Part shown: positions 1 through 64,000 of the stretch, piece after piece | How the letters are laid out: each line of letters begins with the position of its first letter | Position numbering within the stretch: the first letter of the stretch is position 1 | Origin: Flavobacterium tistrianum | GTDB lineage: Bacteria > Bacteroidota > Bacteroidia > Flavobacteriales > Flavobacteriaceae | DNA: 64,000 nucleotides | Direction of reading: 5' to 3' | NCBI RefSeq assembly: GCF_003254545.1 | Contig: NZ_QJRH01000065.1 | Coordinates: 1-64,000 of the forward strand | Notes under the pieces: generated by a model | Told to the model about the DNA's origin: nothing | Databases searched by the model: none | What the model saw: the letters and a program-made list of their open reading frames with translations, nothing else | Position numbers and translations under genes: made by a program

Positions 1-1
1 T

Positions 2-2140
2 GGAAAAGTTAAGTTTGAAATCGTGGGAACGCTTCCGACAGGATTAACTTTAAATTCAGATTACACCATCACTGTTGCGCCAAACACGCCAGCTGCAAAT
101 TATAATGTAGAATATAAAATCTGCGAAAACACAAATCCAACAAACTGCGATTCTGTAATTACAGTAGTAAAAGTTACAGGTGGAAATCTTGTAGCAAATG
201 AAGATTTAGTGCCATCAGCAGTTGGAGTAAACATTCCGCAGAAAGTAATCAACGTTTTTGAGAATGATACTAAAGATGGAAATAAATTAACGCCATCAGA
301 CGTAGATCTTAAAGTAACTCAAGCAGATCCAAAAGGATATTTAACTGTAGATGCAGACGGAAATGTTGTATTAGCACCAAATGCACCTGCAGGAGAGTAT
401 GAATTGACATACACAATATGCGAGAAATTAAATCCAAATAACTGTGATTCAAATGTTGTAAAAGTTACCGTAACCGAACCAAAAATGACAGTAGTTGCAA
501 ATAGCTATTGTTCAAACAATGTTCCTTATGTTAATTATACAGTTGCACCAGAAAATTTCACAGCACATAATTCATTAACTGTTAGATGGATTGATAGCAA
601 CAATAATGTTGTGGCAACTCAGACCAATCTGCCATTAAGCGGTAACATTTTATGGCCAGGAGCAGAGATTGACAGTAACCAAAACGGAACAGATTGGCCA
701 GGATGGATTTTAAATAACGGAATATGGGCAGAAGGAGCAGATGGATTTGAAGCTACTAGAAATGGAGTGAAAATTGAGTTTTCATTAAATCCGACGGTTA
801 CAGTTTCTGTTGCTTATCCGCCAGCTACGCCAGATTGTAACGCTCGTCCAACATTTAGCATAAAAGCAAATAATGATGAGGCGGGACCAGTAAATGCAAA
901 GAAAGGGGTAAATGCTAACATTAATATTTTTGAAAATGACTTATTAAACGGAGCAAAATTTAAAGCTTCAGATGTTGTTTTATCAGTTCCAGTTGTACAT
1001 CCAAATATTTCATTGAATGCAGACGGTTCAATCAACATTGCAGCAAATACACCAGATGGAGTTTACGAATTGACTTATCAGATTTGTGAAGCTGCAAATG
1101 CATCAAATTGCAGTCAAGCGGTAATTAAGATTACGGTTGACAATGTTGTAGATCCAACTCCGCCAACAGAAAATAAAATTATACTGAACAATGAAAATGA
1201 TATTAGTGCTGACGGTATTAATGGTTCATTAGAATTTGTAAATGTTTTAGAAAATGATTTAATAAACGGGCAGCCAATAAATCCTGCAGATGTTATAATT
1301 AAGCCCGTAACAGAAAGTCCATATTTTGAATGGAATGCTGACGGAACGGTAAATGTTAAGCCAAACACGCCAGGAGGAAATTATCCGTTGACTTATCAGG
1401 TTTGTGAAAAAGCTAATGGGGCAAATTGCTCAACAGCTGTATTAAATGTTTTTGTTGAAGTGCCAGCTATTTCGGTAATCAAAACAGCAGTTTTCAATGA
1501 CGAAAATAAGAGCGGTTTTGCAAATGCAGGAGAAACCATTACATACAAATTTACAGTAACCAATACAGGAAATGTGCCTTTAGTTGGAATTACAATAAAC
1601 GATCCATTGTCAGGAGTTGTAGTTTCTGGACAAGCAATCAATTTGGGTGTAAATGAATCTAACGAAACGAATTTCACAGCGGTTTACAAAATCACTCAAG
1701 AAGACATTAACCGAGGCAGTGTGAGTAATCAGGCAACTGTAAAAGGAAGTAGTGTAAGAGGAGTTGTAGTCGAAGATCAGTCAGACGATGCAAGCAACAG
1801 TGGAGACAGTCCAACAGTTTTAGACTTAAACGGATGTTCAATTAAAGTAATGAATGCTTTCTCTCCAAACGGAGACAACAAGAATGCAAGATTCTATATA
1901 AGAGGAATAGAATGTTACCCAGAAAATACAGTAGAAATTTATAACCGTTGGGGAGTTTTGGTTTTCAATATAGATCAGTATAACAATAATGACAGAGTTT
2001 TTGTTGGATATTCTAACGGACGCTCTACGATCAAACAAACAGATGGTCTTCCAGTTGGAACGTATTTCTATATCTTAAAATACAAAGACAGCGCTCAGAA
2101 GTCTCACCAAGAATCTGGTTACTTATACCTAAATAAATAA
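2..2140 (+). CDS. Giant T9SS adhesin, C-terminal part (type B sorting domain), 5' truncated
   Basis: The frame is open from base 2, so this is the 3' end of a larger gene. The GTG at 23 is only an internal valine codon. What is visible is a chain of roughly 90-residue beta-sandwich repeats. Each has a core like VFENDxxxG, then NADGxVxxxPNxPxGxYxLTYxICExxNxxNC, so each carries a spaced cysteine pair. After about residue 480 comes a DUF11-like domain (AGETITYKFTVTNTGNVPL). The last 95 or so residues (MNAFSPNGDNKN, IYNRWG, PVGTYFYILKYK) form the gliding-motility-associated C-terminal domain, which sends cargo through the T9SS as a type B substrate. The protein is therefore probably a SprB-like cell-surface adhesin. 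The PorP/SprF-like gene directly downstream fits, because type B substrates usually need such a partner. The adhesive target is unknown. Confidence 0.88.
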   Translation, partial: GKVKFEIVGTLPTGLTLNSDYTITVAPNTPAANYNVEYKICENTNPTNCDSVITVVKVTGGNLVANEDLVPSAVGVNIPQKVINVFENDTKDGNKLTPSDVDLKVTQADPKGYLTVDADGNVVLAPNAPAGEYELTYTICEKLNPNNCDSNVVKVTVTEPKMTVVANSYCSNNVPYVNYTVAPENFTAHNSLTVRWIDSNNNVVATQTNLPLSGNILWPGAEIDSNQNGTDWPGWILNNGIWAEGADGFEATRNGVKIEFSLNPTVTVSVAYPPATPDCNARPTFSIKANNDEAGPVNAKKGVNANINIFENDLLNGAKFKASDVVLSVPVVHPNISLNADGSINIAANTPDGVYELTYQICEAANASNCSQAVIKITVDNVVDPTPPTENKIILNNENDISADGINGSLEFVNVLENDLINGQPINPADVIIKPVTESPYFEWNADGTVNVKPNTPGGNYPLTYQVCEKANGANCSTAVLNVFVEVPAISVIKTAVFNDENKSGFANAGETITYKFTVTNTGNVPLVGITINDPLSGVVVSGQAINLGVNESNETNFTAVYKITQEDINRGSVSNQATVKGSSVRGVVVEDQSDDASNSGDSPTVLDLNGCSIKVMNAFSPNGDNKNARFYIRGIECYPENTVEIYNRWGVLVFNIDQYNNNDRVFVGYSNGRSTIKQTDGLPVGTYFYILKYKDSAQKSHQESGYLYLNK

Positions 2141-2148
2141 AATGGAAT

Positions 2149-2172
2149 ACGGCTTAGTTAATTCTAAGCCGT
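2149..2172 (+). terminator. Hairpin between the adhesin and PorP/SprF genes
   Basis: A 9-bp stem, ACGGCTTAG / CTAAGCCGT, surrounds a 6-nt loop just after the adhesin stop codon. No T-run follows (the next bases are tctaaaaac). It may therefore be a processing or partial attenuation element that lowers expression of the downstream genes rather than a full terminator. Confidence 0.4.
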
Positions 2173-2188
2173 TCTAAAAACTTAATAA

Positions 2189-3100
2189 ATGAAAAAATTA
2201 ATTTTAGTTTTTATGTTTTTTTCGATTGTGTCCAATGCGCAGCAAGACGCGCAGTACACACAATATATGTACAACACAATCGAAGTCAATCCCGCGTATG
2301 CAGGTTCACGAGGAGCTTTAAGCGTTTTTGGTTTATATCGTACACAATGGATTGGACTTGACGGAGCGCCAGAAACAAGCACGTTTTCTGTTAATACACC
2401 TTTAAATAACAGCGATTTAGGACTTGGAGTTTCTTTGGTAAATGATAAAATCGGACCAACGGTAGAAAATACTTTATCGGCAGATTTGTCTTATACAATT
2501 CCTACTTCAGAATCATGGAATTTATCTTTTGGTATAAAAGGAACAGCCAATCTTTTCAATATTGATATTAATAAATTAAGCTACGAAGATCAGGACGATC
2601 CGCAGTTTCAGAATCTTAAAAATAAGTTTTCGCCAAACGTTGGAGCTGGAATTTATTATCATTCAGATAGAGCTTACATCGGATTATCGGTTCCTAATTT
2701 CATAGAAACAAATCGTTATGATTCAGATGATGTCGCTATTTTCAAAGAGAAAATCAATTATTATTTAATAGCCGGTTATGTATTTAATCTGGATCGTTTA
2801 GAATACATCAAATTCAAACCAGCATTAATGACAAAAATGGTTGAAGGAGCACCTTTACAAGTCGATGTATCAGGAAATTTTATGTTTAACGACAAATTCG
2901 TTTTAGGACTTGCTTATCGTTGGAGTGCATCTGTAAGTGCAATGGCAGGATTTCAAGTGACAAAAGGAATGTACATCGGTTATGGTTACGATCATGAAAC
3001 TACACAATTAAGAAAATACAATTCTGGATCTCATGAGATTTTCTTAAGATTCGAATTCTTTAATAATTACAATAAAATGATATCCCCAAGATTCTTTTAA
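2189..3100 (+). CDS. PorP/SprF family type IX secretion membrane protein
   Basis: This 303-residue protein has a short signal peptide ending in SNAQ. It then shows the family hallmarks: QDAQYTQYMYN, the NPAYAGSRG motif, YRTQWIGLDGAP, and many short amphipathic beta strands of an outer-membrane barrel. The family includes PorP of Porphyromonas and SprF of F. johnsoniae. SprF-like members are known to be needed for secretion or anchoring of adjacent type B cargo. The gene lies 48 bp after the adhesin and 8 bp before the PorE-like gene, so the three probably form one unit. A role as dedicated partner of the upstream adhesin is an inference from position. It resembles a local sprF paralogue rather than the sprB locus itself, because in F. 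johnsoniae sprB and sprA lie far apart. Confidence 0.88.
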   Translation: MKKLILVFMFFSIVSNAQQDAQYTQYMYNTIEVNPAYAGSRGALSVFGLYRTQWIGLDGAPETSTFSVNTPLNNSDLGLGVSLVNDKIGPTVENTLSADLSYTIPTSESWNLSFGIKGTANLFNIDINKLSYEDQDDPQFQNLKNKFSPNVGAGIYYHSDRAYIGLSVPNFIETNRYDSDDVAIFKEKINYYLIAGYVFNLDRLEYIKFKPALMTKMVEGAPLQVDVSGNFMFNDKFVLGLAYRWSASVSAMAGFQVTKGMYIGYGYDHETTQLRKYNSGSHEIFLRFEFFNNYNKMISPRFF

Positions 3101-3108
3101 TACGACCT

Positions 3109-5121
3109 ATGAAAGCTATAAAATTAATTTTGATTGTTTTACTGTCTAGTTTTATTTCAAATGTGAATGCGCAAAATCTATTCACTAACATGAATATAAA
3201 ATATGCAGATAAAAAATACGAAGAATACGCTTACGCGGATGCAATAAAAGTTTACGAGACTTTGGTAACTGATCAGACTACCGATCAAGGAATAATTCAG
3301 CGTTTGGCAAATTCATATTATTTTAATGGAGAATTGAAAAGCGCATTAAAATGGTACGAACAGTTATTCGTGATAAACGAAAACCAAGATGCCGAATATT
3401 TGTATCGATATGCGCAATCGTTAAAATCAGTAGGAGACTATCGAAAGTCTGATGAGATTTTACAAAAATTCAATCATAAGGCAAGTGCAGAAAAAAGAGC
3501 AGATTTAATCAGAAATGATAAAAACTACTTGGAAGATATTAAAGAAAACTCAGGCAGATTTCAAATTGCTGATGCTGGAGTCAATTCTAGGTATTCAGAT
3601 TACGGAAGCGTTGTTTACAATAACAAAATTGTTTTTACTTCTGCACGTGATACGGGTGGAGTTGTGAAAGCTAATTTTCAATGGACAAACAGATCGTTTT
3701 CTAGATTGTACACAGCCGATTTACTTCCAGACGGAAGCGTTGGAAAGCCAGAACTTTTGGTAAAAAGAAAAAAAGACAATTTTAATGAGTCAAGTCCGAT
3801 TTTTACAAAAGACGGACGCACTATGTATTTTACGCGAAATAATTTTACAGATGGTAAAAGAAGAAGCAACGATAAAAACGTAACGCTTCTTAAATTATAC
3901 AAAGCAGAACTTGTCGATAACACTTGGCAAAATGTAAAAGAACTTCCATTTAATAGTGATCAATACAGCACGGCACATCCAGCTTTAAGTGTTGACGAAA
4001 AAACATTGTATTTTGCATCAGATATGCCAGGAACGTTAGGTCAGTCTGATATTTATAAAGTTGCAATCAATCAAGACGGAACTTTTGGTACGCCAGAAAA
4101 TTTAGGTCCATCTATAAATACCGAAGGAAGAGAAACTTTTCCTTTCATTTCTGGAGATAACGAATTGTATTTTGCTTCTGACGGACGTCCAGGCTTAGGC
4201 GGATTGGATATTTTTGCTTCTCGCATAAAGGCAAACGGAAGTTATGATGATGTTTTAAATGTTGGCGAACCTGTAAACAGCAAGCAAGACGATTTTGCTT
4301 TCAGTATTGACAGTAAAAGCAGAAGCGGTTATTTTTCTTCAAATAGAGAAAGCGGACTAGGTTTAGATGATATTTACAGATTTACAGAAACAAGAAGATT
4401 AATCTGCGAGCAAAACTTGTCAGGAACAGTTACCGATGCAGAAACAAACGAAATCTTAGCCAATACCTCTTTGACTTTGTTTAATGAAAAATTTGATCCA
4501 GTTGGAACAATCACTACAGACGAAAAAGGAAACTACATTTTTCCTGATTTAAGATGTGGCAAAAAATATACTATTAGAACTGCTAAAACAGATTACAATG
4601 CCAAAGAAGTTGCGGTAACAATCCTTAAAGAAAAAGGAGAAACTACTCAAATGATTGCATTAAACAAAGTTTTCAAACCTCTTGTTGCAAAAACTGTAGC
4701 CATCAAAAAAACGACAATTAGTCCAGTAAAAGTGGGTTCTATAAGAGTAGGAGTAGATATTGCAAAACTGTTAAATCTGCCTATGAATTTCTTTGATTTA
4801 GGTAAAGCGACTATTAAAAAGACATCAGAGCCACAATTAATGAAAGTGGTAAATCTTTTAAATGAATATCCAACAATGAAACTGGATATTCGTTCACATA
4901 CAGACAGTCGTTCTTCTTCAGAAAGCAATCAGATTCTTTCAGAAAAAAGAGCGCAGTCAACCAAAAATTGGCTAATTCAAAAAGGAATCAGCGAAGACAG
5001 ATTGACAGCTAAAGGTTATGGTGAAACGCAATTAGTCAACAAATGTGCTGATGGCGTAAAATGTACAGAAAAACAGCACATGCAAAATAGACGAAGCGAG
5101 TTTATTATTGTGTCGATGTAA
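3109..5121 (+). CDS. PorE-like OmpA family protein (TPR, PD40, CRD, OmpA_C)
   Basis: The 670-residue protein starts with a signal peptide (to about residue 22, NVNAQ). TPR-like helices follow at about 28-125. WD40/PD40 strands run from about 150 to 425, with repeated segments such as SPIFTKDGRTMYFTR, HPALSVDEKTLYFASD and LGGLDIF. A carboxypeptidase-regulatory-like domain lies at about 432-510. The C-terminal OmpA domain, about 550-668, carries the peptidoglycan-binding region (IRSHTDSRSSSESN, LSEKRAQS, NRRSEFIIV). This domain order is that of PorE, a periplasmic T9SS component that links PorP to the peptidoglycan. The gene follows a PorP/SprF gene by 8 bp, which fits such a pair. It is probably one of several paralogues in the genome, so no gene symbol is given. 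A strong terminator follows it. Confidence 0.85.
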   Translation: MKAIKLILIVLLSSFISNVNAQNLFTNMNIKYADKKYEEYAYADAIKVYETLVTDQTTDQGIIQRLANSYYFNGELKSALKWYEQLFVINENQDAEYLYRYAQSLKSVGDYRKSDEILQKFNHKASAEKRADLIRNDKNYLEDIKENSGRFQIADAGVNSRYSDYGSVVYNNKIVFTSARDTGGVVKANFQWTNRSFSRLYTADLLPDGSVGKPELLVKRKKDNFNESSPIFTKDGRTMYFTRNNFTDGKRRSNDKNVTLLKLYKAELVDNTWQNVKELPFNSDQYSTAHPALSVDEKTLYFASDMPGTLGQSDIYKVAINQDGTFGTPENLGPSINTEGRETFPFISGDNELYFASDGRPGLGGLDIFASRIKANGSYDDVLNVGEPVNSKQDDFAFSIDSKSRSGYFSSNRESGLGLDDIYRFTETRRLICEQNLSGTVTDAETNEILANTSLTLFNEKFDPVGTITTDEKGNYIFPDLRCGKKYTIRTAKTDYNAKEVAVTILKEKGETTQMIALNKVFKPLVAKTVAIKKTTISPVKVGSIRVGVDIAKLLNLPMNFFDLGKATIKKTSEPQLMKVVNLLNEYPTMKLDIRSHTDSRSSSESNQILSEKRAQSTKNWLIQKGISEDRLTAKGYGETQLVNKCADGVKCTEKQHMQNRRSEFIIVSM

Positions 5122-5141
5122 AAGAATACTCATATAAAATT

Positions 5142-5180
5142 AAAAACCCTTTTCTGAATTTTAGAAAAGGGTTTTTATTT
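5142..5180. terminator. Strong bidirectional terminator
   Basis: A perfect 14-bp stem (AAAAACCCTTTTCT / AGAAAAGGGTTTTT) has a 7-nt loop. T-rich flanks on both strands allow it to end both the plus-strand PorE-like gene and the minus-strand gene that stops at 5179. Confidence 0.9.
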
Positions 5181-5520
5181 ATGAATTAATGCAGTTTGAA
5201 TCGTTCATTACTATTTCATTAATCTCACTTAAAAATTCAAATTCATCCAAAGGAATTAATTGCAATACAGTTTCTAATATTAAACTCACATTAATAGACT
5301 GTTTTTTATTATTCTCTAAAAATATATGAGCGTTTTGATCTAGAGCCAAAATAGATAGTTTCAGCATATCGGAAATAAAATAACCCATTTCAGAATAATT
5401 TTGAAATTTAATCTGAGCAACATTTGAATCGGTTTTATCATTTCCTGGTTTTAAAGTATGAAAATATAAAGTGGTTAATTTTTTTAGATGATCTAAATTT
5501 TTGATTTCGGTCGCTTCCAT
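5179..5520 (-). CDS. Hypothetical protein, divergent from an XRE regulator
   Basis: I do not recognise this roughly 113-residue protein. It has no signal peptide or membrane segment. It is predicted to be mostly helical and fairly acidic (for example LDEFEFLSEINEIV). The ATG at 5520 (MEATEIKNLDHLKK) is preferred over a TTG at 5553, because a -7 box (TACATTTG, reading on the minus strand at 5558-5551) covers the TTG. The gene is divergent from the small XRE-type regulator at 5636, and a perfect 20-bp palindrome sits between them. It may therefore be controlled by that regulator, possibly as its partner. The coding potential looks real, but the function is unknown. Confidence 0.6.
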   Translation of the reverse strand: MEATEIKNLDHLKKLTTLYFHTLKPGNDKTDSNVAQIKFQNYSEMGYFISDMLKLSILALDQNAHIFLENNKKQSINVSLILETVLQLIPLDEFEFLSEINEIVMNDSNCINS

Positions 5521-5550
5521 AATAATGTTTAGTATTTCTATGATGAAATT

Positions 5551-5558
5551 CAAATGTA
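5551..5558 (-). promoter_or_regulatory. -7 promoter box for the gene at 5179-5520
   Basis: On the minus strand the sequence reads TACATTTG, a perfect match to the Bacteroidetes TAnnTTTG box. It lies 31 bases upstream of the chosen ATG. The adjacent palindrome covers the region where the -33 element should be. Confidence 0.6.
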
Positions 5559-5572
5559 CGAAAAACTTTAAA

Positions 5573-5592
5573 TAACATACTATAGTATGTTA
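5573..5592. promoter_or_regulatory. Perfect 20-bp palindrome, candidate operator
   Basis: The sequence is TAACATACTA followed directly by its reverse complement, with no mismatch and no spacer. It sits between the divergent unknown gene and the XRE regulator. On the minus strand it covers about -27 to -46 relative to the start predicted from the -7 box at 5551-5558. This is a typical binding layout for a dimeric helix-turn-helix protein. Confidence 0.65.
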
Positions 5593-5635
5593 AAAATAAT
5601 AAATAGAAAACGCAAATTGTCTGAAATTAAAAGAA

Positions 5636-5851
5636 GTGGAGCAGTCAGAAGAATTAAAGCGTTTAGGAGCTCGAATTAAAGAGCTTAGAAATGCCAAAGG
5701 ATTATCACAAGCTAAACTAGGATTGTTGATATTGAAAGATCAGCAATCTATACATAAAGTTGAAGCAGGTGAATTTAATCCTACTTATATTTATTTACTT
5801 GCACTGGCTAAAGGGTTAGAAATTTCAATAAGTGAATTGCTTGATTTTTAA
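5636..5851 (+). CDS. Small XRE family helix-turn-helix transcriptional regulator
   Basis: This 71-residue protein is a single HTH_3/Cro-C1 domain: LGARIKELRNAKGLSQAKLG (first helices), then DQQSIHKVEAGEFNPT (recognition helix and turn), then LLALAKGLEISISELLDF. The start is a GTG, since no ATG exists between the upstream in-frame stop and the conserved domain. Proteins of this size act as dimeric repressors, as antitoxins, or as controllers of restriction systems. No restriction genes are adjacent. The perfect palindrome 44 bp upstream is the likely operator and suggests autoregulation. The neighbour on the minus strand may be co-controlled. Confidence 0.85.
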   Translation: MEQSEELKRLGARIKELRNAKGLSQAKLGLLILKDQQSIHKVEAGEFNPTYIYLLALAKGLEISISELLDF

Positions 5852-6405
5852 TCTAAAATATTATTTCCTTAGTCCCAGCGTGACGAAATATTTATAGAAA
5901 AAATATTATATCCCATCCAAAAGCCCCAGCGGGGTGATATGTCGCTCCTCTGGAGCTTTTTTCTTTTACCATGATTTTTTGGCTATAAATATTATGCTCC
6001 TTTGGAGCTTTTTTCTTTCGCTATAATTTTTACCTATAAATATTATGCTCCGGGAGCATTGTTAATGTTCAAAAAAAAAGAAAAAACTCCGTTAGGAGTT
6101 ACAGATCGGTAGAACGCAAAGGTCTATCCGTGTTCATATGTCCCGTAGGGACATTTGATTGGATATTAAAAATCAATTAATAAAGATGAAATTTATATTT
6201 TGTTGTCTGTGCATCAGAACGTTAAAAAATCTACTTTTTCTCAAAAAACAATTCTAAACAAATTCATTCTTTAAACTATAATTTTGAAAATCTAAATTTT
6301 TATGTATTTTGTTTAAAATGAATCGGTTATGATTTTAAAAAATCGATTTCGTTGCAAATTGTGTTGGTTTTTGTTTTAACTTTATAAATCTAAAAATTTT
6401 TCATT
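5852..6405. other. 554-bp intergenic region with a cluster of hairpin repeats
   Basis: I see no convincing gene here. The left half (5924-6154) holds six short palindromes with GC-rich arms, described separately. The right half (about 6160-6405) is very AT-rich and leads into the CBS gene. It presumably holds that gene's promoter, but I found no clean TAnnTTTG box. Confidence 0.7.
5924..6154. repeat. Cluster of six short palindromic (REP-like) hairpins
   Basis: The palindromes are: CCCC-AGC-GGGG at 5924-5934; GCTCC-TCT-GGAGC at 5944-5956; GCTCC-TTT-GGAGC at 5996-6008; ATGCTCC-G-GGAGCAT at 6045-6059; AACTCC-GTTA-GGAGTT at 6085-6100; and ATGTCCC-GTA-GGGACAT at 6138-6154. The second and third are followed by similar TTTTTTCTTT runs, and the spacer ATAAATATTATGCTCC occurs twice. 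Several share the core CTCC...GGAG, so they look like related copies of a dispersed intergenic element. Confidence 0.75.
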
Positions 6406-6831
6406 ATGACTGTAGATCAAATACTTAAAGCAAAAGGAAGAAATGTTTATTCGATTTTCTCCAATTTAACGGTTTATGATGCGTTAAAAGTGATGGGAGA
6501 AAAAAACATTGGGGCAATTTTAGTTATGGATGATAATATTTTAAAAGGAATATTATCGGAGAGGGATTATGCCCGAAAAATTGTACTGAAAGATAAATCT
6601 TCAAAAGAAACTTTTGTTCATGAGATTATGGAAAGTCATGTTTTTACAGTAAAACTTTCAGATAATCTTGAAGATTGTATGGAACTTATGAGCGAAAAAA
6701 GAATAAGACACCTACCTGTTTTAGAAGATGGAAATGTGGTTGGAGTTATTTCAATCAGCGATGTAGTGAAGGCAATTATAGAAATTCAGAAAGACACAAT
6801 CAACCATTTGAATTCTTATATTTCTCAATAA
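6406..6831 (+). CDS. CBS domain-pair protein
   Basis: The 141-residue soluble protein is a single Bateman module. The first CBS motif covers about residues 5-65 (VYSIFSNLTVYDALKVMGEKNIGAILVMD, then GILSERDYARKIVL). The second covers about 75-130 (VHEIMESHVFTVKLSDNLEDCMELMSEKRIRHLPVLEDGNVVGVISISDVV). Such stand-alone modules bind adenine nucleotides or NAD(H) and usually act as sensors that modulate a partner. No partner is adjacent, so the regulated process is unknown. The gene stands alone between an AT-rich intergenic region and a rho-independent terminator. Confidence 0.9.
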   Translation: MTVDQILKAKGRNVYSIFSNLTVYDALKVMGEKNIGAILVMDDNILKGILSERDYARKIVLKDKSSKETFVHEIMESHVFTVKLSDNLEDCMELMSEKRIRHLPVLEDGNVVGVISISDVVKAIIEIQKDTINHLNSYISQ

Positions 6832-6862
6832 AGCATACCTAAAAACGATAAAAATTCAAACG

Positions 6863-6887
6863 AGTCCAATTTCTATTGGACTTTTTC
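6863..6887 (+). terminator. Terminator after the CBS gene
   Basis: An 8-bp stem, AGTCCAAT / ATTGGACT, has the loop TTCT and is followed by a T-run. Confidence 0.85.
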
Positions 6888-6952
6888 TATTTATTCGAAT
6901 AAATTTTAGGAAAAGAAAACGCTAAAAAGACGCCATTTTAAAACAAGACTTA

Positions 6953-6960
6953 TATCTTTG
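6953..6960 (+). promoter_or_regulatory. -7 promoter box for maeB
   Basis: TATCTTTG matches TAnnTTTG and lies 25 bases before the maeB ATG. No clear -33 TTG is visible at the usual distance. Confidence 0.6.
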
Positions 6961-6985
6961 TAAGCTAGAATAAAAGCTAAAAACA

Positions 6986-9277
6986 ATGAACAAAGAGAGT
7001 AAAAGAAGAGAAGCGTTACTGTATCACGCAGAACCAACTCCAGGAAAAATTCAGGTAGTTCCAACAAAAAAATATGCAACCCAGAGAGATTTATCATTGG
7101 CCTATTCGCCAGGAGTTGCAGAACCATGTTTAGAAATCGCAGCAAACAAAGAAGACGTTTATAAATATACAGCAAAAGGAAATTTAGTAGCCGTAATTTC
7201 AAACGGTACAGCTGTTTTAGGACTTGGAAATATTGGTCCAGAGGCAGGAAAGCCTGTAATGGAAGGAAAAGGTTTATTGTTTAAAATTTTCTCAGACATT
7301 GATGTTTTTGATATCGAAATTGACACAGAAAATGTTGAGGAATTCATTCAGACTGTAAAAAATATTGCTCCAACTTTTGGAGGTATCAATCTTGAAGATA
7401 TCAAAGCTCCAGAATCTTTTGAAATAGAAAGAAGATTGATCGAAGAATTGGATATTCCAGTAATGCACGACGATCAGCACGGAACAGCAATTATATCTTC
7501 TGCAGCTTTAATCAATGCACTTGAATTGGCAGGAAAAAAAGCTGAAGATGTAAAAATGGTAGTTTCTGGTGCAGGATCTGCTGCAATTGCTTGTACAGAT
7601 TTATATGTTTCACTTGGAGTAAAAGTAGAGAACATTTTAATGTACAACAGTAAAGGTCTTTTAACAAAAGACAATCCATCTTTATCAGATTTACAATTAA
7701 AATATGCTATCGATGGCGCTAAAATCCCTTTAGACGAAGCCGTAAAAGGTGCAGACGTTTTCATCGGATTATCTTCTGGAGATATTCTTTCACCAGAAAT
7801 GTTATTGACAATGTCAAAGAATCCGATTGTATTTGCAATGGCAAATCCAAATCCGGAAATCGATTATAATTTGGCTGTAGAAACTCGTAAAGATGTTATT
7901 ATGGCTACGGGACGTTCAGATTTTCCTAATCAGGTAAATAACGTATTAGGTTTCCCTTATATCTTTAGAGGGGCGCTAGACGTAAGAGCGACAAAAATTA
8001 ACGAAGAAATGAAAATGGCGGCTGTAAAAGCCTTAGCTATTTTGGCAAAAGAACCAGTTCCAGAGCAGGTAAACGTAGCTTACGGTGCAACAAAACTTGG
8101 TTTTGGTCAAGAATATATCATTCCTAAACCATTCGATCCTAGATTGATTACCGTTGTAGCGCCTGCAGTTGCAAAAGCAGCAATGGAATCTGGAGTGGCA
8201 AAAAATCCTATTACAGACTGGGCAGCTTATGAAGATCATCTTCGCGAGCGTATGGGTAATGATAACAAAATGGTGCGTTTGATTACCAACCGTGCAAAAT
8301 TAGATCCGAAGAAAATTGTTTTTGCTGAAGCAGATCAATTAAATGTTTTAAAAGCAGCTCAAATTGTTTACGAAGACGGAATCGGATTCCCAATTTTATT
8401 AGGAAACAAAGAAGTGATTTTAGAGTTGAAACAAGAATTAGGTTTCGATGCTGATCTTGAAATCATTGATCCTAAAACAGATGAAGAAACTGAAAGACGC
8501 AATAGATTTGCTAAATCATTTTGGGAAGCAAGAGGACGCAGAGGAGTTTCTAAACTTGACGCAGAAAAATTCATGCGCGAAAGAAACTATTTTGCAGCCA
8601 TGATGGTGAATGAAGGAGAAGCTGATGCATTGGTTACAGGACATTCTAGAAGTTATCCTTCTGTTGTAAAACCAATGATGCAGCTAATTCCAAAAGCGCA
8701 AAATGCTTCACTTATTGCTACTGCAAACATGATGCTTACATCTCGTGGGCCAATGTTCTTGTCAGACACTGCAATCAACATTAATCCATCTGCGCAAGAT
8801 TTGATTAATATTGCAATTATGACTTCTAAAACAGCAAAAATGTTCGGAATTGAGCCGGTTATAGCAATGGTTTCGTTTTCAAACTTTGGTTCTTCAACTA
8901 GCGAAAGTGCTTCAAAAGTTAGAGAAGCTGTAGCTTACTTGCATAAAAACCACCCAGAATTAATTGTTGATGGAGAAATTCAAGCAGATTTTGCTTTAAA
9001 TCCAGAAATGCTTCAAGAGAAATTCCCATTTTCTAAATTGGCAGGTAAGAAAGTAAACACATTGATTTTCCCTAATTTAGAATCAGCAAATATCACATAT
9101 AAATTATTAAAAGAATTGTACAAAGTGAACTCAATTGGGCCAATTATGATGGGTATGGGCAAACCAGTTCACATTTTCCAATTAGGTGCTAGTGTTGAAG
9201 AAATGGTTAACATGGCAGCAATCGCTGTTATTGACGCACAGGAAAAAGAAAGCAAGAAGAATAAAATAACACAATAA
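6986..9277 (+). CDS. maeB: NADP-dependent malic enzyme (MaeB type)
   Basis: This cytoplasmic enzyme converts malate to pyruvate and CO2 with NADP, supplying NADPH and pyruvate. The 763 residues match the long MaeB form. An N-terminal malic domain ([23 protein letters not shown]) comes first. The NAD(P)-binding Rossmann domain has [12 protein letters not shown] and [11 protein letters not shown]. The C-terminal phosphotransacetylase-like domain starts at about residue 425 ([20 protein letters not shown]) and probably serves as an allosteric module bound by acetyl-CoA. The ATG lies 25 bases after a clear -7 box. The gene is monocistronic or at the head of a unit with ruvA, though ruvA has its own promoter box. 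Confidence 0.95.
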
Positions 9278-9303
9278 ACGTTCTTACAAAGGATTGAACA
9301 AAT

Positions 9304-9337
9304 TTGTCGTAGTTTTATGGCATTTTTGTTATATTTG
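9304..9337 (+). promoter_or_regulatory. Promoter for ruvA (and sprA)
   Basis: TTG at 9304-9306 is followed, after 23 bp, by TATATTTG at 9330-9337. This fits the flavobacterial TTG-N17-23-TAnnTTTG consensus. The ruvA ATG follows 19 bases later. Confidence 0.7.
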
Positions 9338-9356
9338 ATACTAATAAACTATATTT

Positions 9357-9938
9357 ATGATAGCACAGTTGCAGGGGAGATTAGTAGAAAAGAATCCTAC
9401 AGAGGTTGTAATTGATTGTGGAGGAGTTGGTTATCAGGTGAATATATCGCTTCACACTTTCTCCTTAATTCCAAATTCTGAAAATATAAAATTGTATACG
9501 CATCTTCAAATTAAAGAAGATGCGCATACTTTATACGGTTTTGTCGAAAAATCAGAACGCGAAATTTTTAGAATGCTGATTTCTGTTTCGGGAATTGGAG
9601 CCGGAATCGCAAGAACAATGCTTTCGTCTATAGAGCCAAAGCAAATTATAAATGCCATTGCATCGGGAGATGTAGGTATTATCCAGTCTATCAAAGGGAT
9701 TGGAAACAAAACAGCACAAAGAGTTATACTGGATTTAAAGGAAAAAGTTGTTAAATTGTATAATATTGATGAAGTTTTTGCTGTTCAAAACAATAGAAAC
9801 CGAGATGAAGCGTTATCTGCTCTAGAAGTTCTAGGTTTTGTGCGAAAAGCTTCTGAAAAAGTGGTAGACAGAATTGTTAAAGAAGATCCAGAAGCTACTG
9901 CTGAAACAATTATCAAAAAGGCTTTAAAAAGTTTATAA
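9357..9938 (+). CDS. ruvA: Holliday junction branch migration protein RuvA
   Basis: RuvA binds Holliday junctions as a tetramer and loads the RuvB helicase during recombination and repair. The 193-residue length is normal. The N-terminal OB-fold domain begins MIAQLQGRLVEKNPTEVVIDCGGVGYQV. The paired helix-hairpin-helix motifs are at about 70-130 (ISVSGIGAGIARTMLS, IQSIKGIGNKTAQRVILDLKEK). The C-terminal RuvB-binding domain follows (ALSALEVLGFVRKASEKVV). sprA starts 25 bp downstream with no terminator between, so the two are probably co-transcribed. The same neighbours occur in F. johnsoniae. Confidence 0.97.
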   Translation: MIAQLQGRLVEKNPTEVVIDCGGVGYQVNISLHTFSLIPNSENIKLYTHLQIKEDAHTLYGFVEKSEREIFRMLISVSGIGAGIARTMLSSIEPKQIINAIASGDVGIIQSIKGIGNKTAQRVILDLKEKVVKLYNIDEVFAVQNNRNRDEALSALEVLGFVRKASEKVVDRIVKEDPEATAETIIKKALKSL

Positions 9939-9963
9939 ATTTCATTTTATATAAAAGAATTCT

Positions 9964-12900
9964 ATGCGTAAAATTTGTATTTTGTTGCTGGTATTACTCT
10001 GCGGTAATGTTTTGCGCGCACAGGTTACACCGGTAACTCAAGATACAACTAAGACTCAGTTTTCAGTAGGTAAGATAGATATCGAAGATCCTCCAAGTGT
10101 ACTTTCGGCATATAGATACGATCCTATTACAGATCGTTATATTTACACCACTTCGGTAGATGGTTTCTCTATCAATTACCCTTTAATTTTAACTCCAAAA
10201 GAATACGAAGATTTAGTTCTAAAAGAATCCAGACGGAATTATTTTAGAAAAAAATCAGATGCCATTGACGGCAAAAAAGCTGGAGCCGAAGCAGCCAAAA
10301 AAGATTTATTACCCAGATATTACATCAACTCGAGTTTATTCGAAAGTATTTTTGGAAGCAATACCATAGATGTAAAGCCCACAGGATCAGTAGAAATGGA
10401 CTTGGGTATGCGTTATACTAAACAAGACAATCCTTCATTTTCGCCAAGAAACAGATCTTCTCTTACTTTTGATTTTGATCAAAGAATCAGTATGAGTTTA
10501 ATGGGGAAAATTGGAACTCGTTTGGAGGTAAATGCTAATTACGATACACAATCTACGTTTGCTTTTCAGAACTTATTTAAACTGGCTTATACGCCTTCAG
10601 AAGACGATATTGTTCAGAAAGTTGAGGTGGGTAATGTCAGCATGCCATTAAACAGTACGCTTATTCGAGGCGCACAAAGTTTATTTGGGGTAAAAGCCCA
10701 GCTGCAATTTGGTAAGACAACCGTTACTGGAGTTTTCTCAGAACAAAAGTCTCAAACCAAAAGTATAGTCGCAGAAGGTGGAGGAACTGTGCAGAATTTT
10801 GATTTATTTGCTTTAGATTATGATAATGACCGACATTTCTTTTTATCACAATACTTTAGAAATAAGTATGATGCTTCATTAAAAAATTATCCATTAATAG
10901 ACAGCCGTGTCCAAGTTACAAGAATTGAAGTTTGGGTAACCAACAAGCAAAATAGAATAACAACAGGAAATAATAACTTAAGAAATATTATTGCGCTTCA
11001 GGATTTAGGAGAAGGTCAAGTTACTGGTGTTCCTGATAACCAAGTTGTAGTAATTACAGATCCTACGGGTTTCTTTAATAATCCGATAGATTCTCCAACT
11101 GACAACACGAATAATAAATACGATCCTGCTGCAATTGGAAAACCTGGAAGTTATTTAAATCCTAATATTAGAGAAATTGTAACCGCAAAATCTGGATTTA
11201 ATAATGCTAATACAAATGAAGGTACAGACTATTCAGTTCTCGAAAACGCTAGAAAATTAACTACACAAGAATATACTTTTAACCCGCAGTTAGGTTATAT
11301 CTCATTGCAACAGCGTTTGGCCAATGACGAAATTTTGGCTGTTGCATTTGAATATACGGTTGGAGGAAAAGTGTATCAAGTTGGGGAATTTGGTAGTGAT
11401 GGTGTGGATGGAACTGTAGTGACAGGAAACAATAACGGAAATCAAGCGATTGTAACACAGAGTTTGGTTTTAAAAATGCTAAAAAGCAGTTTGACAAACG
11501 TACAGAATCCAGTTTGGAACTTGATGATGAAAAACGTGTATCAAATTCCGCAAGCTTATCAAATCAAACAAGAAGATTTCAGACTTAACATTCTTTACAC
11601 AGATCCTTCGCCAATCAATTATATTACGCCGGTTCAAGGAACTCTTTTCCCGGATGATGATCCTGTAAATCCTGATCCAAACAATTATTATATTACAAAG
11701 ACACCATTATTAAATGTATTTAACTTAGATCAATTAAATTATAACAATGATCCGCAAAAAGGTGGAGATGGTTTCTTTGATTACGTTCCTGGAGTAACAG
11801 TTGATGTACAGAATGCACGAATTATTTTTACCACTAAAGAGCCTTTCGGAGAACTTTTGTTTAAAAAATTAAACACAGGTACAGGAGAAAATTATAATGA
11901 TCCAACTACATACAACCCTAACCAGAAGAAATATGTTTTTAGGAACATGTATAGAAATACTCAGGCGGGAGCTTTGCAGGATAGTGATAAAAACAAATTC
12001 TTATTAAGAGGAAAATATAAATCTTCAGGAAGTAATGGTATTCCGATTGGGGCTTTCAATGTACCGCAAGGTTCCGTAGTAGTAACAGCGGCAGGCCGAG
12101 TTTTAGTAGAAGGTATAGATTATAGTGTAGATTATCAATTAGGAAGAGTGCAGATATTAGATCCTTCACTTCAGGCTTCTAATACCCCGATTGAGGTTTC
12201 GTTAGAAAATAACTCAATTTTTGGGCAGCAGACAAGAAGATTCATGGGATTCAATATTGAACATAAAATCTCTGAAAAGTTTGTTGTGGGTGGGACTTTC
12301 TTAAAAATGACAGAACGTCCTTTTACTCAAAAGTCAAGCTACGGACAAGAATCTGTAAATAACACTATTTTTGGATTTAACGGAAATTACTCTACAGAAG
12401 TTCCATTTTTAACAAGATTAGCCAATAAACTACCAAATATAGATACAGATGTTCCTTCTAATCTTTCGATTCGTGGAGAAGTTGCATTTTTGAAACCAGA
12501 TGCTCCAAAAGCAAGTGATTTTGAAGGCGAGGCTACTATTTATATCGACGATTTTGAAGGTACTCAGACTACTATCGATATGAGATCTGCTTATGCTTGG
12601 AGTTTAGCTTCAACACCATTTATTAATTCAGCTAACGATAATACTTTTAATGCTAATTCAAATACACTAGAATACGGTTACAAACGTGCTAAGCTGTCTT
12701 GGTATACTATCGATCCGATTTTCTATACTTCAAAACCATCTGGAATTTCAAATGATGATTTATCTTTAAATACAACCAGAAGAATTTACAGTAAAGAGCT
12801 CTATCCAAATACAGATATTGCGCAAGGACAGATTCAGGTGATAAATACTTTGGATTTAACCTATTATCCATCAGATAGGGGGCCATATAATAATAACCCT

Positions 12901-15900
12901 GATTTTGCTTTGGGTAATCCATCAGCCAATTTTGGTGGAATTATGCGTGCGCTAAACTCTACTAACTTTGAGCAGGGTAATGTTGAATATATTCAGTTTT
13001 GGGTACTTGATCCTTATGTTGGTAATGGACAAGCACTGCCAACTAACAGCGGAAAAATCTATTTCAATTTAGGTGAAGTTTCTGAAGACGTTTTAAAAGA
13101 CGGAAGAAAACAATATGAAAATGGTTTAGGTCCAGATCAAGTTATGGTAAATCCGCAACCAATTTGGGGAGATGTGCCAGCATCTCAATCATTGATTTAT
13201 GCATTTGATACCAATCCAGACAATCGTAAAAATCAAGATGTCGGGTTAGACGGTTTGCCAGACGCAAAAGAAGGGTCGATTTATACCAATTATGCAGGAG
13301 AAGAAGATCCTGCGGCAGATAACTATAAGTACTTCTTAAATACAGAAGGAGACGTTTTACAGCGCTATAAAAGATACAACGGCACAGAAGGAAACTCTGC
13401 GGTAAGTATTGATGATCCGAATCGTGGTTCTACAACTCTTCCAGATGTTGAAGATATCAATCGTGATAACACCATGAGTACAATCAATGCATATTATGAA
13501 TATAGTATTGATATGAGGCCGGGAATGGAGGTTGGAGAAAATTATATTACAGATATTCGTCCAACTACTGTAGATCTTCCAAACGGAGGTACAACCAATG
13601 CAAGATGGATTCAGTTTAAAATTCCTGTTTCTAAACCTCAAAACACTATTGGAAATATTACCGATTTTAGATCGATTCGTTTCATGCGTATGTTTATGAC
13701 CGGATTTAATGATCAAATGACGGTTCGTTTTGGAGCTTTAGATTTAGTTAGAGGAGAATGGAGAAAATACACAGGAACATTAGATGCAAATGATACAAAT
13801 CCTGATGATGACGGAACTCAATTTGATGTTGCAGCAGTAAATATTCAGGAAAACGGTACAAAATGTCCAGTGAACTATGTTATTCCACCAGGAGTTCAAA
13901 GAGAGCAGTTGTACAACAACAATACAATCATTAATCAGAATGAGCAGTCTCTAGCACTTCGAATAGGAGGTTCAGGATTAGAATATCAAGATTCTAGAGC
14001 AGTTTTCAAGAATGTGAGTGTTGATATGCGTCAGTACAAAAAATTGAAAATGTTCCTTCACGCAGAATCACTTCCAAACGAAACTCAGCTTCTGGACGAT
14101 GAGATGATTGGATTTATTCGCTTTGGTAACGATTTTACCCAAAACTTTTATCAAATTGAGATTCCATTAAAAGTAACAAAAACTGGAGGGTCATGTACTA
14201 TAAGCCCAGATCAAGTTTGGCTTGAAGAAAACAATATAGACGTTGCTTTAGAGTTGTTGACTAGAATGAAGATTTTGGGAATGAATATCGATATTAATTC
14301 GCCAAAAAGAGATATAAATGGTATTTATTATCCAGACCGAGATCCAGATGTGCAAGGAGGTGACCAAGATGCTAAATTAACTTTAGGTATTAAAGGAAAT
14401 CCGAATTTTGGATTGGTTCGAAATTTAATGGTCGGAGTAAAAAGTGCGGCAAACCATAAAGATATTATGGGAGAAGTTTGGTTTAACGAACTTCGTATGT
14501 CTGATTTGGAAAACAAGGGCGGTATGGCTGCATTATTGAATGTAGATACCAATATGGCCGATTTAATGACATTGTCTGCTTCTGGTAAAAAGAGTACGAT
14601 TGGTTTTGGTTCACTTGAACAAGGAGCAAACGAGAGAAGTCGTGAAGATATTCAGCAGTACAACATTGTAACCAATATTAATCTAGGGAAATTGCTTCCT
14701 CGTAAATGGGGTATTAATCTTCCGTTCAATTATGCTATCGGAGAAGAAGTTATTACGCCAGAATATGATCCGTTTAATCAAGATATCAAGTTAGATCAAT
14801 TGATTAAAGAAACTACAGATCCAGCAGAAAAAGAAAATATTAGAACACGTGCGGTTGATTATACGAAGCGTAGAAGCATTAATTTTATTGGAGTAAGAAA
14901 AGATAGAGCGCCAGAGCAGAAGCCTCATGTTTATGATGTAGAAAACTTTACTTTTTCTCAATCATACAATCAAGTGGAAAGACATGATTATGAGGTTGAA
15001 AATTACAACGATGAACAATCTAATACTGCCGTAAATTATGCTTATACTTTTCAGCCAAAAGAAGTTGTTCCGTTTAAGCAGACCCAATTCATGAAAAAAA
15101 GTGATTATTGGAAAATGCTGAGTGATTTTAATTTTAATTATCTTCCTTCAAATATCTCGTTTAATACTAATATTTTAAGGCAAAGTAACCGTCAACAGTA
15201 CAGACAAGTTGAAAACGTTGAAGGTATTGGGCTTGATCCACTTTATAGAAGAAATTTTGCATTCAATTATCAGTACGGATTTGGATTTAATTTGACAAAA
15301 TCATTAAAGCTAAATTATACAGCAGCGTCTAATAATATTGTTAGAAATTTCTTGAACGACGATAATACACCAAAAGAAGATTTTAATATCTGGGATGATT
15401 ATTTTGACATCGGTATACCAAATCAGCACTTACAGCAACTGGTTTTGAATTATGACATTCCAATCAATAAAATTCCAGTATTTAGTTTTGTTAAAGCTAC
15501 TTATTCGTATACAGCCGATTATAACTGGCAGAGGTCATCAACTGCAATGTCTCAGTATATTGATGAAAATGGAAAGTCTTGGGATTTAGGAAATACGGTT
15601 CAAAATGCTAATTCAAATACGTTTTCGACGACTTTAGATATGAATAAGCTGTATAAATATTTAGGTCTAACGCCAGGCGCAAAAACTGCAAAAGCAAAAC
15701 CTGTGGCACCGCCAAAGCCAGGAGAAAAAATTGTAAACACGGCTAAACCAGTTACAAGCAGTAATCCTTTTTACGATGGTTTAATTGGAGTTTTAACAAG
15801 TGTTAAAAACGTTCAAATTAATTATACGAAAAATAGTGGAACAGTTTTACCCGGTTATATTCCAGGTGTAGGTTTCTTTGGTACTTCTAAGCCTTCGTTA

Positions 15901-17181
15901 GGATTTGTATTTGGTAGCCAAGATGATGTGCGTTTTGAAGCGGCTAAAAACGGATGGCTGACCAGTTATCAGAATTTTAACCAAAACTTTACACAGGTAA
16001 GCAATAAACTTTTGAAGGTAACAGCAAACATAGATTTGCTTCCAGATTTAAAAATTGATTTGGCTATGGATCGTGCTTATTCTGAAAACTCATCAGAGCA
16101 ATATAGTGTTGATCCTGCAACAAATCAATATATGCCTTTATCTCCATATACGTATGGAATGTTTTCTATTTCAACGGTATTAATTAAAACGGCTTTTTCG
16201 ACAAGTACAGAAACTGTGTCCTCTGCATTTGATGATTTTAGAAGCAATCGTTTAGTTATTGCAAATCGTTTGGCAGAGCAGCATTATGGTTCAGCAGCAG
16301 CAATTCCGAGATATGGAGATGTAAATAACCCGATTCCGGCTGATACAGATCCTAATTATAAAATATATGTAGCCAATGAAGGATATCCTATAGGTTTCTC
16401 AAAAAGCAATCAAGCTGTTTTACTGCCTTCATTTATGGCGGCTTATACAGGAGCAGATGCTTCTAAGAGTTCAACTGGTATTTTTAGAAGTTTCCCTATT
16501 CCAAACTGGAATGTGAAGTATAATGGTTTAATGCGTTACAAATATTTCAAAGATCATTTTAGACGTTTCTCGTTACAGCACAATTATAGAGCGTCGTATA
16601 CTATCAGCCAGTTTAGATCCAACTTTGATTATTTAGAAAATCCAACAGGGCAGGATGTAAATACAAACTTCTTTAATAAAACGATTATGTCAAATGTCAA
16701 CTTAGTAGAGCAGTTTAGTCCGTTGATGAGAGTTGATTTTGAGTTGAAAAATTCATTCCGTTTATTAACAGAGGTTAAAAAAGATCGTGCTTTATCTATG
16801 AGTTTCGATAATAATTTATTGACAGAGGTTAGAGGAGTAGAATATGTAGTAGGAATGGGATATCGTTTCAAAGACGTAATCATTTCGTCTAGATTAGCAG
16901 ATAACCCAACTGGAATTATTAAAAGTGATATCAACATAAAAGCTGATTTTTCATATAGAAACAATCAAACCTTGGTTCGCTATTTAGATTACGATAATAA
17001 TCAATTGGCGGCAGGGCAGAATATTTGGACGTTGAAATTGACGGCAGATTATGCTTTCAGTAAAAACTTAACAGCCATATTCTATTATGACCATTCGTTC
17101 TCGAAAGCAGTAATTTCGACTTCTTTCCCTTTAACGAACATTAGATCAGGTTTCACACTTCGTTATAATTTTGGAAATTAA
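9964..17181 (+). CDS. sprA: SprA, outer-membrane translocon of the type IX secretion system
   Basis: SprA (Sov in Porphyromonas) is the giant 36-strand outer-membrane barrel through which T9SS cargo leaves the periplasm. It is essential for gliding and for surface delivery of adhesins. The 2405 residues agree with the known size of about 2,400. A signal peptide ends LRAQ near residue 20. Family landmarks include DPITDRYIYTT near the N-terminus, DIEDPPSVLSAYRYDP, plug-like and linker regions, and a C-terminus of beta strands ending in LRYNFGN. The context ruvA-sprA-gcvH matches F. johnsoniae. No frameshift is visible over more than 7 kb. The adhesin at the left edge of the window is a plausible cargo. 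Confidence 0.96.
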   Translation: MRKICILLLVLLCGNVLRAQVTPVTQDTTKTQFSVGKIDIEDPPSVLSAYRYDPITDRYIYTTSVDGFSINYPLILTPKEYEDLVLKESRRNYFRKKSDAIDGKKAGAEAAKKDLLPRYYINSSLFESIFGSNTIDVKPTGSVEMDLGMRYTKQDNPSFSPRNRSSLTFDFDQRISMSLMGKIGTRLEVNANYDTQSTFAFQNLFKLAYTPSEDDIVQKVEVGNVSMPLNSTLIRGAQSLFGVKAQLQFGKTTVTGVFSEQKSQTKSIVAEGGGTVQNFDLFALDYDNDRHFFLSQYFRNKYDASLKNYPLIDSRVQVTRIEVWVTNKQNRITTGNNNLRNIIALQDLGEGQVTGVPDNQVVVITDPTGFFNNPIDSPTDNTNNKYDPAAIGKPGSYLNPNIREIVTAKSGFNNANTNEGTDYSVLENARKLTTQEYTFNPQLGYISLQQRLANDEILAVAFEYTVGGKVYQVGEFGSDGVDGTVVTGNNNGNQAIVTQSLVLKMLKSSLTNVQNPVWNLMMKNVYQIPQAYQIKQEDFRLNILYTDPSPINYITPVQGTLFPDDDPVNPDPNNYYITKTPLLNVFNLDQLNYNNDPQKGGDGFFDYVPGVTVDVQNARIIFTTKEPFGELLFKKLNTGTGENYNDPTTYNPNQKKYVFRNMYRNTQAGALQDSDKNKFLLRGKYKSSGSNGIPIGAFNVPQGSVVVTAAGRVLVEGIDYSVDYQLGRVQILDPSLQASNTPIEVSLENNSIFGQQTRRFMGFNIEHKISEKFVVGGTFLKMTERPFTQKSSYGQESVNNTIFGFNGNYSTEVPFLTRLANKLPNIDTDVPSNLSIRGEVAFLKPDAPKASDFEGEATIYIDDFEGTQTTIDMRSAYAWSLASTPFINSANDNTFNANSNTLEYGYKRAKLSWYTIDPIFYTSKPSGISNDDLSLNTTRRIYSKELYPNTDIAQGQIQVINTLDLTYYPSDRGPYNNNPDFALGNPSANFGGIMRALNSTNFEQGNVEYIQFWVLDPYVGNGQALPTNSGKIYFNLGEVSEDVLKDGRKQYENGLGPDQVMVNPQPIWGDVPASQSLIYAFDTNPDNRKNQDVGLDGLPDAKEGSIYTNYAGEEDPAADNYKYFLNTEGDVLQRYKRYNGTEGNSAVSIDDPNRGSTTLPDVEDINRDNTMSTINAYYEYSIDMRPGMEVGENYITDIRPTTVDLPNGGTTNARWIQFKIPVSKPQNTIGNITDFRSIRFMRMFMTGFNDQMTVRFGALDLVRGEWRKYTGTLDANDTNPDDDGTQFDVAAVNIQENGTKCPVNYVIPPGVQREQLYNNNTIINQNEQSLALRIGGSGLEYQDSRAVFKNVSVDMRQYKKLKMFLHAESLPNETQLLDDEMIGFIRFGNDFTQNFYQIEIPLKVTKTGGSCTISPDQVWLEENNIDVALELLTRMKILGMNIDINSPKRDINGIYYPDRDPDVQGGDQDAKLTLGIKGNPNFGLVRNLMVGVKSAANHKDIMGEVWFNELRMSDLENKGGMAALLNVDTNMADLMTLSASGKKSTIGFGSLEQGANERSREDIQQYNIVTNINLGKLLPRKWGINLPFNYAIGEEVITPEYDPFNQDIKLDQLIKETTDPAEKENIRTRAVDYTKRRSINFIGVRKDRAPEQKPHVYDVENFTFSQSYNQVERHDYEVENYNDEQSNTAVNYAYTFQPKEVVPFKQTQFMKKSDYWKMLSDFNFNYLPSNISFNTNILRQSNRQQYRQVENVEGIGLDPLYRRNFAFNYQYGFGFNLTKSLKLNYTAASNNIVRNFLNDDNTPKEDFNIWDDYFDIGIPNQHLQQLVLNYDIPINKIPVFSFVKATYSYTADYNWQRSSTAMSQYIDENGKSWDLGNTVQNANSNTFSTTLDMNKLYKYLGLTPGAKTAKAKPVAPPKPGEKIVNTAKPVTSSNPFYDGLIGVLTSVKNVQINYTKNSGTVLPGYIPGVGFFGTSKPSLGFVFGSQDDVRFEAAKNGWLTSYQNFNQNFTQVSNKLLKVTANIDLLPDLKIDLAMDRAYSENSSEQYSVDPATNQYMPLSPYTYGMFSISTVLIKTAFSTSTETVSSAFDDFRSNRLVIANRLAEQHYGSAAAIPRYGDVNNPIPADTDPNYKIYVANEGYPIGFSKSNQAVLLPSFMAAYTGADASKSSTGIFRSFPIPNWNVKYNGLMRYKYFKDHFRRFSLQHNYRASYTISQFRSNFDYLENPTGQDVNTNFFNKTIMSNVNLVEQFSPLMRVDFELKNSFRLLTEVKKDRALSMSFDNNLLTEVRGVEYVVGMGYRFKDVIISSRLADNPTGIIKSDINIKADFSYRNNQTLVRYLDYDNNQLAAGQNIWTLKLTADYAFSKNLTAIFYYDHSFSKAVISTSFPLTNIRSGFTLRYNFGN

Positions 17182-17218
17182 ATTTTAGTTTCTAAACTAG
17201 ATTTTATTAGAAGATTAT

Positions 17219-17226
17219 TACATTTG
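17219..17226 (+). promoter_or_regulatory. -7 promoter box for gcvH
   Basis: TACATTTG matches TAnnTTTG and lies 41 bases before the gcvH ATG and 37 bases after the sprA stop codon. Confidence 0.6.
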
Positions 17227-17267
17227 TGGCTCAAATTTTAAACAATTAATTTTCAAACACAACTATT

Positions 17268-17648
17268 ATGAGCATACCAGCAAATTTAAAGTACACAAAA
17301 GATCACGAATGGGTTAGCATCGAAGGTGATGTTGCAACAGTAGGAATTACTCATTTTGCACAAAAAGAGTTAGGAGATATCGTGTATGTTGAAGTAGAAA
17401 CTTTAGATCAGACACTAGATAAAGATGAAGTTTTTGGAACAGTTGAGGCTGTGAAAACAGTTTCTGATTTGTTCTTACCATTATCAGGAGAAATCATCGC
17501 TTTTAATGATGATTTAGAAAGTGCTCCTGAAACAGTAAACTCAGATCCTTATGGAGCTGGATGGATGATTAAAATAAAAATTTCTGATGCATCAGAGATC
17601 GATTCTTTATTATCTGATGAAGCTTATAAAAATTTAATCGGTGCCTAA
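17268..17648 (+). CDS. gcvH: Glycine cleavage system H protein
   Basis: This is the lipoylated carrier that shuttles the aminomethyl group between the P, T and L proteins of glycine cleavage. The 126 residues are full length. It has the usual start ([21 protein letters not shown]) and the lipoylation motif [13 protein letters not shown], with Lys63 as the modified residue. The C-terminal helix contains GAGWMIKIK. The other gcv genes are not in this window, which is common. Its stop codon overlaps the start of the VanZ-like gene by 8 bases, so the two are translationally coupled. Confidence 0.97.
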
Positions 17649-18024
17649 ACAACTCTTATTAATTTGGGCAATTATCTGCTCTGGAATCATTACTTATTTT
17701 TGTCTGACAGATTCTAGTAATATACCAGTGGTTAATTTTCCAAGTATTGATAAAATTGTCCATTTCTGTTTTCATTTTGGATTTACGATTTCTTGGATTT
17801 TGTTTTTCAAAAAAGAATTAAAAGGAAAAGATGCAGACGATTATAAAGCATATCTGATTTCTTTTATATTTTCTGTTTTTTTTGGAATTACAATCGAAAT
17901 TCTTCAAAGTGCTCTTACAGTTACAAGGGCTTCAGATGTTACAGATGTTTTAGCAAATGCGCTTGGAGCAGTTGTGGCAGTTTTTTCTGCAATAGGATTT
18001 AAAAAACAAATCGATAAAATATAA
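17641..18024 (+). CDS. VanZ-like family membrane protein
   Basis: The 127-residue integral membrane protein has about four hydrophobic segments: [18 protein letters not shown], then [37 protein letters not shown] and [16 protein letters not shown]. The DKIVHFxxHFxFxxxWxxxF and [16 protein letters not shown] motifs are those of VanZ-like proteins. VanZ itself gives low-level teicoplanin resistance, but most family members have no proven role. Translation starts at a GTG overlapping the end of gcvH by 8 bases. The association with gcvH and sprA is a conserved flavobacterial gene order. A terminator follows at once. Confidence 0.88.
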
Positions 18025-18030
18025 TTTTAG

Positions 18031-18053
18031 AAACCCACTTCGGTGGGTTTTTT
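18031..18053 (+). terminator. Terminator after the VanZ-like gene
   Basis: An 8-bp stem AAACCCAC / GTGGGTTT has a stable TTCG loop and is followed by a T-run. Confidence 0.92.
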
Positions 18054-18104
18054 ATTACAAGAAAATCAAGCGCTTAAAAAGCTATGTTTTTTCAATATAA
18101 AATG

Positions 18105-18112
18105 TACTTTTG
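18105..18112 (+). promoter_or_regulatory. -7 promoter box for deoC
   Basis: TACTTTTG matches TAnnTTTG. It overlaps the possible upstream TTG start at 18110, which argues that translation begins at the ATG at 18140. Confidence 0.65.
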
Positions 18113-18139
18113 TGCTGGTTTTCTGCAACTTCTATCAAA

Positions 18140-18883
18140 ATGAATGTAAAGCAATATTTGGACTCTACGTATTTAAAAACTGCATCGCAAGCTGGTCTTT
18201 CGGAAGCAGAAAATACTACAGTGGTCAAAAATGCAATTGCCGAAGCTATTCATGAAGGTTTCAAGCTGATTATGATTCGCCCAGAATATGTTGCTCTGGC
18301 CAAACAAATGATCGTAGAAGCCAATTCTGTTTTATTAGTCGGAACCGTAATTGATTTTCCAGAAGGGAAGTCAAGTCTGGAAGATAAGATTAAAGAAGCA
18401 AATGAAGCCATTGCCAACGGAGCTGACGATTTAGATTTTGTCTGTAATTACGAAGCATTCAAAAATGGTGATCTCGATTTAGTAAAAAAAGAAATCCTGA
18501 TCGGAACACAAATTGGACTGGCAAATGATAAAACAGTAAAATGGATTATTGAAGTTGCTGCCTTAACAGATAAAGAAATTATTCAGCTATCTGCCTTAAT
18601 AAAACATATTGTAGTATCTAATTTTAAAGAAGACGATTTTGAATCTGTTTTTGTAAAATCGTCTACAGGTTTTTATAAAACTGATGATGGTGTTCCGAAT
18701 GGAGCAACAGTCCCTACTATAATTATGATGCTCGAAAATGCTTCGCCGCTTTCAATAAAAGCAGCGGGCGGAGTTCGTTCATTTGAAGAAGCCGCCGAAA
18801 TGATTCGTTTAGGAGTAAAAAGAATCGGAACTTCGGCTGCAAAAGCAATTGCCAACGGAGAAATTTCACCAAATCAATATTAA
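18140..18883 (+). CDS. deoC: Deoxyribose-phosphate aldolase
   Basis: DeoC splits 2-deoxyribose 5-phosphate into glyceraldehyde 3-phosphate and acetaldehyde in deoxynucleoside catabolism. The protein is 247 residues from the ATG at 18140 (MNVKQYLDSTYLKT). It has the class I aldolase Schiff-base segment FVKSSTGFY, the second active-site lysine region SIKAAGGVRSFEEA, and DDLDFVCNY. An earlier TTG start at 18110 would lie inside the -7 promoter box and is rejected. The gene is preceded by a terminator and its own promoter. remB follows after 19 bases, so the two may be co-transcribed despite unrelated roles. That order is also found around sprA in F. johnsoniae. Confidence 0.95.
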   Translation: MNVKQYLDSTYLKTASQAGLSEAENTTVVKNAIAEAIHEGFKLIMIRPEYVALAKQMIVEANSVLLVGTVIDFPEGKSSLEDKIKEANEAIANGADDLDFVCNYEAFKNGDLDLVKKEILIGTQIGLANDKTVKWIIEVAALTDKEIIQLSALIKHIVVSNFKEDDFESVFVKSSTGFYKTDDGVPNGATVPTIIMMLENASPLSIKAAGGVRSFEEAAEMIRLGVKRIGTSAAKAIANGEISPNQY

Positions 18884-18902
18884 ATAAATCCCCAAATTTT
18901 AA

Positions 18903-21023
18903 GTGAATAAGTTTTTTTTGTCCCTTGTTTTAGTTTTTTCTTTTTTTATTGTTTCCTCTCAAAATGGCAGTTCTTCTGTTCAGGCTGGTTTCACGTCAGA
19001 AATGTTTCCTGTTTTTCCAAACTGCGAAAATCTGGATGGCAAAAAATTAGAAACTTGTTTTTATAAAGAAGTTCAAGATTTTGTATTTAACAATTTTCAA
19101 GTTCCTGAAAAACTAAAACAGAGCAATTACAAAGGGACAGTAAAACTACTTTTTGAAGTAAATGCCGAGGGGGAGTTTAAAGTGATTTATGTTTCTGCCG
19201 AGACGGAAGAATTGTCCGAAGAGGCCAAAAGAGTATTTGGTACATTTCCAAAAATAAAACCTTCAACTTACAATGGAAAACCAACGTATTCTAAATACAC
19301 GATCTCTATTGATATACCGTTAAAAAGCGCAGAACAACTTGCGGCAGAAGCTCAGGCAGCAGCAGAAATAGAAAAGCAGACGGCAAAACCAATGACAGAA
19401 TTAGATAGCATTGTATACAAAAAATACAATAATCCAGAATTCGATAGTCATTTAAATATTCCTTTTTCGCACAGTTATTATGCTCAGTTTGATGCAGAAA
19501 TGAATCAAGTTGGAAGCAATAACCATACAGCTTCTAAGCCTTACACTTATGTTGAGGTTTCAAAATATTATAATTTGAGAGCAGTAAATGAGTCGTTGCA
19601 GAAAAAAACATCGACTTGGTTAGGTAGAAAATGGTGGAATGAAAATTTAGTTCAGATTCAAGGAGAAGATTACTGGTTTGCCTTAAACCCAATTGTAGAT
19701 TTGCAAATGGGTAAAGCTTCAGATCTTGATGCTTCTTATACTTACGTGAATACCAGAGCGCTAAATTTTAGAGGAGGTTTAGGAAAGCAAATCAACTTTA
19801 CGACTACATTTTTTGAAAGTCAGGGACGATTTGCAGGATATTTTAACGATTATGCTGAGTCTATTAAGCCATCTGGAGGAAATCCAGCTATAATTCCAGG
19901 AATTGGAATTGCAAAAAGATTCAAGACAGATGCTTACGATTTTCCTTTAGCGGAAGCGAATATTACTTTCGCACCAGGAAAAATATTTGATTTCCAGTTA
20001 GGTTATGGAAGAAATTTTATAGGAGACGGTTATCGTTCTTTGTTGGAAAGCGATGGAGCAAGTCCGTATCCGTATTTTAAATTGAATACCAAATTCTGGA
20101 AAATCAAATATACCAATACCTATATGTGGATGAAAGATGTTCGTCCCGAAGTGACAGCTGAAAAGACTTACGCGACCAAATTTATGGCAAATCATTATTT
20201 GAGTTGGAATGTTTCTAATAGAGTAAACTTAGGTTTTTTTGAATCTGTAGTTTGGACTAATACTAATAATAGAGGTTTTGATGCTAATTTTGTGAATCCG
20301 ATTATTTTTTACAGAGCGGTAGAATTCGGATCTTCTTCTAAAAGCGGAAATGCTCTTTTGGGAATTACAGGTAAATACAAATGGAATAATAGTATAAACC
20401 TGTATTCACAATTTTTAATTGATGAGTTTTCTGTTTCAGATGTTGGAGCTGGAAATCAAAGCTGGAAAAACAAATTCGGATTTCAGTTTGGAGCAAAATA
20501 TTTCAACGCATTTAATGTGAAAGATTTATTGTTGCAAGTCGAGTTGAATCGTGTACGTCCTTATGTGTACTCGCATAGTGCCGTTATTACAAACTATGGA
20601 CACAATAATCAGAGTGTTGGACATCAATGGGGAGGAAATTTTAAAGAACTTATTGCAATTGCAAGATATCATAAAGGACGTTGGCTTGCAGATGCAAAAT
20701 TGACAGTTGGAACAAGAGGTCTGGATTTTGATACCGCGCAAGACTCTTATAACTATGGAGGAAATATTTATAAAAGCTACGATGAAAAACGTCCTTATAA
20801 TACGGGTGTAAAAATAGGTCAGGGAAATAAGACGAATGTTTTTATTGCTGATGTTCAAGGTGGATATCTAATTAATCCAATGACAAACTTGAAATTATTT
20901 GGAAGTTTGATCTATAGAAATTTCGATCCAACTCAAGAAACGGCAACAACTTTTAAGCAAAGCACGACTTGGTTTAGTATTGGTTTGCGTTCGGATATTT
21001 TTAACTGGTATTTTGATTACTAG
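18903..21023 (+). CDS. remB: RemB, gliding motility outer-membrane protein
   Basis: The 706-residue protein starts at a GTG and has a signal peptide ending IVSSQ. Residues about 35-140 form a TonB C-terminal-like domain (VPEKLKQSNYKGTVKLLFEVNAEGEF, VFGTFPKIKPSTYNGKPTY) with two cysteines (FPNCENLDGKKLETCF). After an Ala/Glu-rich helix (AEQLAAEAQAAAEIEKQ), residues about 180-706 are beta strands of an outer-membrane barrel resembling capsule-assembly Wzi proteins (RGGLGKQINFTTTFFESQGRFAGYFNDY, YGRNFIGDGYRSLLESDGASPYPYF). I call it RemB from this architecture and from its position four genes after sprA, as in F. johnsoniae, where RemB contributes to gliding. The molecular function of RemB is unclear. 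Confidence 0.85.
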   Translation: MNKFFLSLVLVFSFFIVSSQNGSSSVQAGFTSEMFPVFPNCENLDGKKLETCFYKEVQDFVFNNFQVPEKLKQSNYKGTVKLLFEVNAEGEFKVIYVSAETEELSEEAKRVFGTFPKIKPSTYNGKPTYSKYTISIDIPLKSAEQLAAEAQAAAEIEKQTAKPMTELDSIVYKKYNNPEFDSHLNIPFSHSYYAQFDAEMNQVGSNNHTASKPYTYVEVSKYYNLRAVNESLQKKTSTWLGRKWWNENLVQIQGEDYWFALNPIVDLQMGKASDLDASYTYVNTRALNFRGGLGKQINFTTTFFESQGRFAGYFNDYAESIKPSGGNPAIIPGIGIAKRFKTDAYDFPLAEANITFAPGKIFDFQLGYGRNFIGDGYRSLLESDGASPYPYFKLNTKFWKIKYTNTYMWMKDVRPEVTAEKTYATKFMANHYLSWNVSNRVNLGFFESVVWTNTNNRGFDANFVNPIIFYRAVEFGSSSKSGNALLGITGKYKWNNSINLYSQFLIDEFSVSDVGAGNQSWKNKFGFQFGAKYFNAFNVKDLLLQVELNRVRPYVYSHSAVITNYGHNNQSVGHQWGGNFKELIAIARYHKGRWLADAKLTVGTRGLDFDTAQDSYNYGGNIYKSYDEKRPYNTGVKIGQGNKTNVFIADVQGGYLINPMTNLKLFGSLIYRNFDPTQETATTFKQSTTWFSIGLRSDIFNWYFDY

Positions 21024-21139
21024 TGTTTTTAATAAGATTTTTCGAAATAATAGTGTTAAAGAATGCTGAGATCTTAATTTGTAAAGGATTTATTGAAAAA
21101 AATCTATTTTTATAGGTTAATATTCTACAATCTAATTTG

Positions 21140-21147
21140 TACATTTG
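21140..21147 (+). promoter_or_regulatory. -7 promoter box for the heme O synthase operon
   Basis: TACATTTG matches TAnnTTTG, with a TTTG shortly upstream. It lies downstream of the first possible start (TTG at 21093) and so decides in favour of the TTG at 21183. Confidence 0.6.
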
Positions 21148-21182
21148 CACCACTCAAAAAAAATACACAAAATACAACGGTA

Positions 21183-22085
21183 TTGAACGCTGCAAAAAAT
21201 ACATTATCAATCAAATCAATATTTCTAGATTTTAAAGAGATTACTAAAGCTGGTCTGGCTATTAGTGTATTGTTCTCTTCTATTGCTGGATATTTATTAG
21301 GAGTAGATTCTGATCACCCTTTTAAATGGAGTGTTTTGGCTGTTTTGGCAATTGGCGGTTATTGTATGGTAGGAGCTTCGAACGCTTTTAATCAAGTAAT
21401 CGAAAAAGATATCGATTCGTTAATGGATCGTACAAAAAATCGTCCAGTTCCTTCTGGGCGTATGTCTCCTAAAGTAGCCTTGCTTGTAGCAAGTTTGCTT
21501 ACTATTATTGGGATTGCATTACTTTATACGATAAACGCGAAGTCAGCGATGTTTGCTGCAATTTCTATATTCTTATACACAAGTGTTTATACGCCATTAA
21601 AAACAGTTACTTCGCTGTCTGTTTTTGTTGGAGCTTTTCCTGGAGCGATTCCGTTTATGTTAGGCTGGGTAGCGGCGACAGGCGAATTTGGTATTGAGGC
21701 AGGAACCCTGTTTTTAATTCAATTTTTTTGGCAGTTTCCACATTTCTGGTCTATCGGATGGTTTTTGTATGAAGACTATGAAAAAGCAGGAATTTTTATG
21801 CTTCCGACAGGTAAAAAAGATAAAGGAACAGCTTTGCAAATCATATTGTATACAATTTGGCTTATCATAGCATCGTTATTACCAGTATTAGGTTTTACGG
21901 GGCAACTGTTTATTTCTCCAATTGCAGCAGTTTTAGTGTTTCTGTTGGGGATTTGGATGCTTTTTTATGCAGTTCGTTTGTATAAGCTAAGAACCGCAAA
22001 AGCAGCGAGAACATTGATGCTAGTAAGCGTTTCTTATATTTCGCTTTTGCAGATTGTATTTATAGTAGATAAATTTTTAAGATAG
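21183..22085 (+). CDS. ctaB: Protoheme IX farnesyltransferase (heme O synthase)
   Basis: This membrane prenyltransferase (CtaB/CyoE) adds a farnesyl group to heme B to make heme O for terminal oxidases. The UbiA-type motif NAFNQVIEKDIDSLMDRTKN and the YTSVYTPLKTVTSLSVFVGAFPGAIPF region are clear. About nine membrane segments are present, including LFLIQFFWQFPHFWSIGWF. Starting at the TTG at 21183 (read as MNAAKNTLSIKS) gives about 300 residues, the family norm. The upstream TTG at 21093 would place 30 odd residues and the promoter box inside the gene. The downstream oxidase subunits begin 2 bases after the stop, so this heads an oxidase operon. Confidence 0.94.
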   Translation: MNAAKNTLSIKSIFLDFKEITKAGLAISVLFSSIAGYLLGVDSDHPFKWSVLAVLAIGGYCMVGASNAFNQVIEKDIDSLMDRTKNRPVPSGRMSPKVALLVASLLTIIGIALLYTINAKSAMFAAISIFLYTSVYTPLKTVTSLSVFVGAFPGAIPFMLGWVAATGEFGIEAGTLFLIQFFWQFPHFWSIGWFLYEDYEKAGIFMLPTGKKDKGTALQIILYTIWLIIASLLPVLGFTGQLFISPIAAVLVFLLGIWMLFYAVRLYKLRTAKAARTLMLVSVSYISLLQIVFIVDKFLR

Positions 22086-22087
22086 TT

Positions 22088-22675
22088 ATGGAAATGACAT
22101 TAAAAACAAATGAAGAACAAGTAAGGAAATCAAAATCAGCAAAACTGATTCTGCTTTTCGCAATGGTTAGTATGACCATGATGTTTGCTGGTTTGACAAG
22201 TGCATTTGTAGTAAGTAAATCAAGAGCAGACTGGTTGAAGAATTTTGAACTTCCTTCGGCTTTCTATTGGAGTACAGCAGTAATTATTGCTTGCAGTGTT
22301 ACTTTTTACCTAGCAAAAAAAGCTATTCAAAAAGACAATAGAAGTGCAGTTACAGGATTGCTTCTTGGGACTTTGGCTTTAGGAATTTTATTTGTGGTAC
22401 TACAATTCAAGGGATTTGGACAAATCGTTGCTGAAGGGTATTACTTTACAGGAGAAGGTAGTTCAATTACTACAACTTTTCTTTATGTGGTGACAGTTAC
22501 ACACTTGTTGCACTTAGCTGGCGGATTAATTTCACTTTTAATTATAATTTATAATCATTTTAAACAAAAATACAATTCGACTCAAACTCTTGGGATAGAG
22601 CTAGGTGCGATGTATTGGCACTTTTTGGATTTATTATGGGTATATTTATTTTTATTTTTATATTTCTTTAAATAA
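22088..22675 (+). CDS. Heme-copper oxidase subunit III family protein (short)
   Basis: The 195-residue protein has five hydrophobic helices of the subunit III fold: LILLFAMVSMTMMFAGLTSAFVV, FYWSTAVIIACSVTFYLA, LLLGTLALGILFVVLQ, TFLYVVTVTHLLHLAGGLISLLI and LGAMYWHFLDLLWVYLFLFLYFF. The THLLHLAGG and YWHFLDLLWVYLF motifs are the subunit III signatures. Subunit III stabilises the catalytic subunit and the proton path. The start lies 2 bases after the ctaB stop, implying translational coupling. A second, longer subunit III follows, so the operon encodes two. Subunits I and II are not in the window. Confidence 0.9.
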   Translation: MEMTLKTNEEQVRKSKSAKLILLFAMVSMTMMFAGLTSAFVVSKSRADWLKNFELPSAFYWSTAVIIACSVTFYLAKKAIQKDNRSAVTGLLLGTLALGILFVVLQFKGFGQIVAEGYYFTGEGSSITTTFLYVVTVTHLLHLAGGLISLLIIIYNHFKQKYNSTQTLGIELGAMYWHFLDLLWVYLFLFLYFFK

Positions 22676-22685
22676 GAAAAAAACG

Positions 22686-22693
22686 TAAATTTG
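22686..22693 (+). promoter_or_regulatory. -7 promoter box before the second subunit III gene
   Basis: TAAATTTG matches TAnnTTTG in the 42-bp gap between the two subunit III genes, 25 bases before the ATG. It suggests an internal promoter in the oxidase operon. Confidence 0.5.
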
Positions 22694-22717
22694 GGAACTT
22701 TTTAACGAATATCTTTT

Positions 22718-23701
22718 ATGGGAGCGACAGTTACTACTGCAAACAACGACGAAAAAACTTGGGGAGGCGGTCACAATGAGCCTTTAGGAGCAAGTTATGG
22801 TAAAATGATGATGTGGTTTTTTATCGTATCAGATGCCTTAACATTCTCTGGATTTCTAGGAGCTTATGGTTTTTCTAGATTTAAATTTATTGAAACTTGG
22901 CCTTTGGCTGATGAAGTGTTCACTCACTTCCCATTTATGCATGGTGTTGCGGCTCCAATGTATTATGTAGCTTTAATGACTTTTATTTTGATCTTTTCTT
23001 CTGTAACAATGGTATTAGCTGTTGATGCAGGACACCAATTGAAAAAGACAAAAGTTGCTATCTACATGTTCTTAACTATTATTGGAGGTTTAATTTTCGT
23101 TGGTTCTCAAGCTTGGGAATGGAAAAACTTCATTAAAGGAGAATATGGAGCAGTTGAAACAGTTGGAGGTAGTTTACTTCAATTTGTGGATAAAGATGGT
23201 AAAAGAGTAGCTTTAGCTGATTTTGCTGTTAAATTGCCAGAACAAAGAGAGCCTTTGACAAGAAGCCACTCAACTTGGTTCATGGAAGATGCACAATCTC
23301 TGCCAACTTACACAGTAGCTGAAGTTCAGGCTGGTTTTAAAGCTCATCCTGAAATTTTAATCAGAACAGAAAAACTTACAGATAAAAAGAAAAAGACTGT
23401 TTTATCAAGAGAAGAATCTGAAAAACATTTAGCTAGTGCTAAATATGTAGTAGAAGGTGCTAACTTGATCAGAAACGAGTACGGTAATAAATTATTTGCT
23501 GATTTCTTCTTCTTTATCACTGGATTCCACGGATTCCACGTATTCTCTGGAGTTATCATCAATATCATTATTTTCTTTAATGTATTATTAGGTACTTACG
23601 AGAAGAGAAGAAGCTACGAAATGGTAGAAAAAGTTGGATTATACTGGCACTTCGTAGATTTAGTTTGGGTATTTGTATTTACAGTTTTCTACCTAGTTTA
23701 A
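22718..23701 (+). CDS. Cytochrome c oxidase subunit III with a long hydrophilic insert
   Basis: This 327-residue membrane protein has subunit III signatures (KMMMWFFIVSDALTFSGFLGAYGFSRF, FFITGFHGFHVFSGVIINII, YWHFVDLVWVFVFTVFYLV). Three helices occupy residues about 28-130. A charged, helix-free stretch follows at about 137-260 (containing LPEQREPLTRSHSTWFMEDAQSLP and LTDKKKKTVLSREESEKHL). Two further helices come after that. Such an insert is absent from ordinary subunit III and from the shorter paralogue upstream. It may dock another subunit or a cytochrome c domain, which is an inference. The gene lies between the first subunit III and subunit IV. Confidence 0.9.
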   Translation: MGATVTTANNDEKTWGGGHNEPLGASYGKMMMWFFIVSDALTFSGFLGAYGFSRFKFIETWPLADEVFTHFPFMHGVAAPMYYVALMTFILIFSSVTMVLAVDAGHQLKKTKVAIYMFLTIIGGLIFVGSQAWEWKNFIKGEYGAVETVGGSLLQFVDKDGKRVALADFAVKLPEQREPLTRSHSTWFMEDAQSLPTYTVAEVQAGFKAHPEILIRTEKLTDKKKKTVLSREESEKHLASAKYVVEGANLIRNEYGNKLFADFFFFITGFHGFHVFSGVIINIIIFFNVLLGTYEKRRSYEMVEKVGLYWHFVDLVWVFVFTVFYLV

Positions 23702-23720
23702 TTTTTAGAATTTAATTATT

Positions 23721-24071
23721 ATGTCACACGAGCACGTATCAAATACAAAAAGAATCTGGTTTGTTTTCGGATTACTTTCAGTAGTAACTACAGTAGAAGT
23801 TATTTTAGGTATCTACAAACCTGGAGTATTAGAATTTAATCATTTTGTTGGATTGAATCTATTAAACTGGATTTTCTATATCTTAACAATTTTCAAAGCA
23901 TATTATATTGTATGGGCATTTATGCACATGGAAGGTGAAAAAAGCAGCCTTAGATGGTCTGTAGTTTCTCCTGTTATCTTCCTAGTTTTATATTTATTGT
24001 TCATTTTGTTAACAGAAGGACATTATATTTATGGGGTTTTTAAAGATTCTACTATTAAATGGAATTTTTAA
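23721..24071 (+). CDS. Cytochrome c oxidase subunit IV family protein
   Basis: The 116-residue protein has three membrane helices: IWFVFGLLSVVTTVEVILGIY, LNWIFYILTIFKAYYIVWAFMHM and VVSPVIFLVLYLLFILL. This is the prokaryotic subunit IV (COX4_pro) pattern. The motif ILTIFKAYYIVWAFMHMEGE is typical. The protein is a small accessory subunit of an aa3/caa3-type oxidase. It follows the long subunit III by 19 bases and is the last gene before a terminator, so the structural part of the operon ends here. Confidence 0.88.
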   Translation: MSHEHVSNTKRIWFVFGLLSVVTTVEVILGIYKPGVLEFNHFVGLNLLNWIFYILTIFKAYYIVWAFMHMEGEKSSLRWSVVSPVIFLVLYLLFILLTEGHYIYGVFKDSTIKWNF

Positions 24072-24091
24072 CATGATATTAATTCGAAAAG

Positions 24092-24117
24092 AAGCTCCGA
24101 TTAACGGAGCTTTTTTT
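24092..24117 (+). terminator. Terminator after the oxidase subunit genes
   Basis: An 8-bp stem AAGCTCCG / CGGAGCTT encloses ATTAA and is followed by a T-run. The -7 box of the next gene (TATTTTTG at 24117-24124) begins at the end of the T-run. Confidence 0.9.
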
Positions 24118-24124
24118 ATTTTTG
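24117..24124 (+). promoter_or_regulatory. -7 promoter box for the SCO/DUF420 unit
   Basis: TATTTTTG matches TAnnTTTG, 26 bases before the ATG at 24151. It abuts the terminator of the preceding operon. Confidence 0.55.
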
Positions 24125-24150
24125 TACCTCAATAATTCTCCGTTAATACA

Positions 24151-24792
24151 ATGAAAAAAAATATAGTTCTCTTTGTACTTTTTGTATTGCCAATTGTAGC
24201 GTATTTATTCTTTGCTTCTGGTGTAAATAGTTTTACTACTCTTCCTGTAATAACGCCTAAAGTAGCTGATTTTGGAAATTGGAATTCATTAAACGGAAAA
24301 AAAATCTCCCTTGATAAAAAGATTACTGTATTAGGTTTTTCTGGTACAAATATTCTTGAAAATAGAGGTAATTATTTTAATTTAAACGAAAAGATCTATA
24401 AACGTTATAATGGTTTTGAAGATCTTCAGTTTGTAGTGCTGTGTCCAACAGGAACTGAAAAAGAAGCTCAAAAAATTGTTGATGCTTTATCTCCTTTCAC
24501 AGATGTTAAAAATTGGAATTTTGTTTTTGCGTCAAAAGAAGAAATTCAGAAATTCTATGACGGACTTCATTTAAAAGAAAAGCTGAATCAAAACCTTGGA
24601 ACTTCTAATGTTTATATTATTGATAAAGAACGTAATCTAAGAGGAAGAAAAGATTCAAAAGAGTATAAAGAAGGTTACGACACTTTTCATCCGTCTGAGT
24701 TGAGCAATGAAATGTTAGACGACTTCAAGATTATTCTTTACGAATACCGCGCAGCTTTAAAGAAGAATCATAATGCCACAAAGCAACTTTAA
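24151..24792 (+). CDS. Membrane-anchored thioredoxin-fold-like protein without CxxC
   Basis: The 213-residue protein has one N-terminal membrane anchor (residues 4-24, IVLFVLFVLPIVAYLFFAS). The extracytoplasmic domain looks thioredoxin-like (KKITVLGFSG; DLQFVVLCPTGTEKEAQKIVDAL; NVYIIDKERNLRGRKD). The usual redox CxxC or CxxxC is missing: only one cysteine, in VVLCPTG, is present. The gene lies 11 bases before a SCO gene and shares its promoter. It may be a degenerate SCO-like partner in copper delivery to the oxidase. I am sure it is a gene but not of the function. Confidence 0.65.
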   Translation: MKKNIVLFVLFVLPIVAYLFFASGVNSFTTLPVITPKVADFGNWNSLNGKKISLDKKITVLGFSGTNILENRGNYFNLNEKIYKRYNGFEDLQFVVLCPTGTEKEAQKIVDALSPFTDVKNWNFVFASKEEIQKFYDGLHLKEKLNQNLGTSNVYIIDKERNLRGRKDSKEYKEGYDTFHPSELSNEMLDDFKIILYEYRAALKKNHNATKQL

Positions 24793-24803
24793 AATCATTT
24801 ATA

Positions 24804-25490
24804 ATGTTTAAGAACAAATCATATATCGGAATCTCTTTTATCATTCTGATTTTTGGGATCTATGCCATTCCTAAAATTGTCGATCGAGTTAAAAACGGTG
24901 ACGTTGTAAAAGGAAACCGTTTGGATAATGTCGGAGTAAAATCTTCAAAAGAGGCTAAACTTTTGACTATTGGACCGGCACCAAAATTCGAATTAACGAA
25001 TCAAGATAATGCAAAGGTTTCAAATGAAACGTACAAAGGGAAGGTATATGTTTTGGAATTCTTCTTTACAACTTGTCCATCTATTTGTCCGAAGATGAAT
25101 ATGAGTATGTTGGAAATTGAAAAGACCTTTTTTGGAAATCCAAACTTTGGAATTGTTTCTATTACTATCGATCCTAAACATGATACTCCTCAGGTTTTAA
25201 AAGACCATGCTAAATTGTTAGGTGTAAAATCTTCAAACTGGAATTTCTTGACTGGAGACAGAAATGTAATTATGGATTTGTCTAATAAAGGATTTAATCT
25301 TTATGCTGGAGAAAATGATAAAGTAAGCGGTGGATTTGAGCATTCTGGATTGTTTGCTTTAATTGACAAAGATGGAAACATTCGTTGCAGAAAAGATGAA
25401 TTCGGAAATCCGAATATTTATTATGATGGTTTAGATAAAAAAGGAGTAAGAGATATTCAAGAAGACATTAAAATTTTATTAGCAGAATAA
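24804..25490 (+). CDS. SCO1/SenC family copper chaperone
   Basis: SCO proteins deliver copper to the CuA site of cytochrome oxidase subunit II. The 228-residue protein has an N-terminal anchor (ISFIILIFGIYAI). The copper-binding motif CPSIC is at residues 91-95 (FFFTTCPSICPKMN), and the conserved histidine lies in GGFEHSGLFALIDKDG. These ligands (two Cys, one His) are intact. The domain is the thioredoxin-like SCO fold. It sits in a unit with the CxxC-less protein, DUF420 and the small CAMC protein, next to the oxidase subunit operon, which supports a role in oxidase assembly. Confidence 0.93.
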   Translation: MFKNKSYIGISFIILIFGIYAIPKIVDRVKNGDVVKGNRLDNVGVKSSKEAKLLTIGPAPKFELTNQDNAKVSNETYKGKVYVLEFFFTTCPSICPKMNMSMLEIEKTFFGNPNFGIVSITIDPKHDTPQVLKDHAKLLGVKSSNWNFLTGDRNVIMDLSNKGFNLYAGENDKVSGGFEHSGLFALIDKDGNIRCRKDEFGNPNIYYDGLDKKGVRDIQEDIKILLAE

Positions 25491-25492
25491 AA

Positions 25493-26035
25493 ATGGAAGA
25501 TAATACTTTAGAGAAGAAATTTAGTAAATTCATTATTGCGGTTTCAATAATAATTCCTGTAGTTGTGGCAATTTTGTTTGGGGTTAAATTAAAAGATTTT
25601 GGTATTGCTGTAGAGCCATTATCATTTTTACCTCCGATTTATGCAACTACAAATGGTATTACGGCTGTTGTACTTGTTTGGGCTGTTTTAGCAATTAAAA
25701 ACGGAAAACAAAAATTGCACGAAAGATTGATGACGTTTGCTATTGCATTGTCGGTTGCGTTTTTGGTTATGTACGTAGCGTATCACATGACTTCTGATTC
25801 TACAAAGTATGGGGGAGAAGGAGCATTGCGTTATGTGTATTTCTTTATTCTTATAACGCATATTTTATTGTCAATTGCAATTATTCCGCTTGTGTTGATT
25901 ACGTATGTGAGAGCGCTTGCAAAACGTTTTGATAGACACAGAAAAATTGCTAAAATAACTTTTCCGCTTTGGTTATATGTGGCAGTAACGGGAGTGATTG
26001 TTTATTTAATGATTTCGCCTTATTATGTACACTAA
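25493..26035 (+). CDS. DUF420 family membrane protein
   Basis: The 180-residue protein has five hydrophobic segments, including FIIAVSIIIPVVVAILFGV, ITAVVLVWAVLAI, LMTFAIALSVAFLVMYVAYHMT, IHILLSIAIIPLVLITYVRAL-like helices, and LWLYVAVTGVIVYLMI. Conserved histidines lie in KLHERLMT, AYHMTSDSTKYGG, ITHILLS and FDRHRKIAKITFPLW. This is the DUF420 pattern. The Bacillus member CtaM is needed for caa3 oxidase activity, so a role in oxidase maturation is likely here too, and the SCO neighbour 2 bases upstream supports it. Its 3' end overlaps the next gene by 11 bases. Confidence 0.88.
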   Translation: MEDNTLEKKFSKFIIAVSIIIPVVVAILFGVKLKDFGIAVEPLSFLPPIYATTNGITAVVLVWAVLAIKNGKQKLHERLMTFAIALSVAFLVMYVAYHMTSDSTKYGGEGALRYVYFFILITHILLSIAIIPLVLITYVRALAKRFDRHRKIAKITFPLWLYVAVTGVIVYLMISPYYVH

Positions 26036-26288
26036 AAAAAATAATATTCAAATTTTAAAATCCAAATTCCAAGTTATAGTATTTGGGATTTGTATTTTTT
26101 TAATTGGAATTTCAGCTAATGCGCAATGTGCAATGTGCCGAGCAGCATTATCGGGAGATTCTAATACTAAAAAAGCAGAAGCGGTAAATGATGGAATTGT
26201 TTACTTAATGGTAATTCCTTATTTGCTAGTATTAATAATAGGATATTTGATTTATCGAATGTATTCTAAAAAGAAAAAAGCAGCGTAA
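26025..26288 (+). CDS. Small membrane protein with a CxxC motif (QCAMCRAALSGD)
   Basis: The 87-residue protein overlaps DUF420 by 11 bases, so the two are coupled. It has a first hydrophobic segment (VIVFGICIFLIGISANA) that could be a signal peptide or anchor. The motif CAMCRAALSGDSNTKKAEAVNDG follows, then a second helix (IVYLMVIPYLLVLIIGYLIYRMY) and a basic tail. The CAMC pair lies on the periplasmic side if the first segment is cleaved or crosses the membrane. Similar small proteins occur beside oxidase assembly genes in this phylum. A copper-binding or thiol-redox role is an inference from motif and context. Confidence 0.75.
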   Translation: MYTKKNNIQILKSKFQVIVFGICIFLIGISANAQCAMCRAALSGDSNTKKAEAVNDGIVYLMVIPYLLVLIIGYLIYRMYSKKKKAA

Positions 26289-26302
26289 TCGCTGCTTTTT
26301 TT
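26274..26302. terminator. Terminator overlapping the end of the CAMC gene, bidirectional
   Basis: A 12-bp stem AAAAAAGCAGCG / CGCTGCTTTTTT has a TAAT loop that contains the stop codon. T-runs on both strands also serve the convergent DUF4403 gene, which ends at 26307. Confidence 0.92.
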
Positions 26303-26306
26303 ATGT

Positions 26307-27713
26307 TTATTTAAGTCCGTTTACTGAGACGTTTACTGTTCCGTTTATTTTGATGAAGGCTATAATGGCCTGATTGGTTAGCTGTATTTTGTCAAACTGA
26401 ATATCTTCCATCTTTCCGTTTACAAATACGCCTGGCATTGGTGAATAATTTTTTAAATAACCTGCCATGCTCTTTTTACCTTCTTCCAAATTAGGCTGAA
26501 TCGAATAGCGACAGCTTTCTTCCATTTTTCTTAGAATAAATCCTTGCGCAAGCCAATTTGCTGTACGCATCAATTTACTTTTGGTGTCCAAAACATAATC
26601 TAGCTTTTCAAAATAAATTTCTTTTGTCTGTGCATTATATGATGGAAACCCATTTAAATAAAGTGTTCCGTCTATAGATCCTAAAACGTCTAATGCGATA
26701 ACCATTTTCCCCTCCTTGTGCCAGATTGAAACATTTTTCACTGTGACTTTTTTGCTTCCTGAACCAAATTCCTGACCAGCAAAATTCTTGGTCATAATCT
26801 TAGAGGCATCTACATAACTTGAAATAGCGGCAATATTAGCAGAAATCTGATTTGGAATTTTCGCGACAGGTTTCAGGACAATTTTATTAGCGTTATATTT
26901 TGATTCTGGTTGTTTGCCCACAATGGTTTCCATGTTGCATTTCATACCCATGTCAAGTAAGAATGAATCGTTTTTAAGTTTGGCGTTTGTCGAATATATT
27001 TCGATAGGAACAATTCGTAACCAACTTTCGTAAGTGTCGCTCATTTGAAAAGGCGTACAGATTTTTTCAACTGCTTGTAAAACATTCGGTTTAAAATCCA
27101 TTGATTTTTCGATTGCTTCGTCTATTTTCTTTTCCAACTTGCTTTTAAAAATAGAAATAGCAGGATTTATTAAATAAGTAATTGGCATGTTTTTGCCAAA
27201 TATAGACATAGTTGGGCTTTCGTTCCAATCTAGAGATTTGAACTCTGTTTTTGTTGTGAGTTTCCAATTTGTAAGAGTAGTTTCGCTAGAAAGTGTTATA
27301 ACTCCGTTCAGGTTAAATTCTCTAACATCGTACAATTCTACACCTAATTTTTTTGTTCCAATTCGATACTTGATATTCGCTTTAAGCGGTAAAATGGTTC
27401 GGATTCTTTTATCAAGATTTGACGGATCATTTTGAATTTTGATCGGAGCTTGTTTCCAGATTTTCATCTCAATATCATCGTCTTCGATATTATTGTCTTC
27501 GTAAATTAATCCGTTAAGGAGAGAATTAGTCTGATTTTCAATATCGCTTAATTTGATTGTAATAGGAAGGTTTATAAAAGAAGGATTACTGTCATAAATT
27601 AACGGACTTGCATCGTCTGGTTCAGGCTTTAATGTTTCTAATTTTTGAGCCGATGAACAGCTCGTTAGCACCGCAAGTGCTGTAAACATTGAAATAATAG
27701 AACTAAGTTTCAT
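26307..27713 (-). CDS. DUF4403 family lipoprotein
   Basis: The 468-residue protein has a lipoprotein signal (LAVLTSCSSAQK), so it is probably tethered to the periplasmic face of a membrane. The rest shows the DUF4403 pattern: SFINLPITIKLSDIENQTNSLLNGLIYED near the N-terminus, IRTILPLKANIKYRIGTKKLGVELYDVREF in the middle, and repeats of alternating strands and helices. This family resembles lipid-binding tubular (BPI/SMP-like) proteins, which would suggest lipid handling at the envelope, but no function is proven. It is monocistronic and convergent with the oxidase assembly unit. Confidence 0.85.
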   Translation of the reverse strand: MKLSSIISMFTALAVLTSCSSAQKLETLKPEPDDASPLIYDSNPSFINLPITIKLSDIENQTNSLLNGLIYEDNNIEDDDIEMKIWKQAPIKIQNDPSNLDKRIRTILPLKANIKYRIGTKKLGVELYDVREFNLNGVITLSSETTLTNWKLTTKTEFKSLDWNESPTMSIFGKNMPITYLINPAISIFKSKLEKKIDEAIEKSMDFKPNVLQAVEKICTPFQMSDTYESWLRIVPIEIYSTNAKLKNDSFLLDMGMKCNMETIVGKQPESKYNANKIVLKPVAKIPNQISANIAAISSYVDASKIMTKNFAGQEFGSGSKKVTVKNVSIWHKEGKMVIALDVLGSIDGTLYLNGFPSYNAQTKEIYFEKLDYVLDTKSKLMRTANWLAQGFILRKMEESCRYSIQPNLEEGKKSMAGYLKNYSPMPGVFVNGKMEDIQFDKIQLTNQAIIAFIKINGTVNVSVNGLK

Positions 27714-27890
27714 TTAAGATGATTTTTATTACGAAGTAAAATTACGAAAACAATCATATTTTATTAAAAAAGTGTAACAATAACTAAAGAATGCAGTCTT
27801 ATACAGAATAGGTAACAAAATTATTAACTTTTTATTATCATAAATTACTTAATAAAAACGTTATTATTGTCTAAAAAAATTAACAAAACC

Positions 27891-28592
27891 ATGATCGAAA
27901 TTAAAGATTTACATAAATCCTATAAGATGGGAAGTTCGGAATTACATGTATTAAAAGGTATAAATTTTAATATAGAAGAAGGAGAATTGGTTGCGATCAT
28001 GGGGTCATCTGGTTCTGGTAAATCGACACTTCTTAACATCTTAGGAATTTTGGATGAAGCCGATTCTGGAAGTTATATTTTAGACAAAACGCCAATAAAA
28101 AAATTAAACGAAACAATTGCGTCAAAATACCGTAATAAGTTTTTAGGTTTTGTTTTTCAGTCTTTTAACTTAATCAATTACAAAACAGCATTAGATAATG
28201 TTGCGATGCCTTTGTATTATCAAGGTGTTAAAAGAAAAGAGCGTTATGACATTGCCATGAAATATCTGGAAAAAGTAGGTTTAGGTTCTCATGTTAACCA
28301 CTTGCCAAATGAACTTTCTGGAGGTCAGAAACAGCGTGTGGCTATAGCAAGGGCATTGGCTTCAAATCCGAAGGTTTTGCTTGCAGATGAGCCGACCGGA
28401 GCTTTGGATACTAAAACTTCTTATGAAGTTATGGAACTTATTCAAGGAATTAATGATGAAGGAAAAACAATTTTAATTGTTACGCACGAACCTGATATTG
28501 CCGCAATGTGCAAAAGAAATGTAGTCCTGAAAGACGGATTAATTATCGATGATAAAAAAGTAGAACAAGTTAGAGCTTCGTCTTATGTTTAA
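27891..28592 (+). CDS. ABC exporter ATP-binding protein (MacB/LolD type)
   Basis: This 233-residue cytoplasmic ATPase has Walker A GSSGSGKS at 38-45, a Q-loop (FVFQSFNLI), the signature LSGGQKQRVAIARAL, Walker B VLLADEPTGALD, and the H-loop VTHEPDI. These are features of the MacB/LolD/FtsE class that drives mechanotransmission rather than substrate passage. The ATG at 27891 (MIEIKDLHKSY) is preferred. A TTG at 27867 would add eight residues with no family support. Its last 8 bases overlap the first permease gene, and the five following genes complete an exporter. Confidence 0.95.
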   Translation: MIEIKDLHKSYKMGSSELHVLKGINFNIEEGELVAIMGSSGSGKSTLLNILGILDEADSGSYILDKTPIKKLNETIASKYRNKFLGFVFQSFNLINYKTALDNVAMPLYYQGVKRKERYDIAMKYLEKVGLGSHVNHLPNELSGGQKQRVAIARALASNPKVLLADEPTGALDTKTSYEVMELIQGINDEGKTILIVTHEPDIAAMCKRNVVLKDGLIIDDKKVEQVRASSYV

Positions 28593-29829
28593 TATTGAAC
28601 GTTGGCAGGAAATATTTGAAGCCATTTCTAAAAACCGTTTAAGAACATTCTTAACAGGTGTTTCTGTGGCTTCTGGAATTTTTATTTTGGTAATTCTGCT
28701 TGGTGCAGGTAAAGGGCTTCAGAACGGAATTGAAAAACAATTCGAACGCGATGCTGCTGGAATTATAGAGGTTTGGTCTGGAACAACTACTAAAGAGTAC
28801 AAAGGACTAAATCCAGGAAGACACATTCAATTTCGCAATAGCGATTACAATCAATCGGTGCAGAAATTTGAGGATAAATTAGATCTGAGAGCTTCGACAA
28901 ATAATTACTGGGGGCAAGCTTTTACTTATGGTAAAGAATCTGGAAGTTATCAGTTTAGAGGAGTAAATCCAGATTATGGCGGAATTGAAAATTTAACTAT
29001 AGTTCAGGGACGTTACATCAATGCCAAGGATTTGGAAAGTAACGCCAAAGTGGCTGTGATCGGAATGAAACTAAAAACCGATATGCTTAAAGATAAAGAG
29101 GCAATAGGAGAAGAAATCCTGATTAACAATATCAACTTTAAAGTAGTTGGGGTTTTTACAGATCCTGGAGGAGAAAGGGAAGAAACTCGTGCTTATTTGC
29201 CATTGACTACAGTTCAGAAAACATTTGGCGGAGGTGATAAAATCAGCAACTTGTTTTTTACCTTAAAAAAGACACAAGATTATGATGAAGCGTTGGCGCA
29301 ATCGGAAAAGTTTACGCAAGATTTAAAAGACTTATTAAAGAGTAAAAACGTTGTGGCTCCCGAAGATGATGGAGGTGTAGGGGTTTACAATTCTGTTAAA
29401 GATGCCAAACAATTTTACGACTTAAACTTATATATCAGGCTCTTTTTCTGGTGGGTAGGTATATGTACAATTATTGCTGGTGTAGTTGGAGTAAGTAATA
29501 TCATGCTTATTATCGTAAAAGAACGAACAAAAGAAATCGGAATTAGAAAAGCACTTGGAGCTTCGCCTTTTTCAATTATCACAATGATTCTTCATGAATC
29601 TATCTTTATCACAACCATTGCAGGTTTTGTTGGATTATTGGCCAGTCTTGCCTTATTGGAATTCGTTGGTCCGATGGTTCAGAGCGAGTATTTTAGAAAT
29701 CCCGAAGTAGATTTTAGTGTGGCTTTAACTACTTTGGTATTACTTGTTTTTGCAGGAGCAATGGCAGGATTTTTCCCAGCCTATAGAGCAGCCAAAATTA
29801 AACCTATTGTAGCACTTAGAGACGAATAA
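28585..29829 (+). CDS. ABC transporter permease 1 (MacB-type, FtsX fold)
   Basis: The 414-residue permease has one N-terminal helix (FLTGVSVASGIFILVILLGAG) and a large periplasmic MacB_PCD domain at about 45-270. The C-terminal FtsX domain has three helices (LFFWWVGICTIIAGVVGVSNIMLIIV, IFITTIAGFVGLLASLALLEFV and LTTLVLLVFAGAMAGFFPAYRAA). The cytosolic coupling motif VKERTKEIGIRKALGASP is present. It overlaps the ATPase gene by 8 bases and lies 2 bases from a second, similar permease. The pair may form a heterodimer. Substrates of such exporters include peptides, macrolides and lipoproteins, and the actual one is unknown. Confidence 0.92.
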   Translation: MFNIERWQEIFEAISKNRLRTFLTGVSVASGIFILVILLGAGKGLQNGIEKQFERDAAGIIEVWSGTTTKEYKGLNPGRHIQFRNSDYNQSVQKFEDKLDLRASTNNYWGQAFTYGKESGSYQFRGVNPDYGGIENLTIVQGRYINAKDLESNAKVAVIGMKLKTDMLKDKEAIGEEILINNINFKVVGVFTDPGGEREETRAYLPLTTVQKTFGGGDKISNLFFTLKKTQDYDEALAQSEKFTQDLKDLLKSKNVVAPEDDGGVGVYNSVKDAKQFYDLNLYIRLFFWWVGICTIIAGVVGVSNIMLIIVKERTKEIGIRKALGASPFSIITMILHESIFITTIAGFVGLLASLALLEFVGPMVQSEYFRNPEVDFSVALTTLVLLVFAGAMAGFFPAYRAAKIKPIVALRDE

Positions 29830-29831
29830 TT

Positions 29832-31097
29832 ATGTTTAAAAAAGATAATTGGGACGAGATTTTACAGGCCTTAACCGCCAATCCTTTCAGGACTATCCTG
29901 ACAGCTTTTGGTGTTTTTTGGGGTATTTTTATCTTGGTAATTTTACTTGCTGCAGGTAATGGTTTGGAAAATGGCATTAAAAAAGGGTTTGATGGAATCG
30001 CGACTAATACCATGTTTATGTGGAGTCAAACTACGTCTAAAGCTTATAAAGGTTTGCCAAAAACAAGACGTTATGATTTTAGAAATAGTGATGTAACAGC
30101 TTTAAAAGCGGCATTGCCAGATTTATTATATGTATCGCCAAGGAATCAGTTAGGTGATTTTAACGGAACAAATAACGTTGTAAGAGGCACTAAAACTTCT
30201 GCATTTACAATTTACGGAGATTATCCAGAGCTGATTAAACAGCAGCCAATGGATATCATTAAAGGAAGATTTGTAAATCAGCAGGATATTGAACAACGAA
30301 GAAAAGTCTGTGTAATTGGAAAAGGGGTTATTAGCGAGCTTTATGGTAAAGAAGAGGAAGCTGTTGGAACTTATATCAAAATTAACAGCATCAATTTTAT
30401 GGTTGTTGGGGTTTATAAATCTAAACAGCAGGGAGGAAATGCAGAGCAGGAACAAAAGAATATTTTTATTCCTTTTACAACTTTTCAGCAGGCCTTCAAT
30501 TATGGAGACAAAGTAGGATGGATGGCACTTACGGCAAAAGATGAAACTTCTATAACCGATTTAAAGCCTAAAATTTTAGAGATTATAAAATCATTGCATT
30601 CTATAAATCCGACAGATGATAGAGCGGTTGGAAATTTTGATTTGTACGAGCAGTTTAATAAGGTGCAAAGCTTATTTAATATATTAAAAGTAATTGCCTA
30701 TTTCGTAGGGACTTTAGTTTTGATTTCTGGTGTAATCGGAATTTCGAATATCATGCTGATTGTGGTTAAAGAGCGTACAAAAGAAATTGGAATCAGAAGA
30801 GCATTGGGCGCAACACCTGGAGCAATTAGAAGTCAGATATTAACTGAGTCTATATTTTTAACTATTATTTCGGGTATGCTCGGAATTGCTGTTGCCACAG
30901 GAATTATAGCAATTTTAAATATGGCATTGGACTCGATGCCTCCCGATCAAAATACTATGTTTGCGAATCCAACCGTAGATTTAGGAGTTGTATTTGTAGC
31001 ATTAATTATATTAGTCGGATCAGGTTTACTTGCAGGATTTATTCCAGCACAGACCGCCATCAATGTTAAGCCTGTAGATGCTTTAAGAACAGAATAA
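29832..31097 (+). CDS. ABC transporter permease 2 (MacB-type, FtsX fold)
   Basis: The 421-residue protein has the same layout as the permease upstream. One N-terminal helix (ILTAFGVFWGIFILVILLAAG) is followed by a periplasmic MacB_PCD domain (about 45-275), and a C-terminal FtsX domain with VVKERTKEIGIRRALGATPGAIRSQILTES precedes the last helices. It is homologous to, but clearly divergent from, permease 1, so it looks like an old duplication kept as a pair. Only 2 bases separate the genes. The next gene, an adaptor, starts 37 bases later. Confidence 0.92.
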   Translation: MFKKDNWDEILQALTANPFRTILTAFGVFWGIFILVILLAAGNGLENGIKKGFDGIATNTMFMWSQTTSKAYKGLPKTRRYDFRNSDVTALKAALPDLLYVSPRNQLGDFNGTNNVVRGTKTSAFTIYGDYPELIKQQPMDIIKGRFVNQQDIEQRRKVCVIGKGVISELYGKEEEAVGTYIKINSINFMVVGVYKSKQQGGNAEQEQKNIFIPFTTFQQAFNYGDKVGWMALTAKDETSITDLKPKILEIIKSLHSINPTDDRAVGNFDLYEQFNKVQSLFNILKVIAYFVGTLVLISGVIGISNIMLIVVKERTKEIGIRRALGATPGAIRSQILTESIFLTIISGMLGIAVATGIIAILNMALDSMPPDQNTMFANPTVDLGVVFVALIILVGSGLLAGFIPAQTAINVKPVDALRTE

Positions 31098-31134
31098 ATT
31101 ATCAATCAAAATAAATCGATTAAACCCTAGACAA

Positions 31135-32256
31135 ATGAAAAAAGGAGTAACCGTAACCATTTTAATATTTATCGCAGTTGTTTTTTTTGGCGCGCTGTAC
31201 TATTTGTATGCTAAAAACCAAGAATCGCCGATTGTATTTAAAACGGAAAAAGCAGAAATCAAGACCATCGTAAAAAATACTATTGCGACAGGTAATATTC
31301 AGCCTGATGAAGAGGTTCTAATCAAACCAAATATTTCAGGTATTATTGAAGAAGTGTACATCAAAGCGGGTGAAAAAATCAAAGCCGGAGATATGATTGC
31401 TAAAATTAGAGTTGTAGCAAATGTTTCGAATGTAAGCAATTCTCAGAATCAGGTGCAGACCGCTAAAATAGCATTAGATAATCAGGAAAAAATCTATAAA
31501 AGACAGAAAACATTATTTGAGAAAGACGTAATTTCTGCAAATGACTATGATGCTGCTTTGTTGGCTTACAATCAGGCAAAACAAAATTATCAGGCTGCAA
31601 AACAAGGCTTAGATATCGTTAAAACAGGAACAACTTCTTCTTTGGGTAATTATGCTAATACTTTAATTCGTTCTACTGTAAACGGAATGGTATTAGATGT
31701 TCCAGTAAAAGTGGGTAACCAAGTTATTGAAAGTAATAACTTCAACGAAGGAACTACAATTGCAAGCGTTGCCGATGTGGGAAGAATGATTTTCATTGGA
31801 AAAATCGATGAATCTGAAGTTGGAAAAATTAAAGAAAAAATGCCAATTGAGATTACAATTGGTGCTATCGAGAATAAAAAGTTTGATGCAGTTTTAAATT
31901 ATATTGCTCCAAAAGGAGTGACCGAAAATGGTGCAATCCAGTTTGAAATAAAAGCGCAAATGATTAACAGAGATGACACTTTTATTAGAGCAGGATTAAG
32001 TGCCAATGCCTCTATTATTTTGGAGAAAGCAGAGAAAGTGCTAGCAATAAAAGAATCTTTGGTTCAATTTGACAAAAAAACACAAAAGCCTTATGTAGAA
32101 GTTGAAACGGCTCCACAAAAATTTCAAAGAAGAGATTTGGTGCTTGGGGTTAGTGACGGAATCTATGTTCAAGTTAAAAGCGGTGTAAACGATACAGATA
32201 AAATAAAAATCTGGAATCAGGGCTTGATTAACGAAGGAGATAAGGATAAAAAATAA
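31135..32256 (+). CDS. Periplasmic adaptor (MacA/HlyD family) 1
   Basis: The 373-residue protein has an N-terminal anchor (TVTILIFIAVVFFGALYYLYA). A lipoyl-like half follows (NTIATGNIQPDEEVLIKPNISGIIEEVYIKAGEKIKAGDMIAKI), then a helical hairpin at about 95-170 rich in Gln/Ala/Lys, the second lipoyl half, and beta-barrel and membrane-proximal domains. This is the membrane fusion protein family that connects inner-membrane permeases with TolC. It belongs to the exporter unit of the ATPase and permeases. A second adaptor is encoded after the TolC gene. Confidence 0.92.
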   Translation: MKKGVTVTILIFIAVVFFGALYYLYAKNQESPIVFKTEKAEIKTIVKNTIATGNIQPDEEVLIKPNISGIIEEVYIKAGEKIKAGDMIAKIRVVANVSNVSNSQNQVQTAKIALDNQEKIYKRQKTLFEKDVISANDYDAALLAYNQAKQNYQAAKQGLDIVKTGTTSSLGNYANTLIRSTVNGMVLDVPVKVGNQVIESNNFNEGTTIASVADVGRMIFIGKIDESEVGKIKEKMPIEITIGAIENKKFDAVLNYIAPKGVTENGAIQFEIKAQMINRDDTFIRAGLSANASIILEKAEKVLAIKESLVQFDKKTQKPYVEVETAPQKFQRRDLVLGVSDGIYVQVKSGVNDTDKIKIWNQGLINEGDKDKK

Positions 32257-32294
32257 TCTGATTATTTAGAAGAGTTTTTGGTTTTTTAAATTGT

Positions 32295-32302
32295 TAAATT
32301 TG
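32295..32302 (+). promoter_or_regulatory. -7 promoter box for the TolC-like gene
   Basis: TAAATTTG matches TAnnTTTG. It lies downstream of a possible TTG start at 32291 and 33 bases before the ATG at 32336. This favours the latter start and an internal promoter in the exporter cluster. Confidence 0.55.
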
Positions 32303-32335
32303 CACGGCTTGTTTGCAGTGCTTTATTCAAAATAT

Positions 32336-33787
32336 ATGAAAATAAATAAAATAAATAGTCTTGTTTTTGCCATGCTTTTTGGATTTGGTTTATCAGGCCA
32401 AGCGCAGACAAAACAATGGACATTAGAGGAATGTGTGCGATATGCATTGGATAATAATATTACGATTAAAAATTCGGAATTAGATGTTCAAAATGCTGAA
32501 ATAAATAAAAAAGATGCTTTTGGTAGATATCTTCCATCAGTAAACGGAAATGCATCGCATTCATGGAATATTGGTTTGAACCAGGATGTGACTACAGGTA
32601 TTTTGCGTAATTCTACAACGCAATATTCATCTGTGGGATTAACTGCTGGAGTTGATATTTACAAAGGTCTGCAAAACCAAAATACATATAGACGAACAAA
32701 ACTTGCTATTATTGCATCTCAATATCAATTATTGAAAATGCAGGAAGATGTTTCGTTGAACGTTGCGAATGCTTTTCTTCAAATTTTGGGCTATAAAGAA
32801 GATCTAAAAATAAAAACAGAACAACTTGCTATTGATGAAAAACGTTTAAAACGTTCTGAAGAAATGGTAAGTGCTGGAACAATTCCTCGCGGTGATTTAT
32901 TTGATCTGAAAGCAACTATAGCAACCGATAAGCAAAATATTGCAGTTTCTGAGAATAATTTATTGATCTCAAAGCTTAGTTTAGCACAACTTTTACAGCT
33001 TAAAGAATTTGCAGATTTTGATGTTGTTGATGATACAAATGCAAAAGATGAAAACAATATCATGGCACAAAGCCCAATTGATATTTATAATAAGGCAAAG
33101 GAAACAAGAACCGAATTAAAACTGGCACAAACCAATCTTGAAATTGCCGAAAAGAATGTCGCAATTGCTAAAGGTGCTTTTCAGCCAACTTTGAGTGCGT
33201 ACTACAATTTTAATACAAGAGCAAGTTATTCTGATATTATTACGGGAAGAGCTATTGATCCAGTAAATCCAACTACACAAATTGGTTATGTCCAAGGAAC
33301 AAATCAACCTGTGTTGACGGACAATTACACTACTATGACAGGAAATGCCAAACCAATTTTTGATCAATTTAATGACAATAAAGGACAGTCATTCGGTTTG
33401 CAACTTACAGTTCCAATTTTCAATGGATTCTCTGTTAGAAATAATGTTGAACGAAATAAAGTAAGTTTAGAGAAATCTAAAATAGATTTAGAACAAAAAA
33501 GTTTAGATTTGCAACGTAACGTTTATACTGCTTTTACAAATGCAAAAGGAGCATTAAACACTTATGAAGCGGCAACAGTAACTTTAGAAGCTAGACAACA
33601 GGCTTACAATTATGCTAAAGAAAAGTATGATGTAGGATTGATGAATTCATTTGATTTTACACAGGCACAGACGTTGTTGACAAATGCGCAATCTGAAGTT
33701 ATTAGAACGAAATACGATTATATATTTAAAATAAAAATTCTTGAATTCTATTTTGGAATTCCAATTGTTCCAATTCCTGCAAAATAA
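32336..33787 (+). CDS. TolC family outer-membrane efflux protein
   Basis: From the ATG at 32336 the protein has 483 residues with a signal peptide ending LSGQAQ. Two OEP repeats follow. The first begins WTLEECVRYALDNNITIKNSELDVQNAEIN. The second begins about residue 255 (DIYNKAKETRTELKLAQTNLEIAEKNVAIAKGAFQPTLSAYYNF). Each has long coiled-coil helices and beta-strand segments (SFGLQLTVPIFNGFSVRNNVERNKV). The protein forms the trimeric outer-membrane duct for the adjacent ABC exporter. The longer start at 32291 is rejected because it overlaps the promoter box and would add residues before the signal peptide. The second adaptor starts 6 bases after its stop. Confidence 0.93.
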   Translation: MKINKINSLVFAMLFGFGLSGQAQTKQWTLEECVRYALDNNITIKNSELDVQNAEINKKDAFGRYLPSVNGNASHSWNIGLNQDVTTGILRNSTTQYSSVGLTAGVDIYKGLQNQNTYRRTKLAIIASQYQLLKMQEDVSLNVANAFLQILGYKEDLKIKTEQLAIDEKRLKRSEEMVSAGTIPRGDLFDLKATIATDKQNIAVSENNLLISKLSLAQLLQLKEFADFDVVDDTNAKDENNIMAQSPIDIYNKAKETRTELKLAQTNLEIAEKNVAIAKGAFQPTLSAYYNFNTRASYSDIITGRAIDPVNPTTQIGYVQGTNQPVLTDNYTTMTGNAKPIFDQFNDNKGQSFGLQLTVPIFNGFSVRNNVERNKVSLEKSKIDLEQKSLDLQRNVYTAFTNAKGALNTYEAATVTLEARQQAYNYAKEKYDVGLMNSFDFTQAQTLLTNAQSEVIRTKYDYIFKIKILEFYFGIPIVPIPAK

Positions 33788-33793
33788 TTTATT

Positions 33794-35086
33794 ATGTCAA
33801 AAAAAACTGTTTATTTCTTATTAGGTGCTGCTGCAGTTCTTATTGTAGCATTAGTTGCTCTTAAAAATGGTGGAATAATAGGAGATAAAAACGAAGGAAA
33901 AGAGGTAGAAACTGCAAAAGTAACGGCTTCAACAATTGTTGAAACAGTCTCTGCAACAGGAAAAATCCAACCCGAAATTGAAGTTAAAATTGCCTCGATG
34001 GTTTCGGGCGAAATTATTGCACTGAATGTAAAAGAGGGGCAGGTAGTTAAAAAAGGTGATTTATTAGTAAAAATAAACCCAGATTTATATACCTCTGGGT
34101 TAGATAGATCTGTTGCAAATTTAGCAGGAACAAAAGCAAGTCTTACTCAATCTGACGCCAGTTTTAAAGAAGCAAAAGCAAATTACGAACGTAATAAAAT
34201 ATTATATGATAAAGGAGTAATTTCAAAATCGGATTGGGATAAAGCCATTTCTACTTTTGAAGTTGCCAAAGCAACAAAACAAAGTGCTTATTACAATGTT
34301 CAAAGTGCTTCGGCATCTGTTACAGAAGCTCGAGATAACTTAGGACGTACCACAATTTATTCTCCTGCGGATGGAACCATTTCTGTCTTAAATGTAGAAT
34401 TGGGAGAAAGAGTTTTAGGAACACAGCAAATGGCAGGAACAGAACTTTTGCGTGTTGCCAACTTGAATAATATGGAAGTTGAAGTTGATGTAAATGAAAA
34501 TGATATTGTAAAAATTAAAATAGGAGACGAAGCAAATGTTGAAGTTGATGCTTATTTGAAAAAGAAATTTAAAGGTGTTGTAACTAGTATTTCTAATTCT
34601 GCAAGCACTACATTAACTTCAGATCAGGTAACGAATTTTAAAGTTAAAGTTCGTATCCTGAAAGATTCTTATCAAGATTTGTTAGAAGGAAAACCAAGTG
34701 CGTATTCTCCTTTTAGACCTGGAATGACGGCTACAGTTGATATTATTACAACAACAAAAACAAATGTTTTGGCAGTACCAATTAGTTCTGTTGTAGTAAA
34801 ATCGGACACTACGGCTGTAAAAGATTTTACGGTTGAAGATCCAAATGAAGATAAAAAAGCAGCTCCAAAAAGCGATAAAAAATTCGAATGCGTTTTTGTG
34901 AAAGTTGGAGACAAAGCTAAAATTAGAATCATTAAAACCGGAATTCAAGATGATACTAATATTGAAGTAATTTCTGGCCTAAAATCGGGGGATGTTGTTA
35001 TTACAGGTCCATACACAACAGTTTCTAAAGATCTTAATTCTGGAGATAAAGTGAAGCTTAAAAAAGCCGAAGCTCCAAAAAAATAA
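33794..35086 (+). CDS. Periplasmic adaptor (MacA/HlyD family) 2
   Basis: The 430-residue protein has an N-terminal anchor (FLLGAAAVLIVALVAL). The lipoyl halves start VSATGKIQPEIEVKIASMVSGEIIALNVKEGQVVKKGDLLVKI. A helical hairpin lies at about 105-170, and barrel and membrane-proximal domains follow with an acidic, lysine-rich insert (about 345-360, EDPNEDKKAAPKSDKK). This is the MacA-type architecture. It differs from adaptor 1 in length and sequence, so the exporter locus has two adaptors for one TolC protein. The pair may serve the two permeases or assemble as a mixed hexamer, which is an inference. Confidence 0.92.
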   Translation: MSKKTVYFLLGAAAVLIVALVALKNGGIIGDKNEGKEVETAKVTASTIVETVSATGKIQPEIEVKIASMVSGEIIALNVKEGQVVKKGDLLVKINPDLYTSGLDRSVANLAGTKASLTQSDASFKEAKANYERNKILYDKGVISKSDWDKAISTFEVAKATKQSAYYNVQSASASVTEARDNLGRTTIYSPADGTISVLNVELGERVLGTQQMAGTELLRVANLNNMEVEVDVNENDIVKIKIGDEANVEVDAYLKKKFKGVVTSISNSASTTLTSDQVTNFKVKVRILKDSYQDLLEGKPSAYSPFRPGMTATVDIITTTKTNVLAVPISSVVVKSDTTAVKDFTVEDPNEDKKAAPKSDKKFECVFVKVGDKAKIRIIKTGIQDDTNIEVISGLKSGDVVITGPYTTVSKDLNSGDKVKLKKAEAPKK

Positions 35087-35100
35087 TATTCAAGAATATT

Positions 35101-35163
35101 GTCATCCTGAGCGAAGTCGAAGGCTTTAAAGCAAGAAAGGCTTCGACTTCACTCAGTCTGACA
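35101..35163. repeat. Dispersed inverted repeat (GAAGTCGAAG family)
   Basis: GTCATCCTGAGCGAAGTCGAAGGC is followed, after a short spacer, by an imperfect reverse copy (GCTTCGACTTCACTCAG, then TGAC). This forms a long imperfect hairpin in the gap between the adaptor and tsaB genes. This intergenic element is common in Bacteroidetes genomes. It could also end transcription of the exporter unit, although no T-run follows. Confidence 0.7.
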
Positions 35164-35193
35164 TAAAACAACTAATTTTTAAAATTTAATACT

Positions 35194-35865
35194 TTGTCTT
35201 TTATTCTCAATATCGAAACGGCTACTAAAAATTGTTCTGTATCTATTGCAAAAGATGGTCAGACCATTGTTTGCAGTGAATTGGCTGATGAAGGATATTC
35301 TCATGCCGAAAAACTTCATGTCTTTATTGAAGAAGTAATAGCAAAAGCAGGAATATCGGCGCAGGATTTAAAAGCTGTTGCAGTTAGCCAAGGGCCTGGA
35401 TCATATACGGGTTTGAGAATTGGTGTTTCTGCGGCAAAAGGCTTGTGTTATGCTTTAAGTATTCCGTTGATAGCTATCGATACCATGCAGACTTTAGCAT
35501 CACAAGCGGAAGTTACAGACGGAAAAATTATACCTATGTTAGATGCGCGCCGTATGGAAGTTTACAGCGCTATTTTTAATTCAGATTTGACTCTTGAAAG
35601 AGCTATTAAAGCCGAAATAATAGACGAAAACTCATTTCACGAATATACAGACAAGCTTTACTTTGTTGGCGATTGCGCTGAGAAATGTAAAACGGTTTTG
35701 ACTAAAGACAACTTTGTGTTTTTAGAAAACATAAAATATCCTTCTGCACAAGCAATGAGTAAAATCAGTTTTGATAAGTATCAAAAAAGCGACACTGTAG
35801 ATGTCGCTTATTTTGAACCTTATTATTTAAAAGATTTTATGATTGCTCCTCCAAAGAAACAATAA
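35194..35865 (+). CDS. tsaB: tRNA threonylcarbamoyladenosine biosynthesis protein TsaB
   Basis: TsaB is the non-catalytic partner of TsaD in making the t6A modification at position 37 of ANN-decoding tRNAs. The 223-residue protein has the ASKHA-type start FILNIETATKNCSVSIAKDG. It also has the conserved VAVSQGPGSYTGLRIGVSAAKGLCYAL, in which GPGSYTGLR is the hallmark. The start is a TTG, since the conserved N-terminal strand begins right there and no ATG is near. It is convergent with the MscS gene, with only 2 bases between stop codons. Confidence 0.95.
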   Translation: MSFILNIETATKNCSVSIAKDGQTIVCSELADEGYSHAEKLHVFIEEVIAKAGISAQDLKAVAVSQGPGSYTGLRIGVSAAKGLCYALSIPLIAIDTMQTLASQAEVTDGKIIPMLDARRMEVYSAIFNSDLTLERAIKAEIIDENSFHEYTDKLYFVGDCAEKCKTVLTKDNFVFLENIKYPSAQAMSKISFDKYQKSDTVDVAYFEPYYLKDFMIAPPKKQ

Positions 35866-35867
35866 TA

Positions 35868-36680
35868 TTATTTCTGTATTGTGTACGGTTGAATTGCAAT
35901 TCCAGCTTCATCTAAAGCTATTTTACAATTCTCTAAAGTTTCAGAAAAAACAGCTCCATAATTGGCATTTTTTGCCCAAGGACGAACAGCAAAATCAATA
36001 GAACTTGCCGATAGATTTTTTACAAAAACCTCTGGCGCAGGTTTCTTTAAGACTTTAGGATTGTTGTTTAGAACATCTAAAAGAATTTCTTTTGCCTTTT
36101 TAATGTCTGAATCATAAGAAATAGCAAAAGTCAAATCTGCTCTTCTCTCTCCCTGCATTGAGTAATTGATAATATTTCCGTTAGATAAAGAGCCATTGGG
36201 AACAAATACAGTCTGATTGTTTGCAGTAAGCATTTTGGTTACAAAAATCTGGATTTCAAGAACCGTTGCAACGACACCTTGTGCTTCTATTGTGTCTCCA
36301 ACTTTAAATGGTTTGAAAACAATGATTAGCATTCCTCCAGCAAAATTAGAAAGCGATCCTTGCAATGATAAACCAACCGCAAGACCCATTGCTCCTAAAA
36401 TAGCCACAAACGAAGAAGTTTCTATTCCTAATTTAGAAATAAAGGTTACAAACAATAATATTCGCAGTGCCCACAATAGAATATCGGATAAAAATTTTGT
36501 CAGCGTCGGATCGAGATTTCGCTGAATCATTATTTTTTTAATAATTCGATTAATTAGTCTGATGGCGTATAAACCAACAAATAATATTAAAAATGCGGAA
36601 ATCAGTTTTGGTGAGTAATCAACTAAAATGTCAATAAAACGGCTGATGTACTTACTGACTTGTTCTGGACTAAGATTCAT
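35868..36680 (-). CDS. Small-conductance mechanosensitive channel (MscS family)
   Basis: The 270-residue protein has three membrane helices: LISAFLILFVGLYAIRLI, ILLWALRILLFVTFISKLG, and the pore helix FVAILGAMGLAVGLSLQGSLSNFAGGMLII. The Gly/Ala packing of the pore helix is typical of MscS. The cytoplasmic beta domain follows (FKVGDTIEAQGVVATVLEIQIFVTKMLTANNQTVFVPNGSLSNGNIINYS). The channel opens under membrane tension to release solutes on osmotic downshock. It is single on the minus strand, with a terminator of the upstream gene 9 bases before it. Confidence 0.95.
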   Translation of the reverse strand: MNLSPEQVSKYISRFIDILVDYSPKLISAFLILFVGLYAIRLINRIIKKIMIQRNLDPTLTKFLSDILLWALRILLFVTFISKLGIETSSFVAILGAMGLAVGLSLQGSLSNFAGGMLIIVFKPFKVGDTIEAQGVVATVLEIQIFVTKMLTANNQTVFVPNGSLSNGNIINYSMQGERRADLTFAISYDSDIKKAKEILLDVLNNNPKVLKKPAPEVFVKNLSASSIDFAVRPWAKNANYGAVFSETLENCKIALDEAGIAIQPYTIQK

Positions 36681-36688
36681 AAATTTTA

Positions 36689-36718
36689 AAATAAAAAAAC
36701 CTTCTCATAAGAGAAGGT
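36689..36718 (-). terminator. Terminator for the helical repeat gene
   Basis: An 8-bp stem ACCTTCTC / GAGAAGGT has a 4-nt loop, with a T-run on the minus strand. It ends transcription from the gene at 36767-37174 just before the MscS start. Confidence 0.85.
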
Positions 36719-36766
36719 GTATTAATACTGCAAATATAAAAATATTTACATTATCGGAAAATGTCT

Positions 36767-37174
36767 TTATGCTTTATCAGCATTGTCATCAGCTATTTCT
36801 TCTACTTCTGAGGCAGATTTTTCACTTGTATCAACAACAGTTTCAGAAATAGTTTCTGGTGCTTCACTTGTTAACGACGCAGTTTTTTGTTTAACAGAGT
36901 CAACGGCATCATTTATCGCTTCAGATGCTTTGTCTGCATACTCGCTTACCGTTTCTTTTGCCTTTTCAGCATACTCTGAAGCGCGGTCAATAATTGGTTC
37001 CGAAACCTCTTTTACTTTTTCAATAGTTTCTTCAGCAAAAGCTTCAGCTTTCTCAATATAAGGTGCAGCAGCTTCTTTTGCTTGTTCAAAAGTCTCTTCG
37101 GCATTATTTGCCAATTCAGTTACAGACTCTTTGGTTGAGCCAAATAAATTTTTAAAAAATGAAGATAATCCCAT
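36767..37174 (-). CDS. Alanine/glutamate-rich helical repeat protein
   Basis: The 135-residue protein is almost entirely charged amphipathic helix. After MGLSSFFKNLFGSTKES it has repeated short units such as EKAEAFAEETIEKVKEV, DRASEYAEKAKETVSEY and DKASEAINDAVDSVKQK. An acidic tail (EVEEIADDNADKA) follows. No signal peptide is present. The pattern resembles late-embryogenesis-abundant or YtxH-like stress proteins, which bind membranes or protect proteins on drying. That is an analogy from composition, not a firm family call. It sits alone, upstream of mscS, with its own terminator. Confidence 0.65.
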   Translation of the reverse strand: MGLSSFFKNLFGSTKESVTELANNAEETFEQAKEAAAPYIEKAEAFAEETIEKVKEVSEPIIDRASEYAEKAKETVSEYADKASEAINDAVDSVKQKTASLTSEAPETISETVVDTSEKSASEVEEIADDNADKA

Positions 37175-37275
37175 GGTTTTTAATTAATTGGTTAAGAATG
37201 CAATATTAATTAATTTTATAGAACCACTTGTTTTTTTAATGGCAAATAATTGATATCTAATGTTTAATAATAAAA

Positions 37276-37298
37276 AAAGCGCCTCATTGAGACGCTTT
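37276..37298 (-). terminator. Terminator after the NifU-like gene
   Basis: On the minus strand, AAAGCGTCTC / GAGGCGCTTT (one U-G pair) with a 3-nt loop is followed by a T-run. It lies 21 bases beyond the stop codon. Confidence 0.88.
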
Positions 37299-37318
37299 GT
37301 ATGATATTTTTTATGGAA

Positions 37319-38218
37319 TTAAGCGTTTACTGCTTCTACTTTTATAGCTTCATCATTCAGCATGCTTTTTAGCATATTTTCGATACCGCTTTTTAAAGTA
37401 AAGGTAGACGAAGGACATCCGCTGCAAGCACCTTGCAATAATACTTTTACCGTTTTGTCATCTTCATTATAAGATTCAAAAGCAATATTTCCTCCATCTG
37501 CAGCTACAGCTGGTTTTACATACTCTTCTAAGATGTTAATGATTTGCTGTGAAGTCACATCCAATTTATCAAAAGCTTCATCTTTTGTTGCTTCAGTTTT
37601 AGCTTTAGTTTCAATTAAACTTTCATCTAAAACAGTTCCTCCGTTTTCAATAAATTGTTTAATGAAAGTTCTTAATTCTAAAGTAATTTCATCCCAGTTA
37701 TTGATTTCATATTTTGTAACTGAGATATAGTTTTCATCAATAAAAATTTCTTTCACATAAGGAAATTTGAATAATTCCTGAGCTAATGGAGAAGAAGCAG
37801 TCTGATCAATATTTTTATATTCTACGGCATTGCGAGTAAGCATTCTGCTCACAACAAATTTCAATGCAGAAGGATTTGGAGTTGTTTCTCCGTATACTGT
37901 AATAGGCTGTTTTTTAGGTTTTGTTTCATCGATTTTGATGATAACGCCGCCTTTGTCCACAAAAGCACTGATTTGCTCAGCAACGGCATCTTTTACATCA
38001 TCCCAATCTACAATGCTGTATCTTTCGATAGCAATAAAGTTTCCTGAAATATAAACTGTTTTAACAAATGGCAGATAAAATAATTGTTGTGCTAGAGGAG
38101 AAGCCTGTGCTTCATCGATATTTTTGAACTCAAAGTTCTGGTTTTGAGTAATGAAATCCTCAAATTCAAACTTTAAAATAGTTGGATTTTGAGTCTCTTT
38201 TATAGTGATTTTAGTCAT
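37319..38218 (-). CDS. Nfu/NifU-type iron-sulfur scaffold with duplicated N-terminal domain
   Basis: The 299-residue protein ends in a NifU C-terminal domain (about 222-299) with the cluster-binding motif GACSGCPSSTFTLKSGIE (CxxC). Two related Nfu_N domains precede it, at about 1-100 and 107-200. They share a pattern like NPxxLKF...F.NIDxAxxSPLAQxLFxxPxVKxxxISxNxIxxxxY.I.(D/N)WD. The protein probably carries Fe-S clusters to target apoproteins. A duplicated N-domain is unusual outside this phylum. A -7 box (TAAATTTG on the minus strand, 38242-38235) lies 16 bases before the ATG, and a terminator follows the gene. Confidence 0.93.
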   Translation of the reverse strand: MTKITIKETQNPTILKFEFEDFITQNQNFEFKNIDEAQASPLAQQLFYLPFVKTVYISGNFIAIERYSIVDWDDVKDAVAEQISAFVDKGGVIIKIDETKPKKQPITVYGETTPNPSALKFVVSRMLTRNAVEYKNIDQTASSPLAQELFKFPYVKEIFIDENYISVTKYEINNWDEITLELRTFIKQFIENGGTVLDESLIETKAKTEATKDEAFDKLDVTSQQIINILEEYVKPAVAADGGNIAFESYNEDDKTVKVLLQGACSGCPSSTFTLKSGIENMLKSMLNDEAIKVEAVNA

Positions 38219-38234
38219 GGTAATATATTTTTTG

Positions 38235-38242
38235 CAAATTTA
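38235..38242 (-). promoter_or_regulatory. -7 promoter box for the NifU-like gene
   Basis: On the minus strand the sequence is TAAATTTG, a match to TAnnTTTG, 16 bases upstream of the ATG at 38218. Confidence 0.6.
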
Positions 38243-38361
38243 CTAAAGTTATTTTCTACTAATGGCTATATTTGGTTTTTTAATGAAATAATTAAGACTC
38301 TTTTCAAATAAATCGTGTTAAATTGCAAGAGTGAAAATTATAAGGAAACAATATTGTCTTT

Positions 38362-39351
38362 ATGAAATTAAAAATCAAGGTTTTATTAATTTTTCTCATT
38401 GTTGCTTTTCACTCTTATTCCCAAGAGGGAATACCTGTTTATTCTGATTATTTGTCTGATAATTATTACCTTATTCATCCTTCTATGGCAGGTGCGGCAA
38501 ATTGTGCCAAAGTACGATTGACAGCCAGAAAACAATGGTTTGGAGAGGAAGATTCTCCATCATTGCAGACTTTGAGTTTTAATGGAAGAATTGGCGAACG
38601 TTCTGGAGCCGGGATTATTGTTTTTAATGACAAGAATGGATATCATTCTGAAAAAGGCGTGAAGCTGACTTATGCACATCATATTATGTTTTCGAGAGAT
38701 GAACTTGATTTGAATCAGTTGTCTTTTGGAATCAGTGGAGGTTTAATACAAAACCAATTAGACGAAACAAAATTTGGCAATACTTTCGATCCAATAGTTT
38801 TTGGTTCCATTCAAAAAGATTCTTATTTCAATATTGATGTTGGGGCTTCTTATAATTATTTGAATTTCTATGCACACGCAACAGTTCAAGGATTATTAGA
38901 AACGAGAAGAGAATTATATTCAGATTATGAAAACGATAATCTTAGAAAGTTTTTATTTAGCGCTGGTTATGTGTTTGGTAAAAATGATAATTGGACTTGG
39001 GAGCCTTCGATTCTTTTCCAGCTATTTGATCAGACAAAAGAAAAGACACTTGATATAAATATGAAAGCCTACAAAAACATGGATTTTGGAAGTCTGTGGG
39101 CTGCATTATCTTATAGAAGAGGTTTTGATGGAGCGCAATATATTTCAGGAAGCGGAGTAGCATCTCAGAAATTACAATACTTTACGCCAATTATTGGAGT
39201 TAACTACAAGAACTTTATGTTTGCTTATACGTATTCTCAAGTAATGGGAGATGTTAAGTTTGACACTGGAGGATATCATCAAATTACTCTAGGGATTAAT
39301 TTATTCTGTAAAAAAGAACGTTACGACTGTAATTGTCCTGCCATTAATTAA
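38362..39351 (+). CDS. PorP/SprF family type IX secretion membrane protein (orphan)
   Basis: The 329-residue protein has a signal peptide (LIVAFHSYSQ). The family motifs follow: PVYSDYLSDNYYLIHPSMAGAANCAKVRLTARKQWFG, ERSGAGIIVFNDKNGYHSEKGVKLTYAHHI, and later barrel strands (ITLGINLFCKK). A cysteine cluster closes the protein (FCKKERYDCNCPAIN). Unlike the copy at 2189, no type B adhesin or PorE-like gene is adjacent; the next gene is a carbonic-anhydrase-like protein 10 bases later. It probably serves a cargo encoded elsewhere. The C-terminal Cys-rich tail is a distinguishing trait. Confidence 0.87.
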   Translation: MKLKIKVLLIFLIVAFHSYSQEGIPVYSDYLSDNYYLIHPSMAGAANCAKVRLTARKQWFGEEDSPSLQTLSFNGRIGERSGAGIIVFNDKNGYHSEKGVKLTYAHHIMFSRDELDLNQLSFGISGGLIQNQLDETKFGNTFDPIVFGSIQKDSYFNIDVGASYNYLNFYAHATVQGLLETRRELYSDYENDNLRKFLFSAGYVFGKNDNWTWEPSILFQLFDQTKEKTLDINMKAYKNMDFGSLWAALSYRRGFDGAQYISGSGVASQKLQYFTPIIGVNYKNFMFAYTYSQVMGDVKFDTGGYHQITLGINLFCKKERYDCNCPAIN

Positions 39352-39361
39352 ATTTATTTTT

Positions 39362-39880
39362 ATGCTAATTAAATCTGTAAACGGAAAATCACCTCTTATT
39401 CCAGAGGATTGTTATGTGGCCGAAAATGCTACTATTGTTGGAGATGTAACTTTTGGAGAATCTTGCAGCGTTTGGTTTAATGCTGTTGTGAGAGGAGATG
39501 TTCATTTTATTAAAATTGGAAACAAAGTAAACATTCAAGATGGCGCTGTAATTCATTGCACATATCAAAAACATCCGACTGTGATTGGAAATAATGTTTC
39601 AATTGGTCACAATGCAATTGTTCACGGATGTACTATTCATGATAATGTTTTGATAGGAATGGGCGCTATTGTAATGGATAATTGTGTGGTTGAAAGCAAT
39701 GCCATAATTGCTGCGGGAGCTGTAGTAACCCAAAATACGGTTGTAACTTCTGGAAGTATTTACGCTGGTGTTCCTGCTAAAAAAGTAAAAGACATTGATC
39801 AATCTGATTTTGCCGGCGAAATTGAACGTATTTCGAGTAATTACATAATGTATTCAAGCTGGTTCAAAGAAGAAAAATAA
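39362..39880 (+). CDS. Gamma carbonic anhydrase family protein
   Basis: The 172-residue protein is a left-handed beta helix made of hexapeptide repeats. It has metal-ligand histidines in VIHCTYQKHPTVIGNNVSIGHNAIVHGCTIHDNVLIGMGAIVMD. The N-terminal pattern AENATIVGDVTFGESCSVWFNAVVRGDVHFI is typical of the YrdA/PaaY/gamma-CA group. Members form zinc trimers, and some hydrate CO2 while others have no shown activity. It starts 10 bases after the orphan PorP/SprF gene and may be co-transcribed with it, but a functional link is not obvious. Confidence 0.92.
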   Translation: MLIKSVNGKSPLIPEDCYVAENATIVGDVTFGESCSVWFNAVVRGDVHFIKIGNKVNIQDGAVIHCTYQKHPTVIGNNVSIGHNAIVHGCTIHDNVLIGMGAIVMDNCVVESNAIIAAGAVVTQNTVVTSGSIYAGVPAKKVKDIDQSDFAGEIERISSNYIMYSSWFKEEK

Positions 39881-39902
39881 AAAATAAAAAATACCAAAAT
39901 AG

Positions 39903-39952
39903 AAATTCCAAATTCCAAGAGTTTAAGCTTTTTGGAATTTGGAATTTTTTAT
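39903..39952. terminator. Long inverted repeat acting as bidirectional terminator
   Basis: A perfect 16-bp stem AAATTCCAAATTCCAA / TTGGAATTTGGAATTT with a 13-nt loop is followed by a T-run. It lies between the convergent carbonic-anhydrase-like and LytTR genes. The arm is itself a direct repeat of AAATTCC, and similar elements are dispersed in flavobacterial genomes. Confidence 0.8.
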
Positions 39953-39969
39953 TATTGGAATTTCATAAA

Positions 39970-40683
39970 TTAGAGGTTGATTTTTTCGAAGAAAGTATTT
40001 TTATAGCTTTCGCTGATTGGAATTCTTTTATCGCTTATCAAAACTTTGTTTTTCTGAATCGATTTTACATGTTTGATATTGATAATATACGATCTATGAA
40101 TTCTTGCAAAACCTTTGTTTGAAAGCAGATTTTCAAGCTTGATTAAACTGATTAAAGTCAGCGTAAATTTATTATCTGTAGTATAAATTTTGACATAATC
40201 TTTAAGACCTTCTATAAAAAGAATATCGGCAAAATTCAATTTTACGTTTTCATATTCAGCTCGAACAAACATAAAATCCTGTTCTATTTCAGGCGTATTA
40301 TTATTTTCAGTAGGCACTTGAGTTGCCGCAGGCTGTAAAACCTGCTGCGCTCTTACAACAGCTTTTAAAAATCGATGAAACGGAATTGGTTTTACTAAAT
40401 AATCGACTGCTCCTAGATTAAATCCTTCTACAGCATAATCAGAATAAGCAGTTGTAAAAATAACCAGTGGCTTTTTTTCTATGGTATTTAAAAAATCAAT
40501 TCCAGAAAAATGAGGCATCTGAATATCGAGAAATATCAGATCAACATTATTCTGATTGATAAATGAAACGGCATCAATAGCATTATTGAAAGTGCTAATT
40601 AGTTCCAGAGTATCAACCTTTTTGACAAAATCCTGTAATAGATCTACAGCTAGAGGTTCGTCATCAATAATTACACATTTCAT
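39970..40683 (-). CDS. LytTR family response regulator
   Basis: The 237-residue protein has a receiver domain with the acidic pair DDE at 7-9, phospho-acceptor Asp53 (DLIFLDIQMPHFSG) and the conserved Lys in VDYLVKPIPFHRF. A Gln/Thr-rich linker (QPAATQVPTENNNTPEIEQ) leads to a LytTR DNA-binding domain (MFVRAEYENVKLNFADILFIEGLKDYVKIYT, FARIHRSYIINIKHV). It is the partner of the LytS-type kinase encoded just upstream. A -7 box (TACTTTTG, minus strand, 40727-40720) in the 128-bp gap suggests it can also be transcribed alone. Confidence 0.93.
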   Translation of the reverse strand: MKCVIIDDEPLAVDLLQDFVKKVDTLELISTFNNAIDAVSFINQNNVDLIFLDIQMPHFSGIDFLNTIEKKPLVIFTTAYSDYAVEGFNLGAVDYLVKPIPFHRFLKAVVRAQQVLQPAATQVPTENNNTPEIEQDFMFVRAEYENVKLNFADILFIEGLKDYVKIYTTDNKFTLTLISLIKLENLLSNKGFARIHRSYIINIKHVKSIQKNKVLISDKRIPISESYKNTFFEKINL

Positions 40684-40719
40684 CTTTTCTGAATTGGTTT
40701 TTAAAATTTATTTTGCATC

Positions 40720-40727
40720 CAAAAGTA
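40720..40727 (-). promoter_or_regulatory. -7 promoter box for the LytTR gene
   Basis: On the minus strand the sequence is TACTTTTG, matching TAnnTTTG, 36 bases before the ATG. Just upstream lies an inverted repeat AAACCAGTA (40733-40741) / TACTGGTTT (40768-40776), which could be a regulatory site. Confidence 0.5.
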
Positions 40728-40811
40728 ATTTGAAACCAGTAAATTAAGTTTTAAAATTTTCATAAAATACTGGTTTTTACAAATCAAATTAAGCGTTAAC
40801 TGTTATTGTTT

Positions 40812-41927
40812 TTAATCTATTGCGGTTTTAATTTCGTCTAACTTTAAATTCAAATGAACTCGGTAATAGTTATCATCTTGTGTAATGGTCAGTTCGTGTG
40901 CATTTGGATATAGGAGATCAAGACGGTTTTGAATATTGACTAATCCAATTCCTGAATTTTCTGGATCTTTCACATAGTTTTCAATTGTATTTTCGATCCA
41001 AAAATCAAGATTATGATCTGTAATCAGGATTTTGATTTTTACGTGAGCTGCACCTTTATAATCAGTTCCATATTTAAAAGCATTTTCTACAAAAGAAATC
41101 AATAATAAAGGCTCGATAAACTTGTTTTTGGTATCGCCATGAACATTGATCACAATGTCTTCAATATTGTTTAATCGCAGTTTTTGCAAATCGATATAAT
41201 TTTGAATATAATTGACCTCTTTTTCTAAAGCCACCGTTTTGTTGTCTGTCTCATACAGCATATAGCGCATAAGTTCGGACAAGGTTACGATGGCATCAGG
41301 GACCAAATCAGATTTTTTGTGTGCGAGAGAATAAATACTGTTTAAGGAATTAAATAAAAAATGCGGATTGGTTTGTTTGCGCAAATAAATTAATTCTGTA
41401 TTTGTTCTATGAGTTTCGGCAATCAGTTTATTTTGCTGATTATTATAAAATTCAGTTAATGTTCTAATAATTGCTGAGATTGTAATAATGAGAATATAGA
41501 AAAATGAAGGAGCAATTTTGAAAAAAAACGGTTGTCTCATTTCTATTCTGTGATGCATTTTGCCACCTTTAGGAAAAAAATGTGGGTCACGAATAATGGT
41601 TTCAGAATGCATCATATTTTCGGGTCTTAAATGTCTAAATTCTGGAACAAAATAATTTAATCGTATTGCCATAAATAGGACAATCAAGCCAATAGCAAAC
41701 GCACCATACAGCCAATATTTTTTTTGCAGCAGATAATTTGGAACCAAATAAAAATAGTTCAGATAAAACAAGAAAATTCCTGAAAGCCATTGGGCATAAA
41801 AATCGTTGTCGAGCTTAAACGGACTTTCATAAAACTGAATTAATGAAGTCAGAATAAAGAAGATCCAAATCATGAAATGGAATAATATTTTGTTGTAGCC
41901 TGTATTTTTAATGGTATCGATCTGCAT
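40812..41927 (-). CDS. LytS-type sensor histidine kinase
   Basis: The 371-residue membrane kinase has four helices (about 14-31, 46-63, 72-90, 140-157), then a coiled linker (FYNNQQNKLIAETHRTNTELIYLRKQ). The His_kinase domain has phospho-acceptor His189 (TNPHFLFNSLNSIYSLAHKK). The ATPase part has LLISFVENAFKYGTDYKGAAHVKI (N box) and SGIGLVNIQNRLDLLYP (G box). The predicted periplasmic loop at about 91-139 is rich in His and Met (for example MMHSE, DPHFFPKGGKMHHRIEM), which suggests metal sensing, perhaps copper. The gene abuts the DUF4907 stop codon with no gap and is followed by its LytTR regulator. Confidence 0.9.
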   Translation of the reverse strand: MQIDTIKNTGYNKILFHFMIWIFFILTSLIQFYESPFKLDNDFYAQWLSGIFLFYLNYFYLVPNYLLQKKYWLYGAFAIGLIVLFMAIRLNYFVPEFRHLRPENMMHSETIIRDPHFFPKGGKMHHRIEMRQPFFFKIAPSFFYILIITISAIIRTLTEFYNNQQNKLIAETHRTNTELIYLRKQTNPHFLFNSLNSIYSLAHKKSDLVPDAIVTLSELMRYMLYETDNKTVALEKEVNYIQNYIDLQKLRLNNIEDIVINVHGDTKNKFIEPLLLISFVENAFKYGTDYKGAAHVKIKILITDHNLDFWIENTIENYVKDPENSGIGLVNIQNRLDLLYPNAHELTITQDDNYYRVHLNLKLDEIKTAID

Positions 41928-42260
41928 TTACAATTTTATTTTTAATAAAATTAGTTCATTTTTGGTTACCGTTGGAGATAAGTTTTGTTTGAGTTTTTGC
42001 TTTACTAAATCAGCAACTTTCAAAGCATCGCTCTCTGTTTCAAAACTTTTAGTATCGCTTATTACGGGAATAATAGATTGTTTAATTAAAACTCTTTCTT
42101 GGTAGGTAATTGTATATCCCCATCCAGAATTTGTTTTAAAAGACGCGGTAGTTAAGGCTTCTTTTTTTGCGCACGCAGTAAAAAGTAAAAAAAGTGCAAA
42201 AACGATTAAATTCTTCTGGATAGTAATCCAGAAGAATTTTTTAATTTTAGTTATCATCAT
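41928..42260 (-). CDS. DUF4907 family lipoprotein
   Basis: The 110-residue protein has a lipobox (LFLLFTACAKKEA) after a hydrophobic signal. The mature domain has SGWGYTITYQERVLIKQSIIPVISDTKSFETESDALKVADLVKQKL, which fits the DUF4907 family, of unknown function. It overlaps the Kelch gene by 14 bases and directly abuts the kinase start. The order Kelch-DUF4907-LytS-LytTR therefore looks like one coupled unit. A role as a periplasmic partner of the Kelch lipoprotein or of the sensor kinase is an inference from this coupling. Confidence 0.8.
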   Translation of the reverse strand: MMITKIKKFFWITIQKNLIVFALFLLFTACAKKEALTTASFKTNSGWGYTITYQERVLIKQSIIPVISDTKSFETESDALKVADLVKQKLKQNLSPTVTKNELILLKIKL

Positions 42261-43254
42261 CGCTTTGTTCGTCTAATGGCTTGAATTCCCAAGCATCGTC
42301 AAAGTAAGTAGATCCAACTCTTCCTAACATATAAAATCCGCGGTTATTGATTGAGAAGCCAACAGCATCCGTTCTTGTAGCGCCTTCCATCGGAGTTCTT
42401 TCTGTCCATAAATCAGTTGATGGATTATACTCCCAAACTGTTTTGATGTTTTCGCCTCCTACAATATATCCTAAACCATTCATAGAAAAACTTGAAGCAT
42501 TAGAACGAACAATCGCATAATCGTCGTTGTAGCTGTAATCGTCATCAGTATCTTTATCAATGTCTCTTTTTCTTGTCCAAACATCTGTTGATGGATCAAA
42601 CTCCCAGAAATCTTCCTGATAAACGCCATTGTTTACGCCAGTTACTAAATATGCTTTGTCTGCAATTGTAAACACTGTCGCATTGCGTCTTTTGTTACCG
42701 CTAAAACCATTTACAAGAGTCCAAGTATTGGCTTGATCATCGTATTGATAAAAATCTTTTAAATAGTTTCCGTCGTAACCTGTTCCAAAATACGCTTTGC
42801 CACCAACCTGAAAACCTACGGCAGCGTAACGAGCTGTTCCTGCAAAATCTGTTTTTTGTGTCCAGCTGTTTGTAGAAGGATCATATTGATAGAAATCCTT
42901 CAGTTTGTTTGTTCCGTCATAACCAAGGCCAACATAGCCTTTTTCGTTTAATGCAAAACTAGAAGCAGAACTTCTTCCAATACCGCCAAAATCAGCTTTC
43001 TGTTCCCAATAATCTCCATTTGAGTTGTAAACCCATAAATCTTTTAAATAAACGTCGCCAGTATAGCCGCCTACTACATAAGCATAATCTCCAATAACGA
43101 AACTTGTAGCACTAGATCTTGCAGGGCCATCAAAGGCTGATTTTTTAATCCAGTTTCCTACCAAATCATCATCGTCATCATCATTGCTGCAGCTTATAAA
43201 AAAGAGGCTTGAAAAAAGCGCTGCGAATAAAATTCCTTTTTTTAGATTAATCAT
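42247..43254 (-). CDS. Kelch-repeat lipoprotein, probably surface exposed
   Basis: The 335-residue protein has a lipoprotein signal (LFSSLFFISCSNDDDDDDLVGNW). Six or so Kelch repeats of about 48 residues follow, with cores like ARSSATSFVIGDYAYVVGGYTGDVYLKDLWVYNSNGDYWEQKADF. They form a six-bladed beta propeller. Such propellers bind glycans or proteins. The run of Asp right after the acylated Cys resembles the surface-export signal of Bacteroidetes lipoproteins (Ser-Asp-Asp type), so the protein may face outward. It overlaps the DUF4907 gene and follows a beta-barrel gene by 14 bases. Confidence 0.9.
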   Translation of the reverse strand: MINLKKGILFAALFSSLFFISCSNDDDDDDLVGNWIKKSAFDGPARSSATSFVIGDYAYVVGGYTGDVYLKDLWVYNSNGDYWEQKADFGGIGRSSASSFALNEKGYVGLGYDGTNKLKDFYQYDPSTNSWTQKTDFAGTARYAAVGFQVGGKAYFGTGYDGNYLKDFYQYDDQANTWTLVNGFSGNKRRNATVFTIADKAYLVTGVNNGVYQEDFWEFDPSTDVWTRKRDIDKDTDDDYSYNDDYAIVRSNASSFSMNGLGYIVGGENIKTVWEYNPSTDLWTERTPMEGATRTDAVGFSINNRGFYMLGRVGSTYFDDAWEFKPLDEQSDDDN

Positions 43255-43268
43255 AGTGTATTTAATAT

Positions 43269-44111
43269 TTATTGTTTGTATTTGATCCCGATTCCTAAAA
43301 CGTAGCCATTTCCGGTATTATAGTCGTATATTTTATGGTCATTGCTATCTAGTAAATTGTATTTTTTGTTGAAATCATAACCAGCTTTAAAATTTAAAAA
43401 CCAATTGCCTCCAACATTTCTTTCGTATTCTAAAGCCGAAGTCATTTGCGATAAAGCCGCTTTTTCGGCATTGTCATCTGCACTGGATGTTTCGTCTAAA
43501 TGATAAAAGTTTCCATTAAAACTATTTGTCAGACTGAATTTGTTTCGATCGTTATTGGAATATGAAATTTTTGAGTCTGGAAATCCAATTCTAAAATCGG
43601 TTTTATCATTCATTTTATAATCAAAAGCAACAATCGGTGTAATCTTTGGTGCTCCAAAAATTGATGTTCGGCCAAATCCAGCAATTAAACTTAGTTTTGA
43701 ACCAATCTGTTGGCTGATTTCTAAACTTCCTAAAACAGTAACATCTGAAAAATCCAGTTTGCTCTGAAAATTAGCTGTTGGAATAACTGAAAGCTTACAT
43801 TTTGTTTTTTCTGCTATTTCAGATGAATATTCAAACTTGTTTTGAATTTGATTGTACTTATCTTGATCTGCATAAAAATCATAAGGATTCAATTCATAAT
43901 TCACCTTCAGATTAGAATATTCTAACGTGTTCGCTATTTTGCTTTTTGTTTCTATTTTTTTCTGATAAAAAACAGCAATGTTTGTTTCGCTAAAATTTAT
44001 CTTTTCTGTTGGCTCAGTTTTGAAATTAATAGCGGCGCTAAAATTTTCCTGAGCTTTCAAACCTAAAAAGGAAATCAAAAAAAGAGAACAAACTAAAAAC
44101 CTTACTTTCAT
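43269..44111 (-). CDS. Putative outer-membrane beta-barrel protein
   Basis: The 280-residue protein has a signal peptide (LVCSLFLISFLGLKAQ) and many alternating strands with aromatic ends (NIAVFYQKKI, KLSLIAGFGRTSIFGAPKITPIVAFDYKM, NGYVLGIGIKYKQ at the C-terminus). This indicates a small outer-membrane barrel, possibly of the DUF6268 type, but I am not sure of the family. It is the first gene of the minus-strand cassette. A -7 box (TAATTTTG, minus strand, 44136-44129) lies 17 bases before the ATG. It could be the outer-membrane partner of the Kelch lipoprotein. Confidence 0.75.
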   Translation of the reverse strand: MKVRFLVCSLFLISFLGLKAQENFSAAINFKTEPTEKINFSETNIAVFYQKKIETKSKIANTLEYSNLKVNYELNPYDFYADQDKYNQIQNKFEYSSEIAEKTKCKLSVIPTANFQSKLDFSDVTVLGSLEISQQIGSKLSLIAGFGRTSIFGAPKITPIVAFDYKMNDKTDFRIGFPDSKISYSNNDRNKFSLTNSFNGNFYHLDETSSADDNAEKAALSQMTSALEYERNVGGNWFLNFKAGYDFNKKYNLLDSNDHKIYDYNTGNGYVLGIGIKYKQ

Positions 44112-44128
44112 TATTTATTTTATTGGTT

Positions 44129-44136
44129 CAAAATTA
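44129..44136 (-). promoter_or_regulatory. -7 promoter box for the barrel/Kelch/LytS cassette
   Basis: On the minus strand the sequence is TAATTTTG, matching TAnnTTTG, 17 bases before the ATG at 44111. Confidence 0.55.
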
Positions 44137-44319
44137 GATGGATGACGCCCTTAAAAAAAAGAAGATATATGTATGACGTGTTTTGATAGACAAAATCGTC
44201 GTTTTTAAGGCCGAATTAAAATTTTAGAATATAATTTAGATTATAGATTGTTTTATGCTGTTTGTAGCCTAAAAAAGCGCAGTAGTATATGTTATAGTGT
44301 GTTGCCAAAGTGTGCAATT

Positions 44320-44327
44320 TATATTTG
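44320..44327 (+). promoter_or_regulatory. -7 promoter box for the DUF4270 gene
   Basis: TATATTTG matches TAnnTTTG, 15 bases before the ATG at 44343. A TTG lies at 44302-44304, slightly closer than the usual -33 spacing. Confidence 0.6.
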
Positions 44328-44342
44328 CTCAAAAATTAGATT

Positions 44343-45668
44343 ATGCACAAGTTTATATTGATACTGCTTTTTATACTGACCTTATTTTCATGTGGTACAG
44401 ATACAGATACTGGAGAATTTACTGTTGGGTCAGATTATTTGGCTTTAAGCAATAAAGTGATTATGATTGATACGGTGACAGTCAATATGTCGACAATTAA
44501 TTTTGATTCACTCGCCACTTCTAACCGAGGAAGAATTCTGATAGGGAATTACGATGATCCTATTTTCGGAAAAGTAAAATCAGATAGCTATTTTCAGCTT
44601 TCTACAAGTAATTATGCTTTGTCTAGCGTGGGTTCAGATACAGAGTCGGTGAATTATGTATTTGATTCGATTTCTATGATTCTTAAGTACGACAAATATT
44701 ATTATGGAGACACGACGAGAGTTCAGACATTTAATATTTATAGATTAACTCAAAAAGTTAAGCCCAACAAAGACGATAATAATTTCTATAATAACTCAAC
44801 GCTTACTTACAGTCCAGAAAGCCTAGGTAGAATATCTTATAAACCGAGACCGAAGGAAAAAGATTCGATTAATATTCAGATGAGTAAAGAATTTGGCGAA
44901 GCTCTTTTTCAAAAAATAAAGAAAAGAGAAGTTACAGATTTTGATAGTTTTACAGAATATCTGAAGGGATTTGTACTGGTTCCAGAAAATTCAAGTTCTT
45001 CGAATGTTATCGGATTTAGTGTTTCTGAAAGTAAGGTTCGGTTATATTATTCGAAGTACCAAACAGACAACGAAACTCCACTTATAATAGATTTTTCAAT
45101 TTTAGATGCTACTAAGCAGTTTAATTCTATTTCGCTCGATAAAACAGGAACATTACTGCAAAACCTACCAGTATCCACGGGTACATTATCTAGTACATTA
45201 CTCAATAATCAGGGATTTATACAATCGGGAACAGGAGTTGCTTGTCGGATAGACTTTCCTAACATAAAACAGTTTAAGAATATTTCTGCAAATGGTGCTA
45301 TTGTAGATGCAGAATTAATTCTTAAGCCAGTTAATAATACGTATTCAGAAAAATATCCTTTGGCAGATTCGTTAACTGTTTATGTAGGGGATAATTTAAA
45401 TAGAATAAGCGGAACGCTTCTAAATGCAGCAGGTTCTTCAGTTTATGGAAAGCTGAGTAAAAGCAGAGATGAGTTTAATGAAAATGTTGGGTATTCCATT
45501 CCGATCGGAAACTTTCTCCAGAAAGAAATGCTAAAACAATCTGATTCAAGATCATCGCTCATCTTAACATTGCCCGGAATTGCACAATCTGTTGATAGAA
45601 TCGTTTTGGGCAATCAAAAACACGCGAACAATAAAATTCAGCTGAAAATTTATTACATCTCTTACTAA
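44343..45668 (+). CDS. DUF4270 family lipoprotein
   Basis: The 441-residue protein has a lipobox (FILTLFSCGTDTDTGEF) and the DUF4270 pattern. This includes VGSDYLALSNKVIMIDTVTVNMSTINFDSLATSNRGRILIGNYDDPIFGKVKSDSYFQL near the N-terminus and strand-rich segments to the end (LTLPGIAQSVDRIVLGNQKHANNKIQLKIYYISY). This family is confined to Bacteroidetes and has no proven role; surface or periplasmic attachment is likely. The stop codon directly abuts the start of the outer-membrane protein gene, implying a functional pair. It has its own promoter box. Confidence 0.85.
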   Translation: MHKFILILLFILTLFSCGTDTDTGEFTVGSDYLALSNKVIMIDTVTVNMSTINFDSLATSNRGRILIGNYDDPIFGKVKSDSYFQLSTSNYALSSVGSDTESVNYVFDSISMILKYDKYYYGDTTRVQTFNIYRLTQKVKPNKDDNNFYNNSTLTYSPESLGRISYKPRPKEKDSINIQMSKEFGEALFQKIKKREVTDFDSFTEYLKGFVLVPENSSSSNVIGFSVSESKVRLYYSKYQTDNETPLIIDFSILDATKQFNSISLDKTGTLLQNLPVSTGTLSSTLLNNQGFIQSGTGVACRIDFPNIKQFKNISANGAIVDAELILKPVNNTYSEKYPLADSLTVYVGDNLNRISGTLLNAAGSSVYGKLSKSRDEFNENVGYSIPIGNFLQKEMLKQSDSRSSLILTLPGIAQSVDRIVLGNQKHANNKIQLKIYYISY

Positions 45669-46904
45669 ATGAAAAATAAAATTGTTCTATGGAGTGGCTT
45701 CCTTTTAATGTCGCTAACTTCATTTTCTCAAAGCATTTCAAGCTCTCCATATTCACTTTATGGCGTAGGAAGTTTGTATGATTCAGATTTTGGTTATCTG
45801 TCTTCAATTGGCGGTTCAGGAATTGCTTTGCCTTCAGATACTTTTATCAATAATTTAAATCCAGCATCGTTAGGATCCATGTATCAGAATCATTTTCTTT
45901 TTGATATCGGAGGGAAAGCTATCCAAACAACTTATCAGAGCAGTAATCGTACAGAGAAGCGAAATAATTTTCAGTTTTCTCATTTGGCTCTTGCTTTTCC
46001 AGTTACAAAAAATTCAGGTTTTAGTTTAGCGCTTAGGCCATATTCTAGTTCTGTGTTTAAAATCTCAAATTTAAAACTTCCAATTGCAGATAGCCAGGAA
46101 TATTATTACGTTACGGCACAAGGATCGGGAGGTTTGAATAATTTAGATTTTTCATACGGATATCGACTTGGAAAAAAATTGACAGTAGGAGCAACTGGAA
46201 CAGTGCTTTTTGGAAATACAGTTGATGATCGTGCTTTTTTAATTTCGAATGCTATTACTACCATTCATAAGCAAACAGATTATCGAGGAGTTCGTGCAAC
46301 ATTAGGAGCTCAATTTAAAATAGATTCTACATTTACAATAGGAACGACATTCAAAGTTCCTACAAGAATAAATGCTTCCAAAGTACAATCTGTAACAAGT
46401 ATTGCAGATGAGGTAGAATCTTCTATAGAAACCGATAAAGCTTCAGATACCGACGATTATTATATGCCTCTAGAAATAGGTTTTGGAGCCAGTAAGCGAT
46501 TTAAAAATAATTTGAATGTGACTTTAGATTACGAAAAAAGCTTCTGGGGAAACACCAATCAATCTGAACTTTACGGAAAATTTGTAAATCAGGATCGTTT
46601 TGCGCTAGGATTTACGTATAGTGCCAATAAAAATGTTAGAAGATATTGGGATAGAGTTGGGTATGCAGCTGGTGTTAATTTTGATAACGGTTATTTAGAA
46701 ATTGACAAACAGCGCGTCAATAGCGCATCTATTTCTATTGGACTAAATCTGCCAATTGATAACACCTTTTCGTCACTTAATATTTCTTATTCTTATGGAC
46801 AGAAAGGCAGAATCGCAAATGATCTAATAAAAGAAAACTACCACAAAATATCATTCAATCTATCGTTGGACGGAATTTGGTTCGTCAAGCGAAAGTTTGA
46901 ATAA
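45669..46904 (+). CDS. Outer-membrane transport-like barrel protein
   Basis: The 411-residue protein has a signal peptide (LMSLTSFSQSISSS). It continues with SPYSLYGVGSLYDSDFGYLSSIGGSGIALPSDTFINNLNPASLGSM and strand-rich sequence ending SFNLSLDGIWFVKRKFE. The N-terminal segment (short helix, then NPAS) resembles FadL/OmpP1-type outer-membrane proteins of Bacteroidetes. The family assignment is tentative. It starts at the base after the DUF4270 stop and is convergent with murI, with one base between. It may be the membrane partner of the DUF4270 lipoprotein. Confidence 0.78.
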   Translation: MKNKIVLWSGFLLMSLTSFSQSISSSPYSLYGVGSLYDSDFGYLSSIGGSGIALPSDTFINNLNPASLGSMYQNHFLFDIGGKAIQTTYQSSNRTEKRNNFQFSHLALAFPVTKNSGFSLALRPYSSSVFKISNLKLPIADSQEYYYVTAQGSGGLNNLDFSYGYRLGKKLTVGATGTVLFGNTVDDRAFLISNAITTIHKQTDYRGVRATLGAQFKIDSTFTIGTTFKVPTRINASKVQSVTSIADEVESSIETDKASDTDDYYMPLEIGFGASKRFKNNLNVTLDYEKSFWGNTNQSELYGKFVNQDRFALGFTYSANKNVRRYWDRVGYAAGVNFDNGYLEIDKQRVNSASISIGLNLPIDNTFSSLNISYSYGQKGRIANDLIKENYHKISFNLSLDGIWFVKRKFE

Positions 46905-46905
46905 T

Positions 46906-47682
46906 CTAAAAGTCTTTTTTGATTACGGGATATTTATACTCTAAAATTGATTCTAAGACTTTAGGGTCCGAATTGACATAAAATACAGGGTCAATATCTG
47001 TACTTTCAGAAAAGCCAACTTTGTCTTTAAGCAGATTTTTAGTTTGGCGTGCAACAGCTTCTCCTGAGTCTATTATTTTAATATGATCTGGGAGAATTTT
47101 TTTTATTTGAGGAATCAGATAAGGGTAGTGGCTGCATCCTAAAACTAAGTAATCGATATTAGCTTCAATCATAGGCTGTAGATAAGATTCTAGCAACTGC
47201 GTCATCTCTGGCGAGTACAAATTACCATCTTCAATCAGCTGTACAAGTCCGTGTCCAACCTGCTCAACGATTTTGGTGTTATGAAACATCTCAGCAGTTT
47301 TATTGAATAGCTCACTGTTTAGTGTTCCTTTTGTAGCTAGAATCCCGATAACCTGAGTTTGAGAATTGTTTGCCGCTGGTTTGATAGCAGGCTCAATTCC
47401 AACAAACGGAACATCATAATCTGCACGCAGTTCGACTATAGCATTTGTTGTAGCCGTATTGCAGGCAACAACAATTAGTTTGCAATTATTTTCTAGTAGA
47501 AATTCTACGTTTTTTTTGCTTAATGCAACAATCTCATCTTTGCTTCTTTGACCATAGGGTGCATTTTTACTGTCAGCTAGATAAATGGTTTTTTCATTTG
47601 GAAGAAGGTCATGAATGGCGCTCCAGATGGAAGTTCCGCCAATGCCAGAATCAAAAACGCCTATAGGATTATTGTTTATCAT
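46906..47682 (-). CDS. murI: Glutamate racemase
   Basis: MurI makes D-glutamate for peptidoglycan from L-glutamate. The 258-residue protein has all key residues: Asp11 in PIGVFDSGIGGTSIW, the first catalytic Cys74 in IVVACNTATT, and the second in LVLGCSHYPYLIPQI. The start must be the ATG at 47682, because the catalytic DSG motif is only ten residues in. A -7 box ends just 4 bases before it. The gene is separated by a terminator from the ompH-bamA cluster but belongs to the same conserved neighbourhood. Confidence 0.96.
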   Translation of the reverse strand: MINNNPIGVFDSGIGGTSIWSAIHDLLPNEKTIYLADSKNAPYGQRSKDEIVALSKKNVEFLLENNCKLIVVACNTATTNAIVELRADYDVPFVGIEPAIKPAANNSQTQVIGILATKGTLNSELFNKTAEMFHNTKIVEQVGHGLVQLIEDGNLYSPEMTQLLESYLQPMIEANIDYLVLGCSHYPYLIPQIKKILPDHIKIIDSGEAVARQTKNLLKDKVGFSESTDIDPVFYVNSDPKVLESILEYKYPVIKKDF

Positions 47683-47686
47683 AAAG

Positions 47687-47694
47687 CAAATTTA
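47687..47694 (-). promoter_or_regulatory. -7 promoter box almost touching the murI start
   Basis: On the minus strand TAAATTTG ends 4 bases before the murI ATG. The predicted transcript start would be at or next to the ATG, that is, a leaderless mRNA. Confidence 0.5.
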
Positions 47695-47772
47695 CTATTT
47701 TTTAAATATAATTCGTAATTCTAAGTTAAGTGAAATCTTGAAATAATACCAAAGATTAGGTTTAATTTTTTG

Positions 47773-47810
47773 TAAAAAAAAACTGCTCAAATTATACAAA
47801 ATGAGCAGTT
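47773..47810 (-). terminator. Terminator of the ompH/bamA cluster
   Basis: A 9-bp stem AACTGCTCA / TGAGCAGTT with a 12-nt loop is followed, on the minus strand, by a run of nine T. It lies 22 bases after the ompH stop. Confidence 0.9.
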
Positions 47811-47832
47811 GAATTTTTTAAGATTTAATTTC

Positions 47833-48336
47833 TTAGAATCCTAAATCTTTTTTAACGTCAGCGGTGATGTTTGGACCATCAGCTAATAATAAAGTAGAAC
47901 CATCTAAAACATATTGGAAACCTTTAGCTTTTCCAACTTTTTGGATAGAAGCTCTTACTTTTTCCATTAATGGTTTTACGATGTCAGTTTCTTTTTGTTG
48001 TAATTCTTTTTGAGCATTGTCTCTGTAGTCAACAATTCTCTTTTGCATATCTTGAACTTCTTTAGAACGCTCACCGTTTACAGCATCAGTTACAGTTGCA
48101 GCTTCAGCTTCGTACTTTTTGATTTTTACTTGATATTCGTCAACCATTTTTTTGTATTCAGCATCATATGTACCACTTAATTTTTGCAGTTGATTTTGAG
48201 CATCTAGCATAGCAGGCATTTTCGACATGATCTCGCTTACATCAACATGAGCTACCTTCGCTTGCGCGTTCATTGTGTTACTTGCTCCTAAAATAAGAAT
48301 TGCAGCAATTAGTAAAGTTTTGATTTGTTTCATCAT
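47833..48336 (-). CDS. OmpH/Skp family periplasmic chaperone (short)
   Basis: The 167-residue protein has a signal peptide (AAILILGASNTMNAQ). The Skp core is AKVAHVDVSEIMSKMPAMLDAQNQLQKLSGTYDAEYKKMVDEYQVKIKKYEAEAATVTDAVNGE, a long coiled-coil tentacle, and the C-terminal strand region is GFQYVLDGSTLLLADGPNITADVKKDLGF. Skp trimers hold unfolded outer-membrane proteins in the periplasm on their way to BamA. The gene follows a longer OmpH gene by 14 bases and ends the cluster. Confidence 0.94.
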   Translation of the reverse strand: MMKQIKTLLIAAILILGASNTMNAQAKVAHVDVSEIMSKMPAMLDAQNQLQKLSGTYDAEYKKMVDEYQVKIKKYEAEAATVTDAVNGERSKEVQDMQKRIVDYRDNAQKELQQKETDIVKPLMEKVRASIQKVGKAKGFQYVLDGSTLLLADGPNITADVKKDLGF

Positions 48337-48350
48337 TTTTAAAATATTAA

Positions 48351-49385
48351 TTAATTATTGGTCGTATTTGTTTTTTGTGTTTCGGCTTCTTTTGCTTTTT
48401 TAGCCGCTTCTCTTTCTTCTAAAATTTTCTTTCTTCTTTCTTCCAATTCTTTTTTACGCTGTTCGTAAAGCAATTGTCTTTCTTCTGCTTTTGTCATTGC
48501 AGGCTGCTCAGTGGTCGGTGTTGCTCCAGTTGCTGTTGGCGTTGCTGTTTTAGCAGTTGAGCTTGTTTTGGCAGCATCTGTTGCAGCAGCAGGAACTGCT
48601 GTTGCTGGAGCTGTTCCAGAAACCGTGCCATTTTTTTTAGCTTCTCTTTCCTCTAGCAAAGCTTTTCTTCTATCGTCGTATTCTTTTTTCTTAGCTTCCT
48701 GTTCTAATTTTCTGTCTTGAATTAGTTTCTCTCTCGCGGCTCTTTTCTCGTCAAGTGCTTTTTGTCGATCGGCCATTGCTGGATTCTCGTCAATTGCATT
48801 CTCAATATTTTCTTTAGCTTCTTGCTCTTTCAATTGTTTTTTGGTCAGCTGCTCACGTTTTTCAGTACGGTTTAAGATTCTTAAAACCTGATCGCTAATA
48901 TCAAATCTTTTATTGCTGAAAAGCATTGTAAGATCTGACGATTTATCAAAAACAAAATCATAATTTTTTGCTTCGGCTATATCTTGTACAGCAGTAAAAA
49001 CCTGATCTTGTATAGGCTTTGCTAAAGCTGCTTTTTGTCTCATTAGATTTCCATCAGAACCAAATTGTTTCTGCTGATAATCCATCATTTCTTGTTCAAG
49101 AAACTTAATTTCTGTTTCTCTTTCTTCTATTAATTCCTTTGTAAGTAAAGCTTTTTCTGTTTTTAAGCTTTCTTTCAAATTATTTATATTTAATTTTTTG
49201 GCTTCAACTTCTTGTTTCCACTTTTGGGCTTTTTGCTCTAATTGTGATTTAGCTTCTTTATAATCGGAAACATTTTCTAAAATATATTCCATGTCGATGT
49301 AGCCAATTCGAGTAGTCTTTCCTTGCGCCTGACTTGTATTTGCTACAATCAAGGCTAAAAATATAAATAAAAATTGTTTTCTCAT
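48351..49385 (-). CDS. OmpH/Skp family protein with a long charged C-terminal tail
   Basis: The 344-residue protein has a signal peptide (ALIVANTSQAQ) and an OmpH/Skp domain at about 22-185 (TTRIGYIDMEYILENVSDYKEAKSQLEQKAQKWKQEVEAKKLNINNLKESL). From about 185 it is very rich in Lys, Glu and Arg (for example KKEYDDRRKALLEEREAKK). This is broken by an Ala/Thr/Pro linker at about 250-285, and a Lys/Glu/Arg tail ends in TNTTNN. The tail makes it twice the length of normal Skp. It lies between bamA (42 bases away) and the short ompH, so it is probably a chaperone specialised for envelope export. Confidence 0.9.
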   Translation of the reverse strand: MRKQFLFIFLALIVANTSQAQGKTTRIGYIDMEYILENVSDYKEAKSQLEQKAQKWKQEVEAKKLNINNLKESLKTEKALLTKELIEERETEIKFLEQEMMDYQQKQFGSDGNLMRQKAALAKPIQDQVFTAVQDIAEAKNYDFVFDKSSDLTMLFSNKRFDISDQVLRILNRTEKREQLTKKQLKEQEAKENIENAIDENPAMADRQKALDEKRAAREKLIQDRKLEQEAKKKEYDDRRKALLEEREAKKNGTVSGTAPATAVPAAATDAAKTSSTAKTATPTATGATPTTEQPAMTKAEERQLLYEQRKKELEERRKKILEEREAAKKAKEAETQKTNTTNN

Positions 49386-49427
49386 AACATAACTTTATTT
49401 GATGATTTTTAACCAAACGTTATTTCT

Positions 49428-52091
49428 CTAAAATTGTTGTCCAATGATAAAGTGTGTTTCCCAACCATTAGCTTTTGTTTGTCCTGGAAGAGCGTCAAAT
49501 CCGTAACCAAAGTCAATACCTAATAATCCAAATGCAGGCATGAATACACGTAAACCAGCACCAGCAGAACGATTTAAATCAAATGGGTTGTAATCTTTGA
49601 ACGTTGGATATGATGAACCTGCTTCTAAGAACGTTAAAGCAAAAATAGATGCCGATGCTTTTAATGTAATTGGGTAACGTAATTCCATAGAGAATTTGTT
49701 GTAAATCGTTGCTCCAATTGCATCACCATTTGCATTTACAGGAGTCAAAGAGTTGTTAGGATAACCTCTCAACTGAATTGTCTCTCTACCGTCCATTGAA
49801 TAGTTTGCCATACCATCACCCCCTAAGTAAAAACGCTCAAACGGAATCACACCTCTTTCTTGGTTATAAGCTCCTAAGAAACCAAACTCTGTAAGGGTTC
49901 TTAATACTAGTTTTCCATAAACTTTAGTATACCAGTCTCCTTTAAATTTAACTTTATAATATTCTAACCAGTTGTATTTTTTCTGATCGACTTTTGCTAC
50001 ATCGGTATCAGCGCTTGCATAATCAGATCCAACACTTGTAATTTTTCCAGAACTATCAGTTTTGTAATAATCACCTTTATTAAGAGGCTGACCATAATCA
50101 TCTGATCTGCTTTCACCAGTATATTGTGTTTTATATTCTTTTTGGTTTTTCAAATCACCATAATCAATACCGTTAAATAATGAATATGGAGGTGTAACTT
50201 TTGCAGTAATACTAAACTCAGAACCATAAGTCGGGAATATTGGGTTTACCCCTTTATTACTTCTTGAAAGTCCAATAGTATATGCTAAGTTTCTAGATGC
50301 ACCATTACCAAAAGTAAACAAACCAGTGTTATAATTGTTCAAGTCGTAGTGCTGATAACTTAAAGATTGTGATAATACAAAATAGTCATCTGGCACTGTT
50401 AATCTTTTTGCTAGACCAACTTGAATTGTAAAAATATTAAAACTTTTGCTTTTATCAACAGTTCTGGTGATGTAATTGTTAAGAAATTGCTTACTGTATG
50501 AAATAGATGAACTAAATTGTACAGGTTTTTTCCCTCCAAACCATGGTTCTGAGAAAGATAAACTATAGGTTTGGAAATAAGTACTTCCTTGCAAACGAAG
50601 CGCAACTTTTTGTCCGTCTCCCATTGGTAAAGGCTTGTAAGCTTCTTTGTCGAACAATTTACGTGCCGAGAAGTTGTTAAACGAAAGTCCCAATGTACCA
50701 ATGAAACCTCCACCGCCATAACCTCCTTGAAGTTCAACCTGGCTAGATCCTTTTTCTACTACATGATATTCAATATCAACAGTTCCTGCTCCAGCATCAA
50801 CATTTTTAAATTTAGGATCGATTGCCTCAGGGTCAAAGAAACCTAATTGACCAATCTCACGAATTGTTCTAACTAATTGCTCTTTACTATATTTTTCACC
50901 TGGTTTGGTTCTTAACTCGCGGTAAATAACGTGGTCGTTTGTTTTATCATTTCCAACAACAGTAATTTTGTTGAAATAAGCGATAGGGCCTTCAGTTACT
51001 CTAATTTCAAAATCGATAGTATCATTAACTGTTTTTACCTCTACGGCATTAATATTCGAGAACAAATAACCATTGTTTTGGTATAAGTTGGTAATATCTT
51101 CTGCATCTGGCTTGGACTTATCAGCAATTCTTTTTTCTAATAAAACTCCGTTGTAAGTTTCTCCTTTTTTGATTCCTAAATAACGGCTTAATAGCTGATC
51201 AGAATAAACGGTATTACCTAAGAATTTAATATTTCCGAAGTAATATTTATTTCCTTCTTCTACATTAATCTTAATTGCAAGCGTATTTTTTTGCTTGTTA
51301 TATTGTACAGAATCGTAAATAATACGAGCATCGCGATATCCTTTTTCTTTGTAGGCTGCGATAACTTTTTCTAAGTCAGTTTTGTATTTCTCTGGAATAA
51401 ATTTAGAAGCTTTAAATACGCGAATGAAATTTTTCTGTTTGGTATCTTTCATCGCGGCACGCAACTGGGTATCTGTAAGTTGTTTATTTCCAGTAAAATC
51501 AATGCTGCTGATTTTTACCTTATCTCCTTTGTCTATTCTGATAAGCATATTAACTTGATGCCCATTAATGGTGTCAGGAGTATTTGTAATAGTAACTTTT
51601 GTATTATAAAAGCCTTCTTTTTTGTATTTGTTTTCGATGTAATTTTTAGTAGTTGTAATTAAGTTTTCGTTGACAATTTTGTTCTTTGTCAAGTTGTTAT
51701 CCTTAATTAGTGCTTCGACTTTACTTTTCTTGACACCAACAATTTTAACCTCATTTAATTTAGGAAGCTCAACGATATCTAAGTCTAAATAGATACTGTC
51801 ATTTTCTACTTTATTAACGTAGAATGCGATTTCATCAAAAAGCCCCAGTTTTCCTAATTTTTTAATTGCGCTGCTTATTTCTTCTCCAGGTACAGTAATT
51901 TCCTGTCCTTTTTGAAGTCCTGAAAAGGTAACAACAGTCTGTTCATTGAAGCTTATTTTACCAACAACAGAAACTTTAGCTAGAATATATTTTTTCCCTT
52001 GATCAAAAGGAACTCTTTCTTGTGCTTTAATTTGTGAAAAACTACCCAAAAGTAAAAGGGTAAGGACTATTTGTATTTTTTTTTGCAACAC
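49428..52091 (-). CDS. bamA: Outer membrane protein assembly factor BamA
   Basis: BamA inserts beta-barrel proteins into the outer membrane. The start is ambiguous. A GTG at 52091 (MLQKKIQIVLTLLLLGSFSQIKAQ) gives a clean signal peptide and 887 residues. A GTG at 52115 would add eight residues and overlap uppS by 17 bases. Longer starts at 52229 are rejected. POTRA domains (YILAKVSVVGKISFNEQTVVTFSGLQKG, then several ISSIDFTGNKQLTDTQL-like units) precede a 16-strand barrel with the conserved GGDGMANYSMDGRETIQLRGY region. The C-terminus (ETHFIIGQQF) is the typical barrel end. It lies in the uppS-bamA-ompH-ompH cluster. Confidence 0.95.
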   Translation of the reverse strand: MLQKKIQIVLTLLLLGSFSQIKAQERVPFDQGKKYILAKVSVVGKISFNEQTVVTFSGLQKGQEITVPGEEISSAIKKLGKLGLFDEIAFYVNKVENDSIYLDLDIVELPKLNEVKIVGVKKSKVEALIKDNNLTKNKIVNENLITTTKNYIENKYKKEGFYNTKVTITNTPDTINGHQVNMLIRIDKGDKVKISSIDFTGNKQLTDTQLRAAMKDTKQKNFIRVFKASKFIPEKYKTDLEKVIAAYKEKGYRDARIIYDSVQYNKQKNTLAIKINVEEGNKYYFGNIKFLGNTVYSDQLLSRYLGIKKGETYNGVLLEKRIADKSKPDAEDITNLYQNNGYLFSNINAVEVKTVNDTIDFEIRVTEGPIAYFNKITVVGNDKTNDHVIYRELRTKPGEKYSKEQLVRTIREIGQLGFFDPEAIDPKFKNVDAGAGTVDIEYHVVEKGSSQVELQGGYGGGGFIGTLGLSFNNFSARKLFDKEAYKPLPMGDGQKVALRLQGSTYFQTYSLSFSEPWFGGKKPVQFSSSISYSKQFLNNYITRTVDKSKSFNIFTIQVGLAKRLTVPDDYFVLSQSLSYQHYDLNNYNTGLFTFGNGASRNLAYTIGLSRSNKGVNPIFPTYGSEFSITAKVTPPYSLFNGIDYGDLKNQKEYKTQYTGESRSDDYGQPLNKGDYYKTDSSGKITSVGSDYASADTDVAKVDQKKYNWLEYYKVKFKGDWYTKVYGKLVLRTLTEFGFLGAYNQERGVIPFERFYLGGDGMANYSMDGRETIQLRGYPNNSLTPVNANGDAIGATIYNKFSMELRYPITLKASASIFALTFLEAGSSYPTFKDYNPFDLNRSAGAGLRVFMPAFGLLGIDFGYGFDALPGQTKANGWETHFIIGQQF

Positions 52092-52098
52092 TAAAAAA

Positions 52099-52839
52099 TT
52101 ATTTAATTTGTTCACTGGTTTTTCCAAATCTACGTTCTCTTTTTTGATAACTAATAATAGCCTCATATAAATCTTGGTCTTTAAAGTCTGGCCACAAGAC
52201 ATTAGTAAAATACAATTCTGCGTAGGCAATCTGCCACAGCAAAAAATTACTTATTCTATGTTCTCCACTTGTTCGTATTAATAAATCTACGTCTGGTAAA
52301 TTTTGCGTGTAAAGATGCTCATTTATAATTGAATCGTCAATAGTGTCTATTGAAATTATATTATTTTTAACTTTATCACTAATTGCTTTTACAGCATTTA
52401 CCAGTTCCTCTCTGGAGCCATAACTTAAAGCGAGGGTAAGGGTTAAACGAGTATTATTTTTAGTTTTTTCCATAACATCCAAAAGTTCTTTTTGGGCTGT
52501 TTTTGGTAATTTATCAAGATTTCCAATTGCATTAAGTCTGATATTGTTTTCTTGAAGGGTAACAAGTTCTTTTTTTAATGAATTGATCAATATTTTCATC
52601 AATGCCTGAACCTCCAATTTTGGTCTATTCCAATTTTCTGTAGAAAAAGCATATAGGGTTAAATACTCAATTCCAAGTTTGGCTGAGGTTTTAATGATTT
52701 CCTTTACAGATTTTGTTCCATTTTCATGGCCAAACGCGCGTAAAAAGCCTTGTTGTTTTGCCCAGCGCCCGTTGCCGTCCATGATAATGGCAAGGTGTTT
52801 AGGTAAGTTTGTGTGATCTATTGATTCTATTAAATTCAT
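52099..52839 (-). CDS. uppS: Undecaprenyl diphosphate synthase (isoprenyl transferase)
   Basis: UppS extends farnesyl diphosphate with eight isopentenyl units to make the C55 carrier lipid for peptidoglycan and other glycans. The 246-residue enzyme has the catalytic motif HLAIIMDGNGRWAKQQ (Asp21). It also has HENGTKSVKEII, TLYAFSTENWNRPKLEV, and the C-terminal RTSGEHRISNFLLWQIAYAELYFTNVLWPDF, all hallmark regions. It follows the DUF6089 gene by 3 bases and precedes bamA by at most 7 bases, so it is the second gene of an envelope operon. Confidence 0.96.
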   Translation of the reverse strand: MNLIESIDHTNLPKHLAIIMDGNGRWAKQQGFLRAFGHENGTKSVKEIIKTSAKLGIEYLTLYAFSTENWNRPKLEVQALMKILINSLKKELVTLQENNIRLNAIGNLDKLPKTAQKELLDVMEKTKNNTRLTLTLALSYGSREELVNAVKAISDKVKNNIISIDTIDDSIINEHLYTQNLPDVDLLIRTSGEHRISNFLLWQIAYAELYFTNVLWPDFKDQDLYEAIISYQKRERRFGKTSEQIK

Positions 52840-52842
52840 TTT

Positions 52843-53535
52843 TTAGTATGCGCAATAGCATGGTTTTTTTCCAAAGGTATACGTTAAAGTAAGACCTGAG
52901 AAAACATACCAGTCATTATTATTTAAATTTCCAAATTTTAAGATATTTGGACTAGTTGTATTAGGATTGCTTCCGTCAATATTATCTGTAAAAGTGTAAC
53001 GTGCTCCAACTTCAGCTGCTAATATAAAGCGTGGCGATATATTTGATTTTATACCTAATATAATAGGTATCGCTACTGAACTACGATTTTTTTGAGTGTA
53101 TATTATATTTGGACTTGTAGTATATCTGTATAAGTTGTCAAAAACAAAGTAACTTAAACCTGTAAATACATAAGGACTTACCTTGGTATGGTAGTCATGC
53201 AGATTAAAGTCGAAAAAATTGAATTCTAGTCCCGCTGAAAGCTCTTTAATGTCATTGTCAAAACGATAGCCTCTCTGATTTCTTCCGGTTTCATCTGATT
53301 TAAAATCATTTCCACTAATGTTTGATTGTGTGTAAGAAAATCTCCATGCGTGTCTTGGACTTCTATTCCATTTGTAAAGAATACCAAAAGCTGGTTTTTC
53401 TGGGGAGATGTAAGTTGTTTTTCCAACATCGCCTACAAAGTTACTTCCGCCAAAAAAAACACCAATCTCGTTTATCTGAGCATTTAGTGTAATAAGAGGG
53501 AAAAAACATAACAATAAATTAAAAATTTTCTTCAT
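52843..53535 (-). CDS. DUF6089 family outer-membrane protein
   Basis: The 230-residue protein has a signal peptide (LLLCFFPLITLNAQ). Strand-rich sequence begins EIGVFFGGSNFVGDVGKTTYISPEKPAFGILYKWNRSPRHAWRFSYTQSNISG and ends VFSGLTLTYTFGKKPCYCAY. This is the DUF6089 pattern found next to uppS and bamA in Bacteroidetes. It is an eight-strand-like small barrel of unknown function. It is the first gene of the cluster: a -7 box (TATATTTG, minus strand, 53561-53554) lies 18 bases before the ATG. The CYCAY tail gives two cysteines at the very C-terminus. Confidence 0.87.
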   Translation of the reverse strand: MKKIFNLLLCFFPLITLNAQINEIGVFFGGSNFVGDVGKTTYISPEKPAFGILYKWNRSPRHAWRFSYTQSNISGNDFKSDETGRNQRGYRFDNDIKELSAGLEFNFFDFNLHDYHTKVSPYVFTGLSYFVFDNLYRYTTSPNIIYTQKNRSSVAIPIILGIKSNISPRFILAAEVGARYTFTDNIDGSNPNTTSPNILKFGNLNNNDWYVFSGLTLTYTFGKKPCYCAY

Positions 53536-53553
53536 TTAATTCAAAATTGCGTG

Positions 53554-53561
53554 CAAATATA
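53554..53561 (-). promoter_or_regulatory. -7 promoter box for the DUF6089-uppS-bamA-ompH operon
   Basis: On the minus strand the sequence is TATATTTG, matching TAnnTTTG, 18 bases before the first ATG of the operon. Confidence 0.65.
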
Positions 53562-53597
53562 ATAATTATCGATACGAATCAAAGTTCCTTTAGTTAA

Positions 53598-53750
53598 ATG
53601 TGCTTTTTTTTCAATTTACATTATGATTTTGAGCCATTTAATGATGATTCACTACATGCAGAACGAGAAAATGTGGTATTATCGTATAGTGAAGAATCAG
53701 AAAAGAGTTTAATTTCTTTTATCTTCTCCCCAGAGCAGTTTGTTTCTTAA
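53598..53750 (+). other. Possible short ORF or gene remnant (50 codons), uncertain
   Basis: On the plus strand, ATG at 53598 opens 50 codons to TAA at 53748-53750. The translation contains NLHYDFEPFNDDSLHAERE and VVLSYSEESEKSLIS. It has a protein-like mix of residues and avoids stop codons in an AT-rich gap. It overlaps the 3' end of nadK on the other strand by 42 bases. I see no promoter or family. It could be a small gene, a remnant or chance. Confidence 0.2.
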
Positions 53751-54593
53751 GGTCTTTAAGAAAGTTTCTCCTGGTATTTCAACCATTTTAATTTTGTAAT
53801 CTGTTTTTTTAATTTTTAAAATAGACTCGTTTTTCACTGAAGAGATTCTCGAATCTAAGGAAACCAAATATTGATCTTCTCTCCCTGTTACTCGCAGTGT
53901 GATTTCGGTATCGTCTGGAATAACAAGCGGTCTGGCGGTTAAATTATGAGGGGCAATCGGAGTGATAACCAGGCTTTTGACATCTGGTGTTAGAATTGGT
54001 CCACCACAGCTTAAAGAATATCCTGTAGAGCCAGTTGGTGTTGAAATGATTAATCCATCAGCCCAATAAGAATTTAGGTATTCGTTATTCAAATAAGTTT
54101 CTACTGTGATCATCGATGTTGTATCTTTTCTGCTCACGGTAACTTCGTTCATGGCGAAATTAAGTTCTTTGAAAGCTTCATTGTAAGGCTCACATGTAAT
54201 CCCTAATAAAGTACGTTCTGAAGTTGTATAATTTTTACTAATAACATATTGAAGCAAAATATCAATGTTTTCCTTTTGAACTTTAGCTAGAAAACCTAAT
54301 CTTCCTGCGTTGATTCCCAATAAAGGAACACCAGAGTTACGAACAAAAGCAGCGGCTCTTAAAATTGTACCATCGCCTCCAATACTAATAAGCATTTCGA
54401 AACTATTGTCTAAAGCAGTACTTGGCGAAAAAGTTTTGTATTCTTTTTTTACAAGCTGTTTTTCATAAAGCATGTTCAGGAAGTTTTCTTCAATTACCAT
54501 CTCGACATTATTGGCATTAAAGAAATTGAAAATGTCTTTTATAATAGGTTCGGTACTGTTCTGATAATATTGTCCGTAAATGGCTATTTTCAT
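53709..54593 (-). CDS. nadK: NAD kinase
   Basis: NadK phosphorylates NAD to NADP and so sets the NADP pool. The 294-residue protein has the signature ISIGGDGTILRAA (GGDGT at 72-76), VPLLGINAGRLGFLAKV, and the NE/D and glycine-rich regions FAMNEVTV and GLIISTPTGSTGYSLSCGGPILTPDVKSLVITPIAPH. All are full-length family features. It lies on the minus strand downstream of a CBS protein, in the pdxJ-CBS-nadK-DUF6089 order common to the phylum. Confidence 0.96.
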   Translation of the reverse strand: MKIAIYGQYYQNSTEPIIKDIFNFFNANNVEMVIEENFLNMLYEKQLVKKEYKTFSPSTALDNSFEMLISIGGDGTILRAAAFVRNSGVPLLGINAGRLGFLAKVQKENIDILLQYVISKNYTTSERTLLGITCEPYNEAFKELNFAMNEVTVSRKDTTSMITVETYLNNEYLNSYWADGLIISTPTGSTGYSLSCGGPILTPDVKSLVITPIAPHNLTARPLVIPDDTEITLRVTGREDQYLVSLDSRISSVKNESILKIKKTDYKIKMVEIPGETFLKTLRNKLLWGEDKRN

Positions 54594-54606
54594 TCGTTTT
54601 TAAATT

Positions 54607-54680
54607 AGAGAATTGGTCAATGTGTCAATTAAATAATAGGAAAATTATCTAATCAACTAATTTTCTCATTGGCACATTCA
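54607..54680. repeat. Imperfect inverted element between nadK and the CBS gene
   Basis: AATTGGTCAATGTGTCAATT on the left is mirrored imperfectly by AATTTTCTCATTGGCACATT on the right. It resembles the dispersed low-complexity repeats found between genes in flavobacteria. Confidence 0.4.
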
Positions 54681-54684
54681 AAAC

Positions 54685-55344
54685 TTATATATTAAGATAC
54701 TTGTCTAAATAATCTGATCGTTCTTTTAAGCTGTTAATATAGGTGTCTTCCTGATGTTCAGAAATAATTTCATAACCATATCTTCTGTAGGTTTGGATGA
54801 TTTCATTAATTGCTCCTAAACCAATTTTTACAGTAATCTGAACATTTTCGGTATCAGCCTCAGAAACAAAACATCCTAAAACCTTACCATTATTGCTTTC
54901 TACAATTTGGTTCACCTCACTCATAGAATAATCCAAAAGGCCTTTTTGAACAATAATTATGGCGCCTGGTTCTTTTAAAAACGGAGTCTCTTGAAAGAAT
55001 TTCATGATGTCTTCCATTTCATAATAACCAATATAGTTATTATTTTCGTCAAGAATTGGGAGAAGGTTGGTGTGGTTCTTGGCAAAAACTTCTAGAACAT
55101 CAAGCCAGATCATCGATTTTCTGGCAAAAAAACGTTCTAAAGTATATTTGTAATCAATTGCTTTTTTTTCAATGTCAAATGTTTCAACATCGTCAGAAGA
55201 GATGCTTCCAATAAAAACACCATCTTCTAAAATCGGGAAATGAGAAAAATTTACATCGATAAAAAAGTCCTGAATCGAGGCTATCGTTTCCTGACTGTCA
55301 ATCGCTCTGAAATCGTTTGTGATATAGTTTGTAATTTCTGTCAT
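54685..55344 (-). CDS. CBS domain-pair protein with an ACT-like C-terminal domain
   Basis: The 219-residue protein has two CBS motifs (about 5-65, FRAIDSQETIASIQDFFIDVNFSHFPILEDGVFIGSIS; about 75-130, WLDVLEVFAKNHTNLLPILDENNNYIGYYEMEDIMKF). An ACT-like domain follows (about 135-205, GAIIIVQKGLLDYSMSEVNQIVESNNGKVLGCFVS, ITVKIGLGAINEIIQTYRRYGYEII). Both domain types bind small ligands, so it is probably a regulatory sensor. It is encoded between pdxJ (divergent) and nadK in many Bacteroidetes, which hints at cofactor metabolism, but no target is known. Confidence 0.9.
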   Translation of the reverse strand: MTEITNYITNDFRAIDSQETIASIQDFFIDVNFSHFPILEDGVFIGSISSDDVETFDIEKKAIDYKYTLERFFARKSMIWLDVLEVFAKNHTNLLPILDENNNYIGYYEMEDIMKFFQETPFLKEPGAIIIVQKGLLDYSMSEVNQIVESNNGKVLGCFVSEADTENVQITVKIGLGAINEIIQTYRRYGYEIISEHQEDTYINSLKERSDYLDKYLNI

Positions 55345-55410
55345 AAATCAATTGAAGATATTTGATGCAAAATAATCAAAAAATACCGAAAACTGCTCTG
55401 TTTTACTTTG

Positions 55411-55418
55411 TATTTTTG
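55411..55418 (+). promoter_or_regulatory. -7 promoter box for pdxJ
   Basis: TATTTTTG matches TAnnTTTG, 41 bases before the pdxJ ATG at 55460. It overlaps neither start candidate. Confidence 0.6.
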
Positions 55419-55459
55419 TCGTAACAAATATAATGTTACTAGAATTAATATCAATTTAT

Positions 55460-56173
55460 ATGACAAAATTAAGTGTAAATATCAATAAAATAGCAACGCT
55501 TCGAAATGCCCGTGGCGGAAATGTTCCAGATTTATTAAAAGTGGCAGCAGATATTCAGCGATTTGGAGGGCAGGGAATTACCATTCATCCTCGTCCAGAC
55601 GAGCGTCATATTCGTTATCAGGATGCACGCGATTTAAAAGCGGTTGTTACAACAGAATATAATATTGAAGGAAATCCGCAGCATAATTTTATTGATTTGG
55701 TTTTAGAATGCAAACCAGATCAAGTGACATTGGTTCCAGATGCAATTGGAGCAATAACTTCGTCTGCTGGTTGGGATACTATTAAAAATCAAGATTATTT
55801 AACAGAAGTTATTCAGGAATTTCAAAGAAACGGAATCAGAACTTCAATTTTTGTTGACCCGATTTTAGAAATGATCGAAGGAGCAAAAAAGACAGGAACA
55901 GATAGAATTGAATTATACACTGAATCTTTTGCGCACCAATATAGTTTAGGAAACGAAAAAGGAATTGAACCTTACACTAAAGCTGCAGAATTGGCAAACG
56001 AACTAGGTTTAGGAATCAATGCTGGACACGATTTAAGTTTGGATAATATTAAGTTTTTCAAGCAAAATATTCCAGGATTATTGGAAGTTTCTATTGGTCA
56101 CGCTTTAATTTCAGAGGCACTTTACCTTGGTTTGGACAATACTGTAAATATGTATCTGAATAAATTGAAATAA
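55460..56173 (+). CDS. pdxJ: Pyridoxine 5'-phosphate synthase
   Basis: PdxJ condenses 3-amino-2-oxopropyl phosphate with deoxyxylulose 5-phosphate to pyridoxine 5'-phosphate in vitamin B6 synthesis. The 237-residue TIM barrel starts at the ATG at 55460 ([19 protein letters not shown]). It has [40 protein letters not shown] and [16 protein letters not shown], all conserved segments. A start at 55433 would add nine residues that are not conserved. The alpha/beta hydrolase follows 26 bases later. Confidence 0.96.
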
Positions 56174-56199
56174 TTCTTTAAAAGGAAAAAAATAAAAAT

Positions 56200-56964
56200 A
56201 TGCTTTATTCAAAAATAGAAGGCGAAGGAAAACCATTTATCATCATGCACGGATTTCTGGGAATGTCCGATAACTGGAAAACACTTGCCGGGCAATATGT
56301 AGAAGCCGGATTTCAAGTTCATATTTTAGATTTAAGAAACCATGGTCGCAGTTTTCATTCAGATGAGTGGAGTTACGAAGCGATGGTTCTAGATGTGTAT
56401 GAATACTGTCAAGCAAACAATCTTACACGAATTGATATTCTTGGGCATTCAATGGGAGGAAAAGTGGCAATGCTTTTTGCGACAACACATCCAGAAATTG
56501 TAGATAAATTGATTGTAGCAGATATTGGTCCGAGATTTTACAAACAGCACCATCAGGATATTTTGGCAGGATTAAATGCTGTCGATTTTTCAGTAAAACC
56601 AAGCCGGAGTGATGTTGAAGAAATAGTGTCCCAATATGTTTCAGATTTTGGAACAAGACAATTTCTGCTGAAAAATTTATATTGGAAAGAGCCAGGACAA
56701 TTGGCTTTTCGATTTAATTTAGAAGCTTTTAATAATAATCTGGATGCAATTGGAAAACCTTTGGCAGATGATTTAGTTTTTGATAAACCAACTCTATTTA
56801 TTCGTGGAGGAAATTCTGGATATATTCAAGATGAAGATGTTGACGGAATTCGCAAGCATTTTCCGAATCTAAAATTAGAAACCATTCCAAACGCTGGACA
56901 TTGGCTTCACGCTGAAAATCCGAAGATGTTTTTCGAATTGACAGCTACGTTTTTAAAAGAGTAG
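56200..56964 (+). CDS. Alpha/beta hydrolase (YbfF-like esterase)
   Basis: The 254-residue protein has the fold landmarks: oxyanion region FIIMHGFLGMSDNW, DLRNHGRSFHSDEWSYEAM, nucleophile elbow LGHSMGGKVAM (serine nucleophile), acid region TLFIRGGNSGYIQDEDV, and the catalytic histidine in PNAGHWLHAENPKMF. The similarity to E. coli YbfF is good, and that enzyme cleaves acyl thioesters. The real substrate is unknown. It is in line with pdxJ, possibly co-transcribed, and no signal peptide is seen. Confidence 0.92.
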   Translation: MLYSKIEGEGKPFIIMHGFLGMSDNWKTLAGQYVEAGFQVHILDLRNHGRSFHSDEWSYEAMVLDVYEYCQANNLTRIDILGHSMGGKVAMLFATTHPEIVDKLIVADIGPRFYKQHHQDILAGLNAVDFSVKPSRSDVEEIVSQYVSDFGTRQFLLKNLYWKEPGQLAFRFNLEAFNNNLDAIGKPLADDLVFDKPTLFIRGGNSGYIQDEDVDGIRKHFPNLKLETIPNAGHWLHAENPKMFFELTATFLKE

Positions 56965-57018
56965 TCGTTTTTGATGAAAATTTTATTACTTTTAAATAAA
57001 TTTTAAACCTCAAGAACC

Positions 57019-57363
57019 ATGAAATTATTACTTAGACTCCTTGTTACTGCTGCTTTAGTTTTATTGTTGTCTAATATTTTGACTGGAGTACACGTTGCTA
57101 GTTTTGGTACAGCTGTAATTGTTGCAGTAGTTTTAGGATTGCTGAATGTTTTTATAAAACCAATTTTAGTTATTTTGACTCTACCTGTTACTTTTGTTAC
57201 ACTAGGTTTGTTTTTACTGGTGATCAACGCAGTAATTATTTTGCTGTGCACTAATATTGTAGGCGGTTTTGCAGTAAATTCATTCTGGACAGCATTAATA
57301 TTTAGTATTATTTTGTCTATACTTCAATCTCTTACTTATAAAATACTGGGAGACGATAAATAA
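57019..57363 (+). CDS. Phage holin family protein / small membrane protein (PF04020-like)
   Basis: The 114-residue protein has four hydrophobic helices: LLLRLLVTAALVLLLSNIL, TAVIVAVVLGLLNVFIKPILVILTLPVTFVTLGLFLLVIN (two helices around PVT) and AVIILLCTNIVG with a final FWTALIFSIILSILQSL. The LNxFIKPILxxLTLPxTxxTLGLFLLVINxxxxxL motif is that of the phage-holin 4-2 group, known as YvlD-like membrane proteins. These occur widely on chromosomes and are not phage genes here. Their function is unknown. Confidence 0.88.
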   Translation: MKLLLRLLVTAALVLLLSNILTGVHVASFGTAVIVAVVLGLLNVFIKPILVILTLPVTFVTLGLFLLVINAVIILLCTNIVGGFAVNSFWTALIFSIILSILQSLTYKILGDDK

Positions 57364-57410
57364 AACAAATAGGCAGATTAAAACTGCTTCAAATACAATA
57401 GATTAAAAAC

Positions 57411-57449
57411 TTGGTTGGGTTGCAAAAATTTTATAATTTTGCAACCCAA
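57411..57449 (+). promoter_or_regulatory. tig promoter overlapped by a 13-bp inverted repeat
   Basis: TTG at 57411-57413 is separated by 20 bp from TAATTTTG at 57434-57441, a good flavobacterial promoter. The inverted repeat TTGGGTTGCAAAA (57415-57427) / TTTTGCAACCCAA (57437-57449) spans the -7 box and the predicted transcript start. The tig ATG is 26 bases further on. Confidence 0.65.
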
Positions 57450-57475
57450 TTTTATTACGTAAATTAAAGAAGAAG

Positions 57476-58798
57476 ATGGATATTAAAAGAGTAGCAATAG
57501 ACGCTGTAAACGAGACAATCGTTATGAACGTTGTTCATATGGATTATAAAGGTCAAGTAGCAAAAAGAATTAACGAAAAAATGCCTTTAGCGCAAGTAAA
57601 AGGATTTAGAAAAGGACAAGTGCCTAAAGATCTTGTTGAAAAACAATATGGAAAAGCTATTAAGCAAGAAGAGATCAAAAAAGTAGTTGATTTGGCTTTA
57701 GAGCGTTATATTCAATCTGAAAGATTAAATCTTTTAGGAACTCCGCTTCCAAAATTTGGAGAAGATTTTAACTGGGATGCTGAAGAATTAACTTTTGAAT
57801 ATGAAATTGGTTTAGTGCCAAACTTCGAAATTGATCTTGAAGCTAAAAACAATATCGTAAAATATATCGTTACTGCTGACGATAAATTAATCGACGGACA
57901 AGTTGAGCGTATCCAAAAACAATTTGGAAAAGCAGTTCCACAAGAAGTATCTGATGCAAAATCTGACTTAACTGGAACTTTCTCAAACGAAGCAAACGGA
58001 ATCAACAATACTACTACAATCTCTGTTGATACATTCAGCAAAAAAGCTCAAAAACAATTCATAGGTAAAAAAGTTGGAGATGTTGTTACAGTAAGCACAA
58101 AAGGTTTATTTGAAGACGATCACCAATTAATGGATTACTTAAAAGTAGGTCACGAAGGTGTTCACGGTTTAGATGTTGAAGTAAACTTTACTATCAGCGC
58201 TATCAACGGTTCTGAGCCAGCTGAATTAAACCAAGAATTATTTGATAAACTTTTTGGTGAAGGAAAAGTAGCTTCTTTAGAAGATTTAAAATCTAAAATT
58301 AAAGAAGATGCTGAAGCACAATTCGCACAGCAAGCTGACCAAAAATTATTATTAGATGTTCAGGATTTCTTAATCGAAAACACAAAATTCGATTTACCAG
58401 CTGAATTCTTAAAAAGATGGTTGCAAACTGTAGGAGAGAAAAAATTAACTGCAGAAGAAGCTGAAGTTGAATACGCTAGATCTGAAAAAGGTTTACGTTT
58501 CCAATTAATCGAAGGAAAAGCATTAGCTCAAAGCAATATCCAAATTACATTTGAAGATTTGAAAGAGTTTACATCAAACGCGATCAGACAGCAAATGGCT
58601 CAATTTGGTCAAACAAACCCAACTGATGAAGAAGTTCAAGGAATCGTAGCTAGAGTTTTATCTAACCAAGACGAAGTGAAAAGACTTTCTGAGCAAGTTG
58701 TGGCATCTAAAATGTTAGATATCTTCAAAGAAAAAGCTAACCCAACAACTAAAGAGGTTACTTACGAAGAATTTATCGCTGCTTCTTACGGAGAATAA
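57476..58798 (+). CDS. tig: Trigger factor
   Basis: Trigger factor is the ribosome-bound chaperone with peptidyl-prolyl isomerase activity. The 440-residue protein has the ribosome-binding signature in VKGFRKGQVPKDLVEKQYG, within a three-domain pattern: N-terminal ribosome-binding domain, PPIase-like domain (about 150-240) and C-terminal helical arms. The PPIase part lacks some residues of the E. coli form, as in other Bacteroidetes. The promoter is strong and overlapped by an inverted repeat. A terminator follows, and clpP and clpX are next, an order known from many bacteria. Confidence 0.95.
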   Translation: MDIKRVAIDAVNETIVMNVVHMDYKGQVAKRINEKMPLAQVKGFRKGQVPKDLVEKQYGKAIKQEEIKKVVDLALERYIQSERLNLLGTPLPKFGEDFNWDAEELTFEYEIGLVPNFEIDLEAKNNIVKYIVTADDKLIDGQVERIQKQFGKAVPQEVSDAKSDLTGTFSNEANGINNTTTISVDTFSKKAQKQFIGKKVGDVVTVSTKGLFEDDHQLMDYLKVGHEGVHGLDVEVNFTISAINGSEPAELNQELFDKLFGEGKVASLEDLKSKIKEDAEAQFAQQADQKLLLDVQDFLIENTKFDLPAEFLKRWLQTVGEKKLTAEEAEVEYARSEKGLRFQLIEGKALAQSNIQITFEDLKEFTSNAIRQQMAQFGQTNPTDEEVQGIVARVLSNQDEVKRLSEQVVASKMLDIFKEKANPTTKEVTYEEFIAASYGE

Positions 58799-58903
58799 AT
58801 TTTAGTCTGAAAGTCAAAAGTTGTAAAGTCGCAATTTAAGAAGTATACTTTTTAAAAATTAAGATTTTATTACAGAAACCGAAAGATAAAAATAATTATA
58901 TTT

Positions 58904-58948
58904 GAACGTCAATGGAATTTTTTATTCTGTTGACGTTCTTTTTTTTTG
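58904..58948 (+). terminator. Terminator after tig
   Basis: A 9-bp stem GAACGTCAA / TTGACGTTC with a 17-nt loop is followed by nine or more T. A TATATTTG box (58897-58904) directly abuts its left arm. Confidence 0.8.
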
Positions 58949-59002
58949 TTTCAGGTTTCACGTTCTTTGAAGCTAACTTGAAACTTTAAACCTGAAACAA
59001 AA
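58944..59002. repeat. Inverted repeat (TTTCAGGTTT family), copy 1, upstream of clpP
   Basis: TTTTGTTTCAGGTTT (58944-58958) pairs with AAACCTGAAACAAAA (58988-59002). The same AACTTGAAAC and CCTGAAACAAA words recur in a second copy downstream of clpP at 59801-59835. Confidence 0.7.
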
Positions 59003-59108
59003 GAAACTTTTTCAGACAAATTGACATCCTTTATAAAAAGGTATGAACTTTGTTTAATTCGTTTAAGTCACTTGCTGACTTTAGACTTTTCAACTTTAAA
59101 CTAAAAAT

Positions 59109-59783
59109 ATGAACTACGGTAAAGAATTCAAAAAATTTGCTACAAAGCACCAAGGAGTAAACGCAATGTATTACGATAAAATCGTAGCAGCAATGACTCC
59201 AACAAACATGACTCCATATATTATTGAAGAGCGTCAGCTGAATATTTCTCAATTGGACGTTTTCTCAAGATTAATGATGGACAGAATTATCTTTTTAGGA
59301 ACTGGTATTGACGATCAGATCGCTAATATCGTTCAAGCTCAGTTATTGTTTTTAGAAAGTGCTGATGCTTCAAAAGATATTCAAATTTACTTAAACTCTC
59401 CAGGAGGAAGTGTTTATGCAGGTTTAGGAATTTACGATACTATGCAGTACATCAAACCGGATGTCGCAACAATCTGTACAGGAATGGCAGCTTCTATGGG
59501 AGCAGTTTTATTATGTGCAGGAGCTGCAGGAAAACGTTCTGCATTACCTCACTCAAGAGTAATGATTCACCAGCCATCTGGAGGAGCTCAAGGTGTTGCA
59601 ACAGATATGGAAATCAACTTACGTGAGATGTTGAAATTAAAAGATGAACTTTATAACATCATCTCTCAACATTCAGGACAATCTTTTGACAAAGTGCACA
59701 AAGACAGTGAGCGTGATTACTGGATGAAAGCAGATGAAGCAAAAGAGTACGGAATGATTGACGAAGTATTGAGAAGAAGTTAA
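59109..59783 (+). CDS. clpP: ATP-dependent Clp protease proteolytic subunit
   Basis: ClpP forms the double-ring serine protease fed by ClpX. The 224-residue protein has catalytic Ser129 (TGMAASMGAVLL), His154 (RVMIHQPSGGAQG) and the Asp region in KDSERDYWM. Other family motifs are IFLGTGIDDQIANIV, IYLNSPGGSVYAGL and KEYGMIDEV. The N-terminal extension of about 30 residues is longer than in E. coli, as is usual in this phylum. It lies between copies of an inverted repeat, with tig upstream and clpX downstream. Confidence 0.96.
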   Translation: MNYGKEFKKFATKHQGVNAMYYDKIVAAMTPTNMTPYIIEERQLNISQLDVFSRLMMDRIIFLGTGIDDQIANIVQAQLLFLESADASKDIQIYLNSPGGSVYAGLGIYDTMQYIKPDVATICTGMAASMGAVLLCAGAAGKRSALPHSRVMIHQPSGGAQGVATDMEINLREMLKLKDELYNIISQHSGQSFDKVHKDSERDYWMKADEAKEYGMIDEVLRRS

Positions 59784-59800
59784 AAAAAAGTTTCAGTTTT

Positions 59801-59835
59801 CAGGTTTCAAGTTGCAGCGGTTAACTTGAAACCTG
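59801..59835. repeat. Inverted repeat (TTTCAGGTTT family), copy 2, downstream of clpP
   Basis: A perfect 13-bp stem CAGGTTTCAAGTT / AACTTGAAACCTG with a 9-nt loop is preceded by TTTCAGTTTT. It closely resembles the element upstream of clpP, so clpP is flanked by two related copies. No long T-run follows, so it is a weak terminator at best. Confidence 0.75.
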
Positions 59836-59925
59836 AAACAAATAAAACTTGAAACAAAAAATAAAATATTAAGCTGTAAGGAGTTAAGTTTTAAAGTTTT
59901 AATTTAAAAAAGCTTAGAAACTTAG

Positions 59926-59933
59926 TATCTTTG
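59926..59933 (+). promoter_or_regulatory. -7 promoter box for clpX
   Basis: TATCTTTG matches TAnnTTTG, 22 bases before the clpX ATG. clpX therefore probably has a promoter of its own, separate from clpP. Confidence 0.65.
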
Positions 59934-59955
59934 CAGCTTAGTAACTAAATATAGA

Positions 59956-61188
59956 ATGGCAAAAGTAGTATTAGAATGTTCGTTTTGTGGAAGAAAGAAG
60001 CCAGAAACTAATTTATTAATAGCAGGTATCAATGCACACATTTGTGATAAGTGTATTGAACAGGCACACGGAATTGTTTTAGAAGAATTAAAATCTAGCG
60101 GAAGCGCAAAATTAGTTGGGGACTTGATTCTAAAGAAACCAAAAGAAATTAGAGCTTTCCTAGATCAATATGTTATTGGACAGGATCAGACCAAAAAAGT
60201 AATGTCTGTTGCGGTTTACAATCACTACAAACGTTTAATGCAACAGCAATTAGATGATGAAGTTGAGATTGAAAAAAGTAACATCATCATGGTAGGTCAA
60301 ACAGGAACAGGAAAAACATTAGTAGCAAAAACGATTGCTAAAATGTTAGACGTTCCGTTGGCAATTGTTGATGCAACTGTATTGACAGAAGCTGGATATG
60401 TTGGAGAAGACGTTGAAAGTATTTTGACTCGTTTACTTCAAGCTGCTGATTACGATGTGGCTAAAGCAGAAAGAGGAATCGTATTTATTGACGAAATTGA
60501 TAAAATCGCTCGTAAAAGCGATAATCCATCAATCACTCGTGACGTTTCCGGAGAAGGTGTTCAGCAAGCATTATTGAAACTATTAGAAGGAACAGTTGTA
60601 AACGTGCCGCCAAAAGGAGGGCGTAAACACCCAGATCAAAAGTTTGTTGAGGTAAATACTCAAAATATCTTGTTTATTGCTGGTGGAGCTTTTGATGGAG
60701 TAGAACGTATTATTTCAAAACGTTTAAATCGTCAGGCAGTTGGTTACTCAACTTCTAAAAACACTGACAATATTGACAAAGACAATTTGTTACAATATAT
60801 TATTCCAAAAGATATTAAAGATTTTGGTTTGATTCCTGAGATTATTGGGCGTTTACCAGTTTTAACGCACATGGATCCTTTGGATAAAGCAACGCTTCGT
60901 GCGATTTTAACGCAGCCTAAAAATGCATTGATTAAACAATATCAGAAGTTATTCTTGATGGATGATGTTGAGTTTACGATTACCGATGAAGCTTTAGATT
61001 TTATTGTAGATAAAGCTTTAGAGTATAAACTTGGTGCTCGAGGATTACGTTCTTTATGTGAAGCTATCTTAACTGATGCAATGTACGAACTGCCAACATC
61101 TGATGATATTAGTTTGACAATCGACAAAGAATATGCAGAACATACGCTAAGTAAAAACTTATTGAAGCGTATGGAAATTGCTTCTTAA
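59956..61188 (+). CDS. clpX: ATP-dependent Clp protease ATP-binding subunit ClpX
   Basis: ClpX unfolds tagged proteins and threads them into ClpP. The 410-residue AAA+ protein has the N-terminal zinc finger with Cys8, Cys11, Cys30 and Cys33. Walker A is [17 protein letters not shown], Walker B is [13 protein letters not shown], the pore-loop region is [13 protein letters not shown], and the sensor-2 Arg lies in [13 protein letters not shown]. The length is normal. The gene follows clpP after 172 bp, in which the repeat and its own promoter box sit. Confidence 0.97.
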
Positions 61189-61200
61189 AGTAATCAAATC

Positions 61201-61231
61201 ACTTTGTCAAAGTTTTAAACTTTGACAAAGT
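61201..61231. repeat. Palindromic repeat ACTTTGTCAAAGTT
   Basis: ACTTTGTCAAAGTT (61201-61214) is followed, after 3 bases, by its reverse complement AACTTTGACAAAGT (61218-61231). This kind of element is dispersed in Bacteroidetes genomes. It lies between the convergent clpX and regulator genes, upstream of a separate terminator. Confidence 0.7.
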
Positions 61232-61241
61232 TCAATTATAG

Positions 61242-61273
61242 AACCTGTTCATTTATTTGAGCAGGTTTTTTTA
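61242..61273 (+). terminator. Terminator between clpX and the GlxA-type regulator
   Basis: A 9-bp stem AACCTGTTC / GAGCAGGTT (one G-U pair) with an 8-nt loop is followed by a T-run. Confidence 0.88.
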
Positions 61274-61300
61274 TTGCCTTTTTTGTTCAGTTTTATGAAA

Positions 61301-62266
61301 CTATTGCACTCTAAATTTCTCTCGATATTCAATTGGTTTCATGCCAACCATTTTATAGAACACTTTTCTAAAGGCTTTTGGGTCGTTATAACCTGTTTTT
61401 TCGATAATTTCTGAAATAGAAAGCTGGGTTTGCTCTAAATATTTCTTCGAACTTTCAACCCTAATATTTTGTAAATATTCAATTGGAGGAATTCCTGTCA
61501 CTTGTTTGAAACGGCGTGTCATGTTTCGGGTACTTGTTGGGATATCTTTTGTAATTTCTTCTAGTTTTTCGATGGAATGGTACTGGCTTTCAATTTTTTG
61601 CTGCAACATGGCTACTAGAGAATCATTGTGTAGATGATTGGGTCTAAAAGTGCTGAAATAGCTTTGTTTGTATCGGTTCAAATCGATAGAGAATATTTTG
61701 GCGATTTTAACTGCCATTTCGTTACCACAGAATTTCTGAACCAAAAGAATCAGTAAATGAAATGTTGAGGTCGATCCGCCGCTAGTATATAAACTTCCGT
61801 CTGCTGTTAGAGTTTCTTCTGGTTTTAAATTTACCATAGGAAAAGCTTTTGTAAAAGCGCTGCAGGCGTCAACATGCGTTGTGGCTAATTTTTCGTTTAG
61901 TAAACCAGAAGCAGCAAATAAAAAGGCTCCAGTACAAAAACTCGCTAATTCGGCTCCAGCCTTATGCTGTTTTTGTAACCACGGAATAAAACTTTTATTC
62001 TTTTTAATCATCTCGCTCATATTATCAGTCGTAAAAGCGGGAATTAAAATTAAGTCTAGAATGCTATCTGAGGTTTCAATTGCATTGCTTTTATATCCAA
62101 ATAAATTTCCTTGATCTGACTGCTCTTGAGATTGAAAAATCATAATTTGGAATGGTTTCTCATCTCCAGCAGTAAGTTTATTCGTGGTTTCAAATACTTC
62201 TAATATCGCAGCAATGCTCAGTAATTTATAGTCGTGAGGTACGATTAATCCTAGTTTCTTGCTCAT
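61301..62266 (-). CDS. GlxA-type transcriptional regulator (DJ-1/PfpI plus AraC domains)
   Basis: The 321-residue protein has an N-terminal DJ-1/PfpI-like domain (about 1-190; KLGLIVPHDYKLLSIAAILEVFET, with Cys in AELASFCTGAFLFAASG). A C-terminal AraC-type DNA-binding pair follows (about 220-318; SIEKLEEITKDIPTSTRNMTRRFKQVTGIPPIEYLQNIRV and SISEIIEKTGYNDPKAFRKVFYKMVGMKPIEYREKF). Such regulators sense small metabolites and usually activate nearby genes. It is divergent from the VOC/SRPBCC genes, which are therefore candidate targets. A -7 box (TATTTTTG, minus strand, 62306-62299) lies 32 bases before the ATG. Confidence 0.92.
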   Translation of the reverse strand: MSKKLGLIVPHDYKLLSIAAILEVFETTNKLTAGDEKPFQIMIFQSQEQSDQGNLFGYKSNAIETSDSILDLILIPAFTTDNMSEMIKKNKSFIPWLQKQHKAGAELASFCTGAFLFAASGLLNEKLATTHVDACSAFTKAFPMVNLKPEETLTADGSLYTSGGSTSTFHLLILLVQKFCGNEMAVKIAKIFSIDLNRYKQSYFSTFRPNHLHNDSLVAMLQQKIESQYHSIEKLEEITKDIPTSTRNMTRRFKQVTGIPPIEYLQNIRVESSKKYLEQTQLSISEIIEKTGYNDPKAFRKVFYKMVGMKPIEYREKFRVQ

Positions 62267-62298
62267 GATTTTTGGTCTTTTGGAATTTCAATATCTTA

Positions 62299-62306
62299 CA
62301 AAAATA
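62299..62306 (-). promoter_or_regulatory. -7 promoter box for the GlxA-type regulator
   Basis: On the minus strand the sequence is TATTTTTG, matching TAnnTTTG, 32 bases upstream of the ATG at 62266. Confidence 0.55.
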
Positions 62307-62371
62307 ATCAAATTGTCTCAAATGCCCCTAAAAATGACTTTTATTGACATTTTTAAGTAATCTTAAAAAAT

Positions 62372-62379
62372 TAAATTTG
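62372..62379 (+). promoter_or_regulatory. -7 promoter box for the VOC/SRPBCC genes
   Basis: TAAATTTG matches TAnnTTTG, 27 bases before the ATG at 62407, in the divergent gap opposite the GlxA-type regulator. The 66 bp between the two -7 boxes would be the place for its operator. Confidence 0.55.
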
Positions 62380-62406
62380 TTTTAATTAATTCGTAATTTT
62401 ATAAAG

Positions 62407-62817
62407 ATGAAAACAAAAATCTTCTTAAATCTTGCTGTAAAAGATTTAAACAGGGCAGTGTCTTTTTATAACGGACTTGGTTTTTCGACCAATCCAAAAT
62501 TCACAAATGAAAAAGGAGCTTGTCTGGTTATTGATGAAAATATATTTGTGATGATTTTGGTAGAAGAGTTTTATCAAACCTTTACCAAAAAACAAATTTG
62601 TGATTCAACAACAACTAGTGAAGCTCTTATTGCTATTTCTGTAGACACTCGGGAGCAGGTTGATGAAATGATGGAAAAAGCCATCAAATCAGGTGGAACA
62701 GATTATAACCAGACAAATGATTATGGCTGGATGTATCAAAGAACTTTTCTAGATGTAGACGGACATCATTGGGAAGTTTTCTTTATGGATGAAAGTCAGA
62801 TTCCAGAAAACATGTAA
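62407..62817 (+). CDS. VOC family protein 1 (glyoxalase/bleomycin-resistance fold)
   Basis: The 136-residue protein has the paired beta-alpha-beta-beta-beta modules of the VOC superfamily: KIFLNLAVKDLNRAVSFYNGLGFSTNPKF at the start and DGHHWEVFFMDESQIP at the end. The His/Glu metal-ligand pattern is only partly clear, so enzymatic activity is uncertain. It pairs with the SRPBCC gene 50 bases downstream, and the same pair recurs at 63383-64000. It is close in sequence to the second VOC protein (WMYQRTFLDVDGHHWEVFFMD versus WMYGCGFTDLDGHRWNVLFMD), so the two arose by duplication. Confidence 0.9.
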   Translation: MKTKIFLNLAVKDLNRAVSFYNGLGFSTNPKFTNEKGACLVIDENIFVMILVEEFYQTFTKKQICDSTTTSEALIAISVDTREQVDEMMEKAIKSGGTDYNQTNDYGWMYQRTFLDVDGHHWEVFFMDESQIPENM

Positions 62818-62867
62818 TTAAGTAAGAACAAATCAAACGAAAAATAAATTATTAAAAAACTTAAAAA

Positions 62868-63272
62868 ATGATCACAATTAAAAACACCGTGAATGCATCT
62901 CTTGACAAAGTTTGGAACTTTTGGAATACTCCAGAACATATTACAAAATGGAGCTTTGCTTCTCCTGATTGGCATACGCCTTACGCGGAAGCTGATTTGA
63001 GAGAAGGGGGAAAATTCAAATCGACTATGGCGGCAAAAGATGGAAGCATGAGTTTTGATTTTGGAGGTGAATTTACTCTAGTAAAACCAAACGAAGCACT
63101 TTCGTATGTTATGGGAGATGGGAGAAAAGTGGAAATCACTTTTACAGAAACTCCAAATGGTGTTGAAATTGTAGAAAGTTTTGACCCAGAAACACAAAAT
63201 CCAGAAGAAATGCAGCGTGCTGGCTGGCAGGCTATTTTGGATAATTTTAAAAGTTATGTTGAAGCCAATTAA
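62868..63272 (+). CDS. SRPBCC domain protein (AHSA1-like) 1
   Basis: The 134-residue protein has the START/AHSA1-like fold: TVNASLDKVWNFWNTPEHITKWSFASPDWHTPYAEADLREGGKFKSTMAAKDGSMSFDFGGEF at the start and GWQAILDNFKSYVE as the C-terminal helix. These helix-grip proteins bind hydrophobic ligands or act as small stress-related lyases. Function here is unknown. It lies in tandem with the VOC gene and would be co-transcribed from the promoter at 62372. Confidence 0.92.
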   Translation: MITIKNTVNASLDKVWNFWNTPEHITKWSFASPDWHTPYAEADLREGGKFKSTMAAKDGSMSFDFGGEFTLVKPNEALSYVMGDGRKVEITFTETPNGVEIVESFDPETQNPEEMQRAGWQAILDNFKSYVEAN

Positions 63273-63312
63273 GGTGCAAAGGCGCAGAGTAACAAAGGCT
63301 CAAAGGTTGAAA
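63271..63312. repeat. CAAAGG-rich dispersed repeat
   Basis: The stretch holds three CAAAGG words (GTGCAAAGGCGC, then AACAAAGGCTCAAAGGTT) just after the first SRPBCC gene. Strings of this kind occur between genes in flavobacteria and resemble an intergenic repeat unit. Confidence 0.45.
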
Positions 63313-63382
63313 ATAGAATGCTAAATAATACTTATATGGTTTAAAAAGAAATAAATATCTAACCCAACAAAAAAAACAAAAA

Positions 63383-63793
63383 ATGACAAAACAAATATGG
63401 TTGAATCTTCCTGTAAAGGATGTGGCAAAAGCGAAAGATTTTTTCTGGAAAATTGGTTTTTCGTTTAATGAACAGCATGATACGCCAAGTTCGACGTGCA
63501 TGGTTGTAGGTGAAGGACATTTTGTGATAATGCTTTTTGAAGAGATGCTTTTTTCAAGTTTTTCAAAGAACAGCATTACCGATACGAATTTGAGCTCAGA
63601 AGTCTTGATTTCTATCGACGCAGAAAGCAGAGAAGAAGTTGATGAATTAGCTGAAAAAGTCAAAGAAGCTGGCGGAAATGTTTTTGCTCCTCCTGCAGAA
63701 AGTCAAGGCTGGATGTACGGCTGTGGTTTTACCGATTTGGATGGTCATCGTTGGAATGTTTTATTTATGGATTTTAGTAAATTACCAGATTAA
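63383..63793 (+). CDS. VOC family protein 2
   Basis: The 136-residue VOC protein is of the same length and order as the first: QIWLNLPVKDVAKAKDFFWKIGFSFNEQH at the start, SEVLISIDAESREEVDELAEKVKEAGGN in the middle, and WMYGCGFTDLDGHRWNVLFMDFSKLPD at the end. It is clearly a paralogue of VOC protein 1. The next gene, an SRPBCC protein, begins 1 base after its stop, a tight coupling. A role in detoxifying small reactive compounds is common in the superfamily but not proven. Confidence 0.9.
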   Translation: MTKQIWLNLPVKDVAKAKDFFWKIGFSFNEQHDTPSSTCMVVGEGHFVIMLFEEMLFSSFSKNSITDTNLSSEVLISIDAESREEVDELAEKVKEAGGNVFAPPAESQGWMYGCGFTDLDGHRWNVLFMDFSKLPD

Positions 63794-63794
63794 G

Positions 63795-64000
63795 ATGGAA
63801 AAATTAGTGTTTAATACCGAGATAAAGGCTTCTAAAGAAAAGATTTGGAAAGTCTTATGGGATGATGAAACTTACAGAAAGTGGACAAGCGCTTTTTGTG
63901 AAGGAAGTTATGCGGAATCGAATTGGAACGAAGGAGATAAAATTTATTTTTTAGGTCCCGGAGGGGCAGGAATGAATAGTCTGATTGAGACTAAAATTCC
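63795..64000 (+). CDS. SRPBCC domain protein 2, truncated by the window end
   Basis: An ATG at 63795 opens a frame to the window end (68 codons). The translation starts MEKLVFNTEIKASKEKIWKV, with LWDDETYRKWTSAF shortly after and NEGDKIYFLGPGGAGMNS further on. This is the start of an AHSA1-like SRPBCC protein with a typical KIWxxLWDxxxYxxWT pattern. It follows VOC protein 2 by 1 base, mirroring the first pair. The 3' end is outside the window. Confidence 0.85.
   Translation, partial: MEKLVFNTEIKASKEKIWKVLWDDETYRKWTSAFCEGSYAESNWNEGDKIYFLGPGGAGMNSLIETKI

What the first reader, a model, noticed from the sequence alone, without database searches (positions are those of the whole stretch)
39970..44111. 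Coupled barrel/Kelch/DUF4907/LytS/LytTR cassette
The genes overlap or abut (14-bp overlap between Kelch and DUF4907, zero gap between DUF4907 and the kinase). A surface propeller lipoprotein, a second lipoprotein of unknown function and a two-component system in one unit looks like a self-contained envelope sensing system.
Basis: partly seen in the sequence, partly recalled or inferred. Interest (0 to 1): 0.6.

Follow-up and report, generated by a model that had tools for sequence, protein, structure and literature searches.

The report
Kelch partner of a second BAM cap
Beside spare copies of two parts of the machine that builds the outer membrane sits a conserved set of genes (a propeller-shaped surface lipoprotein, a small envelope protein and a sensor-regulator pair), which suggests that many Bacteroidota carry a second, switchable cap for that machine.

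Summary
Genes and junctions are as described, but the cassette is half of a larger unit. Divergent from it, across 231 bp, lie paralogues of two Bacteroidota BAM subunits: BamH2 (44343-45668) and BamG2 (45669-46904). BamG2 passes the curated BamG cut-off (410 vs 250 bits); BamH2's predicted fold matches only the three solved BamH chains at E<=0.001. Searching with Kelch alone, 64 of 64 named loci of at least 14 kb have BamH2 beside it and 63 have BamG2. All 22 sampled genomes with a second DUF4270 gene have Kelch next to it. Kelch-linked BamH copies form one clade (100/99) apart from 35 others. Kinase (42/64), DUF4907 (48/64) and DUF6268 barrel (17/64) are less constant. Published work reports BamG2/BamH2 as not appreciably expressed on rich medium and BamH2 as lacking the hairpin that binds BamM; its text mentions no Kelch. 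Best reading: BamG2-BamH2-Kelch is an alternative extracellular BAM cap, switched on by the LytS/LytTR pair through a shared promoter region. Complex formation, BamA docking and regulation are inferred. A covarying RNA hairpin at the Kelch/DUF4907 junction is conserved in Flavobacterium.

The parts
43269..44111 (-). DUF6268 outer-membrane barrel, first gene of the Kelch operon; optional (13 of 29 phylum-sample loci)
   Evidence: partly deleted relic in L049
42247..43254 (-). Kelch beta-propeller lipoprotein, probably surface exposed (Cys followed by SNDDDDDD)
   Evidence: 64 of 64 counted named homologues lie beside BamH2
41928..42260 (-). DUF4907 small lipoprotein without the acidic surface signal (CAKKEA), probably periplasmic; AF2 fold with no PDB match at E 0.001
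40812..41927 (-). LytS-type sensor histidine kinase; extracytoplasmic loop not conserved between genera
39970..40683 (-). LytTR-type response regulator
44343..45668 (+). BamH2: DUF4270 lipoprotein, paralogue of BamH
   Evidence: Foldseek top hits 9n2d_C, 9his_G, 9hjm_G
45669..46904 (+). BamG2: BamG-family FadL-type outer-membrane protein
   Evidence: NCBIfam BamG 410 bits vs cut-off 250; PDB 9n2d_B 'Bam G' 7e-32
44112..44342 (.). Shared divergent promoter region with conserved blocks in Flavobacterium
44129..44136 (-). TAATTTTG, -7-like box of the Kelch operon
   Evidence: TAnTTTTG at the aligned place in 12 of 14 loci
44320..44327 (+). TATATTTG, -7-like box of bamH2
   Evidence: 13 of 14 loci
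44181..44297 (-). CTAYAA-type half-sites at 44297-44292, 44267-44262, 44246-44241, 44189-44184, the last inside the dyad TTTTGTCTATCAAAA (44195-44181); candidate regulator sites
   Evidence: function inferred
42208..42239 (-). RNA hairpin (14-bp stem, 4-nt loop) just after the Kelch stop, inside the DUF4907 signal-peptide codons
   Evidence: covariation

Best explanation
The window holds a divergent operon pair for a second version of the extracellular part of the Bacteroidota BAM machine. BamG2 (barrel), BamH2 (surface lipoprotein) and the Kelch propeller (surface lipoprotein) form an accessory complex in which BamG2 docks on BamA and BamH2-Kelch replaces the BamH-BamM canopy over the insertion site. 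The LytS-type kinase and LytTR regulator switch both operons on, through the shared 231-bp region, under a condition not met on rich medium. DUF4907, a periplasmic lipoprotein, modulates the kinase or the periplasmic face. A hairpin after the Kelch stop lowers or uncouples expression of DUF4907-kinase-regulator relative to Kelch. Shown here: gene content, conservation, the single clade of Kelch-linked BamH2, family or fold membership of BamG2 and BamH2, lipoprotein signals, conserved promoter blocks, covarying hairpin. Inferred: complex formation, BamA docking, client switching, regulation by this pair, the roles of DUF4907 and the hairpin.
For: Neighbours: BamH2 within 3.2 kb of Kelch in 64 of 64 and BamG2 in 63 of 64 named loci of at least 14 kb. 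All 22 genomes with two DUF4270 genes among 395 have Kelch beside one of them. In the genus, 14 of 14 genomes with the cassette have two DUF4270 genes and 10 of 10 without it have one (Fisher 5e-7). Tree: 33 Kelch-linked versus 35 other DUF4270, one side of a branch, 100/99, in all 200 bootstrap trees. BamG2 passes the BamG equivalog and shares the N-tail motif with BamG. BamH2's fold hits only BamH chains at E<=0.001 (1e-21 to 4e-17), and the better of its two weak BamH_fj stretches is N-terminal (residues 4-107); [quoted passage not shown] That paper says BamH2 lacks the hairpin that binds BamM, so another canopy partner is open, and that BamG2/BamH2 are not appreciably expressed on rich medium, which suits a regulated unit. 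Divergent promoters with conserved -7-like boxes and half-sites, two of them 21 bp apart. Tree distances of Kelch, BamH2 and BamG2 correlate (r 0.80 to 0.91, n 71), as expected of co-inherited genes.
Against: No physical or expression data link Kelch to BamG2/BamH2. PMC12578637 did not detect BamG2/BamH2 by proteomics in B. thetaiotaomicron, and its bamH bamH2 double mutant had a stress phenotype like the bamH mutant. In F. [quoted passage not shown] BamH2 fails the BamH_fj cut-off (36 vs 420 bits) and finds no BamH chain in PDB by sequence. Four loci have Kelch-DUF4907 without a local BamH2 (L048, L051, L054; L149). A kinase is missing near Kelch in 22 of 64 named loci, and linked regulators do not form one clade over the phylum. 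The half-sites are exact in only 8 to 12 of 14 Flavobacterium loci and are not seen in 11 other loci except one looser tandem match in L035 and one half-site in L096. No test here shows that the regulator binds them.
Confidence: 0.55

Rival explanations
1. BamG2-BamH2-Kelch is a surface complex unrelated to BamA: a FadL-type channel with a two-lipoprotein lid that imports a hydrophobic or glycan-linked compound, with its own two-component regulator.
For: BamG2 belongs to the FadL-type barrel superfamily (weak TbuX hit 4.5e-6). Five loci of the genus carry a gene of about 236 aa between kinase and regulator, a Dioxygenase_C protein in the one tested (L041, 3e-10). BamG2/BamH2 are not among the subunits reported in the published BAM complexes.
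Against: BamG2 scores 410 bits on the curated BamG model (cut-off 250) from profile position 2 on and shares the N-tail motif with BamG. PMC12578637 says the B. [quoted passage not shown]
Confidence: 0.25
2. One reading: a stand-alone envelope sensing system in which Kelch and DUF4907 feed a signal to the kinase, BamG2/BamH2 being only neighbours or targets.
For: Zero gap between DUF4907 and kinase in the window; 18 linked regulators of Flavobacteriaceae form one clade (99/95).
Against: Kelch is more constantly linked to BamH2/BamG2 (64 and 63 of 64) than to a kinase (42 of 64). The kinase loop is not conserved. DUF4907 stood without Kelch in 13 of 20 loci of another order.
Confidence: 0.15
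3. The cluster is an idle or decaying accessory paralogue kept near bamA, without a distinct role.
For: Published deletions of the subunit homologues are viable; low expression on rich medium (PMC12611786). DUF6268 is partly deleted in L049.
Against: The neighbourhood is kept across the phylum and in an Ignavibacteriales genome (L180); promoter blocks and a covarying hairpin are conserved in Flavobacterium.
Confidence: 0.05

Closest known systems
Bacteroidota BAM complex: BamA-D-G-H-M-P of F. johnsoniae and the BamA-G-H-I-J-K complex of B. thetaiotaomicron (PMC12611786, PMC12578637)
   Same: A BamG-family barrel and a BamH-fold lipoprotein; surface lipoproteins as canopy parts; in the window the cluster lies close to bamA (49428-52229).
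   Different: A paralogous BamG2/BamH2 pair in one cluster with a Kelch propeller instead of BamM or BamI/J/K, plus DUF4907 and a two-component pair; BamH2 is shorter and lacks the BamM-binding hairpin (that paper's legend).
BT1785-BT1786 (BamG2-BamH2) of B. thetaiotaomicron (PMC12578637)
   Same: A BamG paralogue and a BamH paralogue in a putative operon; Bacteroides congonensis (L226) has BamG2-BamH2 divergent from Kelch-DUF4907.
   Different: No Kelch partner is mentioned in that paper's text (0 hits for Kelch, 0 for DUF); the B. thetaiotaomicron locus itself was not examined here.
LytS/LytTR two-component systems (BtsS/BtsR type)
   Same: His_kinase and LytTR domains; half-sites about 21 bp apart, as recalled for LytTR sites.
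   Different: Genomic link to BAM paralogues; the regulator scores well below the BtsR cut-off (134 vs 246 bits).

Membership tests
BamG family | passes NCBIfam NF053685 (BamG) cut-off of 250 bits | tested here: met
   410 bits, profile positions 2-397 of 397
BamG family | extended N-terminal tail that reaches BamA | tested here: inconclusive
   N-tail motif S-P-Y-S-x-x-G-x-G shared by the window protein and the genome's own BamG; in the 72 BamG2 rows S, Y, S, G, G reach at least 90% and P at least 60%; threading and BamA contact not testable
BamH family | passes NCBIfam NF053686 (BamH_fj) cut-off of 420 bits | tested here: not met
   36 bits; the genome's other DUF4270 scores 613
BamH family | BamH fold | tested here: met
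   AF2 pLDDT 88.7; the only hits at E<=0.001 are BamH chains 9n2d_C, 9his_G, 9hjm_G; TM (query) 0.64, 13-14% identity
BamH family | hairpin that binds BamM | not tested
   PMC12611786 legend says BamH2 of F. johnsoniae lacks it
BAM complex | physical association with BamA | not testable with these tools
   no multi-chain prediction or pull-down available
Surface-exposed lipoproteins | lipobox Cys followed by acidic residues | tested here: met
   Met for the window's Kelch (CSNDDDDDD) and BamH2 (CGTDTDTGE), not for DUF4907 (CAKKEA). Over the 29 phylum-sample loci, two or more acidic residues at +2 to +7 in 16 of 29 Kelch, 15 of 26 BamH2 and 1 of 29 DUF4907; the simple scan picked a wrong Cys or none in several rows
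LytS/LytTR two-component system | His_kinase and Response_reg plus LytTR domains | tested here: met
Kelch/NanM-type mutarotase | passes the NCBIfam NanM and YjhT cut-offs | tested here: not met
   53.7 vs 416 and 52.3 vs 256 bits. Against this, Pfam NANM is just over its cut-off (48.7 vs 45 bits)

The most novel reading that the evidence does not exclude
Bacteroidota and relatives carry a second, inducible cap for BamA, built of BamG2, BamH2 and a dedicated Kelch propeller, under a two-component switch that exchanges the machine's extracellular half to insert or retain a different set of outer-membrane and surface proteins.
Probability: 0.4. Interest if true: 0.87.

Novelty: new variant of a known kind. 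Interest (0 to 1): 0.68.

Why it matters
The extracellular half of the Bacteroidota BAM machine was described in 2025, with BamG2/BamH2 left as extra copies without a known use that are not appreciably expressed on rich medium. This locus gives them a constant third partner and a likely switch, which makes the question 'what is the second BamGH for' directly testable: activate the regulator, tag Kelch or BamH2, and see whether BamA comes along and which surface proteins change.

Tried and rejected
Rejected: (1) DUF4907 as the core of the unit. It stood without Kelch in 13 of 20 loci of the order of G238, and 3 of 22 genomes with two DUF4270 genes have Kelch but no DUF4907 (L096, L097, L098). 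(2) A conserved kinase sensor loop: no conserved residues between genera. (3) A known fold for DUF4907: no PDB match at E<=0.001, best 0.36. (4) Kelch as NanM epimerase: far below the NCBIfam cut-offs, although just over Pfam's NANM cut-off. (5) BamH2 found in PDB by sequence: no BamH hit by single sequence or profile; the fold search found BamH. (6) One clade of linked regulators over the whole phylum: not supported, 5 changes on the tree (33 linked rows chosen by me, and 22 of 48 fetched unlinked loci used, the rest lost by my ORF filter). (7) An iron signal: B. thetaiotaomicron BT1785-86 stand in an iron stimulon table with 3.6 and 0.437, which I read as fold change and a non-significant P (PMC10434189, one passage). 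(8) sigma-70 scan of the region: 44 sites found vs 51 expected, uninformative.

Literature: DUF4907 0 papers; DUF4270 1 paper; BamH2 or BamG2 34 papers by text, 20 listed, of which two (the BAM papers) concern these proteins, 14 not seen; Kelch, Bacteroidetes, lipoprotein, BamH (3 of 4 terms) 218 papers, 20 listed, none of which joins Kelch with BAM as far as the listing shows; Fjoh_1681-1686 none (locus numbers guessed); BT1785-BT1788 2 papers. I read passages and part 1 of section 5 of PMC12611786, passages of PMC12578637 and of PMC10434189, and the abstract and outline of PMC9950754; no paper in full, no supplements. No preprints are held.
Full report
OBSERVATION. The regulator is 128 bp from the kinase.

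WHAT WAS MISSED. Divergent from the cassette, across 231 bp, are a DUF4270 lipoprotein gene (44343-45668) and, at zero gap, a FadL-type barrel gene (45669-46904). The barrel passes the NCBIfam BamG equivalog (410 bits, cut-off 250); the DUF4270 protein does not pass BamH_fj (36 vs 420). The same genome holds one other DUF4270 (BamH, 613 bits) and one other match to the barrel (BamG, 464 bits) elsewhere. The predicted DUF4270 structure (pLDDT 88.7) has only three Foldseek hits at E<=0.001, the BamH chains of F. johnsoniae, B. thetaiotaomicron and P. gingivalis. By elimination these are the counterparts of BamH2 and BamG2 named in PMC12611786 and PMC12578637. bamA (POTRA and Omp85 domains) and two OmpH genes lie 0.9 to 5.3 kb beyond BamG2.

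CONSERVATION. (a) Phylum sample of 395 genomes: DUF4907 in 29. Kelch is adjacent in 29 of 29, DUF4270 in 26 of 29 (not L048, L051, L054), BamG2 in 24 of 29 (not L043, L048, L051, L054, L055), kinase plus regulator downstream in 19 of 29, DUF6268 in 13 of 29. (b) Same sample searched for DUF4270: 22 genomes have two DUF4270 genes; two further genomes (G054, G163) show two matches that I judged to be pieces of one gene. DUF4270 detection is weak outside the class, so more second copies may be missed. Of the 22, 19 carry the Kelch-DUF4907 cassette and the other three (G107, G347, G363) have Kelch beside DUF4270 without DUF4907. In the genus, 14 of 14 cassette genomes have two DUF4270 genes and 10 of 10 others have one (Fisher 5e-7). 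The 35 other DUF4270 loci looked at had no Kelch in the stretch held, in 30 of them only about 1.5 kb each side. Of these, 64 loci of at least 14 kb were counted and 16 shorter ones dropped: within 3.2 kb of Kelch, DUF4270 in 64, BamG2 in 63 (not L224), a regulator in 50, DUF4907 in 48, a kinase in 42, DUF6268 in 17. They include Parabacteroides, Bacteroides congonensis, Chryseobacterium, Chitinophaga, Flavobacterium, Maribacter and an Ignavibacteriales genome (L180, domains checked). The set is ranked by likeness to one Kelch protein, so it is not an even sample. (d) Order of G238: DUF4907 in 43 of 295 genomes. Of 20 loci fetched, 4 have the full BamG2-BamH2-Kelch-DUF4907 set (L133, L134, L142, L148), L149 has Kelch-DUF4907 without BamH2, L150 has Kelch-DUF4907 on a contig cut too near to tell, L138 has a more distant Kelch homologue one gene away, and 13 have DUF4907 without Kelch.

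PHYLOGENY. 33 Kelch-linked DUF4270 proteins form one side of a branch with 100/99 support against 35 others, in all 200 bootstrap trees. Three of the 35 (L100-L102, from genomes with Kelch-DUF4907 but no linked BamH2) lie between the Kelch-linked clade and the other 32; I labelled the 35 by lack of a Kelch neighbour and tested only the window genome's copy against the BamH_fj model. This fits one old duplication that has kept its Kelch neighbour. Pairwise tree distances of Kelch, BamH2 and BamG2 correlate (r 0.80, 0.83, 0.91; 71 loci), which shows co-inheritance, not contact.

ANATOMY. Kelch and BamH2 of the window carry lipoprotein signals followed by acidic residues (CSNDDDDDD, CGTDTDTGE), the mark of surface export in this phylum; in the phylum-sample loci two or more acidic residues at +2 to +7 were counted in 16 of 29 Kelch and 15 of 26 BamH2, with several rows misread by my simple scan, against 1 of 29 DUF4907. 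DUF4907 in Flavobacterium is thus a lipoprotein without this mark; in several others it has only a hydrophobic N-terminus, so a periplasmic domain is the simplest reading. It is small (three strands and two helices after the signal, pLDDT 86.9) with no PDB match. BamG2 shares the S-P-Y-S-x-x-G-x-G motif of the tail that in BamG passes through the barrel wall to BamA (structure from PMC12611786).

REGULATION. In 14 aligned loci of the genus, a TAnTTTTG box precedes the Kelch operon in 12 and TATATTTG precedes bamH2 in 13. That these are Bacteroidota -7 boxes is recalled; PMC12611786 mentions conserved -33 and -7 motifs without letters in the passage seen. Between them lie half-sites CTAY(A/C)A at -186, -156, -135 and -78 (exact in 8, 8, 10 and 12 of 14 at the aligned place), the middle two 21 bp apart, plus the dyad TTTTGTCTATCAAAA. 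I propose these as regulator sites; in 11 loci of other genera they are not seen apart from one looser tandem match in L035 and one half-site in L096. Of the linked regulators, 18 from Flavobacteriaceae form a clade (99/95), one row labelled Flavobacteriaceae (L206) falls with Weeksellaceae, and over the phylum the label needs 5 changes, so pairs were probably recruited or replaced elsewhere.

HAIRPIN. Just after the Kelch stop, inside the DUF4907 signal-peptide codons, is a 14-bp stem with a 4-nt loop. In 26 rows of the genus, 96.9% of 260 cells of the 10 core pairs are standard pairs (shuffled 91.1%), 12 cells change on both sides (0 of 500 shuffles as high), and sliding the partner by 1-3 columns drops pairing to 40-61%. 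The rows are related, so the shuffle count is not a probability. L186 is out of register in this alignment because its hairpin has another sequence; it was left in. L057, of the same genus, has no comparable hairpin and was not in the alignment; L049 is imperfect; of seven other-genus loci folded none shows this hairpin. In L042 the change turns Trp to Arg and Gln to Arg while keeping the pair, so pairing rather than the peptide appears to be selected. A partial terminator or an mRNA-stabilising 3' end that sets Kelch above DUF4907-kinase-regulator is the likeliest role (inferred).

MECHANISM. Published facts (PMC12611786, passages and part of section 5): BamG binds the rear of BamA and carries BamH; BamH and BamM form the canopy; BamH2 lacks the BamM-binding hairpin; BamG2 and BamH2 are not appreciably expressed on rich medium and can be deleted. 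PMC12578637 did not detect the B. thetaiotaomicron pair by proteomics and found the double mutant's stress phenotype similar to that of the bamH mutant. Put with the constant Kelch neighbour, I take Kelch as the missing canopy partner of BamH2, and the two-component pair as the switch in those lineages that have it. The chief doubt is that no data show BamG2/BamH2 binding BamA; a BAM-independent FadL-type surface complex is the main rival.

VERDICT. The cassette is real, and is part of a phylum-wide BamG2-BamH2-Kelch unit. I found no description of that unit in the listings or in the passages read; both BAM papers have no occurrence of 'Kelch' in their main text. It is a variant of a known kind, with a testable role.

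Noticed in passing
L032, L037, L040, L041, L042, between kinase and regulator: A gene of about 236 aa lies between kinase and regulator; in L041 it is a Dioxygenase_C (intradiol-type) protein with a lipoprotein-like start (3e-10). The others were judged by size and place only.
   Followed up: partly
L048:5241-9161: Three tandem Kelch genes followed by DUF4907, with no BamH2 or BamG2 found beside them.
   Followed up: no
L049, between bamH2 and Kelch: The DUF6268 barrel gene is partly deleted, with start and end pieces still recognisable by eye, while the promoter blocks remain.
   Followed up: partly
window 40684-40811: The kinase-regulator gap holds an inverted repeat (ACCAGTA ... TACTGGT) and a TACTTTTG box, seen by eye, so the regulator may have its own promoter.
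   Followed up: no
window 39902-39948: A 20-pair stem with T-rich tail lies between the hexapeptide gene and the regulator gene; likely a terminator.
   Followed up: no
L141, L143: DUF4907 follows a gene that looks, by eye, like an NtrC-type regulator or its end in two order-of-G238 genomes, a different context.
   Followed up: no
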